A stretch of DNA of 64,000 nt. Origin: Apostichopus japonicus. Its lineage: Eukaryota; Echinodermata; Holothuroidea; Aspidochirotida; Stichopodidae. The notes beneath the pieces were generated by a model, which saw nothing but the letters and a program-made list of their open reading frames with translations, made no database searches and was not told where the DNA came from. The stretch covers positions 1,794,001 through 1,858,000 of the forward strand of contig NC_092577.1 of assembly GCF_037975245.1 (NCBI RefSeq), in the 5' to 3' direction. Every line of letters begins with the position of its first letter. Within the stretch, counting starts at the first letter, position 1. The position numbers were made by a program, and so were the translations under genes. Positions 1 to 64,000 of the stretch are shown piece by piece.

Positions 1-306
1 AACACCATTTTTACACCAAGACAACTACATACCACACCAGTCTTAAACCAGAGCGGATTACATGTCAAACCAATTTGCTACGAGACCAGGTTTCATGCCA
101 GAGCCGTATCTCACGAGACCTAGCTTATTACACCACTCTAACACCAGAACTTGGTTTACATCTGACCAGTCTTACACCAGACAGACCAGTTCATGTCACA
201 TGTCCTCTCCACCGTGCACCAGTCTTACACCAGACCAGTCTTACACCAGACACACTGGTTCATGTCACAAGACCTCTCCACCTTGCACCAGTCCCATCAG
301 ACCCAG
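1..306. repeat. Degenerate repeats downstream of SLC25A32
   Basis: This stretch lies beyond the SLC25A32 stop codon, so it is 3' UTR or flank. It is built from imperfect copies of CAGTCTTACACCAGA. A longer block of about 65 bp (TTCATGTCACA..CCTCTCCACC) occurs around 185-235 and 255-297. The open frames across it are low-complexity and look non-coding. Confidence 0.55.
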
Positions 307-448
307 CTACTTTTTGCCTCCTTTGTTTGACTTGGATGACAACAGAATCGGTATTTTTTCGTACAAGAGAAAAACTATGCAACAGTTGGGTCCGGTGTGT
401 AAGAGATTAACGCCCACACCCTTGTAGAAGCCTCGGACTCCTTCGCCT
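307..448 (-). CDS. SLC25A32: SLC25A32 exon 7 (C-terminus and stop)
   Basis: Encodes [20 protein letters not shown] and the last transmembrane helix, ending in the lysine-rich tail SNKGGKK and TAG. The acceptor is CTTCCACAG. It completes the AG-A split arginine codon from exon 6. Confidence 0.93.
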
Positions 449-3400
449 CTGTGGAAGAAACAGAAGACAAAGGGCATTCTGAGGACAAGGGTGCACAAAC
501 AAAGGGCATCAGATAGCACACGGAGGAGGCACTTTTAAAGGGCTCAAATAAATACCATGGCACTTATATGATATCAGAAGTAGCAAGCGATTAACACCTG
601 AGGTCATGAAAGGTCACAGGTGCAGGACGTGGAGAGACAATGTGGCAGTGGCTGTACAGGTGCACTAATGCTGTCAACAGCAATTACCATGGTTACGGCA
701 GTTACTACGGTTACACCAGCTCGAGAATAACAAGCCTACATTAATAGTACAAGGTATAATTCACAAATGCAAGAATGGAAGTACAGTACCGTTAACAGCT
801 TTAGGAGCTTCCCTGGAAGTAGAGCGGACAATGTCACCTGTGGCACTTAGTTATTTTTTTCATGGTGCAACAAAGCCAATAGGGATGCACCAGATATCCG
901 GTCCGGCCGGACTATCCGACCGGATAGTGAGCAATTATCCGGTTCTGGCCGGATATTTTTCAAAATCCGGCCGGATATTTTTCAAAATCCGGCCGGATAT
1001 TTTTCAAAATCCGGCCAGATCTTTTTCAAAATCTGGTCTGAATTATTCCTTAAAAAGGTGTTGGTATTAACTTAAATCAATGTAAACTATTTCCAAAAAT
1101 TAATAAAAACATTCAAAGTATGGAAAAATTAGGTTTAACATGTTTAATTTAATTTTCTCAATGGTAATGTAGATTACACCACTTCAAGTCATATTTAATC
1201 TTATAAATGGGGTCTTAATTCCACCTTCATTATAATATGCGTATACCTCACCTAAGATGTATGTATGTATGTATATGTGATCTTCCCGCAAGCAGGAACT
1301 CGCGAAAGAAGCCATGGAGGCTTATAGACTCGCAAGCTGACCGAAGCCAATCTCTCGGCACACATCCATTTAACGTCCATGTCGGGAAGTTGTTATTGAA
1401 CAACACCCTTGCCAGACGACACACCTTGCTGTCGGCGGGGAATCGAACCGGGGATCTCATGACTGGGAGACGCCGGCGTTAACCACTAGGCTATACACTC
1501 CGCCTTTTTGGCGGATTGGCTCCTTGATTTGCTCCTTGTTTCATACTTCTACTTCTTATTAATGATTTTCTGTTGTGTAATGAAAAAAACCGGATTTCAT
1601 GTACTATCTGGCAAAATCCGGTTCCGGCCGGATCCAAAAATTTGGATCCGGTGCATCCCTAAAACCCAACACCATCATCATTGCTCTTAGTGATGGAGAT
1701 CATTGTCATGATCAGCTTTCCAAAACAGCTACAAAAATATCTCAATAGATTTGGGAAATATATATTTTCATGTTCGATCACACACAAGGCTGAAGGACTT
1801 GATCAAGTCTAATCATGACATCAAGGAACCATGTGCGCTTCAGTTTTTGTAACTTTTCTTAAGGAATTTCTGGTGACCAAACTTATATCCATTTCTTGTT
1901 GGAAAACTCCATCTCAGGATCTTGCCCCTAACTCTGGGATATAGTAGACTGAATGTAACCTATTTTGATTGGCTGAACTGTCGACTACTCCCTCCAATCA
2001 CAGTAGCCTGGGCGTCTGTGATGTCACCTGGGCTTCTTGTTGATTTATCTTTAAGCCTGATACCTTTGGAAAGTTTGCTTAGATGTCAAAATGTCTACAC
2101 TGGATTTTTAAAAAAATGGATTTTTTTTTTAGTAGAAATATTCTTTTTCCTCTGTGCATCAATGATTGACAAATTATAAAGACAAAAACCAAAGACTTTT
2201 CAGCCAAAGTGCCCTTATGACGTCATCTATTCTGCCATTGCCAGATTCATCTAATCGAAAAATATTTCACCAAATTTGGCAAGATTGTGTCATCTTCTTG
2301 ATACAAGATATGCGATGAGAACGTGTATTCCCCTAAAGTTTCAGAACATTTTCAGGAAAGTTTGCTTAGCAATCAACTTCAGCCAACAGAAAATCCATGT
2401 CATAATGAGTATTCAGTAGGTTGGGGAAAATTGTTTCCCTAAAAAATATACTTCAGACGACACGTGTCAAAACGAAAATTTCACTGTGGCAAAGGTGAAT
2501 CATTATCGAACAACAGAGATTTTCTCTGCAGCACCGGCTGTGCCCATTATGTAAATTGTGGAGTAAACAAGATGCAGTCCTGTGATAAAAGCCTAGCTGC
2601 ACGATGCTGCAGCCCCCTCAGCCTCCAAATCTAGAAACATGGTGCCCTAACACAATCACCCAAAATAGAAACATTGGAACACCAGACGATGTTCCAAAAT
2701 GTTTCTGAACTATCCACACCAGATTTGCCTAACACCGACGGCATAACTCTACTTACGGAACCAGTCTTTGTTTAAAAGCACACTTATTAAATAATCAAAT
2801 GTTGTTGTCTGGACACAACAGCTGAGACTACTGATATATGACCAGGTATTGCATGTAACCTTAATGAGGTCACTGGCTAGCTTAGCAGTTATCTCAACAC
2901 ATATTGCAAAGCTGACTTTCATCTTCTCCACAATACAGTAAAACAAAATGACAAACAAATGTCTGTCCAGTCTTTTCTCATTCAGCAATCCTACAGTTTG
3001 TATGAGTAAGATGACAAAGTATTTATCACCATAAATAGAGCTCATTTTGTGATAAGGATAATCATCATCCCTACCTGGTGACCAACCCACCATCCACACA
3101 CATCTCTGTCTCAAATTACCCTCCCTGCTACCCCCCACATCACCCTGCTACCCCCTCACATCACCCTGCTTCCTGTCACATCACCCTCCTCCCCCTCACA
3201 TCACCCTGCTACCCCCTCACATCACCCTGCTTCCCCTCGCATCACCCTACTCCCACTCACATACCCATGCATACCCCTTATATCACCCTGCTACCCCCTC
3301 ACATCACCCTGCTTCCTGTCACATCACCCTCCTCCCCCTCACATCACCCTGCTACCCCATCACATCACCCTGCTACCCCGTCACATCACCCTGCTTCTCT

Positions 3401-6400
3401 CTCACATCACCCCGCTCCTCACATTACCCTACTTTCCCCTTTCATCACCCTACTCCCACTCACATACCCCTGCTTCCCCGCTCATATCACCCTGCTTCCC
3501 CCTGACATCACCCTGCTCACCCTCACATGCCCCAGTTTAACCCTCAAATCCCCCTCACATCAACTGCTTCCTCCCTCACATCACCCTCCTTCCCCCATCA
3601 CATCAACTGCTTCCTCCCTCACATCACCCTCCTTCCCCCATCACATCAACTGCTTCCTCCCTCACATCACCCTCCTTCCCCCCTCACATTACCATGCTTT
3701 CCCCTACATCATCAAGTAAATGCCAAGATTTGCAAACACATCAGCTAGATTTGCATACACATGAGCTAGATTTGCATACACATGAGCTAGATTTGCATAC
3801 ACATGATTTGCAAACACATAAGCTAGATTACAATTTATCCATACCACCATTACTGCACAGTTTGTGTTAAGAAACAAACATTGCATACCATCCATACTCA
3901 TAACCCCTCCCCACCCCCCCCCTCTCATCTTCCACCCTCCATCTCTTCCTTCTCATCTTCATTTAATTTGATACCTGTTAATGGCAGAACAATGTTAACA
4001 CTTTACCAAGTGCTGTATGGTGTTGTACACATGAATAAAATGGATGAAACGTGAAACAGAATCAGAACGTGAGTGTAAAATGGAAGGATTGTGTTGAGGT
4101 AAGATGAGATGAAAAATAGGTACAAACAAAGATGGTAGAATGAAGAAACTGGGTAGCGTCACATCAGCAACATTAACTTAGTCAGGTAACCTACTCTGTG
4201 AAGATGGGTAGAGTTACGTCAGTTATATTTACTTTGGTGGGTAGAGTTACGTCAGTTATATTTACTTAGGTGGGTAACCTACTCTGTGAAGATGGGTAGC
4301 GTCACGTCAGTTATATTTACTTAGGTGGGTAACCTACTCTGTGAAGATGGGTAGCGTCACGTCAGTTATATTTACTTAGGTGGGTAACCTACTCTGTGAA
4401 GATGGGTAGAGTTATGTCAGCTATATTTATTTTGGTGGGTAACCTACTCTGTGAAGATGGGTAGAGTTACGTCAGTTATATTTACTTAGGTGGGTAACAT
4501 ACTCTGTGAAGATGGGTAGCGTCACGGCAGTTATATTTACTTAGGTGGGTAACCTACTCTCCAAAGATGGGTAGAGTTACGTCACTTATATATTTATGTA
4601 TGCATTGTGTTCACCATGCTCATTTACCTGTCTGTATTCGGTGCGTGTTTTTGTCCCTTCTGTTACTGTTACTTGTCATTTAGCCTTTGAAGATCATGCT
4701 AGGACCGAAACGTCAGGCCAACTTACTTTTACACATTCTCTTACACAGGCTCTCGAGTGAATAAGCAGTTTGCTAACAGTTTTATTTTATTTGAGTTATA
4801 TAATTACTTTGGTGGGTAACCTACTCTCCGAAGATGGGTAGAGTTATGTCAGCAACATTAACCGATGCAGATAAACTACTCTGTGAAGATGAACTTCAAA
4901 TTTGAATTTCAAAACTAATTTCAAAAGTATTTGGTATCCCCCAATCCAACCTGAATCAACCACTCACTCGAACTGAGGACTGCAAACTCTTATTATCTTA
5001 GCTATTAGTCTTTAACTATTTAGTACTAATTATTAATTAATTAGTTCATAAAATATTAACGTCATATTCAGGGAATACAATCCAAATCCAACTCAACTTA
5101 CCTGAATGTTTTTACGATGGTATCCCACACACCTCTGTACTGGGAATGTTGGTCCTGCAGTCTGGACCGCACCACTTGGTACGGGTACGTTGTCACGACA
5201 GCGAACATCTTTGAGACGGCCGCAAAGGTGATGTATTCCATGGCACCCTGCAGAGACATGGCATGTATTATGTAATATCGGACATGTATAAAAACCATGT
5301 ATACTTCCTCTTACTGAGCACAAGGAATTGAATAACCTAGAACACACCACCGGTGTAAAGTGGGGCCACGCAAAGAACCTTCTGTGGGGGTCTGCAAGGT
5401 TTTCTGAAGTCGACTAATTAGACCTTCTGAACCTAATAATAACCATAAATCGACTAAAACAATGAACTCACTGAATGACGCAAGAGGACAAACATGGCAT
5501 TTTGGGGCATTTTGTTAACATATTGTCCGACCTACTTATGATGATGATAATAATAATAATACTGATTTTAAATAGCGCATTATACCGGCGGTCTCAATGC
5601 GCTTTATTCAATGATAACAGTGTATTCTGAAATAATTGATTGGCAATGTCCCATGCAGAAGTGTATAATCTGTCATTACCCATATGCAGACTCACACTTA
5701 GATAAAATTTGATGCCCCCCAGTACTAGTAGAAACACGTCTTTGTTCTTTTCAACTTTTGCAAGATTTTATGAAACAATATCATATAATGAACATTATAT
5801 AATAATAATAACCTAGAGAGAGCCCTCTTACCAGTTGCACTGTTGGTGAAAGACCCTTGTAGGATGTATAGTGCTTCTTTAGCTCCTCATAGGCCATGAA
5901 CTGGAGGGCCCCATGTGAAACACCAAACAAACCCGGAATGAAACCCTGACGAATCATAACAAAAAAGACAAATAATAAAATCTTTCGCTGATATCGTCAA
6001 TCTCATGATTTTTAATGTCTTAGCTAGTTTTAGAACAGGAAGATTACAAAAGAGGAAGTAAATAGTCTATGTTAGGCAATGTTCCCCAAAGTGTAATAGT
6101 GTCTGTGTTCTTGTTTAATACTAACCTATGAATCAAAGAGAAGATAATATTCTGTGTTATTATACAAATCGTTCGTACGTAAACTAAACGCTCACCAAAA
6201 AAAAACAATTGTTAGAGGCTCCATATACAAGGGTTCAAACCAAGTTAGAATTTATGTGTAAACAGGGCACTACAAAATGATAAAGGGACTATTTTAATAA
6301 TTCACACAATTAAATTTTCACACTTAGGGCCCGCTACAGATACTCATTTGTGCCTAATTCTATCCATATATTTAATTCACAAGTGAGAAGATAAGTTTCT

Positions 6401-9400
6401 TGTTTGTAGGACTTGCTGTTTATATGTTTGTATTACTGTATGTGTATCGCAGTCTATTGATACTTATACTATTGCTTTCGTTTTTGCCGTTTACGACCTG
6501 TGTAAGGTGAATTTCCGATAATTCAACTCAATTCAAATTAATTCAATTCAATTAGGGTTCATAACGTTCATCATAGATTGAACATGTAATATAGTAAACA
6601 AACTCTTCATATTATTGAAATAGACTCGACAAAATAAACTACTCCCTATCTCCACCTTCCCTCCCCCCCCTTCCCTACCCCCCAAGACACCTTTTTCACT
6701 TATATATGCTGATGCAGAGAATAATTTAATCTTCTGATTTTGTGTTGCAGTCTTGAAGGCTCTGCACTTACATATAAAATACACTGTTTCTTGTGTACAC
6801 ACAAAGACTGCTATACATTCTTTGGATTTGTATAGCAGTTTGACAATTTTGCACAGTATGTTGCTATGTGATACGGGATAAAATATTCTGTATATGGTTT
6901 GTATGACTTACCTTATAGAGCCCTGTTACACCTTCAAAGTGATAGACCTTCCAAAGGGCATCCACCATGCCCCTGTACTTCTTAACTTGTACCTTAGACA
7001 CATCACCCTGAAGGCCCTCATATTGTAAACATAACCGAGTCTTCACTACCCAGATAGGGTTGGTCATGGTTAGAGTCAACACACCTGTACCACAAAAAAA
7101 AAAAAAAATTAAATAAATAAATAAATTAAAAAATAAAAAATAAAAAAAAAGGGAGAGATACGTTGAAACATAACAGCAAAGTACTTCTCAGTTGAACTGT
7201 GAAACTGCTATTTACTTGTCCCTCTGTATTCCGAGAAATGTCGAGATAAATTGGACAAATTGGTAAAGATAAACTATTGATTTCTCTGCTGTAGTTATCA
7301 ATACTGATCCATTCAAATTGTGAGCATGGAAGCTGTTCACTGCATTGCAAACATAATAATCATAATCATAATAATTTATTCTTATGTAGCCCCTTACATC
7401 AAAATAGGACCTCAAAGCACTTAACAATTCCTATCACTTGTAGGTCTGGACTCTTCACAAAAATATCTGCAATCATGTGCACAACATGTAAGCTATTAAG
7501 GCTGTTAGATGTAGACACTGCTCTACCCCCCCCCCCCTTGACCTTTCCCTCCACTCCCACCACCCCCTTCCCCCCTGGCATCTCACCATTTCCGCTCACT
7601 GCAACTAGCATATGCTGACCAGCACTAAGTGGTTCTGTGCTCTTACCTTGCACTTAAACCATTAAGGCTGTTAGATGTAGACACTCCTCTTCACCCCCTC
7701 CCCTCCCACCACCCCCCTCCCACTAGCCTCTCACCATTTCCACTCACCTGACTGAGCTGCAGCTAGCATATGCTGACCGGCACTGAGTGGTTCTGTGCTA
7801 GTACCTTGCATGTATGTCTTCAGTGCATTATAACTATAAGACAGGAGATAAGAAAGTCATTATTTTACACCACCTGTCTGGTATATGTGCTCAGTAAAAT
7901 GGATGTTCTCTCAGTTCTAATTCTCTCTTTACTTGTTCTGCAATTCTTGGCAAAGTCTGTCACCAATATAATCAACCATCACACATGTCCCTAACTGATC
8001 ACAACGTAAATTGTAAATAATCCCCATTAAACAGAGCCTTATATTATACACATTGTTATTCAGATAACCAAAATGCATTTTCATTTCCTCAACAGGTTTT
8101 TTTGTGTTGCATTTTATTACTATATTTAATCCAGGACTTCTTCAAACAACATATATCAAGTCACTGGCTTGCTCCACAGCTATGCATTAGTATGGACGTA
8201 TAAGACACATTCCTGGGAAAAAAACACTTACAGCCAAAGGTTTACTTCAAGTAGACCCTTCGTCTCAAATTACTTCCACAATTTTTCCATGGGTAGACAT
8301 GAAGGTTTTGTTTTGCTTAGCATATTTCCATAACCACAGATATCCCAAACACATGTATCCTTCTTATCTGACCAAAATCATTTTCAGAGAAGAATAATTG
8401 TACTATTAAGCAAGTGACACATCTGTTGTCCACTTTTGCATTTTGAAACCCTTTTAACAATTTGAGATACTATGAATGGTTTGAGATACATCAGCTATCC
8501 CATTAAGTTCATTAAATTATTCTCCCCCAACACCACCACCCACCCCTCCCCCCCCCCAAATGCAAGGGGGGGAAAGATAGTGACCAGATGTATGATAAGA
8601 ATAATATATCTAAATAAACGTACGATCAGTACACAGCTGCCTGTTTGCTATACATAGCAACATGTTTTGTTGGCAAACATGAACACATAGCAACAGGTTA
8701 TATATCTGATAGCATCAAACATTCCCCTCACATGATCACCCTGATTTTAAATTTACATAACAAAATCAAACGTGTTACCACCACTCACAAAAAGAAATAG
8801 AAACCCCAGGATGCCCCTGCCCCGACGACATTTGGGACCACACCTTGGTAGAGACCCCGCACTCCATTCTGGGAGGTTATACTTTTAGTGGCCTGCACCA
8901 AACCTCTGTAGCTTGGTCTTTCTTTCCTCCCATCATTGACTGAAGAAAAGAAAAGAAAAAAAGGAAGGAGAAATTTGTGAAGATGACAGATCGCTTGAAA
9001 GATAGAAGTAAATCATTGAAAAGATGATGAAATATTTTCCAGAGATTTTGAAGTGGATGAGGATGGTAAACTATTTCCACTCTAGAGACATAGATTGATG
9101 TGTAATTAGATACACATAGACTGGTACCTTTTCAGACTTCGATTGCACCAGGAATCAAATTTACGTCCCTCCAAGAAACATTGACAAGCACGAAGAATCA
9201 AACGAGATTGAGGATATGGAATGTCAAAATAGGATGTTAATCTGACAAAGGCTACACTGTGGCAACGAGTCATTCCTTGGTATGTTTGAGTCAAACTTAA
9301 TATCGTGAGGGAAATTGTTAAAATGTCATTATTTTACACAGATATTTTGCAGTGATCATACCACAGAAAGGTTAACTTGACTTTCCCAATAATGCAGCAC

Positions 9401-10187
9401 TGACATTGCTACATAGCACTGACTATTGAAAGGAAGATCTATAAACATGCTTTGCAAGGTCCTGTGGTGTCACACAACAACAAACCCAATTGTTTGAGAG
9501 CCAATCATTCTAGAACTCATTTTCTAATTTCAACATTATCATTACTTTACCTTTTTTTTTTTTCATTATATTTATTTCCAGTATAAATATAAATATTTAT
9601 AAACAGGACATCAAAAGTGAGAACGTAATAAGAAAATATTAACTTTAAAATGTTAGTGCACAAAAACAAAAACATATGTACAAGTGCAGCTGTCTACAAT
9701 AACTAATTATCCAGATTACCATTTTGTAAATAAATAGCAGCACCATAAATCAAGCTATTTCTATACACATTAATTTTGAATTTTGGTGTTATTGCTTTGT
9801 TTCTCAAGTTATACCTAGTAGTTTCTCGAAATAGAGAGTTAAGTACTGTATGCAAAGAATGTCTACGGTGTAATGCATGTCAAGTAAGGCCTCAGTTCTC
9901 CACAGCCCATCGATCATCAATTAAGCCCTTTTAGCAGAACACATAAGTCGAAGAAAAGTCTAAGACCTTGCATGGTGGCAGCACCGTTCAACAAACAATT
10001 CGACCTGGTCGACTAATTTACATGCCGTGATCACACCCGTACCTTGAAACCTGATCTTGAGTAGATCTAGCGGGTGCAAGACTAAAGTTGACAAGACACC
10101 TCCACTGATCCCCGCAACTAAATGCTCGTATTTCAGCTGCTTGAAGACACTTCCTATGGCCTTCTTGACCTCTTGACCTTCAGCCAT
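307..10187 (-). CDS. SLC25A32: Mitochondrial folate/FAD carrier, SLC25A32-like (7 coding exons)
   Basis: A complete mitochondrial carrier of 318 residues. Exons on the minus strand are 10187-10043, 8939-8789, 7833-7748, 7084-6912, 5945-5832, 5247-5102 and 448-307. All junctions are GT-AG and the phases join without a break. The family spans the inner mitochondrial membrane with six helices in three repeats, and SLC25A32 is known for folate and FAD transport. The three signature motifs are visible: [20 protein letters not shown] and [10 protein letters not shown]. The tryptophan in the second motif and the phrases AGISGGVLS and [13 protein letters not shown] are close to my memory of vertebrate SLC25A32. 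The start is chosen by homology; an acceptor (TTTTGTAG) lies about 30 bp upstream, so a 5' non-coding exon is likely. Folate versus FAD as substrate cannot be told from sequence. Confidence 0.93.
880..1661. mobile_element. Non-autonomous hAT-like DNA transposon
   Basis: Inverted termini TAGGGATGCACC at both ends are followed by CCGGCCGGAT-rich subterminal repeats. Flanking 8-mers AAAGCCAA (872-879) and AAACCCAA (1662-1669) differ at one base, as expected of an old 8-bp hAT target duplication. No transposase frame is present. A SINE is nested inside. Confidence 0.75.
1250..1504 (-). mobile_element. tRNA-derived SINE nested in the hAT-like element
   Basis: Read on the minus strand, the head carries a perfect A box TAGCCTAGTGG (1493-1483) and a perfect B box GGTTCGATTCC (1449-1439). 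A body of about 180 bp follows, and the 3' end is an ATAC-type simple repeat. This is Pol III promoter architecture of a SINE, not a functional tRNA, since no full cloverleaf ends the unit. Confidence 0.75.
3113..3715. repeat. C-rich 21-bp minisatellite
   Basis: About 28 degenerate tandem copies of a unit close to CACATCACCCTGCTACCCCC, with strong strand asymmetry (almost no G on the plus strand). It gives a 213-residue open frame that is purely repetitive and not a gene. It sits in SLC25A32 intron 6. Confidence 0.9.
3724..3833. repeat. 21-bp tandem repeat containing octamer motifs
   Basis: About five units built on GATTTGCATACACATGAG. Three units hold an exact ATTTGCAT octamer, the POU-factor consensus; two hold ATTTGCAA. 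It follows the C-rich array directly. Confidence 0.8.
4140..4595. repeat. 55-bp minisatellite, left part
   Basis: Tandem copies with a clear 55-bp period: the phrase GAAGATGGGTAG recurs at about 4288, 4343, 4398, 4453, 4508 and 4563. Units hold GTTACGTCAG or GTCACGTCAG and GGTGGGTAACCTACTCT. The array resumes at 4793 after a PLE insertion. Confidence 0.9.
4596..4792 (+). mobile_element. PLE 3'-end fragment inserted in the 55-bp array
   Basis: Plus-oriented 3' end of the same Penelope-like family seen at 20 kb and 41 kb: it shares CGAAACGTCAGGCCAACTTA, the tail ending GCAGTTTGCTAACAG and a TTTTATTTTATTT end. A short TTATATA-like direct repeat flanks it and is also part of the host array, so the target duplication is uncertain. 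Confidence 0.75.
4679..4722 (+). ncRNA. Degenerate hammerhead ribozyme motif in PLE fragment
   Basis: Aligned with the intact motif at 20820-20864, this copy has TTGAAGA instead of CTGAAGA and a 3-bp loss that disrupts stem II. GAAAC and GTC are kept. The core change should abolish cleavage. Confidence 0.55.
4793..4885. repeat. 55-bp minisatellite, right part
   Basis: Continues the array interrupted by the PLE fragment, with GGTGGGTAACCTACTCT and a further unit decaying by about 4885. Confidence 0.8.
5102..5247 (-). CDS. SLC25A32: SLC25A32 exon 6
   Basis: Encodes [20 protein letters not shown] and the third carrier signature [14 protein letters not shown]. Acceptor CTCTGCAG, donor GTAAGT. 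The last codon is split after AG. Confidence 0.94.
5832..5945 (-). CDS. SLC25A32: SLC25A32 exon 5
   Basis: Thirty-eight codons in phase 0, from [20 protein letters not shown] through KGLSPTVQL. The [13 protein letters not shown] phrase is typical of the family. Acceptor TTCGTCAG, donor GTAAGA. Confidence 0.94.
6912..7084 (-). CDS. SLC25A32: SLC25A32 exon 4
   Basis: Encodes [20 protein letters not shown], holding the second carrier signature, and a matrix loop ending GVTGLYK. Acceptor TGGTACAG, donor GTAAGT. Confidence 0.94.
7480..7747 (-). repeat. Partial tandem duplication of SLC25A32 exon 3 and flanking intron
   Basis: A segment of about 170-180 bp is present twice. The functional copy contains exon 3 (7748-7833); the second holds a decayed exon 3 at about 7590-7655. 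The decayed copy reads [18 protein letters not shown] where the real exon reads [18 protein letters not shown]. It has lost the GTGAGT donor and most of the 5' exon half. Shared intron phrases (GGCTGTTAGATGTAGACACT, CTCACCATTTCC) confirm that intron DNA was duplicated too. Confidence 0.8.
7748..7833 (-). CDS. SLC25A32: SLC25A32 exon 3
   Basis: Encodes [20 protein letters not shown] and QHMLAAAQS, joining phase 2 to phase 1. Acceptor ACTTATAG, donor GTGAGT. A decayed duplicate lies about 170 bp downstream in the next intron. Confidence 0.92.
8789..8939 (-). CDS. SLC25A32: SLC25A32 exon 2
   Basis: Encodes the first matrix loop and second helix: [20 protein letters not shown], then [20 protein letters not shown] and WGFYFF. 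Acceptor TCTTCAG, donor GTGAGT. The frame is too broken by introns to appear as a long ORF, but phases join exactly. Confidence 0.92.
10043..10187 (-). CDS. SLC25A32: SLC25A32 exon 1 (start)
   Basis: ATG at 10187. Encodes [20 protein letters not shown], then [20 protein letters not shown] and the first signature [10 protein letters not shown]. Donor GTACGG. No cleaved presequence is evident, as usual for this family. Confidence 0.94.
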
Positions 10188-12697
10188 TGAGTAACTAATA
10201 CAGTTATTGGTTGTCCTACAAAAGATAAGAAAGATATATGCAGGTCAGAGGTCAAAATAACATCTGCAGAAGTACAAAAACACATTAGCTATGCACTATT
10301 GAAGCTACTGTACCTAGATTGTCAATAATATGAAAAGATTGCTTATTTGTTAAAGTTTGCAAGTTTGTAGAGTGTAGACTATACAGCAAACTTCTTAACA
10401 AGGATTATTTCATTATTGGCTAAGATCATGTGTACAGTAGTATCTGTTCCCTTTCGAGGGGAATGGTGATGCACACCTGACGATGATCACACAGTCACAG
10501 TCCCGATGCAAGGGGACTGGGGTTGAGAGCGGATCAGTCGTTTGGTAGTTTGGTTTTCGTGCCCAGGTTCTTTCCTGGGCGACTTTTCCTTAAAAAAAAG
10601 TATCTGACAAGCTGAGCAATTACTGGTCCAACTGGGTGAACCAGCCCAGAACTACCAATGAAACAAAAACGAAGGGTAAATCCGGGCAGACACTGCATTA
10701 CATACTGTAAGATCTAGTACCAGACTTACGGAGAATGAAGGCTACTCTTCATTGCACTTTATTGACATAGCAACAGGCATATAAACAGTTAAGCAATGCA
10801 ATTTATTTTGCCATGCTCAGCCAGGCATAATGCATATTTGTCATGTGTACGGTATAACTACACTTGGCACAGTCCGTCATATTGAACCTACGTGGATCAC
10901 CAAAATGTATATGATTGAAACTGTGCAGAACATAAAAAATGTGTATATTGAACCTACTGTACATGGATCACCAAAATATGTATATTGGAGCAGATCACAG
11001 TCACTTACTGTATGTGACTGACATCTCCTGTAAAATGACTTGCAGAACTGACACACCATTTGCATTTTGGATGCAAAATTGATGCAGAATATGTAAACAT
11101 TAACACAGAAAATGACCCACCTTCATGCATAATTCTAAAAAATAATGAGGTTCCTAACAGAAAGGAAACAACTGCGGTAAACTAAGTCCCTCAAATACTG
11201 CTTCTCTGAGAGAAGCAATCACGACTCAGAGTGATGCACGAGTCAAGTAAGTAACCAACATATGAGGTACCATAGACTTTGTGATTGACCCCATGACCTT
11301 TCTTGTGACCAACAATGTTGGAACTGCATGCGTCCTAACATTGATGATTCATATGCCAAGCCTGAAAAATTTCTTTGTCATAGCAACCTATATTACAAAA
11401 TAACAGTCAATTTTCGTTCTTGAATTTACAAATGTAGAATTGGCAGGGGGAATGGCATGCAGATCAAGTCTCATCTTAAACTGTTTGGACTATGCCATTT
11501 ATTTTTAATATTGTTAAGTAGGCTAAATGTAAGTGTCATTTTCAAAATAGCCTAGGCTAATATGAGAACGAAAACATACCTGGCTACTGAAATTGTGCAA
11601 AATATCTCTAACTTACATAAGTTCATTGGTTGAAATTAAAATAAGTAAGTGATGTAAAGTGTCATATTCAAGTAAAAACAAATTGCATGAGCACAAAACA
11701 ACTTTGTTCCTGAATCCTAGTCTAATTTCTAAAAATCTCTATGCTAGCTAGGCCTTACACTTTCAAGTTAACTTAAAATCCAAATCAAAAAGTAAAGGTT
11801 TTCATTGGAGCCAATACATAACAAACAAAGAGCAAACATAGGCCTAGAAAACTTACATGTCCAAAGAGAAACACATGTTACTACATTACTAGTACTAGGC
11901 CTAGGTTAGGCTTAAATAAATAGAGTCTGAACAGGAAAAATGGGACTTGATCTGGCAAGTAAGGTATCGCAAAGCCGTATTTTGACAAATTATTCAGTCA
12001 AGGTCATGTGTCTTAGTCTTACAAATTTCAATAGCCATACACTTTGCTTAATGTTACTTGTAAGTTTAAGATACTTTATAGGCTAGGTTACTGTAGGTAA
12101 AATTTGAAGTAGGCCTTAGTTCAATTTCTATGGGTCTACTGCTAGAAGTGTAGTGGAAATACGTATTTCACGAAATCTAGAAATAACAAACCACTTACAC
12201 TGAGAAGAAGCTCACCTTTAACCATCAACGTCATTCTCAGTCGTAATTCATTATCAAGAGTAAATATTTACAAACGTTTATTGATACAGAAACAATTAAG
12301 CCTTTACGATGAATGATGCAATATTAATTTTGATTCTTGAGCCTACCAGTACCAGGTTACGTAAGTCTATGCTGGCCTTGGCTCCTATCGCGATCATGTA
12401 CTATCATGTGGTAACAAATTTACATCATGTGAGAATTTAATCGAAAATGTAGGCGGGGCTTAGTTTCTATACACAGTTGGTCGGCTGACTGTGGAAAAAA
12501 TTCGCGGCACATACGAAACCCGAAATCAGTAGGCTTAGGGGAGTTCCCTTACTATACTAATTATATATGAACACACGAAATAGAACGTAAAAGAGACTGA
12601 AATATGCTTCAGCGAAGTACTAGACTGCATTCTACGACGATGAGCGTATCTTATATTTAAAAATTAAATCTTCGAACAAGCAACTGTCAGCAACTTC
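10188..12697. promoter_or_regulatory. Divergent intergenic region of SLC25A32 and RDM1
   Basis: The two genes start head to head about 2.5 kb apart between start codons. The SLC25A32 ATG follows an acceptor, so its transcript probably begins further upstream. GT donor-like sites on the minus strand near 12190-12215 (CAGTGTAAGT, AAAGGTGAGC) are candidate ends of a non-coding first exon, which would bring the two transcription starts within roughly 0.5 kb. Two TCATGTG E-box-like sites occur near 12404 and 12425. No TATA element or CpG-island is obvious. The rest is AT-rich, with a small duplicated phrase (GGATCACCAAAAT) at 10.88-10.98 kb. Confidence 0.45.
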
Positions 12698-12823
12698 ATG
12701 GCGAAGTTATCTTCGCATTCTGTCACAGCAGAAGTGATTCGTTTTATGAGTCCGCAATCAGAAAGAACCAATCTGTATGTTACTGGTCTTATGGAACTTA
12801 AACTTTCTTCAGAACAAATATAT
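12698..12823 (+). CDS. RDM1: RDM1 exon 1
   Basis: ATG at 12698; 42 codons ending in EQIY at a GTGAGT donor. Encodes a short N-terminus and the first RRM strand NLYVTGLMEL. Confidence 0.88.
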
Positions 12824-15800
12824 GTGAGTAGCCTATGCATAACGGCAGGCAGTGCAGTTAGGCTAGGACAGACTAACTTATTTCTGTTCGGCTTACAAAG
12901 TTACAGTTACACTACGTAGTACTAGTAGTAGTAGCCTAATGCGTAAACACAGGTAGGCTAACATTCGGCTACGTCAAACTCGAGTGACGAAGATAGTTGA
13001 AGCCAACATTAAGGTGTTAACTCTGTCAACAACAAAAACAGTCCAAGATGTAAGGTCTCATTTGAGTAAATGTTTGACCTGTTTATGTCTGGTCTGATGT
13101 CTAGACTATCACTGTATCAAGGCCCAATAAAGGGAAACTGAATCTAATAATAATAATAATCATATTTTTACGACGCTTAAGCGACCACAAGTGTGGGAGA
13201 AACCTACTGTACAAGGGCTTATAACTTACACGTGGAGTGGCTTCCAGTTCAACATTTTAACTCAAATTTGGAATCTTTTCAATTTAGAAAGTCATTTAAA
13301 ATGGGAAAACCGTAGATTGCTTATGGAAGTTATGGATGAAAAACCCACCTTATATATGACCCGGCTGGGTTTCAAACTCAGAACCTCCCGATTGCTAAGC
13401 CTCATTGCTTGAAATGCCACTGCCTTTATCCACTCAGCCACATCATTCATACTAAGAATCAGGAAGAATTATAGGCTAGAGTATTAAGCTTACTCTAATT
13501 TAACAAATTTGTATTTCTATAATGTCTTGCATAAGTTATAGTTTTAGGGGATGCAAACATTTACAGACAGCAAGATACAATTTAACTCATGACAGAAATT
13601 TACAACCAAACAGAAAAGTATTTGAATTGGCATTGATCAGTCCTAACAATTTTGCTTGGCCCATGTTTACTTTCATTTCGCTGCTAGGTTAACACTTTTT
13701 AATTACCGTAGTTAATCTGTTTGATTTCATGATAAAAATTGCATACATACTGTAGACCTATATTCCTTCCTCGTTTGTTGTAATTTTTATTGAAATTTAG
13801 CATTTCTACTGCTTGGTGGAATTCATCCAACCTAACCTACTAGGGTTTAGGTCAAACATACGTTTATATAGGCCTATCTCTAGGTTACTCTTTACTCTCT
13901 CGTTAAATTAGCCCTTTATTTTCTCTTCATCAGATCAAACTGCACACTGTATTTTCTGAATTTGGCCTACTTTACGAAATTCAAGTGTTTCCAAGCACAA
14001 AGCACGGACCCCAAGAAGAAGAAGACAAAGATCATGCAGAGATCAGCAGTAGGAGTTATTACGCATTCGTGAAATTCTATTCCTCATTTGCTGCTGCCAA
14101 GGCAGTTGCAACTCTTAATAAGAAGTATCTTATCCATGGAAAATTATTGAAGGTACAGTAAGAAATGTCATGCTTCTCCTTAGTTAGAAACAGAACTAAA
14201 GGAATACAAAAACCTCAGCACTGTAGTAGCATGGGAAAAGGGGGTGGGGTGGGGGGAGGGAGATTCCAACTTTTTACCAGGCTCAGAAATATATATATTC
14301 CCCTCTAGCTCAATTGACAGCATTTACTCGTTTTAGATGTGTTCAGTAGAATTTGTTTTATATTTCTAGCTTACCTATTATAGGACGATGTCCATTGCTG
14401 AAACTTGTTTGGTATTGATGCCGCAGGGGTGGGGGGGGGGGGGAGAAAGCAGGGGAGAGCAAACTTCAGCTCGCTAAAAAAAATTGAAGATAATATTTCC
14501 ATATCTTATTTGTAACTCTTGTATGGTGGTTTGAATGTAACTGTTTCTATTCAAGTTAAATTAGAGGATTTCTGCTTGCAATTAATGTGGACATGAAATA
14601 GAAATGTTAAAGAAACATTACAACTACTACAGGGACAACTAAACGTGATTTATAACAATAAATATATTTTTATTTTTTGTGTATCTGTTTTTTTGTGTCT
14701 GCAGGTGTCGTTTGCAACTCGGAAAGGAAAGGACGATTATCCGTTGCATTATTCAGCTTGCTGTTCACTTGCACAGCATTATCTCGGTTTTAATGGATGG
14801 AATAGTCATGTAGTACACGTAAGTCCTGCACAATGCCATAGACTAGGATGAGTAGCCTACCACAGCATGAGTACCAGTACAGGGTACCCACAGATCTATG
14901 TGGTATGAGTAAAGGGTTATGGGTACAAGATTCACTAGAATATGAGTAGAGTTATAAGTATGCTAACACTAGAATCCAAGCAGAGTTAAGTATGTTAGTC
15001 ACTAGAAAACAAGTCATAACTCACTATTAGTCTGCAGTGCGTACAGCGTTTAAATCCTTGATCATTTCAGGCCTCGGAATTCAGGCTATCTACTGGTTCA
15101 AAACAGTTGGATGTTACTGCTTGCCAGTAGACATTAATAACATTTAACATTAAAATCAATATGGTGACTATTGTGTGGAAGTGGGAACATTAATTTATTA
15201 TTTTAGGAATATTCAGTTGTGAAATTCTAGTCCTGCCCATCTGGTACAAAGTTGACTTGGTGGGAGGGAGGAAGGGGAGGGGGGTCGGGGAATGGTGGGG
15301 GATAGGTGGTGATTGGTGTCAGAAACCTTTCAAAGTATTCTTTCCGAATAAAATTACCTGGTGCTGTGGCCAAGTGGATAAAGGTGGTGGCATTTGAATC
15401 AATGAGGTTTAGGCTTAGCAATCGGTAAGTTCAGGAATCGACCCCCGGCCGGGTCATAGTAAGTTGTATTTTTCATCCAAAGAGCAAATCTACGGTTATC
15501 CCATATGAAATGGTTCTCTAAATTGGAAGGATTCCAAATTTTAGATACAGTAAAGTGTTGAATTGGAAGCCACCCGACATGAAAGTTGTAATTCATTAGC
15601 CCTTGCGGGTTTCTCCCACAATTATTATTATCATCATTTATTATGATAAGGTTCCTGAAAGGATAAGTGAACCTGTGTTCTTTGGAACAAAGCTACAGTA
15701 GGGTATGCTCACTGGTTACACAGCCTGTGAGGTACTGTGGGTTTGGAATGACACCCCTGCCCCCCCCCACCCATGGCATAAATGTACCACTCTACAGGAT

Positions 15801-18800
15801 AACCCAAAAATACAAGACAATGCAACACAAAGTTCCTAATTGATCTAAAATATCTTTTATCACGATGATTTGTCTATTTTAAAAGATCCTTTGTGTTGAT
15901 TTTCATCTGAAAGGATCCACCATGTTGATTTGTTTGATCTGATCATGTTGTTAATTTGTTATGTTATGATCCATCATGAAGTTGAGTTGCAGATCCGTGA
16001 GGATGATTTGTCTACTTCAAAAGATCCGTTGTGTTGACTGTTTGCTGAAAGGAAAGGATCCACCACATTGATTTGTTTGATCTCATCATGTTGTTATGTA
16101 ATGATCTCATGATGTTGAGTTGCAGATCCATGAGGATGATTTGTCTACTTCAAAAGATCCATTGTGTTGACTGTTTGCTGAAAGGAAAGGATCCACCACA
16201 TTGATTTGTTTGATCTCATCATGTTGTTATGTAATGATCTCATGATGTTGAGTTGCAGATCCGTGAGGATGATTTGTCTACTACAAAAGATCTGTCGTGT
16301 TGACTCTTTGCTGAAAGGAAAGGATCCACCATGTTGATTTGTTTGATCTGATCATGTTGTTATGTTTGATTTATAATGATCTTTTTGATGTTGAGTTGCA
16401 GATCCATGAGGACAAGGATCATGGTGATCCTACTCTGGTTCGGTTCCTGTGCGCAACCAAGCTCAACATACCCAAACATAATATCACCTGTGAGGGGATA
16501 GGACTCTCAGAGAATACCATCCCGGACGTTAACGGTAAGACACGATTTTAGATGTCAAAACTCTCATCCATTTGTATAGTTGTTGGAGACCTGCAACTCT
16601 CTACAACTACCAAATTTGTAATACAGGGATAAGTCAGTTTAACCATCACTGCTTTTAATAAACATCATGCTATCAGGGTTTTTTTTTTCATAAATTAACT
16701 ATAAAAGAAGTCTGAAAAATTGTTTAAGGTCAATAGAGCTAGAAAAAAGATGTGAATAAAAGTCTAAAAGTAAAAATGAGTTCAGGCTTCAGTATGTACT
16801 TTATAGTATCACACTTTTATGGATTAATTTTTAATTATTCCAAAATGTTGAAAATAATTAGCATAATTAAGCTTCCTCATTCATTTAAGTATCTGTTGTT
16901 GCTCTTGTCAAAAGATCTTAGGAGCCGACTAGAAGCCATCAAGAAAACCAGAAGGAACAGTTTTTCACGGGCTATGGAAAATGCTTTCCAGCAGATTGCT
17001 CTTGTAGTCCTTAGCAACGGCAAGGTAGCAGTGGAGTTGTGTTCAGAGAAACCAGACGAAATGGTCTTCTTGGACGATCTTTTACGAAAGCAGATCATCG
17101 AGGTACGGTAATAAGTCAAGTTGCCCAAATATCATCTTCCCATTGAGGGAATAATTTAACCCGTATAGAATAACAAAACCACATTGCAACTTAACGTGGG
17201 CAAATTGCTATGCAAGTGCAAAGATTTATACAGCAGTTTTTAACACACGAACCATTGTATATTTAGGAGACAAACTTCATGGCATTCAAATTTGCAAGAA
17301 AAAATGTGATTCATTCAATTATTTCCCTGCATTGTGAGTACATATCTTTCATAGAAACTAGAGACCATTCAATGATTTTATAGTCTGTAATTTACATGAA
17401 AAATATATTTTTGTGCTCAGTGATAAATAACGAGGTTTCCAATAACCTTAACGTGTTTTAACATTGAAGTGGCTTTTATTTCGGACAAAATACTTGTCTC
17501 CAGATGGCGTGTTCTAAAGGTTTTGACGATCATCCTTGAAACAAAGAATGATAGAAACATCGAAAAATGATCTCCTTTCTCTTGTAAATGTAAACCTTGA
17601 TGTTTACATGACTGGATCAACATCAATATAACCATGTCTGTGGTTTTAAATGTATCCTAACAATGAGATTAAAATCTCTTTAAACACCTCCTTTAAAAGC
17701 TTTTGGGTTGGTGCATGAACCACCAAAGCACTAAGGCCCTTAAAACATCACCTCCTTCTCTCTCTCTAATGTTCTTGGTTGGTGAGCTACAGTTGTTAAT
17801 ACATAAACATACAATTGTAAAATCCATATTGTGGTTTGAAAAATATTCCACCTTCTCCAAACTCCATGTCCCCCGAAATGATCTTATTACTTAGACTATT
17901 TACAGATACCATTTTGTTGACTATTAATTGAACCAAAACCATAGTTGCTGGTATAAACCTTTACATCAGCAGTGCATAACATTAAATGATGTAATGAGAT
18001 ACATTTATGCAAAGAATTTCTCGTACAGTCCTCTACAGTATATGTACTGTATACAGTGGTTTTGTACGATAATGTGCCAACCCAGTATTGGACAAGAAAA
18101 CCTTGATCACTACGTCTGGTTCAAATGATTGTTTATGATCATTTTAATTCACAGAGGGACTAAAACTACTGTTAGTAAACTGTTTAAGTATTGCAAAAAC
18201 ACCTGTAGGTAAAGATATAATAGTTAGAGGGCCTAACCTGTTTGATTCTACCAGGAGCTTTTTTAATATATGTAGCTCTATTTTCTCCAATGTGAAATAC
18301 CAGCTCAAGGGGCTAAATTTGCTTTGGGTTGACCATAGGGTTGAGACTAAATGACGTGTGATTTACGAAAACCAATTAGACTTCCTGAAAAAAGGTTGTG
18401 AACAAGGTAATCAGTTTTCTTACAAAACAGTCAAAAAAATGTATGGCCTGAAATGTTATTGCCTTCAAGTTATGCATGCCAAAGATTTGTGCTTTCATGG
18501 ATATTCTGTGTAGTTGAAAATTTCTCCCAGACATTTCAGAAGGATTAGAAAAAGTAAAGATAAAATTCTCAGAGAGGGAAAACACTTTGAGGTTGGCATT
18601 AGTAGTACTTAGTAAAGTTGAGAGACCATTCTTTGACTATCTAGCTTATTTTACTAGCTAGGTAGGTAGCTAGCTAGATCACCTGGCCAGATGTTTGATT
18701 GAGTTTTTTTTTTGATCTTCTTCAGGTCAATAATGTGGAAGGGCTTGAAGAAGAAATGACAGAGAAGCAAGATAATTCAGTCATACCCAAGGATGGTTCT

Positions 18801-18854
18801 CTACTTGATGCAATGAACAATGAAATACTCCTTGATCTTATGATGGATATCTGA
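12698..18854 (+). CDS. RDM1: RAD52 motif-containing protein 1 (6 coding exons)
   Basis: A complete 302-residue protein; the human protein is 284. Exons are 12698-12823, 13934-14152, 14705-14818, 16402-16534, 16915-17102 and 18726-18854, all GT-AG with consistent phases. Residues about 24-122 form an RRM: LYVTGL is RNP2-like and SYYAFVKFY RNP1-like. A RAD52-type motif follows with GFNGW at 143-147, then a C-terminal helical block at about 198-240 (SRAMENAFQQIALVVLSNGK) that matches the human RDM1 layout. RDM1 is known as a DNA/RNA-binding protein linked to recombination repair and cisplatin response. The exon 4 acceptor and the terminal exon are each part of a local tandem array. Orthology rests on remembered family sequence. 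Confidence 0.9.
13155..13448 (-). mobile_element. tRNA-derived SINE, copy 1 (RDM1 intron 1)
   Basis: Minus-strand element with A box TGGCTGAGTGG (13440-13430) and a degenerate B box GAGTTTGAAACC (13379-13368). The head has a long variable-arm-like insert, suggesting descent from a Leu- or Ser-type tRNA. The 3' end is GGTTTCTCCCACA followed by a GATTATT-type tail. It shares its whole length with the copy at 15.36 kb. Confidence 0.8.
13934..14152 (+). CDS. RDM1: RDM1 exon 2
   Basis: Seventy-three codons in phase 0 forming the core of the RRM: IKLHTVFSEFGLLYEIQVFP through SRSYYAFVKFYSSFAAAKAV. An acidic EEEDKDH loop separates two strands. Acceptor CTTCATCAG, donor GTACAG. Confidence 0.92.
14705..14818 (+). 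CDS. RDM1: RDM1 exon 3
   Basis: Thirty-eight codons: the last RRM strand VSFATRK and the RAD52-motif phrase LAQHYLGFNGWNSHVVH. Acceptor TGTCTGCAG, donor GTAAGT. Confidence 0.93.
15358..15628 (+). mobile_element. tRNA-derived SINE, copy 2 (RDM1 intron 3)
   Basis: Same family as 13155-13448 but opposite orientation. A box TGGCCAAGTGG (15367-15377), decayed B box near 15433, body with TTTTTCATCCAAAG, and 3' end GGGTTTCTCCCACAATTATT. The two copies form a potential inverted-repeat pair about 2 kb apart in one pre-mRNA. Confidence 0.8.
15862..16401 (+). repeat. 133-bp tandem array duplicating the RDM1 exon 4 acceptor
   Basis: Four units of about 133-143 bp. The phrase GTTGAGTTGCAG recurs at 15981, 16114, 16247 and 16390; the last is the real exon 4 splice acceptor. 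After it the three upstream copies read ATCC[AG]TGAGGATGATTTG, against ATCCATGAGGACAAGG in the exon, so the first exon codons were copied too. Each upstream copy would run into an early stop. Confidence 0.88.
16402..16534 (+). CDS. RDM1: RDM1 exon 4
   Basis: Encodes IHEDKDHGDPTLVRFLCATK, then NITCEGIGLSENTIPDVN, and ends one base into a codon at GTAAGA. Its acceptor is the last unit of a tandem array. Confidence 0.9.
16915..17102 (+). CDS. RDM1: RDM1 exon 5
   Basis: Encodes DLRSRLEAIKKTRRNSFSRA and MENAFQQIALVVLSNGKVAV to KQIIE. This block aligns with the C-terminal conserved part of human RDM1. Acceptor GTCAAAAG, donor GTACGG. Confidence 0.93.
17103..18725 (+). other. RDM1 intron 5
   Basis: A 1.6-kb AT-rich intron. 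I see no further exon, recognisable repeat family or RNA gene in it, apart from a short CTAGCTAGGTAG-type repeat near 18.65 kb. Confidence 0.6.
18726..18854 (+). CDS. RDM1: RDM1 exon 6 (C-terminus and stop)
   Basis: Forty-two codons plus TGA: VNNVEGLEEEMTEKQ, then DGSLLDAMNNEILLDLMMDI. The acidic, hydrophobic end resembles the LSDFSLEEEE-type tail of human RDM1 only loosely. The second half of this exon starts the 174-bp array. Confidence 0.88.
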   Translation, partial: VNNVEGLEEEMTEKQDNSVIPKDGSLLDAMNNEILLDLMMDI

Positions 18855-19650
18855 TATACAGGTAGGATGGATCCAGTAGCCTATACCTGTTGCCACGGAG
18901 ACTAACTTTTTTTGACAATGATATCAACTTATATGCGGATATCTTATATGCGGATATATTACGGATGGTTCTCTACTCGATGCAATGAACAATGAAATAC
19001 TCCTTGATCATATGATGGATACCTGATATACATGGTAGGATGGATCCAGCAGCCTATACCTGTTGCCACGGAGACTAACTGTTTATGACAATGATATCCA
19101 CTTATATGCGGGGATATCTTATATGCGGATATATTAAGGATGGTTCTCTACTCGATGCAATGAACAATGAAATACTACTTGATCATATGATGGATACCTG
19201 ATATACATGGTAGGATGGATCCAGCAGCCTATACCTGTTGCCACGGAGACTAACTGTTTTTGACAATGATATCCACTTATATGCGGATATCTTATATGCG
19301 GATATATTAAGGATGGTTCTCTACTAGATTCAATGAACAATGAAATACTCCTTGATCTCATGATGGATATCTGATATACAGGTAGGATGGATCCAGCAGC
19401 CTATACCTGTTGCCACGGAGACTAACTGTTTATGACAATGATATCCACTTATATGCGGGGATATCTTATATGCGGATATATTAAGGATGGTTCTCTACTC
19501 GATGCAATGAACAATGAAATACTCCTTGATCTAATGATGGATATCTGATATAAAGGTAGGATGGATCCAGCAGCCTATACCTGTTGCCACGGAGACTAAC
19601 TGTTTTTCAAAATGATATCCACTTACATGCGGATCATTTTCACACATATG
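18791..19650 (+). repeat. 174-bp tandem array of the RDM1 terminal exon
   Basis: Five units beginning GGATGGTTCTCTACT at 18791, 18963, 19138, 19311 and 19485 (spacings 172-175). The first is the real coding end of RDM1 with its stop; the others repeat about 65 bp of coding sequence, the stop region and about 105 bp of 3' flank holding a GCGGATATCTTATATGCGG palindrome-like motif. Copies still encode SLLDAMNNEILLD with few changes. Confidence 0.92.
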
Positions 19651-19968
19651 TCTGTGACTGAACCTAGTCTCAGGGATTCTGCCCAATTATCAGGAGAGTC
19701 ATTCCTATCTAGCAGTTTCCAGCTGTAAAGTAACAAAATGTTATATGAGCAAATCTGAAAATGTTAGCAATCACAGCAATTGGTTGCAGGAGTTAACCTT
19801 AAACCTACTGTGTGTACGATCTGCTCCCTGTATCATTGTGAACACAGTCTTGTAACTCCCTTGCTCTAGTAATATTCATGATTAATATTTCAAAATAAAA
19901 TAAAATAAAACTGTTAGCAAACTGCTTATCCACTAGAGAGCCTGTGTAATAGAATGTGTAAAAGTAAG

Positions 19969-20013
19969 TTGGCCTGACGTTTCGATCCTAGCAGGATCTT
20001 CTTCAGAGGCTAA
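19969..20013 (-). ncRNA. Hammerhead ribozyme motif, sense arm of PLE insertion A
   Basis: Mirror of 20820-20864 and identical to it. On the minus strand: stem I strand TTAGCCT, core CTGAAGA, stem II GATCC-TGCTA-GGATC, GAAAC, GTC cleavage triplet, stem I strand AGGCCAA. This arm is in the sense orientation of the element. Stem III has no loop (GAAAC directly followed by GTC), which favours a dimeric active form. Confidence 0.75.
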
Positions 20014-20320
20014 ATGACAAGTTACAGTAACAGAGGGGACAAAAACACGCACAGAATACAGACAGGTTAATGAGCACGGTGAACACAATGAGATGGATGA
20101 AAGGGGATTATAAGTAGAAAGCAACAGGAGAAGAGGAGAGGAAGGAGATAAACTGTGGAGGGACAAAGAGAGGATTAAAGGCACAGGGTAGGGAATAAAC
20201 TGGAGAGGGACAAAGACAGAAAGGTGTGAAGAAAAATGGAGGGGAAGAGAGCTGTGAGAAGAAGAGTGAAAGGGGGGGGGGGAGGGAGAAAGGGGAGAAG
20301 GAGTAGGGAACAGAGGAAAG

Positions 20321-20625
20321 TTAGTCATGTCCTTCCTGAAAGTTCAGCCCATGAGGTTGAATGGTACGGAGGCGTTGCATCCAGAGCCTCTCTCTGCTGA
20401 TTCGTACTAGGTCAGGACGGCTACCTAAGGATTCAATCCCCTGTAGGGACATGTCGTTAATGGTATGGTTGGGAAGGTTAAAATGTTCTCCAACTGGGGT
20501 CTCAGTCTTCATGGTGTTGACTGTGGATCTGTGACCATAGAATCGCTTCTTGAGGGTGGTTTTGGTTTCGCCAACATACTGGATGCCGCAAACTCTACAA
20601 GAGATCAGATAGATGACATTGGTCC
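20321..20625 (-). pseudogene. GIY-YIG endonuclease C-terminal fragment of PLE
   Basis: The minus-strand frame reads TNVIYLISCRVCGIQYVGET followed by KTTLKKRFYGHRS, and ends in LNFQEGHD and TAA. VIYLISC..QYVGET matches the GIY-YIG core with a CxxC-like pair, and the R in KKRFYGHRS fits the second motif. In PLEs this domain follows the reverse transcriptase. Here the frame starts abruptly at the inverted arm, so the polymerase is absent and the gene is not functional. Confidence 0.88.
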
Positions 20626-20819
20626 CTCTCCAGTTTATTCCCTACCCTGTGCCTTTAATCCTCTCTTTGTCCCTCCACAGTTTATCTCCTTCCTCTCCTC
20701 TTCTCCTGTTGCTTTCTACTTATAATCCCCTTTCATCCATCTCATTGTGTTCACCGTGCTCATTAACCTGTCTGTATTCTGTGCGTGTTTTTGTCCCCTC
20801 TGTTACTGTAACTTGTCAT

Positions 20820-20864
20820 TTAGCCTCTGAAGAAGATCCTGCTAGGATCGAAACGTCAGGCCAA
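20820..20864 (+). ncRNA. Hammerhead ribozyme motif, inverted arm of PLE insertion A
   Basis: Stem I TTAGCCT/AGGCCAA pairs at six of seven positions. Core CTGAAGA (20827-20833) fits CUGANGA. Stem II is GATCC/GGATC with loop TGCTA. GAAA at 20850-20853 is followed by C and GTC, giving predicted cleavage after 20857. PLEs are known to carry such minimal type I hammerheads. This copy lies antisense to the element. Confidence 0.75.
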
Positions 20865-21955
20865 CTTACTTTTACACATGATTAATATTTATTATATAAT
20901 ATGTTGTAAATATTTATTCCATTTTCTCTGTCTAATCTTGTATGTAGTTTCCTGGTTTATGTTAATGACTGCTGGGAGAATGAAAGTAATGTACTGTAAG
21001 AGACTATAGTAGAGGACCTTTAATGAAATTTCGTAATGTAACCATAGCAACATATGTTACAACAATTTAACCGATAATGTGAGTTTGCAAAGAGATGTAC
21101 AAACCATCTCTGTTAAATTAATTAACTTCTTTTGTTTCATAGCTCTGACTTATATTAAATTGGAGTGTTATTTGTTTGTGTCCAGCTTTGTAAAGATAGA
21201 AGAAATATACCCAATTACTCTTACTAGAACTTTCTTGTTATATTTGCACTTAAAACAAAGGATAATTTTTTTTAGCTCATCCAAGTAAACTGGTGTGGCA
21301 TGGGGAATGGGTGTACAGAGATGAGTTAACCCCCTTTCGATTTCAGATTGTGATTCATGTTGGTTAGTTGAAAGATGTTGTTATATTTTGTTGAAGATTT
21401 TAACATCTTCTTTTTTTTTCACAAAATGAATATCGGCAATTTATTTTTCCTTCAGAAACAATTTTCACGACCCTAAAGGTGTCGCGACCCCAACTTCTAA
21501 TACCAAGGGTGTAAGCCAACCTAACTTAACTAGCTGATAAACAGGAAGGAGAGAAAACACAGTATATATACCTGTTGCCATGGTAAATGCTTTTGCATTA
21601 GATGGGAGTATAGATTGCACAGTGTAAAGGATAGTTTAGCATCAAAACAAATATCCATATGATTGATACATTTCAATCTAGTGGTTTCAGATTTTGGGAC
21701 TTGGGATGGTAGGGTTGTAAACTACTACTGTATATCACAAAATGTCAGAGTTGTAACAGCAAATGAATAAAACTTTATTACTGAAACTTCCCTCATAGCA
21801 AACCCACAGAAGAGAGTGGCTACAAAATGTGGGAGTGTAACATACAAGAATAAATAATGTACAGTTACAAGTAAATATTAGCAAAGAAAAGTCAAATAAA
21901 TTTATTACCGTACTTCATTTCTGTAGGCTGTTTTATGGTCTGTTTAATACTGCAG

Positions 21956-22200
21956 CTACGACATGAAAGTTGTTACCTCCGTAGGGTATGGAACAAAAGG
22001 TTGTGGATCCATGGTGAAAATATATAACCCATCCCAGACCCAATAAGGCTTCAACACATTGTCAACAAGGCCATGACAAGTGCCTTTTGCCATTTGTGGT
22101 ATCCTAGATTTTGAGAAAGGATGAGGTGGTGAAGGGGAATTTAAGGGGGGGGGGTAGGTGGTTATACTTTGAGGGCCATGCTGACAAGCCAAAACAGATG
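21956..22200. other. No supported feature
   Basis: Short frames here have no recognisable domain, and a G run (22147-22155) interrupts them. I treat the stretch as non-coding. Confidence 0.5.
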
Positions 22201-23399
22201 CTGATGCAATATTAGATATAGTTATACTAAGCCCTGGTTGCCTTCAGGAGTTTTCTCAAAAGTTTTGCATATTTATTATAAAACTTGGAATGTAAATTTG
22301 AACTATGGACTCAGTTTTATTGATAATTTAGGTCAAAGGAGAGGCAGATGGTAGGTGAGAAAACTAGACAGGGTGATGGATGGTAATGTATGTTTATGAT
22401 TGGTAAGACCCCATGATGAGAACAAAGGACAATGGTACACCTTTATGGTTTAGTAAACTTTAAACTCTTGCCTTGTTATTCTCTGTTGCATGTCAAATGC
22501 AAGTTGGTTAAGTAATTTCAAGTGTCAACGATTGGACTATTCTTTTATAAACTTTGAATCAAAACAACTCGTTTTAAAACTGTATGACTTTAGGCACCAA
22601 TGTTAGTTTGATTTAATACATCATAGACGGTTAAAAAAATACAACTGCTATTAGTTCAGGTTGCATTTCTATTATTCTATTATTTTATGTTTTGAGAAAT
22701 AACCCTTGAAAGATTTGAGACCCAGGTCAGATCCTCAAATTCAATACAAAATTTAAGAGAAAAGGTAGTCATTTCTGGCCAACAAATCACATGTTTACAA
22801 TTTGTCCAGGACAAATGTTAAACTTGAATATCATCAAAGGGTGCTCAGATGTAGTTTATTTGTAATATGGACATACTTTGTGGTTGAGTTTCATTAATTA
22901 ATAAAACAATGGATGAACATTAATTACCCTTTCCTGGTGCACTGACGAGCTGATGTCATCATCAGTTATGCATTGAAAGGAGCATACCATAGATGACGTG
23001 TATTTTAATGCTGAAATATCCTTGAAAGGGCAATCCCACTCAAAGGTGAACATAACCACCCGATTTTCAAACTTGTCATATGTAAACAAATTTGGTATCA
23101 AAAAGTATGAACCGTGTGAACTTTTCTTGGTTACAGGGAGACCTGAATTGAATAACACAGTACCCTGGGCGCCTCTTTTGTTTTATTTTGCTTACTTAAT
23201 ACAAATACGCCATAGACATGTATGGTACTTATCCCTAGGGTGACCCCTCACCTAAAGAATCCTAAATAGGAAGGACTCGGAAATATTGTCCCTGGCTATG
23301 CACCACTAGACAGGGAAAGCTAGCACTTAACAATACCAATTCTAAAGACCAACTAGCTAGTGTTAATACAGAACCATGCTGAGTCCTGTAGTAATTAAT

Positions 23400-23815
23400 C
23401 TGAAATGTGCAGTGTAAAGTATAACGTAGTACTAATGTAGTTTGCTGCATGGCTAGATCATAATGTGTACTACCTGTAGTATTAATCTATAATGTGCAGT
23501 GTTAATTATAACATAGTACTAATGTAGTTTGCTGCATGGCTAGATCATACTGTGTACTACCTGTAGTATTAATATATAATGTGCAGTGTTAATTATAACA
23601 TAGTACTAATGTAGTTTGCTGCATGGCTAGATCATAATGCATACTACCTGTAGTATTAATCTATCCCGTGCAGTGTTTATTATAACATACTGTAGTACTA
23701 ATGTAGTTTGCTGCATGGCTAGATCATACTGTGTACCTGTAGTATTAATCTATAATGTGCAGTGTAAAGTATAACATAGTACTAATGTAGTTTGCTGCAT
23801 GGCTAGATCAAACAG
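23400..23815. repeat. 87-bp tandem repeat, five copies
   Basis: The phrase GCATGGCTAGATCA recurs at about 23447, 23534, 23621, 23713 and 23797 (spacing 84-92). Units also share GTAGTATTAATCTATAATGT and ATAACATAGTACTAATGTAG. Confidence 0.9.
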
Positions 23816-24407
23816 AAAGTTGGCTTGCTTTGTTGAAAGAACAACGACTGTCAACTAAATTAAGACATAGTCCATATTAAAGTATTACTGAAGTACTTAG
23901 TCAATATTTTTGGTGTTAACATATATTTATGTGGTGAGCAATAATGAAGATATGAAATATCACCAGACAGATCATGAGACAAAAAAAAACTGAAAGATTT
24001 AATCTCCTGCAACAGTGCCCCGAAATACATTTCTAAACTGCTCGCACATTTGATGTTTGTGTTCCACACCGAATATTCATTAAAAAAAAACAATCCTCAG
24101 AATGTGACAATTTTTACCCAAATGTTGCATTTTTATTTATGTGATTTGAAAGGACTGTATGCAGTTATAAAACCAATTTACTTAAGTTTGATTTGTCATC
24201 CCAAATCATGGATATTTTAGAAATCTAATTTTTCTAGGTACTCTGAAGGTGGTCCTTAAATAATGCAGTCTTGACTTTGATACTCGATAGACTTTGATGT
24301 GTGTGTGTTTGTGTTTTCGTAACATTTCTTCGGTTACAACTTCAATATGAATATTCATACTCACTCTATATCAATTATATTATATTATAAATATAAAAAT
24401 TTACAAA

Positions 24408-24488
24408 ACCCAGCCACATGTCTTGGCTGAATCCAGCAAATCCAGTGACTGGCTGGATTTAAAATTCCAAATCCGGTCCATCCCTAGC
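24408..24488. mobile_element. Possible truncated hAT-like end
   Basis: The minus strand reads CTAGGGATGGACCGGATTTG followed by CCAGCCAGT/ACTGGCTGG-type short repeats, resembling the TAGGGATGCACCGGATCC terminus at 1661. I did not find the partner end. Confidence 0.35.
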
Positions 24489-25844
24489 TAATTTAAGAGA
24501 TGAACTGTTTTGGGAAATTTTCCATGAGTGTAACATCTGTCGGACATATTCAATTGACACTTGTATGAAACAACACGACATAAAGATAATTAAAAAAGTA
24601 GACATAAAAATTCAAATTTTGATATCTTGCATATATAATCTCTGAGTAATATTGGTGCAATCGTTTGTTCACTTCAAAGCAACAAATTTTGCAAGAATCT
24701 GAAGATTTCTCATTTTTCCTAATACTCATTTTTCTGTCCATTATAATGACTGCGAAACTATTGGGCACAACTCAAAAGTGAGTAGCACCAAACAATTGTG
24801 TTGGGATTTTTGCCAACTTCAGAATATTGATCTACACTTTTTGGAGCTTGGGACATCCATAGACCAAACCAGTTTTCATACTTTTGTGAACATCATTTCT
24901 GAAAAGTGGAGATAGAGTACTAGATCAAGGCTCAGTTCCCATGAAAGGGTCCTGAGTGGTGGGCCAAAACATTTTACAGACCAACTGGTGCATTATAACA
25001 TCCCAAATTCCCAAGACAACATACTGTAGATTTATAGCTTTAAATAGTCCACCTTTAATTTCAGATGATAAAGGAATTTGTTTGTTTGTGGTTTGGATGT
25101 CAGTTTATTCTCAAAATGAAAACTTGTAGTAGGGCATGTTAATCATAGTTTTATTGAACCAGCAGTATTTCTATTAAAATGGCTTGGAAACTAGTGACCA
25201 GAGTACTATTCACCATGTAGCTAGATACTCACATGATGTGCAGTGGACTTCATTACAACGACTGAATACATTCTATAGATTATGCAAATTTATTTGTTCC
25301 AAACCATTTACTTAAAATTTATTAAAATATCAAAGCCCTAGAGCCATATTTTATGTTAAAGTATAAACTTTGCATAATTGTGACCAAACAATGTAATATA
25401 CAGGTCATATAACAGACACCAGTTTTCCATATGTGTTATATACAACAGTGCAATACCACAGCTGTGCCTTGTTAATATAATAGCTAAGTTACTGTAGCAA
25501 TAAGTCAATATAAGTTTCAGCTGTGATTCCTTTATAAAACAAACCTGAAAATGGTGACTAGAGTAAAACATTCGTCTCTGAACATCTCAAGATATGGAAA
25601 GACTTGCTGTGATTGCAATTCCTAAATATAATTTCAAAGCTATACATTTACCCGACACCAACCCATTGCTTGATATGAAAGCACTAAATCCATATAAATG
25701 GTATTACGTGGTCACTTTGAATCAATCTATGGTGGCTTAATAGGGACATAGGAAAGAAAGAAAAATTAAGATAAAAATTCAAAATTTTGATATTTGGGGA
25801 CCTCCCCCCCCCCATGCATGACCCTATCAAGCCACTATCATTCT

Positions 25845-26704
25845 TTTTTTCTTTTATTTTTTATTATTATCATTCCATCAAGTATCCAAACAATGTACAT
25901 TTCATAATAACATATACTTTATGACCATTAGTCAATATTATCCACAACAACCAATAAATCATTAACCTTCAAATAAAGATTTCCAGTTATGCCATCTGAC
26001 ATCAAATGCATTTTGCTTACAATTAGTTTGATACATAAACTTTTCTTTTAAATAAAAATTCTTTAGATCAATTTTACCATAGCTAAATGAAGGTTTCTCT
26101 TTTTTAACCTTACTTTTGTAAACACAAAATGTCAGAACCAGAAGGATGTTATTAAACACATAGTCTTTGTACAAATAATTTCCAAACAGAACAAGCTTTT
26201 TACTAACTGCAATATTGATATTCAATTTGATTTGCACCCAGTTTTGAAAATCCCTCCATACTTTCTGGGTGTAGCCGCATTCCCAAAATAAATGAATTAA
26301 ACTCTCATCTGCCACACCACAAAAAGTGCACAATGGATCATTGGTTTTGCCAATTTTAACCATGAGAGTATTTGTCCCTAAAATTCTGTTAAGAAGACGA
26401 AATTGGAACCAATGAAGCTTCACCTCAGAAGTACATTTCCAGTTGTATGAGCACACCTTATACCAATCTACTTCAGAAAAAAGTGGGGACAAGAGCATGT
26501 TCCATTTGTGAATACATTTATATTGGACCTTATTATTTGTTAATAAAATATTATAAAACCTTTTACACCCTTTTGGATCCATAAGAACAGTTTTTATATG
26601 AAAGCCTTGAAATGGGAGTGCAAGAGAATCATTTCTATGGCCTAAAAGACCAGAAAAAGATTTCTCTATTGCCTTTTTAATACCATGCAAGTGAAGAAAA
26701 TTTG
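25845..26704 (-). mobile_element. 5'-truncated LINE 3' end, L1/Tx1-like
   Basis: A minus-strand insertion of 860 bp flanked by TATCATTCT at 25836-25844 and 26705-26713. It ends in an A-rich tail (AATAAAAAATAAAAGAAAAA on the minus strand). The 242-residue frame 26690-25962 is the C-terminus of a LINE polyprotein: a VKLHWFQFRLLNRILGTNT block, then CTFCG..ESLIHLFWECGYTQKVW, the zinc-binding region that follows reverse transcriptase in L1-like elements. No polymerase motif remains. Confidence 0.85.
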
Positions 26705-28539
26705 TATCATTCTAAGCGAGCTTATGATGTCTTATTCATGTCACACACCTGACCAAACTTTACAAAAAAAATTAAATATTTACAAGACAGTGACACAAGG
26801 CTTAAAAGTTCAAGCTATTTTTTGGCTAATTGCTAGTTGAAGGTAAAAGATGACACTTGTAGATTTCCTACCCGGTGAAAACTTCATGCAACCTTGCTAT
26901 GTGTATTATATCAACAGGAATTTTATTTTAGCCAGTAGAAATGTGTTTTTGCGTGCACTGCCAATGTTTATCATGCCACTAAAATTGTGCAATTCAAGGC
27001 CTGGACACAGCCATGATGTTATATGCTTTCATGTTTGTACCTGAAAACATAATGTGGCAATTTAGTCTCCCAAAAATTACAACATAAAAATGATATTTGG
27101 CTTAAGATTTGCTGATGAAAAAAAAACATTGGATTAAATGGTACTGAATTAGATTATTAAGCAGATAGCAAAATGATATTAACTATGTAGATGCCTTATA
27201 GTATAGTGAGGTATCCAATCAGTGTGTGAATATTACTTGCAGCCTAACTGTAACCATAGTGACAAAAACCATGTACCTGTACAAGCCAACATTCCAAAAT
27301 GCACACAGTTGGACTATATATATTATATGTGTCAAAACATGAAGGGTGCAGAAAGAGTTTAAAAAAACGTCATTAATCGGCCTGAAATTAACATATATTT
27401 TCTACGCATGAAGAATTTTTGTGCGACCTGAAAATTTCCATCGCCTACAAAAATTATCCATCATTCTCTCTACATATGGTCATGAAATGACATGAATATT
27501 CATGTTATGGCATGCAGCAGTTCAGCACTTTGTAAAAGGCAATTGGATTAACATGCACACATGAACACCCAAAACTGAATCAAATGTGATTGATTGGTCA
27601 ATTCTCAAATGGTGTTTCTTGTTTTCTTTTCATATACCTGTATTATTCCTCTTTCATGACATAAATGTTATCCAAGATTTAAAGGTCACATTTTTTTTAT
27701 TTAATGCTGATTTTGTTTTTGCTTTTTGCCGTGCAATTTAAAAAGGCATAAATTGGCTTGCTGGTTTTGGAGATGAATCTTAGAGCGAGAAAAAATTAGG
27801 CTTTCATGCTCTGATTAATATGAACGTGACAGAAATTTCAAGGAAACAGTTACATTGCAAAGAAGCATATATGTTGAGAGGTATTTATCTGGTAGAGAAC
27901 ACAGGATCTTTAGAAAGCAGATTTTGTGAAACTTAGTTCAGAAGAGAGACTGCCAGCATTGGTGTGGAAAATGTAAATGAAAGTCTTTGAAAGAAGAAAA
28001 TAAGGATTCACCTAATCCACTTATTTGTTTAAAATTGAAAGAAACTCTGCAAATCTGTCACAAAAATTAGCAAACAACAGCAAGCAAATAACAGAGGAAT
28101 GAAAGAAAAGAACATGAAAACAGAGGCACTAAGTCAAGTTTTCTTTGAAAGGTCATCAATATTGCCTGCTAAACTTTAGCTACAGTAAATGTGAACAAAA
28201 GTTTTGGACAAAAAGGAACACTCACTAATTTACAGAAGGTTTTATGCTCAAAATATTGCTCTCTGACATTTATGAAGCCAAGATATACAAAAAATATAAC
28301 ATGGTCTCTATTTACATGAAAGAAACATTTCAATAAAAAAGTAAAATGGCACTATTAAAAATCGAAGCAACTGTGGTTCCACGATGTCATATTTAGACTT
28401 GCTCAAGTCGTTGTGAGTGACGGAATATTAAATACTGTCTATTATACAATATTTCTCTAAAATAGAATAAGATTATTCTGAGCGGTTTGAGACAATTGTT
28501 GTTCATCACAGCCAGCTATCTGTTACATATAGACCAATA

Positions 28540-28800
28540 ATGAAGGTTTGGGTTTGTGTCACCTGGCTGTTGAGGGTGGGATGAGGTGGGGGGTGCAGAG
28601 GCAGGGATTGAGGAGCGTGTGGTTTGTTCATCATGGCTTTGTTTCCGAATAGTCAAATGATGAAGGTTGGGGTTTGTGTCTCCTGACTGTTGAGGGTGGG
28701 GGGGTGGGGGTTTAGGTTGGAGGGTGAGGAGGTAAGGGTTGAGGAGGGTGTGGTTTGTTCGTCATGGATATTGTTTCCGAATAGTCAAATGATGAAGCTT
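28540..28800. repeat. GT-rich direct repeat, about 120-bp units
   Basis: Three imperfect units share AATGATGAAGGTTTGGGTTTGTGTC-like, CTGACTGTTGAGGGTGGG and GTGTGGTTTGTTC blocks. No coding content is evident. Confidence 0.75.
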
Positions 28801-29424
28801 GGGTTCGTGTCTCATTAAAAGAGGACTCAAAACAAACCTTCATACATTTTGTGATTAAAACAAAGAAAGTGCTCTGTGAGTGGTTTCCAAAAGAGAGGGG
28901 TAAATACTTTGAGCATTGGTAACAACTATTGGTCATTTCTTGCATGTCTTGGTGTAATGATTACAAACTAACCCAAATTACCCTATTGGTCTTCATATCT
29001 GTAGGATAAAAAATACTCCCAGTGTCTGTGGATTCCACTCGACAAGGTAAAGATTTTGATAACTTTTGCAAACTGTTTAAAAGTTAGAGGAAATGTTTTG
29101 AGCCTAAATTAGAATGAAATTCTATTTAAGGAGGCATACTACATGACCAGCAGAGGAAACAAATTTAAACAACCAGAGCAAAAAGTATTTTAAAGTTTCG
29201 TCAAGTTTAAGGGCAATACTGAATAATCAGGAAGCAGATTTACAGTATATTACCGCACAAGGTAAGAACACAAACATATTATGTAAATACTGATGGCTTT
29301 GCGCTATTCGAACATGCCTCACCTTATAAACACAGCAATCTCCCTTATTTAATAAACCTGGTAAGTTCCGTAACCCTTGTGTACCAACCAGACAAAAATG
29401 AAACCTTTGAAAAACCCACTCAAG

Positions 29425-30008
29425 TTAAAGACAGAAATATTTCAAAATCGACAGAAAGGTCAGCGAGTATACGAATGGCGACCTCGTCCAGTCGATGGAG
29501 ATCGCACCACTGCCCTCGCAGACCTCCAGGCTTTTACGAGAGACGCAGTCGCCGGTCACCGGTGTTGTGACGACGCTGACCCTGTACTCGTGCCCGTCGG
29601 CGTACTCGCAGGGTCCGCAGGTCGACTTATCGGGGCACTCCTCGTCCGGGGTGCACCAACCGTAAACCCCGACGAAATGATGACCGGAAAAGTATTCTGG
29701 ATCTTCGTGGTTCAGGTAGACACTCCTCTGGCTTATGTCTGCGAGTTTCCAGGCGTGGTCGTTAACGGTCGGTCTGACGATCGAACGAGAAACCAATAAT
29801 TCTGGGTACGCGTACGAGGTCGGACATTCATTCGGGTCCAGGCAGTTCTCCAGACGGACTTCGATGTTCGTGCAGGTGTCGGGAACACAGAATCTATAGT
29901 AATGGTAACCATTCCTGTCCAGGTTGCTACTTATCTCCCCGTCCAATCCAATCTCCGAGTGAGGGTGGGTTGTTTCGACACTCTCCACGAGAATATCATA
30001 TCGGGCAT
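29425..30008 (-). CDS. Two-domain secreted protein, exon 3
   Basis: Codes for the second domain (ARYDILVESVETTHPHSEIG, then CVPDTCTNIEVRLENCLDPN, then HHFVGVYGWCTPDEECPDKS) and the hydrophobic C-terminus. Acceptor ATATAACAG. GC content is higher than the introns around it. Confidence 0.85.
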
Positions 30009-31638
30009 CTGTTATATAATACATATATATGAACCTCATTACATTTAATTCAGGCATAGGAAGAAAAACCTTACTATAATCCAGGAAAGCTACCCTTCCC
30101 CCCATATATCTGTGTGAACTAATAGACATAAAATATCAGCCTATAAATGTCACACAAATACGTCTGGTACCCCCATCTCATTCCCAGCCAAAATAGTACG
30201 CCTCTCAGAGAGTTGGCAACCTTTATCTCACCCTCAGTGAGGACTGTCCTTCTCCTTCACCCAGGTAGCTTCAATATAATCCAAGTGAATCAAAAAGAAA
30301 CAACCCATTTGTACTGTTTCATACAATGGTACCTTCAAATTATTGTTGGACATGAAGTACTTAAATTATATTAAGTGGTACTAATGGAATTCCTTGAGTA
30401 ATTACTTGAAACAATTAGGAGCGAAGTGTGGACATGACCATCAAAACTCACCATTGTCCCCAGAGTGTACTTCTTCAGAACAGAAGCTGTGTACCCCAAT
30501 GTAGTATGTACCCACAGTAAACTCAGGGTCCCAGCTTGATATAACCAGGTCCTCACTACCCCAGTTGTATGAAGACCATGTGAGAGTCAGGTAGTGTGGG
30601 TATCTATTGGGGCTCTTTCCCACATATACGTTAGGCTCACCAGACTTCTGAGTAATCTGAGGGTGGAAGGAGGCAATCAAAGTTGTGACTTTATAACAAA
30701 GTAAGAAGAAAAGGAGGAAACCAATACCTTGATCACAATCAGTTTATATATTCATTTATTTGTTTTATCGCCAATTGTGTACAAAGGAAAGGAAGTCTCC
30801 TAAAAAGTCATAAAAGACTTAACAAGGTAGGAGACTCCCTGGGAGAAAAGAAAAGAAAAATGAACAAATATTTATAATACAGAATATACGTTTGAATATA
30901 CAGAATATACGTAATACAGAATAAAACAGTTGACCAGTTAGACTTGAGGACTGGGTCATAATTGTTTCGGTTTTTAGATAATTTTTTGGCTTCTGTGGTA
31001 GCGACTGTAAAGCACAAAAGCACATGTCAGATAGATGAACTTAAATTCTGTGGAAGGTATTCCAAGCCCGAAAGTTGCAGTGCCTTTCAGATAGTTCTCT
31101 TGTAGCTATATGTAAACTTAAGCACAGAAATACATATTGGAGATTACTGGATGCACATATTTCAAATCCCCTATGGGTATCCATGGGGCGAAGCCCCCAC
31201 ATTGCTTAGCATTCTGTTAGCCTAATATTACCCATGTTTGGAAGTAAGGGAGAATGTTTCAGTTTGTTTTATGGCAGCCGACAGTGCGGGAAGGGGGCGA
31301 CAACCCCCATCCCCACATAATTCCGACGTTTACCTCTAAAACTCTATCATCCCTATCTCCTCTTCTACCCACTCGTGTAAACTACCCCCCTCCCCAACCC
31401 ACCCACCCCCCCACATACACATATACACACATGAAGCACCCAAAACTACCTTGACACGCAAATCCTTGCAGGGATCTACTACTTCTACCGAGTAATATGT
31501 GTACTTCATACAAGAAGCATGTTGATCAGTTAACGATTCTCCCACGGTGAGTTTAATGTGGTCCGGTTCTTCTCCGTGGTCCCCTGAACACGTGAGGAAC
31601 AGACTCGTCAGGAGCAGTACAGCGATCTGGTCATTCAT
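29425..31638 (-). CDS. Secreted, probably GPI-anchored protein with two similar beta-rich domains (3 exons)
   Basis: A 325-residue protein from exons 31638-31450, 30656-30452 and 30008-29425, all GT-AG with exact phase. MNDQIAVLLLTSLFLTCSGD is a signal peptide. Residues about 45-135 and 140-260 are two related domains: DPEFTVGTYYIGVHSFC in the first aligns with DPEYFSGHHFVGVYGWC in the second. The YYxVEV..GxYYIGVxxxC pattern recalls pre-peptidase C-terminal (PPC-like) beta-sandwich domains; that is inference. Domain 2 is cysteine-rich, so disulfides are likely. The end, SPFVYSLTFLSILKYFCL, is a hydrophobic tail without a cytoplasmic segment, as in GPI signals. An in-frame ATG at 31710 would mask the signal peptide, so 31638 is preferred. 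I do not recognise the gene. Confidence 0.8.
30452..30656 (-). CDS. Two-domain secreted protein, exon 2
   Basis: Codes for ITQKSGEPNVYVGKSPNRYP, then WGSEDLVISSWDPEFTVGTY and YIGVHSFCSEE. Acceptor CACCCTCAG, donor GTGAGT. Joins exon 1 in phase 0 and exon 3 after one base. Confidence 0.85.
31450..31638 (-). CDS. Two-domain secreted protein, exon 1
   Basis: Sixty-three codons: signal peptide, then DHIKLTVGESLTDQHASCMK and YTYYSVEVVDPCKDLRVK. Donor GTAGTT. The 5' end of this exon is part of a tandem duplication. Confidence 0.8.
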
Positions 31639-31925
31639 GGTAAAGTAATATCTAGAGAGTATAAGACAATGAAACAAAAAAATAAGTACGCATGCGCAAG
31701 AAGTATGCACCTAGCAACAAAAATGACTGTACATCAAACTACTTATAGAAAATCACAGGACTCGTCAGGAGCAGTACAGGGAACTGGTTATTCATGATAA
31801 AATAATATCTAGAGAACGGTATAAGAAAATGAAACAAAAAATAAGTACGCTGGCGCAAGAAGTATGCACCTAGCAACACAAATGACTGTACATCAAGCTA
31901 CTTATAGAAAAATCACAGGACTCGA
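31602..31925. repeat. 158-bp tandem duplication covering the start of the two-domain gene
   Basis: Two copies, about 31602-31757 and 31758-31925, share GACTCGTCAGGAGCAGTACA, AATATCTAGAGA, AGAAGTATGCACCTAGCAAC and GACTGTACATCAA. The outer copy repeats the start region: on the minus strand it still has an ATG followed by NNQFPVLLLTS. Confidence 0.88.
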
Positions 31926-34746
31926 ACATTTGTGTTCAATAAGAAAATTTCGATCCGGCAAATCAAGGATATCATTGAATCCTGTTTTGAGTTAGCGATG
32001 ATGTTCTCTGTTCCCTTCCCTCCCCACACCCAGGGAACCTGTGCCTCGAATGACGTTTACATCTTCAAGTTACCGAGCCACACAGAAGTAAAACATGAAA
32101 CCATTAAGACCCACCGGACTGAACGAAACCCGATTCCACTCCCTGGGTCGAAGCGTTTACCTTTACTTACTAAGCCGACCTCACATAGGTATATATGAGA
32201 TAGGAACGGCAAGAATTGGTACTCGGCGTACAGACTGAAAGTATGTATATACCCGTCTGAGCAACAACTCGCAATGATGAACAGGCAAGATCATAACACG
32301 TCAACTGTGAAACGAGGGGAGGGGTCCGGGGTAATTGAGCGAGGACAGAGTGATGATAATTTTAGATAAATTTGATTGCTGTTTTGATGCCATGTGGGCG
32401 TTATGAAACGCACTGGCAACGAGAGTCACATCGGGATCCAGGGACCACTTTTTGAAGTCTTCAATTTACCTTAAGTATATTAACAATGATACTACTTTAT
32501 TATCCATCCCATCATATTCTCCCTCCCCTCAATTCTGGCGGAGGCCCACACCCCCCCCCCCCCGCCCGCCAGCCTTGGTGAGGCCTGATGACACGCATAT
32601 TCATGCAGTAGTCTAACAACTGAGGTAACCAACGTACGTTATGCGATCAGTCGCATAGGTGGTTGAATACAATTTCTTTTCTTGGAAATAGACACTTTCC
32701 TGGTTGTATCCGGTGAAACACAGAAACTTATTCACAGAACCGCGTTTTTAGTTATGCTGAGGTAACTCTTTGTACAGACAGAAAGTGAAAACCAAACTAT
32801 GCACTGACATGGTCTTTTCATTAAAAAATAACGGCCATGTAGTCCGATTCTGACATTTTAATCAAACGCGTTGGGAAAAAGTGGGAAAACCCCTTTCTAT
32901 CATAGCAGAAGCACACATCCCTCGGTAGTTTCCGCAAACAAATCTTAAGCTTGGAAGCTCGACAGATGTATTGCGTAGACCTCGATACATCGCGCTAATG
33001 AAAAGACTTTAACCAATTTGATTACAAATTTGTTACATGTCACGGCTGATTATACAATTATCGAGAAAATCAATGATGTTACATTCCAAATACCAGCACT
33101 TAAATGTCGACACCAGTCATATACCGCAGATGTATACCGAGCCTATCATGTACTACTACGCCTATTGCATAACGTACTGAACCTAGCCTACTTTGTAATA
33201 AGCTTCAGGGAGTTGAACCCTGCAACTGCCAGAAGATTAATCAGTGATAAGAACAATTAACCATCTATAGAATATAATTCAAAGCGATATTATGGTGGTT
33301 TAAGTTCATTGATTAACACAATTTATCTACACAGTTAGGTCAAAACTACACCCAACCTTTTTTTTAACGTACGTGAAGATTTTTGTGATTTGGTAAAAAA
33401 AAAGGGATGTCGTCATAGTTACACAGAGTTATAAAGTGACTATACTGCAGTCCAGTTCCTGTATGGACTTATGGGAAGGTTTTATCTGGTAAATATAGTT
33501 TTCATTCACACAACCATATGTAGAGTTATAGAAGAAGATATTGAAAAATTTGATAATTAGGCCTTCAACTACATAACAGTGCATATATAAATATCACGGG
33601 AATACCCCTTTAACTACCGACTTTAGTATGTACAGTTATGACGAAGTTCATCTATAGGCTATTTAGATTGTAGCGTGTACAACAAAATTGTCATCACTTT
33701 TTTTGAAGAGTAACAACACCCTAGACAATCATCGGTTTCATATCTGGAATAAAAGGGCATATGTTTTACATTTTCTGTAGATACCGTGTATGTATATGCC
33801 CACTTGGACTTTAATCTCCATGCGAATTCACCATTGACGGGTGAAGTATACACGATAATATGGTTGTGGTGAATGCTACTTTAAAATGTTATTTAGCCAT
33901 TCACCGATATTGATATATCTCTATACGTCAAGTATGTGACGTCATCGGTCGCATACCACACGTGTCACTCTGATCGTATCTTCTTTAACAGCACATTGTG
34001 CTGTTTTGTATACGTAGGATGATTAAGAGAGAGGGATGTATGTTGATAAATGGGAGCTAAGCTGCCACAACACCATATATATTACAAAGAACATTATACA
34101 CGAAGTTAATGCAGGTTGTAACATAAATAGCAAGAAGGCCTACTCAGCGATGTTTAAATGACTTATATAGCCTATGTGTATGTGTGGTGATAGAGTCAGC
34201 CCTTACTGGCGGCGAAGGGGTTTGTATTGTAACGTATAAAGTAGAAATATTAGATGTTCCCATCATGCACCTCTAACTTTGCTCACGGCCTGGCCGACCC
34301 CTTGAAATTGAGAGCCACTACAGCACGAGCAAGCCGTAATTACCCTGTCCGGCATCACCGCGTCATGCACAACCAACATCAATATGATAAACAAAGGCTG
34401 CAAAATCTTGCACTTTTATCGCCAGCTATTTTTTCAGTCTACGATTGGTATACCTTCTCACCCTCCAAAGAAGGGCACTGCGAGGTTTAAGGTTAAAACC
34501 CCACGAGGAGGCTCTGGTGTTCAATACCCCTTCACACACCCGGCGCCCTCCATTCCCCTCCCAATAAGCGCTGGAGTTATTATATATTCCAGAGGAAAAC
34601 AATTACGTGTCTTAAGTATTCGGGATTAGATTGAATGGATTGAAACATATAGTGCGTGCGTCCACGTCAGACGTTTGTATAATATATCAAGCGCCATATT
34701 ACCTAACATGGATATTCTTATCTTGATTATTAGGCCTAGGCTAATA

Positions 34747-35006
34747 CCCGGCAAACACAAAACGTTATCATAAATTTTTTAAAGAGCCTCTAAACTATGT
34801 TTTATAACGTTAAATGTGGTGTTATAAAAACGTCGGCATAACGTTTTTATGTGATATTAATGTTATATTAATGTTTTAACGAAAAAATGTTTTGAAATAA
34901 TAGCCTGAAAACGTTTTCGTGACATATTACACGACAAAAATAACGTTATCAAAACAAAAGACGAAACTTTTTAATAACGTTTTAAAAACGTTTTTGTGTT
35001 TGCTGG
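34747..35006. mobile_element. MITE with CAAACACAAAACGTT termini
   Basis: A 260-bp element. The left end is CCGGCAAACACAAAACGTTA; the right end, reverse-complemented, is CCAGCAAACACAAAAACGTT. The interior is rich in further AACGTT/ACGTTTT motifs. No frame. The target duplication is unclear. Confidence 0.7.
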
Positions 35007-35893
35007 TTAACTAGTCAATTTCGTGTTGCACGGATTGGCCTATGTACAGTACATTGACTTAGGTAACAATGTCAGTTTTAGTAATGCCTTTCGCAATTTC
35101 TCAATTGATTTCGTAAGTACTCAAACGGCTTTTCCAATTTTAAAAATCTGTCCGCGATTTGAAAAATTCTTTCATGGGGAGTTAGTTTTGAATAGTTAAC
35201 TGCTACGTACGCTTCGTGACGACGGCATGGTACATGTATATACGTACTGTATCAGGCCCGTTGCCAATTACAATTCTTACAGCTGTCTTGTGTCGCAAAA
35301 CTAGTCCCCCACCCGCGTAAATCTGACCGCGATACTTGACCTCTCCACCAGGACCGTTAACACTGGAGTCATAGAGACGTACCCCCAAGGGCGGCGGAAC
35401 CGGGGGGCACAGGGGGACGTGCCCCCCCCCCCCACTTTTCCTCAGGTTAAAAATATGCCCTTTTTCTACATAAAAATTGAGGTCTCTCAAGTTAGCAAGA
35501 GGCCAGGGAACCAGAATGAACACTCGGGAAGGGCCGTTTCCGGCCATCTGGGGGGTCTGTAAAACCAAAAATTTTCTTGTACGCTCCGCGCTAACCGATG
35601 GTCGCGCTCCGCTCAGATAGTCGTGCATACAACTTTGCAAATCCTGGCTACGCCCCTGACTTTTAATGAATTTCTGTGGGTCAAACTCAAAACTATTTCG
35701 AATGCAAAATTTGTTAAGATATTAACAAGAAATAAACTCTAATTCGGAAGATTCCTACATTAGCAACTAGCATGATTTCACCTCATTTTGTCTCAAAAGA
35801 AAACTTGTTCCTTGTTTCCCAATTTGCACATTGGATATTACAGTGCTAGTATGCATATTTTCCTTGAGGGGGGGGGGGGTGTGATGGAGTGAT

Positions 35894-37588
35894 CTTTCTT
35901 TCTTTCTTTCTAGCCTATTTCGCTCCACTGCAGGAGGAAGGCCTCTTCATCGATTTTCCATTTCCATCTGTCCTGTGCTCTCCTTTGCCATTGAACACCT
36001 GTAAATTCTCTGAGTTCATCTGTCCATCTTCTACTCTGCCTGCCTCTCCTTCTGACACAAGTTCTTGGGGTCCAGTTGGTAATTTTCTTTGTCCATCTGT
36101 TATCATGTTGCCTGGCCAAATGGCCGGCCCATCGCCATTTCTTGACTTTGATTTCCTTTATGATGTCTTGGACATTGGTTTTCTCTCTTAAGTTTTGGTT
36201 GGTTACTCTGTCTCTCCTTGTGACTCCAATCATGATTCTTTCCAACGCCCTCTCTGTCACTCTCAACTTCTTTTCCAGTTTTTTCGTTGTTGTCCAGGTC
36301 TCCGCACCATATGATAGTACAGGAATTATGCACTGGTTGAAAACTTGTTTCTTCAGTGATGTTGGAAGGTCCTGGTCACGGAAAATGAAGCTTAGTTTAC
36401 CAAATTTGACCCATGCTAGTTGGATTCTTCTGTTTACCTCTCCCGGTGTTTCATTGTTGAGGGAGATCCTTTTGCCCAAGTAGATGTAACTGTCCACCTC
36501 TTCTATCTCTATCCCCTGTACTGTAATCTGATGTCCTCTTATTCTGTCACCCATCATTACTTTAGTCTTTTTGATATTCATATTGAGTCCTGCCTTTCTG
36601 CTTTCTCTGGCTAGTTCTTGCATCATTGTCTGCAGCTCTTGTGGTTGGTGACTTAGAAGAAGTATGTCATCAGCAAATCTCAGATGGGTCAGGTGTTCAC
36701 CATCCACTGCAATTCCTTTTGATTGCCAGTCTAGATTCCTGAAGGCATTTTCCAAGGCTGCTGTAAAGAGTTTAGGAGAGATTGGATCACCCTGCCTCAC
36801 ACCTTTCAGAATTTTGAAGATGTTGGTTTTGTCTCCATCCAGATGAATTCTTGCACTGGGGTCTCTATAGATGGCTTTCACCAGACGAATGTATTTCTTA
36901 TCTGTGATCTGGTCTTCCAATGCATGAAGCAAGGACTGGTGGTCGAGGCTATCAAAAGCTTTTTCATAATCTATGAAGCCCAGACAAAGATTAAACCGGT
37001 ATTCCTTAGCTTTCTCAATCACCTGGCTTAAAGTGTGAAGGTGGTCTGATGTCCGGAAGCCTGATCGAAACCCCGCCTGCTCTCGTGGTTGTTTATCATC
37101 AAGATCCTTCTCCACTCTGGCTAGAATGACTCTGGTGAAGATCTTGTACAGATGAGGCAGCAAACTGATTGGTCGATAATTCTTGATGTCCTTCATATCC
37201 CCTTTTTTGTAAAGTATGATGACTTTTGCTTCATTCCATTGGGTTGGTATCTCCTCTAGTTCCATGATTTTGTTAAAGAGTATTGTTAGGATCTCGGTAG
37301 TTTCTTCTCCTCCTAGTCTCAGGATGTCTGCCGTCAAATGGTCTTCACCTGGTGCTTTACCTTTTTTCATCTGATCTATTGCATTCCTCACTTCTGCCTT
37401 GAGAATTGGTGGTACATCCTCTGCTTTCTCTGACCAATTTTCAAGCGGTCTCCAATCTGGTTGGTCAGTGCTGTATAGATCTCTGTAGAAATCTTCTATG
37501 ACTTGAGTTATCTTTGTTTTGTCAGTAATCTCTGTCCCATCCTTATCTTTCATTGATGATAGCAGCTTTCTGCCTCCCTCTAGTTTTC
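35894..37588 (-). mobile_element. 5'-truncated RTE-like LINE
   Basis: An insertion of about 1.7 kb on the minus strand, flanked by a perfect TGATGGAGTGAT at 35882-35893 and 37589-37600. Its 3' end is a GAAA-type simple repeat. Nearly the whole insert is one open frame. Confidence 0.9.
35910..37588 (-). pseudogene. LINE reverse transcriptase, C-terminal part (open frame)
   Basis: Open to the truncation point; the 547-codon part from the first ATG starts at 37553. Reverse-transcriptase motifs follow in order: KGKAPGEDHL, EAKVIILYKKGD, NYRPISLLPHLYK, the AGFRSG block, GFIDYEKAFDSLDH, GVRQGDPISPKLF and the catalytic FADDILLL. After it come GAETW and a C-terminal block with KKWRWAGHLARQ. This set is typical of the endonuclease-reverse transcriptases of RTE-like LINEs. 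The endonuclease domain is lost. Lack of stops implies a young copy. Confidence 0.88.
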
Positions 37589-39539
37589 TGATGGAGTGAT
37601 GTGTATACGCAAATATGATAATACAACTAAGAGTTATAAAGGGTACTAAGTATTAGGCTGCATCAGTCCAATCGAATTTCTGCAAAGTGCCCTTTGATGT
37701 CGGTGCCCCCCCAGATTAAAAGTGCTTCCGCCGCCCTTGAGTACCCCTCTCCCCCTCAGTGGCGTGCAAATGATTTCAAAGGTTGGGAGGGTCAAATTGA
37801 AATTTCCCAGAACTTTAGGAAGGGTCATGGACCTAATTACTGGATCCAAAGGACAAATAGCGAATGAAGGATGTCAAAAAGGAAGAGGTGCGGCTGCATG
37901 TGGGGTCCTTTAATCCTAATCCGACACCCGTAACGTTTGTGGGTGGGGGGGGGGGACATATGTGGGGTCCTGCTCTAGAAAAAAATGTAATTTAATACGC
38001 CTCCACCGTCCTTCCCCTGCCCCTCCCTCACACAGATTGACAAACTCGCCCCTCCCCCCCCCCCCCCCCGCCGGTACACACACAAGCACCTGCTCTCCCT
38101 CATGGCCGGTACGTACGTCGGCCTCATATATAGTTCGTACCCGATCGACGAGCCGGTAATACCTGTGTAACCCGCTTACGTGATTACGTACCTGGGTCCC
38201 GGTAGGCCGACAATTAGCTACTGTTTAGTACGAATTATTAGTGTAAAACGATATAGCTATATGAATGGAATACAAAACCGGTGATCGATGCTACCATCGA
38301 TGCTACCTCAAGCTGCAAACCTAATTACTGTTAAAAATTCTAAGAAATTTAATCCGGGTTAAACATGTGGCTATAGGAAAACATAACGGTATAGAAATAA
38401 ATCCATTTAGCACCAGTTCCCGCACGTTTACAATCAGTGGTAGGCCTACGTAAAACCATCAGTTTCAGTACGTTCTGAATAGCGTATGTTCTTAACTTAC
38501 CTCAAAATAATTCTCACACCGAGCCACGTGCATGCATGAATATGTCTGTCTGTGATTCAATCTTGTGTGCCTTCGAATACCTAAATGGAACGTCGATGTT
38601 TTGTAGCAGCGAGGTTGTAGTGTGATAATTTATCGCTATGCAGCTGTAAATAATAACGTGAGTCGCATTGACCAATATATACCTATGTCGCTATGTGAAC
38701 ATTTGAAAGCGTTGTATTGTCATGTTCATAACGGGTTTAAAAGATATCTAGTCAACTTCGCAAGAGTAGAATTCCATAGATCGAAGTTAGTCTTCCGTAA
38801 CTTAATCTGTGATGGTTATCGGCCGGGAGTATAACGCTCGAATTGCAGGATATATGTACCTATACCGTGGCGCGTATATAGCCTATATACTTCGCAACCT
38901 TTAACCAGTTTACAATTTTGGCAGTAATCTAGGGTCGACTGTTTCTTCCTTCTTTTATATTTAGCCAGGATATTTGAATCTTCAAACTAACGCCAAGTTC
39001 AATTCCTCACAAAGTAATGGCCCGAGACGGAACTTTTATTTTTTATCAATACCCCCATCGAAGGTTAAGTAAATCATAAAGTGAAAGACAGACTTTTGAC
39101 AAATATGATTTACAAGGTTATCTAAATTGAATTCTCTCTGTGATGTGAATTGCCCTGAGAAAATTCCATTGATAATATTTTTTGCCTCAACTTACTTAAA
39201 GGAGTGAGTGTGCTTAAAATGGAAACATTTTGTATTCCACCGTGACATGTTATACCTCGCACAGACATTAGGCCTATACATATGATAATTGCTCCAGAGC
39301 CAACGTGGTATATAGGTTCATATAGCTGGGGATTAAAATCAGGCTCGAGAATACTGGCGACAAAAATGGTAAAATATTTGAATTATGTAAATAACACTGT
39401 CAACATTATAGCCTTTAGCCTATATAGCCTATATATATGTTGAGACTAGTGGAACACTAGTAGTTGTTACTCAGAGTTTCACGCGTTGAGCGATCATCAG
39501 ACAACTAATCTGATAATGATAATAATAATAATATTTGTT

Positions 39540-39910
39540 CAATGGCGTAGGAACCGGGGGGCTGGGGGGCGCCAGCCCCCCCCAGTGAAAAATGTGGACG
39601 GGCGGAAGTATCATTCCGCCCCCCCCCCCCCCCGCTTCGCAAGTCAGAAAACCCCTTTTTCATTTCCAAATGAGAAAAAAAAATCTCATTTGGAGCACCA
39701 AATTGCATCTAAGGCCAGGTGAAAATGCAAAATTATATACAAAATGGAGTGGGTGGGTTGAAGTGTGCTATATTGCACCAAATTGCATCTGAGGCCACCT
39801 GGAAATGCAAAAAAAATCCCAAAAAATTCCCTTAGACCCCTCCCCAGGCCGGCCATCAGTCTTCAGCCCCCCCCCCCTCCCGCACTCAAAAGTACCTTCC
39901 TACGCCACTG
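39540..39910. mobile_element. Non-autonomous hAT-like element with perfect target duplication
   Basis: A 371-bp element with ends CAATGGCGTAGGAACC and, reverse-complemented, CAGTGGCGTAGGAAGG. TATTTGTT flanks it exactly at 39532-39539 and 39911-39918. The interior has two copies of a GCACCAAATTGCATCT block and long C runs. Confidence 0.88.
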
Positions 39911-40239
39911 TATTTGTTTATGCTCGCTAGAAGATACAAAACTAAGCAGTTCAATGTATCTCAAAGTTTCGGTTCATTGGCAGATAATACAAGAAGAGAA
40001 AGACGAATATCGAGGGCGCAAGTCATCAATAGCGTGTTGGTGTTTATAATAGTGACGCTATCTATGAAATAAATATTTCGATTTCATTTCCAAGATGCAC
40101 ACATCATCTTGCTGACAACCTCCCTAAGCATTTTGGTCAGATTTGCGGTATTTATTCCCCTCAAAAACCTCGACAACAGGGAGGGCGAGCTTGGCGCCAC
40201 TAAACATCGGTACTTATCCCCCTAGTACCCCTCCCCACG

Positions 40240-40610
40240 GTCATATGCGTAGGAGCCCAATTTGATTTGGGGGGGGGGGGGAGCTGTAACGACTTGACCG
40301 AAAAATATAACCAAAGTTTTTCGCGTGTTCAACATGTTAATGTGCATATCATATAGGCATGCAACGGTTATTACATTGTATGCCAATAACATACAATCAT
40401 TTGCCGTGTTATTACCCTTCCATATTGGTTATCATTATTTGGGAAGACGTTACAATAATAATGATAATAATAATATCAGTTTAACTATTGAAAACAAATT
40501 TTTTTTTCAGTAAGTGCCCGTAAAATTCTCATCATAAATGCCCGAATTTTCAAAAAAATATTTGGTTGGGGGCTACAGCCCCCCCCCCCCACCACCCGCC
40601 TCCTACGTTG
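40240..40610. mobile_element. Possible TIR element related to the GCGTAGGA group
   Basis: The left phrase ATGCGTAGGAGCCC and the right phrase, reverse-complemented, CAACGTAGGAGGCGG are loosely alike, and G-run then C-run interiors mirror each other. No matching target duplication was found. Confidence 0.35.
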
Positions 40611-41337
40611 TCACGAGTTCCAATGGTCCGAAGAGTGAACCTATATAGTGAACATATTTTGCTTTTTGTGTCTATGCGGGCCTCTCTCTCTCCTTCTTTC
40701 TAGATTTATGTGTTGGTATTCTGGTAGCTTGGTGCGATCAGAGACAACTTTCTTCTAAAACAGAGTTGTAGTTCGGGTTAAATCTGAAAAGCCTAGTATC
40801 CGAAATATTGAAACTTACCTTAATTCTCAGTGAAAGCAACTAGAGGTAGGTGACAGATTATCACACTGGGATGCCAACTTGGGAGGCTGAGGGAAGGGGG
40901 TTGGGCTAGTCTAGGAGAGAAAAGGAGGGGTGAGTGGGTAGTAAAAGTTAAGCAGTACGGCTCAAACTAGCAATTCCTCTCATTGAGAAAGAAAACATTG
41001 GTTTTGTACCACATAAAGTAAGATACTAGACAGTCACTATATAGTCAGTTTTCTGTTACATTATTCACCAATATTTCAAATGGAGATGATTTTCCTTTTC
41101 TGTAAATTTGTTGCTTTGTCTCTTAGCCATCAAACCAATGCTAGCAACACAGGTGTCAATAATGTGGTAGAGTAGAATACAGCAGAGACATCTTGTACTA
41201 GTAGAAACAGTGGAGGAACCACCCATCCCATCCCTCTGCACCCCTCTCCTTGACCCCACCTCCACCCCACTCACGCCCCTGCTACGTCAAAGATACATTG
41301 CCGTTTCCTGTTACCATAATTTACTGTGTAAAAGTAA

Positions 41338-41383
41338 GTTGGCCTGACGTTACGATCCTAGCAGGATCTTCTTCAAAGGCTAA
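41338..41383 (-). ncRNA. Decayed hammerhead motif, inverted arm of insertion B
   Basis: The minus strand reads TTGAAGA for CTGAAGA and GTAAC for GAAAC. Both are core positions, so this arm should be inactive. Stem II GATCC/GGATC is kept. Confidence 0.55.
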
Positions 41384-41409
41384 ATGACAAAGGCTAAATC
41401 ACTTGTCAT

Positions 41410-41454
41410 TTAGCCTCTGAAGAAGATCCTGCAAGGATCGAAACGTCAGGCCAA
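41410..41454 (+). ncRNA. Hammerhead ribozyme motif, sense arm of insertion B
   Basis: Stem I TTAGCCT/AGGCCAA, core CTGAAGA, stem II GATCC-TGCAA-GGATC, GAAAC and GTC all match the copy at 20820-20864; only the stem II loop differs (TGCAA for TGCTA). Predicted cleavage follows GTC at 41447. Confidence 0.72.
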
Positions 41455-44400
41455 CTTACTTTTACACATTCTCCTACACAGGCTTTCTAGTGGATAAGCA
41501 GTTTGCTAACAGTTTTATTTTATTTTACCATAATTTACTGAATGAAAAGGAAAGAAAATGAAAAAAAAAATTAAAAGACAAGGAAATGTTTTGATATAAA
41601 TCTTGTAATCAAACATCAACATAGGAACCATTAATCTCTTTGCAATGATACATATTCATATATACATAAATGCATATTCATGATTTCTTTCTTTTTATTT
41701 TCCTCAATGATGCCTATTGCACATTGCTATCCAATATATACTACAGAAAGAGTACATGCCCTTGGACCCTCTCTGTGCGGAATACTAACATTTGTGAGAA
41801 AAAGTCGAACCAAATAAAAGCTAATGGGAGGGGGGGGGGGGGAAGAAAAAAATGTTAATTAGCCACAATTTAATATTTTTGTACTTCTCTGATCAAAAGG
41901 AATGTTTGTAACAACAAGTTATAAGTTACGACTTGTACCATAGAACACAGAACAAGCTGTTCTTAATTATAATACTGCACTTTGCCAATGCTTACTGCTC
42001 CCAACCCCCTCCCCCACACCTTAATCATAAGCTACTGAGATTAAGGTTAGTGTCATAACCATGGATTTCACAAACGAAAGAATGTTTATTATACTAATTT
42101 TATGCTAAATTGCTGTACCCATCATGTTAAATGACACTGACCCTCATTACTGCCTAAGTGTAAATTCTTTCATTCACATTACAGACAAGAAGTGGAAGGG
42201 GCACTCTTTGGTCATGATTTTGACTTGGACAAAATTGGAAACATTATTTTTCAGACCACAATATTTGGCCCCAAAATATGCTAGAAAATCAAACAATGGC
42301 CACTGATGCTCAAACTTAACACTGATTTTACTGTCAACCCTTTCAGCATTACTCCCTTACTGAGACCACCTTTTTTACCACTTCTAAATCTCTCTGAATA
42401 ACTTGAAAGGTTAGAACCCTCCGGCATGCTTATGTGGGCTTATATGGGCTAAATGCTGATGACCAGTAAGGGCCATGGAATGACGTGTGCCTAAGATATC
42501 TGAGTTTGGCATATCCAGAATCTCAGATTAAGTTCTTTTGTTCATGAATAATAAACATAAATACTTCAATGAAAATGTAACTTGACCTGCCCTAAAAGGG
42601 TTTATAGCATTAAAATATGCCATTGAATGTGACTCAGTAAATACTCACTGGTATTGAATCGGGTGAAACAACATACGCCCGACAAACCAATAATCAAACA
42701 AGACATATTAAACAGGCCATCAAAAATGCATATTGAACAAAAGGCATCATTCATACCCAATGAATGTAGTAGCACCATGCTATTTATACTTCCATTGCAC
42801 CCCAACCCCCCACCACAACCACCACAACATTCACATCCAAACAAACATTGGCAGAAAACGTGTCGACTGAATGAATGTCAAAATTTTCTTTACTAACATT
42901 TGCCTGATTTTGTATTTTTATTTCCAAAAGGTTAAGATATAATGATATAAATGAGTTTGTAATGGTAGCCTCTCCTCATTGGTATATCCAGCTGTGTAAT
43001 ATAGGTTTAAAAGCCTCTCTCTAATCAAAGTAGTGAACCATGCCAGGCTATGTAACATCACATAATAATAACGCAGACATTATTAGCAATGATGAAGACA
43101 CACCATCCTGAGTATTATCTGCATTCGAAGAATAAATGTCATATCTTTTCACAGACTTGTAACAAAACAGTAATATCGACAGTCTGCAAAACCCACGACC
43201 AAAATATTAGCTAACGACTGCAGATATTTGCAAAATTGAAATTAGAAAATCCATGTGTTAAGCTCCTCCAGTGTTAAAGACGTTCCGATCTGACGCGTTG
43301 AACCTAGAAGTATTGACAATTTTAAAATGCCACCATGCTATAACCTCTTTAGTTACACGTGCAGAGATCACTGGTAAATGAAATACAGATTGGTCAGACC
43401 GAGGGAGACGTCAGAAAGATTTCTTGAGAAGATCCTCCGTCACCTGCTACCACCCTTCCCCTCGGCAAAGCAAAGGTAAACTTGCATAAAATGAATACAT
43501 AGTTGTTAAGACGACGAACTTGAGAATTAAAATCGTACTACCTGAAATAGATGCAGTCGCATCCCTGGGCGCTATGTGACGTGTTTGTAGTTGATGTTCA
43601 TTACATCGTTACTTCTAGTCACACGATTGAACTATTATAGTCTTCCTTTAACACAAATTCATGCAAACCTTTTACAAGAATAATAAATAAGAAAATAACT
43701 TAGCAAAGTTTTACGAGGAGGAAGGAGAGAGAAATTAGAGGAGGGACATAAATGATTCTACTTGAATGTCCAATTAAATATGCTACCCCATTATCACCCC
43801 CCCCCCTCCTCATTAGCTCATCTCTTCCCTACACCCGATGATCCCCGACACACCCCCCCCCCCCCTCCGCACTGGCTATGGTTTTGTGTATATGTACATA
43901 CTACGTAGCCAAGGACATGTTCCATAATTAGATGAAGGTGACATTCGTTTGAGAGTCAACAAATTGGGGTGTTTTCATATTAAAATATGATATTCACTTC
44001 GTGAATTTCATAAATGCATCAAATCATATATTTTTTCGGAAGAGGGTTCTTCTGACAAGGCCATCCACCCCCCTCCCCCTCCCCTCTCCCCATTCCCTCT
44101 CCTCCTCTTACATTGTGGTAAAAATCAATTTTAATCTCTTAATATCCCTGCATAGAACACAAATTCAGAAACTTTGGCCCATAAGAAAAAAAATAACAGG
44201 GATGTTGATCTAAAATGTATAAAAGAAACATATATGACATAAAAGGATCATGACATTAAAGGTGACTGGTAGATCCCTTAAAACTAACCTTAATCCTCCC
44301 AGTCACCCCCATCCCACCCACCTCTCTCCCTTGAACCCCCTGCCCCACAACAACCTGTCCCACCCACTCACCTAACCACTAAACTATCAGCTGTTTTTAG

Positions 44401-45287
44401 CTGTTTTCTTCAATAAACACATATAAGTAAGGCAATAGGAATGTGCATCAAAATTATCACAAAAATCAAACCGATGCGAGTTGAAATACTTTACATTGCT
44501 GACGAAACCCGATGAAGATTTTTTAAGAGAAAAAAACACAGAAAAAAGAAAAGACTTATGAAGATTACAACGAAAGACTTTCACAGGGAATTTAGCCTGA
44601 ATGATTACGTGAATATTTACAAAACCCTTGCTCGTTGACAAGACACAGGCACTAGGCAAAAGAATTAAACAAAGAGCGACCACACTTGTTGGAATAATAA
44701 ATTATCTGTTAACCTTTTCACCAACCACAGCTCCTGTTTAAAAATAACAAGAGTTCTAACCAAAAGGTAGGAATCTTTTGGAATGAATTTCCTCAGGGAG
44801 GGGGGGGAGGGGGGAGAGATTTCGGTAAGTATTTAAATGGATAACCAATAAATACAAGAAGAGGAACTAACCCTTCTTTACAAATTTTCCTTGATAAAGG
44901 TAAACGAAAACAGAAAGAAGAAAAGAAGTTGTAGAGAGATATTACAATATTTCCAAAGAACATTCAAGGCAACTAATTTTGTCCACAAACCATCCATATC
45001 TTTGTCAGTATAGTACGTTGCACATTAATTTTAAAACCTCATTATATATCTCATTATTATACGAGCACAAATTGGCCCCTATATATTGATGGCCTAAAAA
45101 ATCATCATTTGTATTCAGTTTTGACAGGTTCCCTTCAATCATGCTATTATGAATGCAATGTTTCTTCTACTCAGGAATTTGCCCCTTGTCGAACCAATCA
45201 GGGTCTCTGGCCACGCACAAAATCAACAGATGGCTCTGTCACATTAAACCTACCTAGTTCTGCGAAACTTTACAAGCTGCAGTCTAT

Positions 45288-45650
45288 GAGATGCATGAAT
45301 ATTCAGCTAGCAATTGAGAGTTACATGAATATTCAGCTGGCAATTGAGAGTTACATGAATATTCAGCTAGCAATTGAGAGTTACATGAATATTCAGCTAG
45401 CATTTTGAGAGTTATGTGAATATTCAGCTAGCAATTGAGAGTCACGTGAATATTCAGCTAGCAATTAAGAGTAACGTGAATATTCAGCTAGCAATTGATA
45501 CCCACATGAATATTCTGCTAGCAATTGATAGTCACATGAATATTCAGCTAGCATTTTGAGAGTTACGTGAATATTCAGCTAGCAATTGAGAGTTACATGA
45601 ATATTCAGTTACCAATTGAGAGTTACATGACTATTCAGCTAGCAATTGGT
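45288..45650. repeat. 30-bp tandem repeat with TGAATATTCA palindrome
   Basis: About twelve units of CATGAATATTCAGCTAGCAA + TTGAGAGTTA. Each holds the palindromes TGAATATTCA and GCTAGC and a CAATTG. It lies 260-620 bp beyond the stop codon of the Compass/Dve gene, so in its 3' UTR or just downstream. Confidence 0.9.
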
Positions 45651-45906
45651 CAAACATGCACTTTTCCATGTGTTCCATGAACCAATTGAATGTACAGTCC
45701 GTCAAAATTGCAATATAGGGGGGGGGCTCTTATTTGGATTTTTCATATCTCTGCGAAGGTGCCAAAATTTTGGGCGGAAAAGTCTGTGGTCGTGATTGAT
45801 CGATTATTGACTACAATTTTAGTACTAAAGAAGATTACTAAGATCACCTAGAAGGAATTGGAATGCATAAATAATGAGGCTTTCAACATCAAATAACAGC
45901 TCTTTG

Positions 45907-47373
45907 TTAACTCTCATCTATATGGACATCCCCGTTTAAGGGCCCCGACGATGGATTCGATGACATCATCTGATGCCACCGCTGCGAGAGCTTCTGACCT
46001 CGTAAAAGTTTTGCTCTCGCATTTTTAAACCAGACATATACGACTCGAGGTGTGTACTTCTCCTGTTGGTTCGCCCTAAATTCGGACGAATTCAGATCGT
46101 CCACGTATCGTTCGATAGTGTCACGATCCGGACGAGGATTGTCTTCGAACCACTGCTGAAGTTTGGGTAGGTCGTGGGCGTAGTCGATGTTGAACCGTTT
46201 CCTCGTGGGCTTGGAGTGCATCCGAACACATCCCTGTGGCACCATGGAATCCCGCATCCCGCCGCCTGGGTGACCTCTCCCATCCTCCTCTGGGGAACTC
46301 ATCTCATATGACACATTTCCAATGTCCATCGGCTCTTGCTTAGCCACAGACACGTTATTGCCATGTTGGGCGCCACCATTGACGGTGTTGACCGGGGTGT
46401 AGTTGGGAATACTGAGTTGAGGTTGGTGGCTACTGCGGGCGATGTCCTTACCGGTCGTCGGCGCCTGCGGTGTATTTGAGGAACCGTAATCTGGTATACG
46501 CCTCATGTCTACAAAGGATGTGAATTGCGGTTGGACTGCTACTGGGGTCTGGCCAACCATTACATGTGGTTGTAGTCCCATCGGGGCCTGACTCACTAGG
46601 CCGTGTCTGGGGAACGCAGCCATGTTCTGCTGGAGGGCAAGCTGTTGTGGTTGCATAATCATTTGAGATGGGATCTGTGTCAACATCTGTCCGTTGGTAA
46701 AGTGGGCCGGAGCTGGTACAAGGAGAACGGGTGGCCCACTTCCAGGAGGGACAGCCTGTGCACCGTTAACTAGTCCTGTCGCCTGGGGAGACTCCCTCTT
46801 AACCGCCTTGCCATTCTCCATGGAGTTACACGGAGAGTTACTCGACAGGCCCCTCTGTCCTTCAGGCTCGTTTGTCCCAAATTCTTGGTTGCTGTCGCTC
46901 TTATGATCCCTGCTGAAGTGGATGGGCCGGCTGAGATCGACCGGCAGGTTCTCCTTGTCCGTCTTCTCGCCTTGCTTCGAGCTCAGAAACCTCTCCTTGT
47001 TGTAACTGCGGTATTTGACCCGGGCGTTCTTGAACCAGATAGCGATGGATGAATACTGTAACATGACTCCTTGCTTGCGGTAATCCGACGAGTTCATTTC
47101 CGCTAGGTAGATCTCCATCTGGGCCCGGGTGGGACGAGGGTTCTGCTTAAACCACTTCAGGAGTTTGGGAACCTCTGTCATCGGGTCGAAGAGGGTTCGG
47201 CCGGTACTCAAGAACCTGGAGTTGAACCTGGCCACACCGTCGATCTGTTCTTGGGATACCATTGTGTAGTCAGTCAACGAGGAATACAGATTAAACCACC
47301 TATAGAATGCCTGTAGCTTGGATGGCGTGATGTGCTTAGAATAACGGCCCTGCAAAATGGCTGTCACCGTAGT
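45907..47373 (-). CDS. Compass/Dve terminal exon: CUTL end, two homeodomains, stop
   Basis: Exon of 489 codons including the stop, acceptor TTTCCACAG, phase 0. TTVTAILQGRYSKHITPSKL completes the CUTL domain. Homeodomain 1 spans about 47229-47000 (RFNSRFLSTGRTLFD to WFKNARVKYRS). PVDLS is at 46944-46930. A Q/P/M-rich linker follows, with VKRESP. Homeodomain 2 spans about 46210-45990 (RKRFNIDYAHDLPKLQQWF to WFKNARAKLLRG). The end is GPLNGDVHIDES. The linker is low-complexity but has no frameshift. Confidence 0.92.
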   Translation of the reverse strand, partial: TTVTAILQGRYSKHITPSKLQAFYRWFNLYSSLTDYTMVSQEQIDGVARFNSRFLSTGRTLFDPMTEVPKLLKWFKQNPRPTRAQMEIYLAEMNSSDYRKQGVMLQYSSIAIWFKNARVKYRSYNKERFLSSKQGEKTDKENLPVDLSRPIHFSRDHKSDSNQEFGTNEPEGQRGLSSNSPCNSMENGKAVKRESPQATGLVNGAQAVPPGSGPPVLLVPAPAHFTNGQMLTQIPSQMIMQPQQLALQQNMAAFPRHGLVSQAPMGLQPHVMVGQTPVAVQPQFTSFVDMRRIPDYGSSNTPQAPTTGKDIARSSHQPQLSIPNYTPVNTVNGGAQHGNNVSVAKQEPMDIGNVSYEMSSPEEDGRGHPGGGMRDSMVPQGCVRMHSKPTRKRFNIDYAHDLPKLQQWFEDNPRPDRDTIERYVDDLNSSEFRANQQEKYTPRVVYVWFKNARAKLLRGQKLSQRWHQMMSSNPSSGPLNGDVHIDES

Positions 47374-50300
47374 CTGTGGAAATGAAATGAAAAAAAACTA
47401 CATGAGACTTCGAAGGGTTGTAGGCAGCGTCTCAGACAATAAAAAGCCCTGAAATTCTCCCTCATTTGGTTCTTAACACATCCAAAGTCAATGTAACCAT
47501 AAAAGCCAGTCGACTTTGTGATTCCTATGGAAAGAAACCTGATCAGGCCATAATCAGGTACCACTACCAAATGCCCTACTCAGGTACCACTACCATAGGC
47601 CCTAATCAGGTACCACTACCATACACCCTAATCAGGTACCACTACCATACACCCTAATCAGGTACCACTACCATAGGCCCTAATAAGGTGCCACTACCAT
47701 ACACCCTAATCAGGTACCACTGCCATACACCCTAATCAGGTACCACTACCATACACCCTAATCAGGTACCAATACCGTAGGCCCTAATCAGTCCCCTTGC
47801 TATTCATGACTCAGATAGCAGAGGTCCAAACGTAGGGCCGATTATAAAGCCCTAGCTAGGACTTATTAGGAGGGACCATCAGTGGGTCTCATAGGCTCCT
47901 AGTGTACCAGAATTACCCACTCTTACCACAAGTGCAATTCACATGAAGGCTTGCTCCTAAAATAAAACCTTGAAAGGCAAATGAAGGTAATCAGACCAGC
48001 ACATGTCTCTCTTTTGCTACCGTAGCACTTATTGTCAGACAATCTCATCAATATTCAGTGCAGACAAATGTGCGTAGGCAGTAATCATTCCTCTCAAAGG
48101 TAATTTTAATCCCTGCATTTACCAGAGTAGACAGTGTATTATGTAGATGTTTTCTACACAGTCTTGTCTGGCAAAATTTATGTTACTTTAAAAAAAACAT
48201 TCATTCATTCATTCACTCACTCACGCACGCACAGAATGAAGATGGTGCTGAGGATGGGGAGTTTAGGGGTGGGGAAGATTAGAAGGTACATCCTGTCCTA
48301 TACAAAATATGATATTCTCAATCGATGTGCATCACTCCAGTTTGCACTTATACTTAGATGGAATTTGTATGTAAACTGTGCACTTGATGTCTGTTAATGG
48401 TACTGTATGCAGATTCATTTACTTTATGGTGGGTGTATTAAGGCAAGTGTCCTACACTTGCCAGAGTGTGTATGTATGCATATACTAGGCATGTCAAGGC
48501 ATGTAAAGTGTTCGTAAATCAATGAAATGACTCCCATCCATTTGAATTTAGGCAATTTAGCTAATAATACTGTTTGCCATATAAAAAGGTTGGGTCAATT
48601 GTCTAATGTTGCAGTGCAACTCTATACTGTCGGTACTCCCGCATCATGCTGACAGTATGAACAGTTGCTAAACCTTTATCTGATTCTAATGCTAATACCA
48701 CTTGATACTGTCCTCCCATATCATGCTTCAAAGCACTCGTACTGACAGTATGAACAGTTTCTAATCTTTATCTGAAAGGAACAAACTATTCATACTGCAC
48801 ATACTGTTAGTACGATTGCTTTGAAAGCATGATATGGGGGACAGTATACAGTAGATCTAAAAAACTGACCTTATCTGAAAGAACACACAACTTATAATAT
48901 CCTTATTGTTCCTTCCATTAATACAGTAATTCTGTGATAGTGTTTGCGCCTCACAGATGATGGGGCTATACATGAAAGAACTACACCTTTGAATATGAAT
49001 ACACTCACCTGTGAGAAAGGGCAACCGTGGCTGACCAGTAACGTTGCACCTCTTTTCTCGAGGACTTGCAGAAGTCTCCGACGCACTTCGGATACCGATC
49101 CAGTGAACATGCTGCTACCTCTGCCACTGGTGCCTTTTCCCGAACAGAGAAACTGGGCGTTGTTAATGAGGTCGGGGTTCTCGCTATCATCGCTATTCCC
49201 GGAACTAGGAAAGGAAAGAAAAAGCAAAGAAAAGTTGGAGCAATGTAAGTAGACTAAATAATCATGTGCAACTGGGATCAAATGTAAGAACTGTTTAATT
49301 TAAGAGTTTTTCAAGGAATGTTCTCCTCCGTAAGATGTCCTTTGACTGTACTAGTTTTAACAATCAAGGCAAACATGTGTTTATCTTGCACCTATCTACA
49401 ATCAGGGGTTTTTAGGATGTGTTTATTTTTCTTCAAAATCCAAACACTGAAGTCAACAGGATTTAAAATATCTGCAGTGACTACAGCCATGACCAGATAC
49501 AATGAGATATGACCTGATACAATAACCTGATACAACCAGCCATGACCTGATACAACGAGATATGATCAGATACAACGAGCCATGACCTGATACAATGAGC
49601 CACAACCCACTACAATGACCTGTAACAACCAGCCATGACCTGCCCAATAAAAGTCATGACCCAAGACATGAGTTCAGACCGGATACAACAAGCCATGACA
49701 CAATACAACGAGCCATGACCTGATACAGTGAGATATAACTTGATACAACAAGCCATGACCTGAAACAAACAGCCATGACCCAATACAATGAATTAATGAC
49801 CAGATACACCCTGCCTGATAAGAGTCATGACCCAAGATATGAGTTTAGACCTGATACAACAAGCCATTACCCAATACAATGAGTCATGAGCCGATTCAAA
49901 GAGTTAAGACCCGATACACTGCATCAAGACCTGATACAAGCCGTAACCCTATACAACACAGCTATATATTCACTGGATCTAAGCAACAGATAAACTGTTT
50001 GTGGCTTTCTAAAAACCACTAGGTTCAGTGTTAAATATTGTAATTACAGGTTTCATTCCGCAAACTAATATCATTTAAAGCTGATGGATTGTCTATCTTT
50101 TACCATGAATAGCTTATCTCCCTACAGGAGTTTGAATCCTTAGGTAGACGTCCTGACCTAGTACGAATCAGCAGCCGGAGACTGTAGATGCAACGCCTTC
50201 CCACCATTCAACCTCATGAGCTCAACATTCCGGAAGGACATGACTAACTTTTCTTCTGTTTCCCCACCCCCCCCCCATCACTCCTCTTCTCATAGCTCTC

Positions 50301-53300
50301 TCGCATCCTTCTTTTCGCCACACCTTTCTGTCTTTGTCCTTCTCCAGTACCCTCTTCCCTTAATCCACTCTTTGTCCCTCTACAGTTTATCTCCTACCAC
50401 TCCTCTTCCCCTGTTGGTTTCATTCTTTCTTCTCTCCATCCCTCGTCTACTAATCCTCTTACATCTATGTCTTCTGTGTTCTGTGCGTGTATTTGTCCCT
50501 TCTATTACTGTTACTTGTCATTCAGCCTCTGAAGAAAATTCTAGATTCCTTGTAAAACTTCAAGCAAAGATTTGGTCTTCACTCTTTCCAATTTGTACAA
50601 ATTTTGAACCGATTAAACATATATGGAAGCTTTTACACAGTAGTACTACACTGAGCTGCCTTTAATCCCACCACTATGGGAAAAAAGCTTAATCACTGGT
50701 ATACCAGCATTAATACACTGTGTGATGTGTATTAAGTTAGGCTAATAACAGTTGGCAGCTTTCACACGAAGACTCGCCCAGCTTTGTGGCTAACAATAGA
50801 TTCTGTTACCATTTATGATCTAATCTAACGTGAGTGAGACCCGCATATTCCCCTGTATTGTCCATGAAGGGATAAGTTAACCACAGTGAAACCACAGACC
50901 AGATCAGAGGAATACAAACAGAGGAATACAACTTAAGATAGATCCAAGGACATGCACCACTGCATCTTGTGAATAGATTCTCAGAATAGACTGTACAGTA
51001 TTAAAGGTTGTTGATAGAAAAGGATTTTTTGTTTCGGGGTGAAGGGGTGAGGGGCCAGGGGTGAGGGGAAAGTGTTCAAATGGAGGCACAGTCTGGCTAT
51101 GACCTGATCTGAAGTGAAGTCAGTTCCCAACATACAGTAAATTAAAAGATAGTCTGGTTAGTTTGAATCCATGTGTTTGAAGTACAGCATTAGAAAAAAG
51201 TTTTAGCAACTTGGTATATATGTAATTGATTCTGGTCTAAAGCATGTATACTCATGGTCTCCGTAATAACACAATATTCACATTAAAAGTAGTAACCTTA
51301 GGCCAAAAAATTTAATAATGATGGTATGATTTTTTTTCCCTGATATAATTTAACTATACTTTACTAGACTATTATTAGATATTGACTAGAGTTTTATTTT
51401 AACCACTTCTAGTGGCTCACAATACTAGAACTGAAGAACAAGAACAATTACAAAAATGTGGAAGAATAAGGAAGGATAAAAAAAGGGCAAAAAATGGGGA
51501 AAAGAGGATAGACATTTCAGCACTTTATACTGTATTAATAGGAATAAAGAAAAAACAATAAAATCCATGAAGGGAAATGAAACAAAAAATTGACAAGGGA
51601 TTTTACTGTCACTAAATATAATCTTGCTTGTTTTACCTTCAACCTAGCTGCGTCATAATGATAATATAAAAACAAAGAAGCCAAAAGAATAATAATCATC
51701 ATAACAAAAAAGGCGACCCCACCGAAAAAAATATCTAAAAATGCGCTGGATTTTCTTCTTATCATCTTAAAGGATAAACCACAAAATTGAGTTCGATCAG
51801 CGATTTTCCTTGACTTTTAATGGGGTACACCATCTTCATTATTCAGAAAATTTGCATTTTTAATGGACTTGTACTGAAGAGAGGAATAGCAAGTTATAGT
51901 AGACTGAATCAAAACTGGGAGAACGCAACTGTATTTTATCTCTATTGTGTCGTGGAGAGCCGCCGAGTGTTTTTATCCGTCTTGATGATGATAGGCATCT
52001 CTGCCTCTCGATCCTCCATAAAACAGAAATAAATCTGAGGGAGTCTACTGTTTCTAATCCTGTTCCAGCCAGTCATATCCGTTCTTGACTTACTGTACCT
52101 TACTTGTAACATAAAGAGAATGAAAACAGGTGGGGTGAGGGGATGGGATGGGAGTAGAGAAGTGGGAGTTAGAGGGGGAGAGGAGAGGCTGTATAGGGAG
52201 TGGAATGCCATCATCAAAAAAATAATCATAGTGTAAATTTTCAACTAAGTCATATCAATAAATAACTTGCATTTAGTTTATGCCACATACTGTAGGACTC
52301 AAAAATGTAAAATTGAAGGTAAACATCTGTGTTTTTTTTATATTTATTTTTAAGGAAAAACTAGGAAAACTGACCGAAATTTATTTCAATATTATTAAGT
52401 CAGAGAATGAACTGAAGTGTATCTGGGTGTTTCACCAAACAAATGTTAGACATACCAGTCACTTTTGATACAGTGTGGCCCCTCGACAACCCTAAACGCT
52501 GAAAAGTTGTGCCACAGTTGCATTGCAACATTTCACAAGGGATGTTCTAAAAACCAGCAATTCCAGAAAATTCTGCTCTTCGAAAAACCACAAATTGAAT
52601 CCCATTTGGGTGCATGAAAATATTCCAGCTGGTATTACGGAAATTTTTCCCAATCCGAAAAAAAAAAAAGACACTTTGGGTGGTAGAAAATGAAGGAGGT
52701 CACTGAGGTCAGTGAGGGTGTACAGTGTTAAAAGATTACCAGGGCATACTAGACACGGTAGAATGCGGTGCTTAGGTTGTGGGGAGACAGGTAAGTGGGG
52801 AACGAAGTAAATAACTAAGGTTACAGATTGGAGTAAACTAGGTACCGTAGATCAAATTGAATATACATGCAGGGATGTGCCCACGCTGGGCGGCATTGGG
52901 CGGCCCCGCCCAGCACTAAAAATTACCGCCCAGCACTGTCTTAAAAATTGTGAATCCCGCCCAGCACTATTTTCATCTAAAATCCCGACATTCCTAACAA
53001 TATATTTCACACAAAAAATTTAAAAATGTAAATTGTTAGCAAAACTAGTGTATGGGCTTAAGAAGCTACACAAGTGCAGGCATTTGGCATCTGAGCACCT
53101 TCAAAAATCGAAAAATTTCTCAAAAGGGAGGGGGACACCTCCCCCCCTTAGACCCTCCCCCAGGACGGCGATCAGTATACCCGGCACTCAGGAAATCCTG
53201 GGCACATCCCTGTACATGTGTACAGCAAAGAAGAATAGATATTACTAGTGTGCTCCCACTGAAATTGGCAGCCATGCACATACATTTGTTCACAAAAACT

Positions 53301-56300
53301 GACACACAATTCTACATACTGATTCCAGTAGCTGTTTCTAGTAACCTAAGTACAGAATGATGGTAAAATAATCACCCACATCCCTTTGACTCAACGAAAT
53401 TAAACAAAAGATGAACAAAAGAATGCATAAATTAATGTTTTCTGCATTTATGAAATCTGTTCAAAAAATTTAGGCCTTTTTTTTTTTTATAATATGTATT
53501 ATTCAATGCAAAGATCATTCTTAAGAGAACATGTATAAATTTTGAAATAAAAGTTGATAATTTTTATGAATAAATCTCAAGGATAATGATTAAAAGACCA
53601 GTTGATGTTTCTTTTGACATATTAACAAAAAAAAAGATGACTTTAAAAAAAATGGCATTTTCTATCAATTTTAATAATTATGTAGGATTTCAAATGGCGT
53701 AATGGATTTAGGCAATGTCACCACAACGAGATCTGTGTCTATTCTTCGCATCAATCTTATAGGTTCAAGGAATACTGAAGTAAAAAGGGGGGTATAAAAA
53801 TTGGGTGGGGAAAGAAACAATTTCAATAAGTACATACATTTGCAGATCACCTTTTTGTTTGCAATTTATCAAATGTCACAGTATGTAAATTTACAAAGTA
53901 TTGTCACCAAAGCTTACCTAGAGTATCATGATCTTAAATAAGTAGGAAAGTGCAATTGGCAAAACATGTTCTGAAACTACAGTATTTCATGAAGTGATGG
54001 ACACTATACAATCTTAAATATCATTTTCTTCATCGTGTGCAGTTCCACACAGCTTTCTCATGTATTTCTGAAGACCAATACTTTAGGTATGTACAGTACC
54101 AACCTGTCCAGACATCTGTCTGACAGAGGGGGGTAGGGGTGGCAAGGGGGGGGGTGGGAGAGGCAAAAACTTGTGTAAGAACAAATCCAAAAATAGACAG
54201 AGAAAATACAATCAGCCTAGATTTTAGCAAGCGAGAAATCCTTCACTTTATTGCAACCCCCCTCCCCCCCCACATTAAAGCATATATACAGTATATATAT
54301 TTATATACTGTACACAACAAACAACAAATCCATAGCTATGCATAAATAAATTTTTAGAGATAATTGGTTGTCTTTGATACCAAAAACAGTTGACATGTAC
54401 TATACACAATGATCAAGTTTTTAACAAACATATCAACAGCTGTGCATAAATTAAATTTTTAAAGACAATTTGTTGACTTTTGATATCAAAAAATAATTCT
54501 TTTTAATTGGTTCTAATATGAAGGCTAGATTAACATGCATGCCAGCAAATTTGATGCCAATCTTTTTTCAAAGACACCAAGGACAAAAATATATACATAT
54601 AATTTATATATTAAACATTACAGATTGTCTAATTAAAAAACACAGCCATAAAAACGTTTGTTTTTCTTCATTAGTCAACTGTTAACAACCTACTGTAACT
54701 GCGCAATAAAAACTATGAGCTAGGAGTGGCAAAGTGATTTTCGATTCGTCGACCAAACTGTTTAGCTGAAAAAAGTGCTTTTATCTCTTCGGCTTATATC
54801 CAAGTCGTAAAACGTTTTTTTTTCCAATCTACATCAATATGCAGGCAATAAAACCTTTCGGGGATGAACTTGACATACCGCTGTCAGCGTTCTGAGCTTG
54901 TCACAACTACCGAACTGTCTCCGACAATAACTTTTTATGTCATTTTAATTTTGGGAATGAAATTTAACGTCATTAATAATCGACGGTCTAGTGATTATGT
55001 TTCGCTGTTAATCAAACTAGTACGACGAGCTGTTTGAAAAGCAACAGGGATCACTGAACAGTAAATGCACCGAACCTTTACGACAGACCGACCGCTATAG
55101 GATAGACGGTTTCTGTCCTGTCACGGAAATATGTAAATGCAAGTTTAAAACTCTAGTTACTTCTAGGGGTATGATGTCAGGAAATAATTTAGCACTCACA
55201 TAATTTGTATAGCACTCTTCAGATTTATCAAAATTTTAAAAAAACATAGTATTTTTCAAATGTAACATAACTGATACATATGGTAGCATAGATATTATAA
55301 CAGTATCTATTCCAATTTCGCATATCAGTTTGTGATACCGGATAAATGATTCCTTGGTATGATCTCTCAAACATATGAATGTATATATGTAAGAACTGTA
55401 TCTATTGATGTATTGACATTTAAAAAAAAAAAAAAAGCGGCCAAAACACAAACAAAAATGGGTGTAAATTTGGAAGAAAATCAGGCAGAACATATGCAAC
55501 TATGACATCACAGTTGCTTGATTTCAGTTCATTTGTTGTTTTACGTATAAAACAAATCAATTTCAACCTTCCAATAACTCAACTAGAGTAACACTAAGGT
55601 ACCATACTCACGGCTCATCAACTACAATAACGGTATAAAAAGGTTAACATCTATCTGAATTAACTTATAAAATGTGAATATGACAGGATATTATATAATG
55701 GGAAAAGATTAGTCTAAGGGGACAAAAAATCCAACCATTATCTAAATTAGCTATTATCACAGAGATCTTTGTGATAAACAACTCCTCCCGCCCCCCTTCC
55801 CCACCAACCCCCCCTCCCCATTAGCTAAGAAAAAGCTTGCTCCGCTTGGGAGTTTTTCTGAGGTTTAAAAGTCATGTCTGGGAGCTGTCAGTTTGTGAAT
55901 TATCTGTGATGTCATAGTGCTGCTATGATATGAAACCTTTTTTCTCTTCTATGTTCATATCTACAAAGTAAAACTGTTGAAACTGTATTCAGACACTGAA
56001 AACCCCTGAAAACACCATTGGTTATAAATGGTATTTTATAGGTTCCATATTTTCCAAAAAACTTGAATGTTTTCAGACAGAGCAGAATATGAAGTCACCA
56101 CACAACTTCTTTGGCCAACTTTTCTTTAGCAAGTACTAATTATGTCACTTTTCAATATTTAATTATATATAAATGTTAACGAGTGGACCTGACAATGAGC
56201 GTTTGGCTTCCATTTTAAAAGACAAGTAACTTACTGAATACTAAATAGAGCTTAGAAAATTTGCATTATCGGAGTAATTTCAAGCTTGATTAATTTCAAG

Positions 56301-59300
56301 CAACTTATTGACAAATTAATCATCAACTCTCCAATTTTTTTTTAGATATATATATCTATAGATATATATTCTGCTGTAATCTTGGACTTCTCATTGCTAT
56401 GGAAAAGCATAATTTCTATATTTTTCTATATTTTCTAAATTCAAAGAAACTTCAAGAGATATAACCAGGCCTTTCTTTCTTTTTTATCCATTTTCCGTTA
56501 ATGAGCTGCTAATTCAAAGACAAAGCTAGTGCCATGAAGCCAGTTATCATATCCTACCTTGTAGGCATTTACTAAATTAATTTCAAATTAACAATTTTAA
56601 ATTATTCGACTAGTCAATCAAGGTTCAGTTCCCAGTTAAATATTCAGCCAGGGAATGTCAAGTCCGTGACAAAACATCTTGGAAATGCCCCACAAATTTA
56701 CCTTTGTGAACTGATATTTACTTTCAGCAATATAGCTTTGTACCTTTTATGAAAAGTAATAGTACTTAACAATAACAAAATTATGAACCTACTTCCAAAT
56801 GTTTTTCTTGAAAATTAGTTCACATTAGATGCATTAATTCGCTGCACTGCTTTCTTCTCGTATTTTTTGTCTAGCATTCTCTAAGAAAAGTAAAACATTT
56901 TTTTTTCTTATTAAAACTTTGATCTTACCTGCTTTTCACCTGAATATTCAAGGTAAGATGGCTTAAAATATCAGTGAACAGTTCTCCGACAGTGACGTCA
57001 TCTTTGTCTGTAATGCTGCTGAATAAGAGTGGCTTCCAATTTTTCAACTGTATGGACCCTACAAGATACCGTAGAAAGAAAATATAGATTGTTTAATGAA
57101 GTACTGTACATGACATAACTTGTGAGCATGTAAATGTACCCTGCTTGGTCAGCAGAGCATTGTAGGGTCAAGAGGTCAGGAGAGCATTGTAGGGTCAAGT
57201 GGTCAGGAGAGCATTGTAGGGTCAAGAGGTCAGGAGAGCATTGCAGGGTCAAGAGGTCAGGAGAGCATTGCAGGGTCAAGAGTTCAGGAAAGCATTGTAG
57301 GGTCAAGAGGTCAGGAGAGCTATGCAGGGTCAAGAGGTCGCAGGTTGGAGTCCTGGTCAGATCATAAGGACGTGTCCCCCTTGGTCATGGCACTCCATCG
57401 CGCACCCCAAATGTCGCCTTTAAGTGAATGTTTTGCATGCCCTGGAACTAGTTTTGAAATGTACTCTACTCAGGTGTCTCAAAAGTGAGAAGTCATGGGT
57501 CTCACAAGTTTTCTGTTGTAACAGTGGTGTGAGAAAGCATGGAAAAGAGATTGCAACATTAAACAGCTTCCAATGTTTGATCTTCGGACAACCAAAGTAC
57601 AATATTTCACCCGTAATGGGCTGATGGGCTCTCGTATAGAGAACCAGTTGAATATATAATGCATTAATGAGTTAGGATTTGACTACAAACATTTTAAGAT
57701 GAAAACGGCAGTTTTTCCTGGCCTATTTTATTTATATAAGACCTATTTTAATTTCACATCACAGTACGACCACCTTCCTCAGAGACCCAATTTTGGGAAT
57801 TTTTAAGGTTATTCAACAAACATTTAGAGTACCTTACAAGTACTGTAATTACATTAATGTAAACTCCAATGGCTCAACTGTCGCCTACATTCATTTTCTT
57901 GATCGGTTCTTTCTTATTTTTTATGTCATTGGAATACAAGATATGATTAAATTGGCATCGTCCTCTAGGCATGCTCAGGGCAAATACTGAAGGATTTTCA
58001 CTGCAGCCTATACTGTAGTTGTCCCCCTCAGACCTCTCTAGCATGTTTCCAAGAAGGCTTTTATTTGGACTGAGGAGTTATATAATCAGAGCACATTTTT
58101 CAGCATTTTTCTGGTTGTGTCCAGTGGACAAGCAGGTCTTACTTTCTGGATGTTGCTAATTTTGGGTATTAAGTTGTAAAATGCACTCTGAATTTGATAA
58201 AAAACAAGTACAGTAGCTGCTTTTTGGTCGTCTGAAAAGAAATCTAGTCGTCTCAGACGACTGGACGACCAATGAACTCTAGAATCAACCGCAGAGGTTT
58301 TCGTCTGCGTTAATGGCCATAGGAACACTGCCTATACTTCCAGTTGGGAACACCCTACATGTTGCGACGTGACTTACACAAATGGAGTCATGAACAGTCA
58401 TACTGTAGTCTAAAAGCACATTAACACACTGTTTGACTATCCATAACTTTCCTTTGTTTATGACTGGTCAATTGAGTTGAGGCCAAGTCACATTCAGTCA
58501 GGGAGTGGATTGCCGTTGTACGACTCCAACTTAGTTTGCAAAGGCTGCAAACATGTAATCTTTTTTGTTACACTTAGGGGTACAGTAGGGGGGTACACAA
58601 TAGGGGTACACAATAGGGGTGTACACAGTAAGGGTACAGTAGGGCTACACAGTAGGGGTACAGTAGGGGTACACAATAGGGGGTACACAGTAGGGGTACA
58701 CAGTAGTGGGTACGGTACGGGTACACAGTAGGGGGTACACAGTAGGGGTACAGAACTAGATCTATGTAGCAGTTGGTTGCAATCATAGGGAAGGAAAGAG
58801 AAAGATAATTAGCATAATTAAACAAAACAGCAGAGTAGGTTTTAAGCTACTTTGAAGTTGGTCATAGGGGTGCAAGTAGGGGAAAGAACTGTGCAGGTAC
58901 ACACACTAGTCGCTTAATGGTGCAAATAGGGAGCAGGGAGGATGGAAGAACAATCCAATGGTATTCCATGATCGATAACCGGGGCCACACAACTACAGAC
59001 AGACAGACAGACAGACAGACACATCCACACTACTACAGCACACTATGTACTGTAAAGTTTTATGACCCACACTATTCAATCTGTAAAGGAAACTGGCAGT
59101 CAACTCAGCAAAAACCCTTTCAATACCTGCAGGAATCAAGCTACTGTACTCTTAGCTGCAAACAATGCAAGCCAGCAAAGCTCTTCAAATCCCTGACAGC
59201 AAACAGCTTATTCACTGTAAAGCACTGTCCTTCTTATGAGCTTAACGGCTTTATCTTACCCATATCCTGCCTGAAAATCCTCCACGGTAATCAGATTAGA

Positions 59301-61472
59301 CAAAGGGTAGGGCCAAGGGGACTTATCTATCTCAAGGACACACAAGATGGGGTGCCTGCTGTATTAAAACCCATGTAGCAGTATGGTACAGAAGTAGATA
59401 CTGCATTGATCATGAGTGATGTTATATTATTCCTCAGGAAGGTTGGATTTCTGGAGTATACACACACACACCCAATAGACAATGTGACTTGATTGGGGTT
59501 ATAGAGCTCTGTAGGTTTGTGTTGGGGGGGGGGGGAGGCTTAACATAACTGCATATATAGCTGTGGCATGTGTTATGGGGGCTTAACATACTGAGTAACT
59601 GACCCAATTATCCAATTCCCCCGCTACCAAATATAACCTTAGGAAATGCTCTCGTTTCAGATGGAAATATGTGAAGGAAACATGGCATTCTTTAAGTTCA
59701 CAGAAATGTAATTTTCTGTTTGATGTATGTACTGTATATATATGTTCTGTACCCTTACAATTAAAGTCATATAATTCTGTGATAAATATTAGGTTAGACT
59801 GTCACACCATAGAACTGTATAAATAACCACGATTCTGCAGATCTACTGTATGCAAAATTCAAAACCCCTCCACATATGGATATTTAAAAGGGCTGATCAG
59901 CGTCCATGTTTCCATTAGTGCTGTCAAAGCTTGAGGAGACAGGGAAAAAAGAGGTAGCAAAGTTATATTTGAATCCCTCTAGTTTTTAAGTCCAGAGAGC
60001 TCTGTGGTTTGTTTTCACACATGTATATACATGTCAATCTGGCAAGTGTACATTTTTTTTAGCAAAATTATTAAAAATTTAATGAATTATCAAATCCAGA
60101 AACTTCTTTGTCCCACACAATTTTTTCATTAATTCTTCCACAAAGTAAAATGATCCACTTTATAGTTCCTACATTGGTATATGATTAGGATTAAATTTTT
60201 CCATTCAATTTTTTTTCCATTTTTCCAAGTTCATATCCTTAGAGAAATTACATGTTATGTAAAGGTGTAGTTTTTTGAAACGTAAAAAGCTACATTTATT
60301 GTGAACAGTAAAATTTAGGTCAGCCTTTCTTGCAACGGAATCAATGTTTCCTTAAATACAAAAAAAATAATATACATAAACAATAATGAATCGATACATA
60401 CATTAATGTACTGCATCATCCATTCAGACTGCAAAGAAATCACTGGCAACGTTCTGAGATCTCAGTCAATACTCTGACATTTATTTTAATTTACGTTAGA
60501 AATCCAACTTGGAAATTGCTTCAATGGTTGTGATTCACATGCCATGTGCCGGTGGGTCACCACGGCCAAATTTTAACGGTCATCCGATTGTCCGAGATGA
60601 CAAAATTTTCTCTGCATCTTGTCTATTTTGCTCTCACTTAAATAATTCGCTTCTTAATAGTTTGCCTCTCAAGAAGATCCTGCTAGGATCAAGCCCTCCA
60701 AATTTTGTACAGTTACCTATAAATATTTCAGTTTGGTAACTCTCCCCCCCCCTCCCCCTATCCCCAACCAGAGTGATCAATCGTGGCCTGTGTAGAATGC
60801 TCACATTGGCCCACAAATCGGCACATATAAAAAGTCCATCAACTCTGCTTACAGTATTGATCAACTCTGCTTACAAGTAATAATCAAAGACTTGATAACA
60901 GATTCTGGAAGCATTTTTCGAAATAACCTTTCCAACTTGTTCCCAGGGCTTAAAATCACAAAATTAAATGTCCCATACCATAATGCTTTGCAAATGGCCC
61001 CAGAAAAAAATCTAGTTTAGTGCACGGATGCACTGTAACGCCAGAAGGTACACTTGTCAAGTGGTGCCACTACTGTACATCCCCCCCTTTTTTTCGGACG
61101 GCCAAATGTTCCGACCTGGCAACCCAAATTCAGGAACGGGTCGTCCGATTGGTGAAAATTCCTTCCAAAAAAAAGAAAAAAAAATTTGCCCTGGCTACGG
61201 TTTCTGATATTGGCAAAACATGTCATAAAGGTAACAAACAATCACTTGACCATCCAACCAAACGTAGATCGTAGATTTACGGACAGTTGACTCACCTTCT
61301 GCATTGACACTAAGGCTCTCCTGGACTTCTAGTTTCAACAAGGCCACCTTGATCAGATCACGCAGTCTGGTACTGCTCGGGATGATTGCATAGCCGTCCT
61401 TCCCTTTGGGATCCTCTTCAAAGTTTCCGACAAAGTTGACTTTACAGTGAATCGGTAGCATCTTCATAGGCT
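45907..61472 (-). CDS. Compass/Dve-type homeodomain transcription factor (last 4 coding exons; 5' end missing)
   Basis: Exons 61472-61296, 57058-56929, 49204-49009 and 47373-45907 join in frame to 656 residues plus stop. Order: CMP (ULD-like) domain in the first two exons, CUTL domain across the third and fourth, two atypical homeodomains in the fourth. The CMP part resembles SATB1: SIQLKNWKPLLFSSITDKDD against a remembered SATB1 phrase of the same shape. No CUT domain lies between CUTL and homeodomain 1, which distinguishes Compass/Dve from SATB. Both homeodomains have about 10 extra residues before helix 3 and WFKNAR in place of WFQNRR. A PVDLS motif fits CtBP binding, and VKRE fits a SUMO site. 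The upstream exon with the start was not found before 64000. Confidence 0.88.
47550..47790. repeat. 26-bp minisatellite
   Basis: About nine units of CAGGTACCACTACCATACAC + CCTAAT, some reading CATAGGCCCTAAT. Each holds a GGTACC site. Confidence 0.9.
48704..48848. repeat. Imperfect inverted repeat, 47-bp arms
   Basis: Left arm 48705-48751 (ATACTGTCCTCCCATATCAT onward) pairs with right arm about 48802-48846, with four or five mismatches and one bulge. The loop is about 50 bp. A partial third copy (GCATCATGCTGACAGTATGA) precedes it near 48642. A MITE remnant or a hairpin RNA are both possible. Confidence 0.7.
49009..49204 (-). CDS. Compass/Dve exon: linker and CUTL domain start
   Basis: Codes for a serine/glycine-rich linker (SGNSDDSENPDLINNAQFLC) and the first CUTL helices (SEVRRRLLQVLEKRGATLLV, then SHGCPFSQ). 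Acceptor TTTCCTAG, donor GTGAGT, phase 2 in and phase 0 out. Confidence 0.88.
49485..49960. repeat. Degenerate 20-bp repeat GATACAACGAGCCATGACCT
   Basis: About twenty imperfect units with variants such as AGATATGACCTGATACAA. The phase drifts, so it is older than the neighbouring minisatellites. Confidence 0.8.
50124..50556 (+). mobile_element. PLE fragment with GIY-YIG end and decayed 3' region
   Basis: A plus-oriented copy. 50124-50240 matches the last 40 codons of the GIY-YIG frame (ESLGRRPDLVRIS with a stop in place of a tryptophan or arginine). It continues through the pyrimidine-rich region to CAGCCTCTGAAGAAAATTCT, where the hammerhead is cut off after its CTGAAGA core. The tail is missing. 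Confidence 0.8.
52870..53212. mobile_element. TIR element with CAGGGATGTGCCCA ends
   Basis: Both ends read CAGGGATGTGCCCA inward. TACATG occurs directly outside on each side (52864-52869, 53213-53218); six bases is short of the 8 expected for hAT. The interior has four CGCCCAGCACT repeats. No transposase. Confidence 0.75.
56929..57058 (-). CDS. Compass/Dve exon: second half of CMP domain
   Basis: Codes for GSIQLKNWKPLLFSSITDKD, then DVTVGELFTDILSHLTLNIQ and VKS. Acceptor ATCTTGTAG, donor GTAAGA. Completes the split glycine codon from the upstream exon. Strongly SATB-like. Confidence 0.9.
57150..57345. repeat. 27-bp minisatellite, seven copies
   Basis: GGTCAGGAGAGCATTGTAGG + GTCAAGA repeats at exactly 27 bp (GCATTG at 57157, 57184, 57211, 57238 and on). 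It opens frames on both strands because 27 is a multiple of three; these are not genes. It begins about 90 bp upstream of a coding exon's acceptor. Confidence 0.92.
58575..58755. repeat. GGGGTACACAGTA short tandem repeat
   Basis: Irregular units of 12-14 bp with GGGGTACAGTA, GGGGTACACAATA and GGGGTACACAGTA variants. Confidence 0.88.
58998..59022. repeat. ACAG microsatellite
   Basis: Six uninterrupted ACAG units. Confidence 0.9.
60661..60700 (+). mobile_element. Small PLE/hammerhead-like remnant
   Basis: GCCTCTCAAGAAGATCCTGC and TAGGATC match the ribozyme stem II region, but the core reads CTCAAGA and GAAAC is lost. The remnant is very short. Confidence 0.5.
61296..61472 (-). CDS. Compass/Dve exon: first half of CMP domain
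   Basis: Codes for PMKMLPIHCKVNFVGNFEED, then DGYAIIPSSTRLRDLIKVAL and LKLEVQESLSVNAE. The MLP(I/V)xCxV start fits the SATB/Compass N-terminal domain. Acceptor CTTTCCAG with two bases of a split codon, so at least one coding exon lies upstream; donor GTGAGT. Confidence 0.9.
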
Positions 61473-64000
61473 CTGGAAAGAAATTTTGAAAGGAAAAACA
61501 TAAAAGAAAAGTACACTTCAAATTTTCAGATTCCCTCAAAACATTTTCAACTTTCACCAAGAGACGGCGATAGGGGAATCTCTCTTCACAATTTGTCCGA
61601 TAAAAAAATGAACGACGGTCGAAAACGAGAAGGAAGAAAATGGATAAGAGATATGAAGAGTTGTTGAACAATGTAACATGACAAAAAAAGGAATCACAAT
61701 AAAATAGAAACTCATTTTTATGATACCAATTAGAACCAAACTGGCTAAAACTGAAACTTAAATAGTGGATTGGGTAACTGAAGAGTGGATGTAAGAGATC
61801 ATAATTAAACAAAGTACCACAAGAACACAACGGGCGACCCTCGATACTTTACAACATTAGAAATACTCTCGGTTTAATATGCTACAGTAAGTAAAACAGT
61901 TCCAGGACGAAAACAGAAAGAAAAAGGAAACATTTGAACAATGCAAATGTGGGATTTTTGTTAATAAAAAATAAAATAATAAAAATAGGCACCTGGCAAA
62001 TATGTTTTATCCAAAGGAAAGCAAGAAAGATTTCCTTATTCCTAGTACAATTTTGAAGGGCTATGAAAGTAAAACATTATGTTTATATGACTAAAAAACC
62101 GCTGGTTTAGGAAGAGAACCCTTAGTTCAAAACCGCTCCAAAACGAAGTAAAGGAAAAGAATAACAATCCCTCCCCCCAGCCCCCCCCCCCCCGTATCAA
62201 AAACTAAAACTATCGAATCGATCAAAATTGTACGATCTTACCATACGAATGGTCAAAAGAGGAAGGAGGAGTCAGGGCCTGGATGGATGGTAGCCAACAC
62301 CCCCCCCCCTCCCCCCTGTTTAAAAACTTGACCAAAGTGAGCTTAGTCAATTAAGAAGATAATGCATATGAAGGAAGTAAGGGCATGTTATAAATTGACA
62401 AGTTCAACACAAAAATTATGAAGTTACCAGTTCTCTCTTTTATCTTTCTAAAATTAAAATTAATTTTGAACTTCAACGAACCACATAGTCAAACATGGGA
62501 ACTGACTAAACATGTTCATGATCATTTTCAATTGATCACTGGGAACAAATGATCGACTAAAATAATAAATGGAGTGAACATCTAAAATTTTGGGGGAAAA
62601 ACCCCTTTAAAAAAAAAAAATCCAAAATAAATCACAGCAATATTGTGGAAAATATGCAAGGAAAAACAACTTTGAATACCACAATATCACATTCTCAATA
62701 CTTACAATATGTTACAAAACAGATGAAACCATTTTTTTTTTTAATTCTCAAATTTGAAAAAAAAAAGTAATGTTACTTCAGATTCTTTTCACTTCTTTCC
62801 CTTTCAACTTGAAGAGCCAAAGGGAATGAAAATGAAACACTGCATTCTGTCAATGAAGGTTTCACAAAATAAAACCCTTAACATTAACACATTATAACAT
62901 TATAACACATACTGTAACACATAAATTAATGGCATTAAAAGTTTAAACTACAAGAAACAAACTTGTCCCTCTTCTTAGCCACTTGAGTAGAACAATCGTG
63001 ACCAGATTTTTTGAGTCTCTATCCAAAAATTAAAAGTTTTGTAAGTTTTGGGTGGTACCCTTCAGTCTACCCAAATTTATTTTGTCTACATTCGAAAGAC
63101 AATGGGAGAATTAAGATCAAACCTCTCAACAAAGGATGGGAAAATGTTTGTCATAATATTGACATATAACATATAACAGAAAATTTCCTACAACAATTTT
63201 TTGGGATGGATGTAAGTATTACAAAGTTATATCGTTTGCGGACCGGACCTTATTAACATTTCAAATTGACACCCCTCAGCCCCACCCCCTCAAAAAAAAA
63301 TAATAACAAACCTGAGACATTTGTACTCACTTAGTAGAGAAAATCCGCAAACTTGAAAGGGATCGGGCAGAGTCAGAAAAGGATAAGCCATAAATCTTTT
63401 TATTTTTACAACAACAGGATATAAAAAAACTTTTGCTTCGACTGATCGTATTCGCTCTCCAAAATTTAACGTTCCTTGGAAAATGTCAGAACAAAACTTG
63501 ATGACATGAGAATGAATGTGTATCAAAAGTTGGATCAATAATTTATAATGATTTTATAGAAACATATATATACACCCAGTGCATAAATATGAAACCAAAG
63601 AAATGAGGGTTAAAAGCATGCTCAGAGGAAGCAGCCAATCAGCATCCAAGAAGCTGCATGTTACCATGGAAAAGTATAGAACATTTTAATGAACTCACTG
63701 ATGGTAATTAGTCAGTTGCAAAAGGTTTCTGAAATGCTAACTAAAACCAGTTTTGAAAGGTACCATAAAAAATGTGTAATTCAATGTCCATGAAGTGCAT
63801 CATGAGAAAGAACGGACTGGAGGTTTGGGGTGGGGGAGGTTGGGGGTGGGGGAGGTTGGGGGTGGGGGAAGGAAGGATTTTGAAGTTCAGTATTAACCAC
63901 TTTGTGGCAACATCCAAGCACAGAGCAATTTATTCCAATATGTTGAAATTTGCTATATACTGTAGCTAAACTTGTCCATTAATGGATATTAGTTTAACTT
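61473..64000 (-). other. Upstream intron of the Compass/Dve gene
   Basis: The exon at 61472 begins with an acceptor, so this stretch is intron. It is AT-rich with C runs near 62.18 and 62.30 kb and a GGGGGTGGGGGAGGTT triple repeat at 63.82-63.87 kb. I see no convincing start exon. Confidence 0.6.

What the first reader, a model, noticed from the sequence alone, without database searches (positions are those of the whole stretch)
19891..20890. Penelope-like insertion arranged as a 256-bp inverted repeat around a GIY-YIG remnant, with hammerhead motifs in both arms
The sequence shows two 256-bp arms in head-to-head orientation with no visible difference, a GIY-YIG coding end in the loop, and a 12-14 bp target duplication outside. 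PLEs are known for tandem terminal repeats (pseudo-LTRs) with hammerhead ribozymes and a short tail beyond the repeat. Here the repeat is inverted, so a transcript would hold one ribozyme and its complement in a long hairpin. That could block cleavage or produce dsRNA. Near-perfect arms suggest a recent event or formation during the insertion itself.
Basis: partly seen in the sequence, partly recalled or inferred. Interest (0 to 1): 0.82.

Follow-up and report, generated by a model that had tools for sequence, protein, structure and literature searches.

The report
Retrotransposon inserted from both cut ends
The palindrome is an ordinary-looking copy of a Penelope-type jumping element that was most likely copied into the chromosome from both cut DNA ends at once, and many sister copies in the same genome carry the same signature, which bears on how this little-understood class of element inserts.

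Summary
Window 19954-20211 and 20622-20879 are 258-bp inverted arms without a difference, around the end of a GIY-YIG gene, inside a 14-bp target duplication. It is a Penelope-like element (PLE) copy. It is no rarity: 18 of 60 distinct insertions on two contigs are head-to-head, a hairpin pattern matches 115 places, and a second copy lies in this window. Inverted pLTRs are already published for PLEs. What I did not find stated in print is a strict asymmetry: in 74 of 79 two-armed candidates one outer end carries the ~60-nt tail and the other does not. The other five are mixed cases, none a convincing tail/tail or none/none copy. Duplications of 12 bp or more flank 27 of 40 hairpins and all seven long palindromes tested, so these are single events. 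Three copies with a second arm of tail alone exclude snap-back for themselves. Best explanation: both cut target strands prime reverse transcription, one at each of two internal start sites known in vitro for the anole PLE, and the two cDNA ends are joined. The ribozyme/dsRNA idea is untested.

The parts
19877..19890 (.). left target site duplication CATGATTAATATTT
   Evidence: 14 of 14 identical to 20877-20890
19891..19953 (-). tail (ref 666-728): T end, presumed reverse-transcription start site
   Evidence: present at one outer end only; T outer end at ref 715 or more in 61 of 62 tabulated two-armed copies
19891..20623 (-). T arm: GIY-YIG C-terminus, 3' UTR, pLTR, tail
   Evidence: 19892-20623 is 99.5% identical to one full-length copy; alignments of other copies run to 20623
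20324..20623 (-). C-terminal part of the GIY-YIG endonuclease reading frame, followed by a stop
   Evidence: PF01541, E 1.3e-5; frame
19954..20211 (-). left inverted arm
   Evidence: identical to reverse complement of 20622-20879
20622..20879 (+). N arm: right inverted arm, starts at pLTR end (ref 665), no tail
20622..20623 (.). 2-bp overlap (GT) where the two cDNA arms meet
   Evidence: body of other copies runs to 20623, arm is exact from 20622
19972..20010 (-). hammerhead-like core in the T arm (ref 609-647)
   Evidence: motif by eye; stems fold; no Rfam match
20823..20861 (+). hammerhead-like core in the N arm
   Evidence: lies within the identical arm
20877..20890 (.). right target site duplication; CAT shared with the arm end
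41311..41540 (.). second head-to-head copy in the window: N arm 41317-41390 (-), T arm 41401-41526 (+), 16-bp target duplication TTACCATAATTTACTG overlapping both outer ends

Best explanation
A two-ended target-primed reverse transcription product of a Penelope-like retrotransposon. The GIY-YIG enzyme cuts both strands of an AT-rich site about 13 nt apart (inferred from the duplications). Each of the two 3' ends primes cDNA synthesis on element RNA: one at the tail site (ref ~722-728), the other at the pLTR-end site (ref ~665). Both cDNAs run towards the RNA 5' end and stop anywhere, often near ref 605, which I take for an RNA 5' end. Their 3' ends are then joined, with a few bases of overlap or filler, giving two head-to-head arms. 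Shown here: the structures, the duplications, the one-tail rule, the likeness of the arms. Inferred: the two-ended priming, use of the same RNA and the joining step. In the window the T arm ran at least 733 nt and the N arm 258 nt; the 258-bp repeat is simply their overlap.
For: One-tail rule: 67 tail/no-tail calls by script, 66 distinct; adding L041 (short T arm read by eye), the C8:905703 palindrome and 6 of 7 long palindromes for which the outcome had been noted first gives 74 of 79 candidates. Target duplications span whole composites up to several kb. Second arms of tail alone (L029, L051, L041) and a tail arm in L025 cannot be copied from a tail-less arm. Arms share a template: divergence within copies 0.0508 against 0.0694 when re-paired, 0 of 2000 permutations as low, 57 copies; the C8:905703 palindrome has 3,308-nt arms 99.97% alike, against 99.1-99.5% to the C6 copy. 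In vitro, the anole PLE cleaves and extends both strands and starts at two sites that bound the tail (PMC11167929).
Against: 41 of 60 sampled insertions appear one-armed, so extension of both ends is not obligatory. Five of 79 candidates depart: L044, L089, L105, L014 and the C10 palindrome; C10 has a 13-bp duplication and its second start inside the coding region. Likeness of arms could also come from gene conversion. Some tail-less ends lie at ref 641-651 rather than 665 (4 of 62, L076). L077's N arm differs more from its own T arm (5 of 138) than from the T arms of eight other copies (2-3 of 138). The anole paper saw no start-site difference between the strands in bulk. Junction overlaps were not compared with chance.
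Confidence: 0.8

Rival explanations
1. Snap-back: one cDNA folds back and primes on itself (or self-priming on an antisense RNA, as proposed for rotifer PLEs), giving a palindrome from one priming event.
For: Alike arms; many palindromic centres; proposed in PMC3846280, section 11.
Against: Copies whose second arm is tail that the other arm lacks (L029, L051, L041; also L025) cannot arise by copying the own cDNA. It does not predict that one end always lacks the tail, nor arms of independent length. For the window copy alone it is not excluded by these copies.
Confidence: 0.07
2. L1-like twin priming: the second target strand anneals by chance homology to an internal RNA site.
For: Target end and N end share CAT in the window; small junction overlaps in some copies; C10 and L044 use other internal sites.
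Against: The second start is near-fixed: 41 of 62 tabulated outer N ends lie at ref 662-668. In most copies here the arms duplicate the same RNA region, which L1 inversions as I recall them do not.
Confidence: 0.1
3. Two independent insertions, or a later recombination or assembly artefact, brought two copies head to head.
For: Family is abundant: 3,436 matches to the pLTR end with up to 2 mismatches.
Against: One target duplication flanks the whole composite in the window and in many others; 115 head-to-head pattern matches against 2 tail-to-tail (spacing of the two patterns differs); junctions differ between copies.
Confidence: 0.03

Closest known systems
Penelope/Poseidon-type PLEs, anole PAc (PMC11167929; parts 1 and 2 of 4 and found passages seen)
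   Same: GIY-YIG enzyme, pLTR with hammerhead motif, tail bounded by two internal start sites in vitro, AT-rich targets, tandem units
   Different: Inverted genomic copies are not discussed in what I saw; the word 'inverted' occurs once in the main text, for a blocked 3' end. Pairing of the two start sites in one insertion is not stated there
Adineta vaga Penelope families (PMC3846280; found passages and section 11 seen)
   Same: Inverted pLTRs, head-to-head preferred, target duplication, tail optional at one of the inverted pLTRs
   Different: Few copies; self-priming on an antisense template proposed. Here the copy number gives a count and argues for two-ended priming
LINE-1 twin priming (recalled)
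   Same: Inverted 5' segment, second target strand primes
   Different: Second start here is near a fixed site and the arms usually overlap in the RNA

Membership tests
Penelope-like element | GIY-YIG endonuclease at the C-terminus | tested here: met
   PF01541 in the window, E 1.3e-5
Penelope-like element | Reverse transcriptase upstream in the same element | tested here: met
   PF00078, E 4.3e-9, in sister copy C6; the window copy lacks it
Penelope-like element | Reverse transcriptase of the telomerase-related PLE clade | not tested
   no tree was built
Penelope-like element | pLTRs in direct or tandem arrangement | tested here: met
   The full-length unit at C8:905703 repeats ref 605-728 at both ends; RT copies spaced 3,252 bp (C20) and 3,247 bp (C12)
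Penelope-like element | Optional tail beyond the pLTR | tested here: met
   26 T-only, 15 N-only, 18 with one of each, 1 undetermined, of 60
Penelope-like element | Hammerhead ribozyme in the pLTR | tested here: inconclusive
   Core motif and stems present; no Rfam match; no cleavage assay
Penelope-like element | Target site duplication, AT-rich | tested here: met
   14 bp in the window; 12 bp or more in 27 of 40 hairpins; AT-richness seen by eye, not measured
L1-type twin-primed insertion | Second start chosen by target homology at varying sites (recalled) | tested here: not met
   Outer N end at ref 662-668 in 41 of 62; exceptions C10 and L044

The most novel reading that the evidence does not exclude
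PLE integration is built as an asymmetric two-strand reaction. In one enzyme-RNA complex the two internal start sites are not alternatives but partners, one for each cut target strand, copied from the same RNA. This would explain the optional tail, the inverted pLTRs and the one-armed copies as one reaction that goes to different lengths.
Probability: 0.5. Interest if true: 0.72.

Novelty: new member of a known kind. Interest (0 to 1): 0.52.

Why it matters
[quoted passage not shown] A genome with thousands of copies gives a natural record of finished reactions. The one-tail rule is a sharp, countable constraint on the mechanism and can be checked in any PLE-rich genome and in vitro. The copy itself is ordinary.

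Tried and rejected
Rejected: the inversion as a rarity; two insertions side by side (duplications span composites); self-priming as the general account (tail-only arms); an inverted dimer as a replicating unit of its own (junctions and arm lengths differ). Rfam gave no hammerhead. The bacterial promoter scan is not informative for an animal. I did not test another PLE family or another species, and had no small-RNA or long-read data. Arm identity alone does not discriminate for the window: its N arm is as close to the T arm of C17:8761019 as to its own (1 difference in 261 each), so the same-template claim rests and on the C8:905703 palindrome.

Rows dropped or set apart: L073 was mis-cut. L020/L022, L057/L058 and L060/L061 share flanks and count once; L055 holds two insertions. 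L012's second unit is cut by the piece end. The table holds 62 of the 74 tail/no-tail copies; the pairing test used 57 of these 62, leaving out five with little or no arm overlap. Of 115 hairpin matches 50 were listed and 40 fetched, one more being L035; 9 listed ones were not fetched, two of them because they looked rearranged. One search looked for duplications in 38 of the 41 one-armed copies: 22 have a clear one with at most 19 bases of filler, 16 do not, so a short or decayed second arm could hide among those. The script calls L014 and C8a tail/tail. L014's second arm is an older, 72% identical copy without a common duplication. C8a's call comes from its inner unit starts, its outer ends being T and N. 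The script calls L105 none/none, because its right arm breaks at ref 641 into another repeat.

Full report
Observation. The window holds a 258-bp inverted repeat without a difference at 19954-20211 and 20622-20879 (one search gives 261 nt by including one difference). Shuffling shows it is far beyond chance. Between the arms lies the end of a GIY-YIG gene on the minus strand. The tail 19891-19953 is on the left only. A 14-bp duplication flanks everything. In what follows 'ref' counts along the sense strand of window 20618-19891; ref 665 is the pLTR end, ref 666-728 the tail. T is an outer end with tail (ref 700 or more), N an outer end without (ref 640-685).

Family. A DNA search gives 90 matches at 96-100% identity among the 40 scored of 3,001 candidates. 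The pLTR end (37 nt) matches 3,436 times with up to two mismatches, the reversed control pattern 0 times. Of 73 matches to the RT of a sister copy, 17 lie in open frames of 923-953 aa without a stop. One full-length copy is 3,374 nt and repeats ref 605-728 at both ends. So this is a PLE family with intact-looking members.

Survey. The 64 exact pLTR ends listed for contigs C1 and C2 gave 62 loci and, after removing duplicates, 60 insertions. 18 are head-to-head with one T and one N end, 26 have a T end only, 15 an N end only, 1 (L044) is undetermined. Of 38 one-armed copies examined, 22 have a clear duplication close to both ends, so these are truly one-armed; for the other 16 this is not shown. 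A pattern for tight head-to-head hairpins matches 115 places in the genome, a tail-to-tail pattern with a gap range of the same width matches 2 (the spacing of the two patterns differs). Of 40 fetched hairpins 38 have one T and one N end; 27 of 40 have duplications of 12-18 bp.

The one-tail rule. A script over the loci up to L120 (L073 left out, adjacent pieces joined) plus the two window copies N/T, 66 distinct. With L041 (short T arm by eye, 15 of 16 duplication), the C8:905703 palindrome and the six below, 74 of 79 two-armed candidates have one T and one N end. The five others are L044 (N plus an internal start), L089 (N plus ref 689), L105 (N plus a break at ref 641 into another repeat), L014 (T plus a separate older copy) and C10 (T plus a start inside the coding region, 13-bp duplication). 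If ends paired at random with the sampled frequencies, about half of two-armed copies would be mixed (0.49). The sampling does not ask for a tail. The pattern would miss a none/none copy with both starts inside ref 629-665; the hairpin pattern would not.

A prediction. RT-bearing copies on several contigs lie head to head. In the turn in which I fetched their other ends I first noted that each must be N. It was not fully blind: the exact T matches listed already showed none at those ends. Six of seven were N (C13, C11, C14, C8:41.31M, C9, C4: ref 664-672), with duplications of 13-20 matching bases across multi-kb composites. C10 was the exception, with a 13-bp duplication.

Template. Arms of one copy are more alike than arms re-paired between copies: 0.0508 against 0.0694 at ref 609-664, 0 of 2000 permutations as low (57 copies). 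At ref 613, 45 of 49 copies with C or T in both arms agree. The C8:905703 palindrome's 3,308-nt arms are 99.97% alike, against 99.1-99.5% to the C6 copy. L077 goes the other way. Gene conversion could add to this likeness, but many copies have diverged arms (45 of 57 with at least one difference).

Inner ends. Arms stop at many places, with a cluster at ref 593-608: 5 of 26 T-only and 4 of 15 N-only copies, and most of the hairpins, which the pattern favours by design. The full-length unit also starts at ref 605, and the centre of its palindrome has a long run of A; L034 has a T run at the same place. I read ref ~605 as the 5' end of the RNA, with extra A added by stuttering or copied from a T run in the source; this is inference. 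Junctions show overlaps of up to 6 nt, blunt joins, or fillers; the overlaps were not tested against chance.

Mechanism. The anole PLE protein cleaves and extends both strands, and its two start sites bound the tail (PMC11167929). Put together with the one-tail rule, the composites are best read as two cDNAs, one from each cut strand, each from a different start site on the same RNA sequence. Snap-back on the own cDNA fails for copies (L029, L051, L041) whose second arm consists of tail that the first arm lacks.

Known and new. Inverted pLTRs, their head-to-head preference and a tail at one of them are in print (PMC3846280). I found no statement that the two start sites pair within one insertion; the searches were made, in open-access papers only. 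Craig 2021 was not held, and older PLE papers such as Arkhipova 2006 (recalled) were not seen. The window copy is therefore a new member of a known kind; the rule is the part of interest.

Noticed in passing
window 41311-41540: A second, more diverged head-to-head copy of the same element with a perfect 16-bp target duplication.
   Followed up: yes
window 4603-4792 and 50116-50542: Further copies: a T-ended one with a 10/11 duplication (4586-4596, 4796-4806), and a degenerate one without a clear duplication.
   Followed up: partly
window 18789-19634: Tandem array of a ~175-bp unit (4.9 copies) ending about 250 bp before the insertion.
   Followed up: no
L064+L121+L065 (G000 C8:905703-912818): 6.7-kb near-perfect palindrome of two full-length units with a run of about 40 A at its centre.
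   Followed up: partly
G000 C20:31538460-31546808, C12:27030928-27035119: Tandem arrays of RT-bearing units at about 3,250-bp spacing, as expected if multimeric RNA is copied.
   Followed up: no
L064+L121+L065, start of the unit: The T start lies in a (TTTTA)n stretch of varying repeat number between copies that reads on into TTTTGATTTTCAG in the full-length unit; the variation could be slippage of the reverse transcriptase at its start, and the stretch looks like a 3' splice site.
   Followed up: no
G000 C12:18058713-18058823, C15:26511272-26511396: Two rare tail-to-tail pairs with only a short spacer, possibly two insertions at one site.
   Followed up: no
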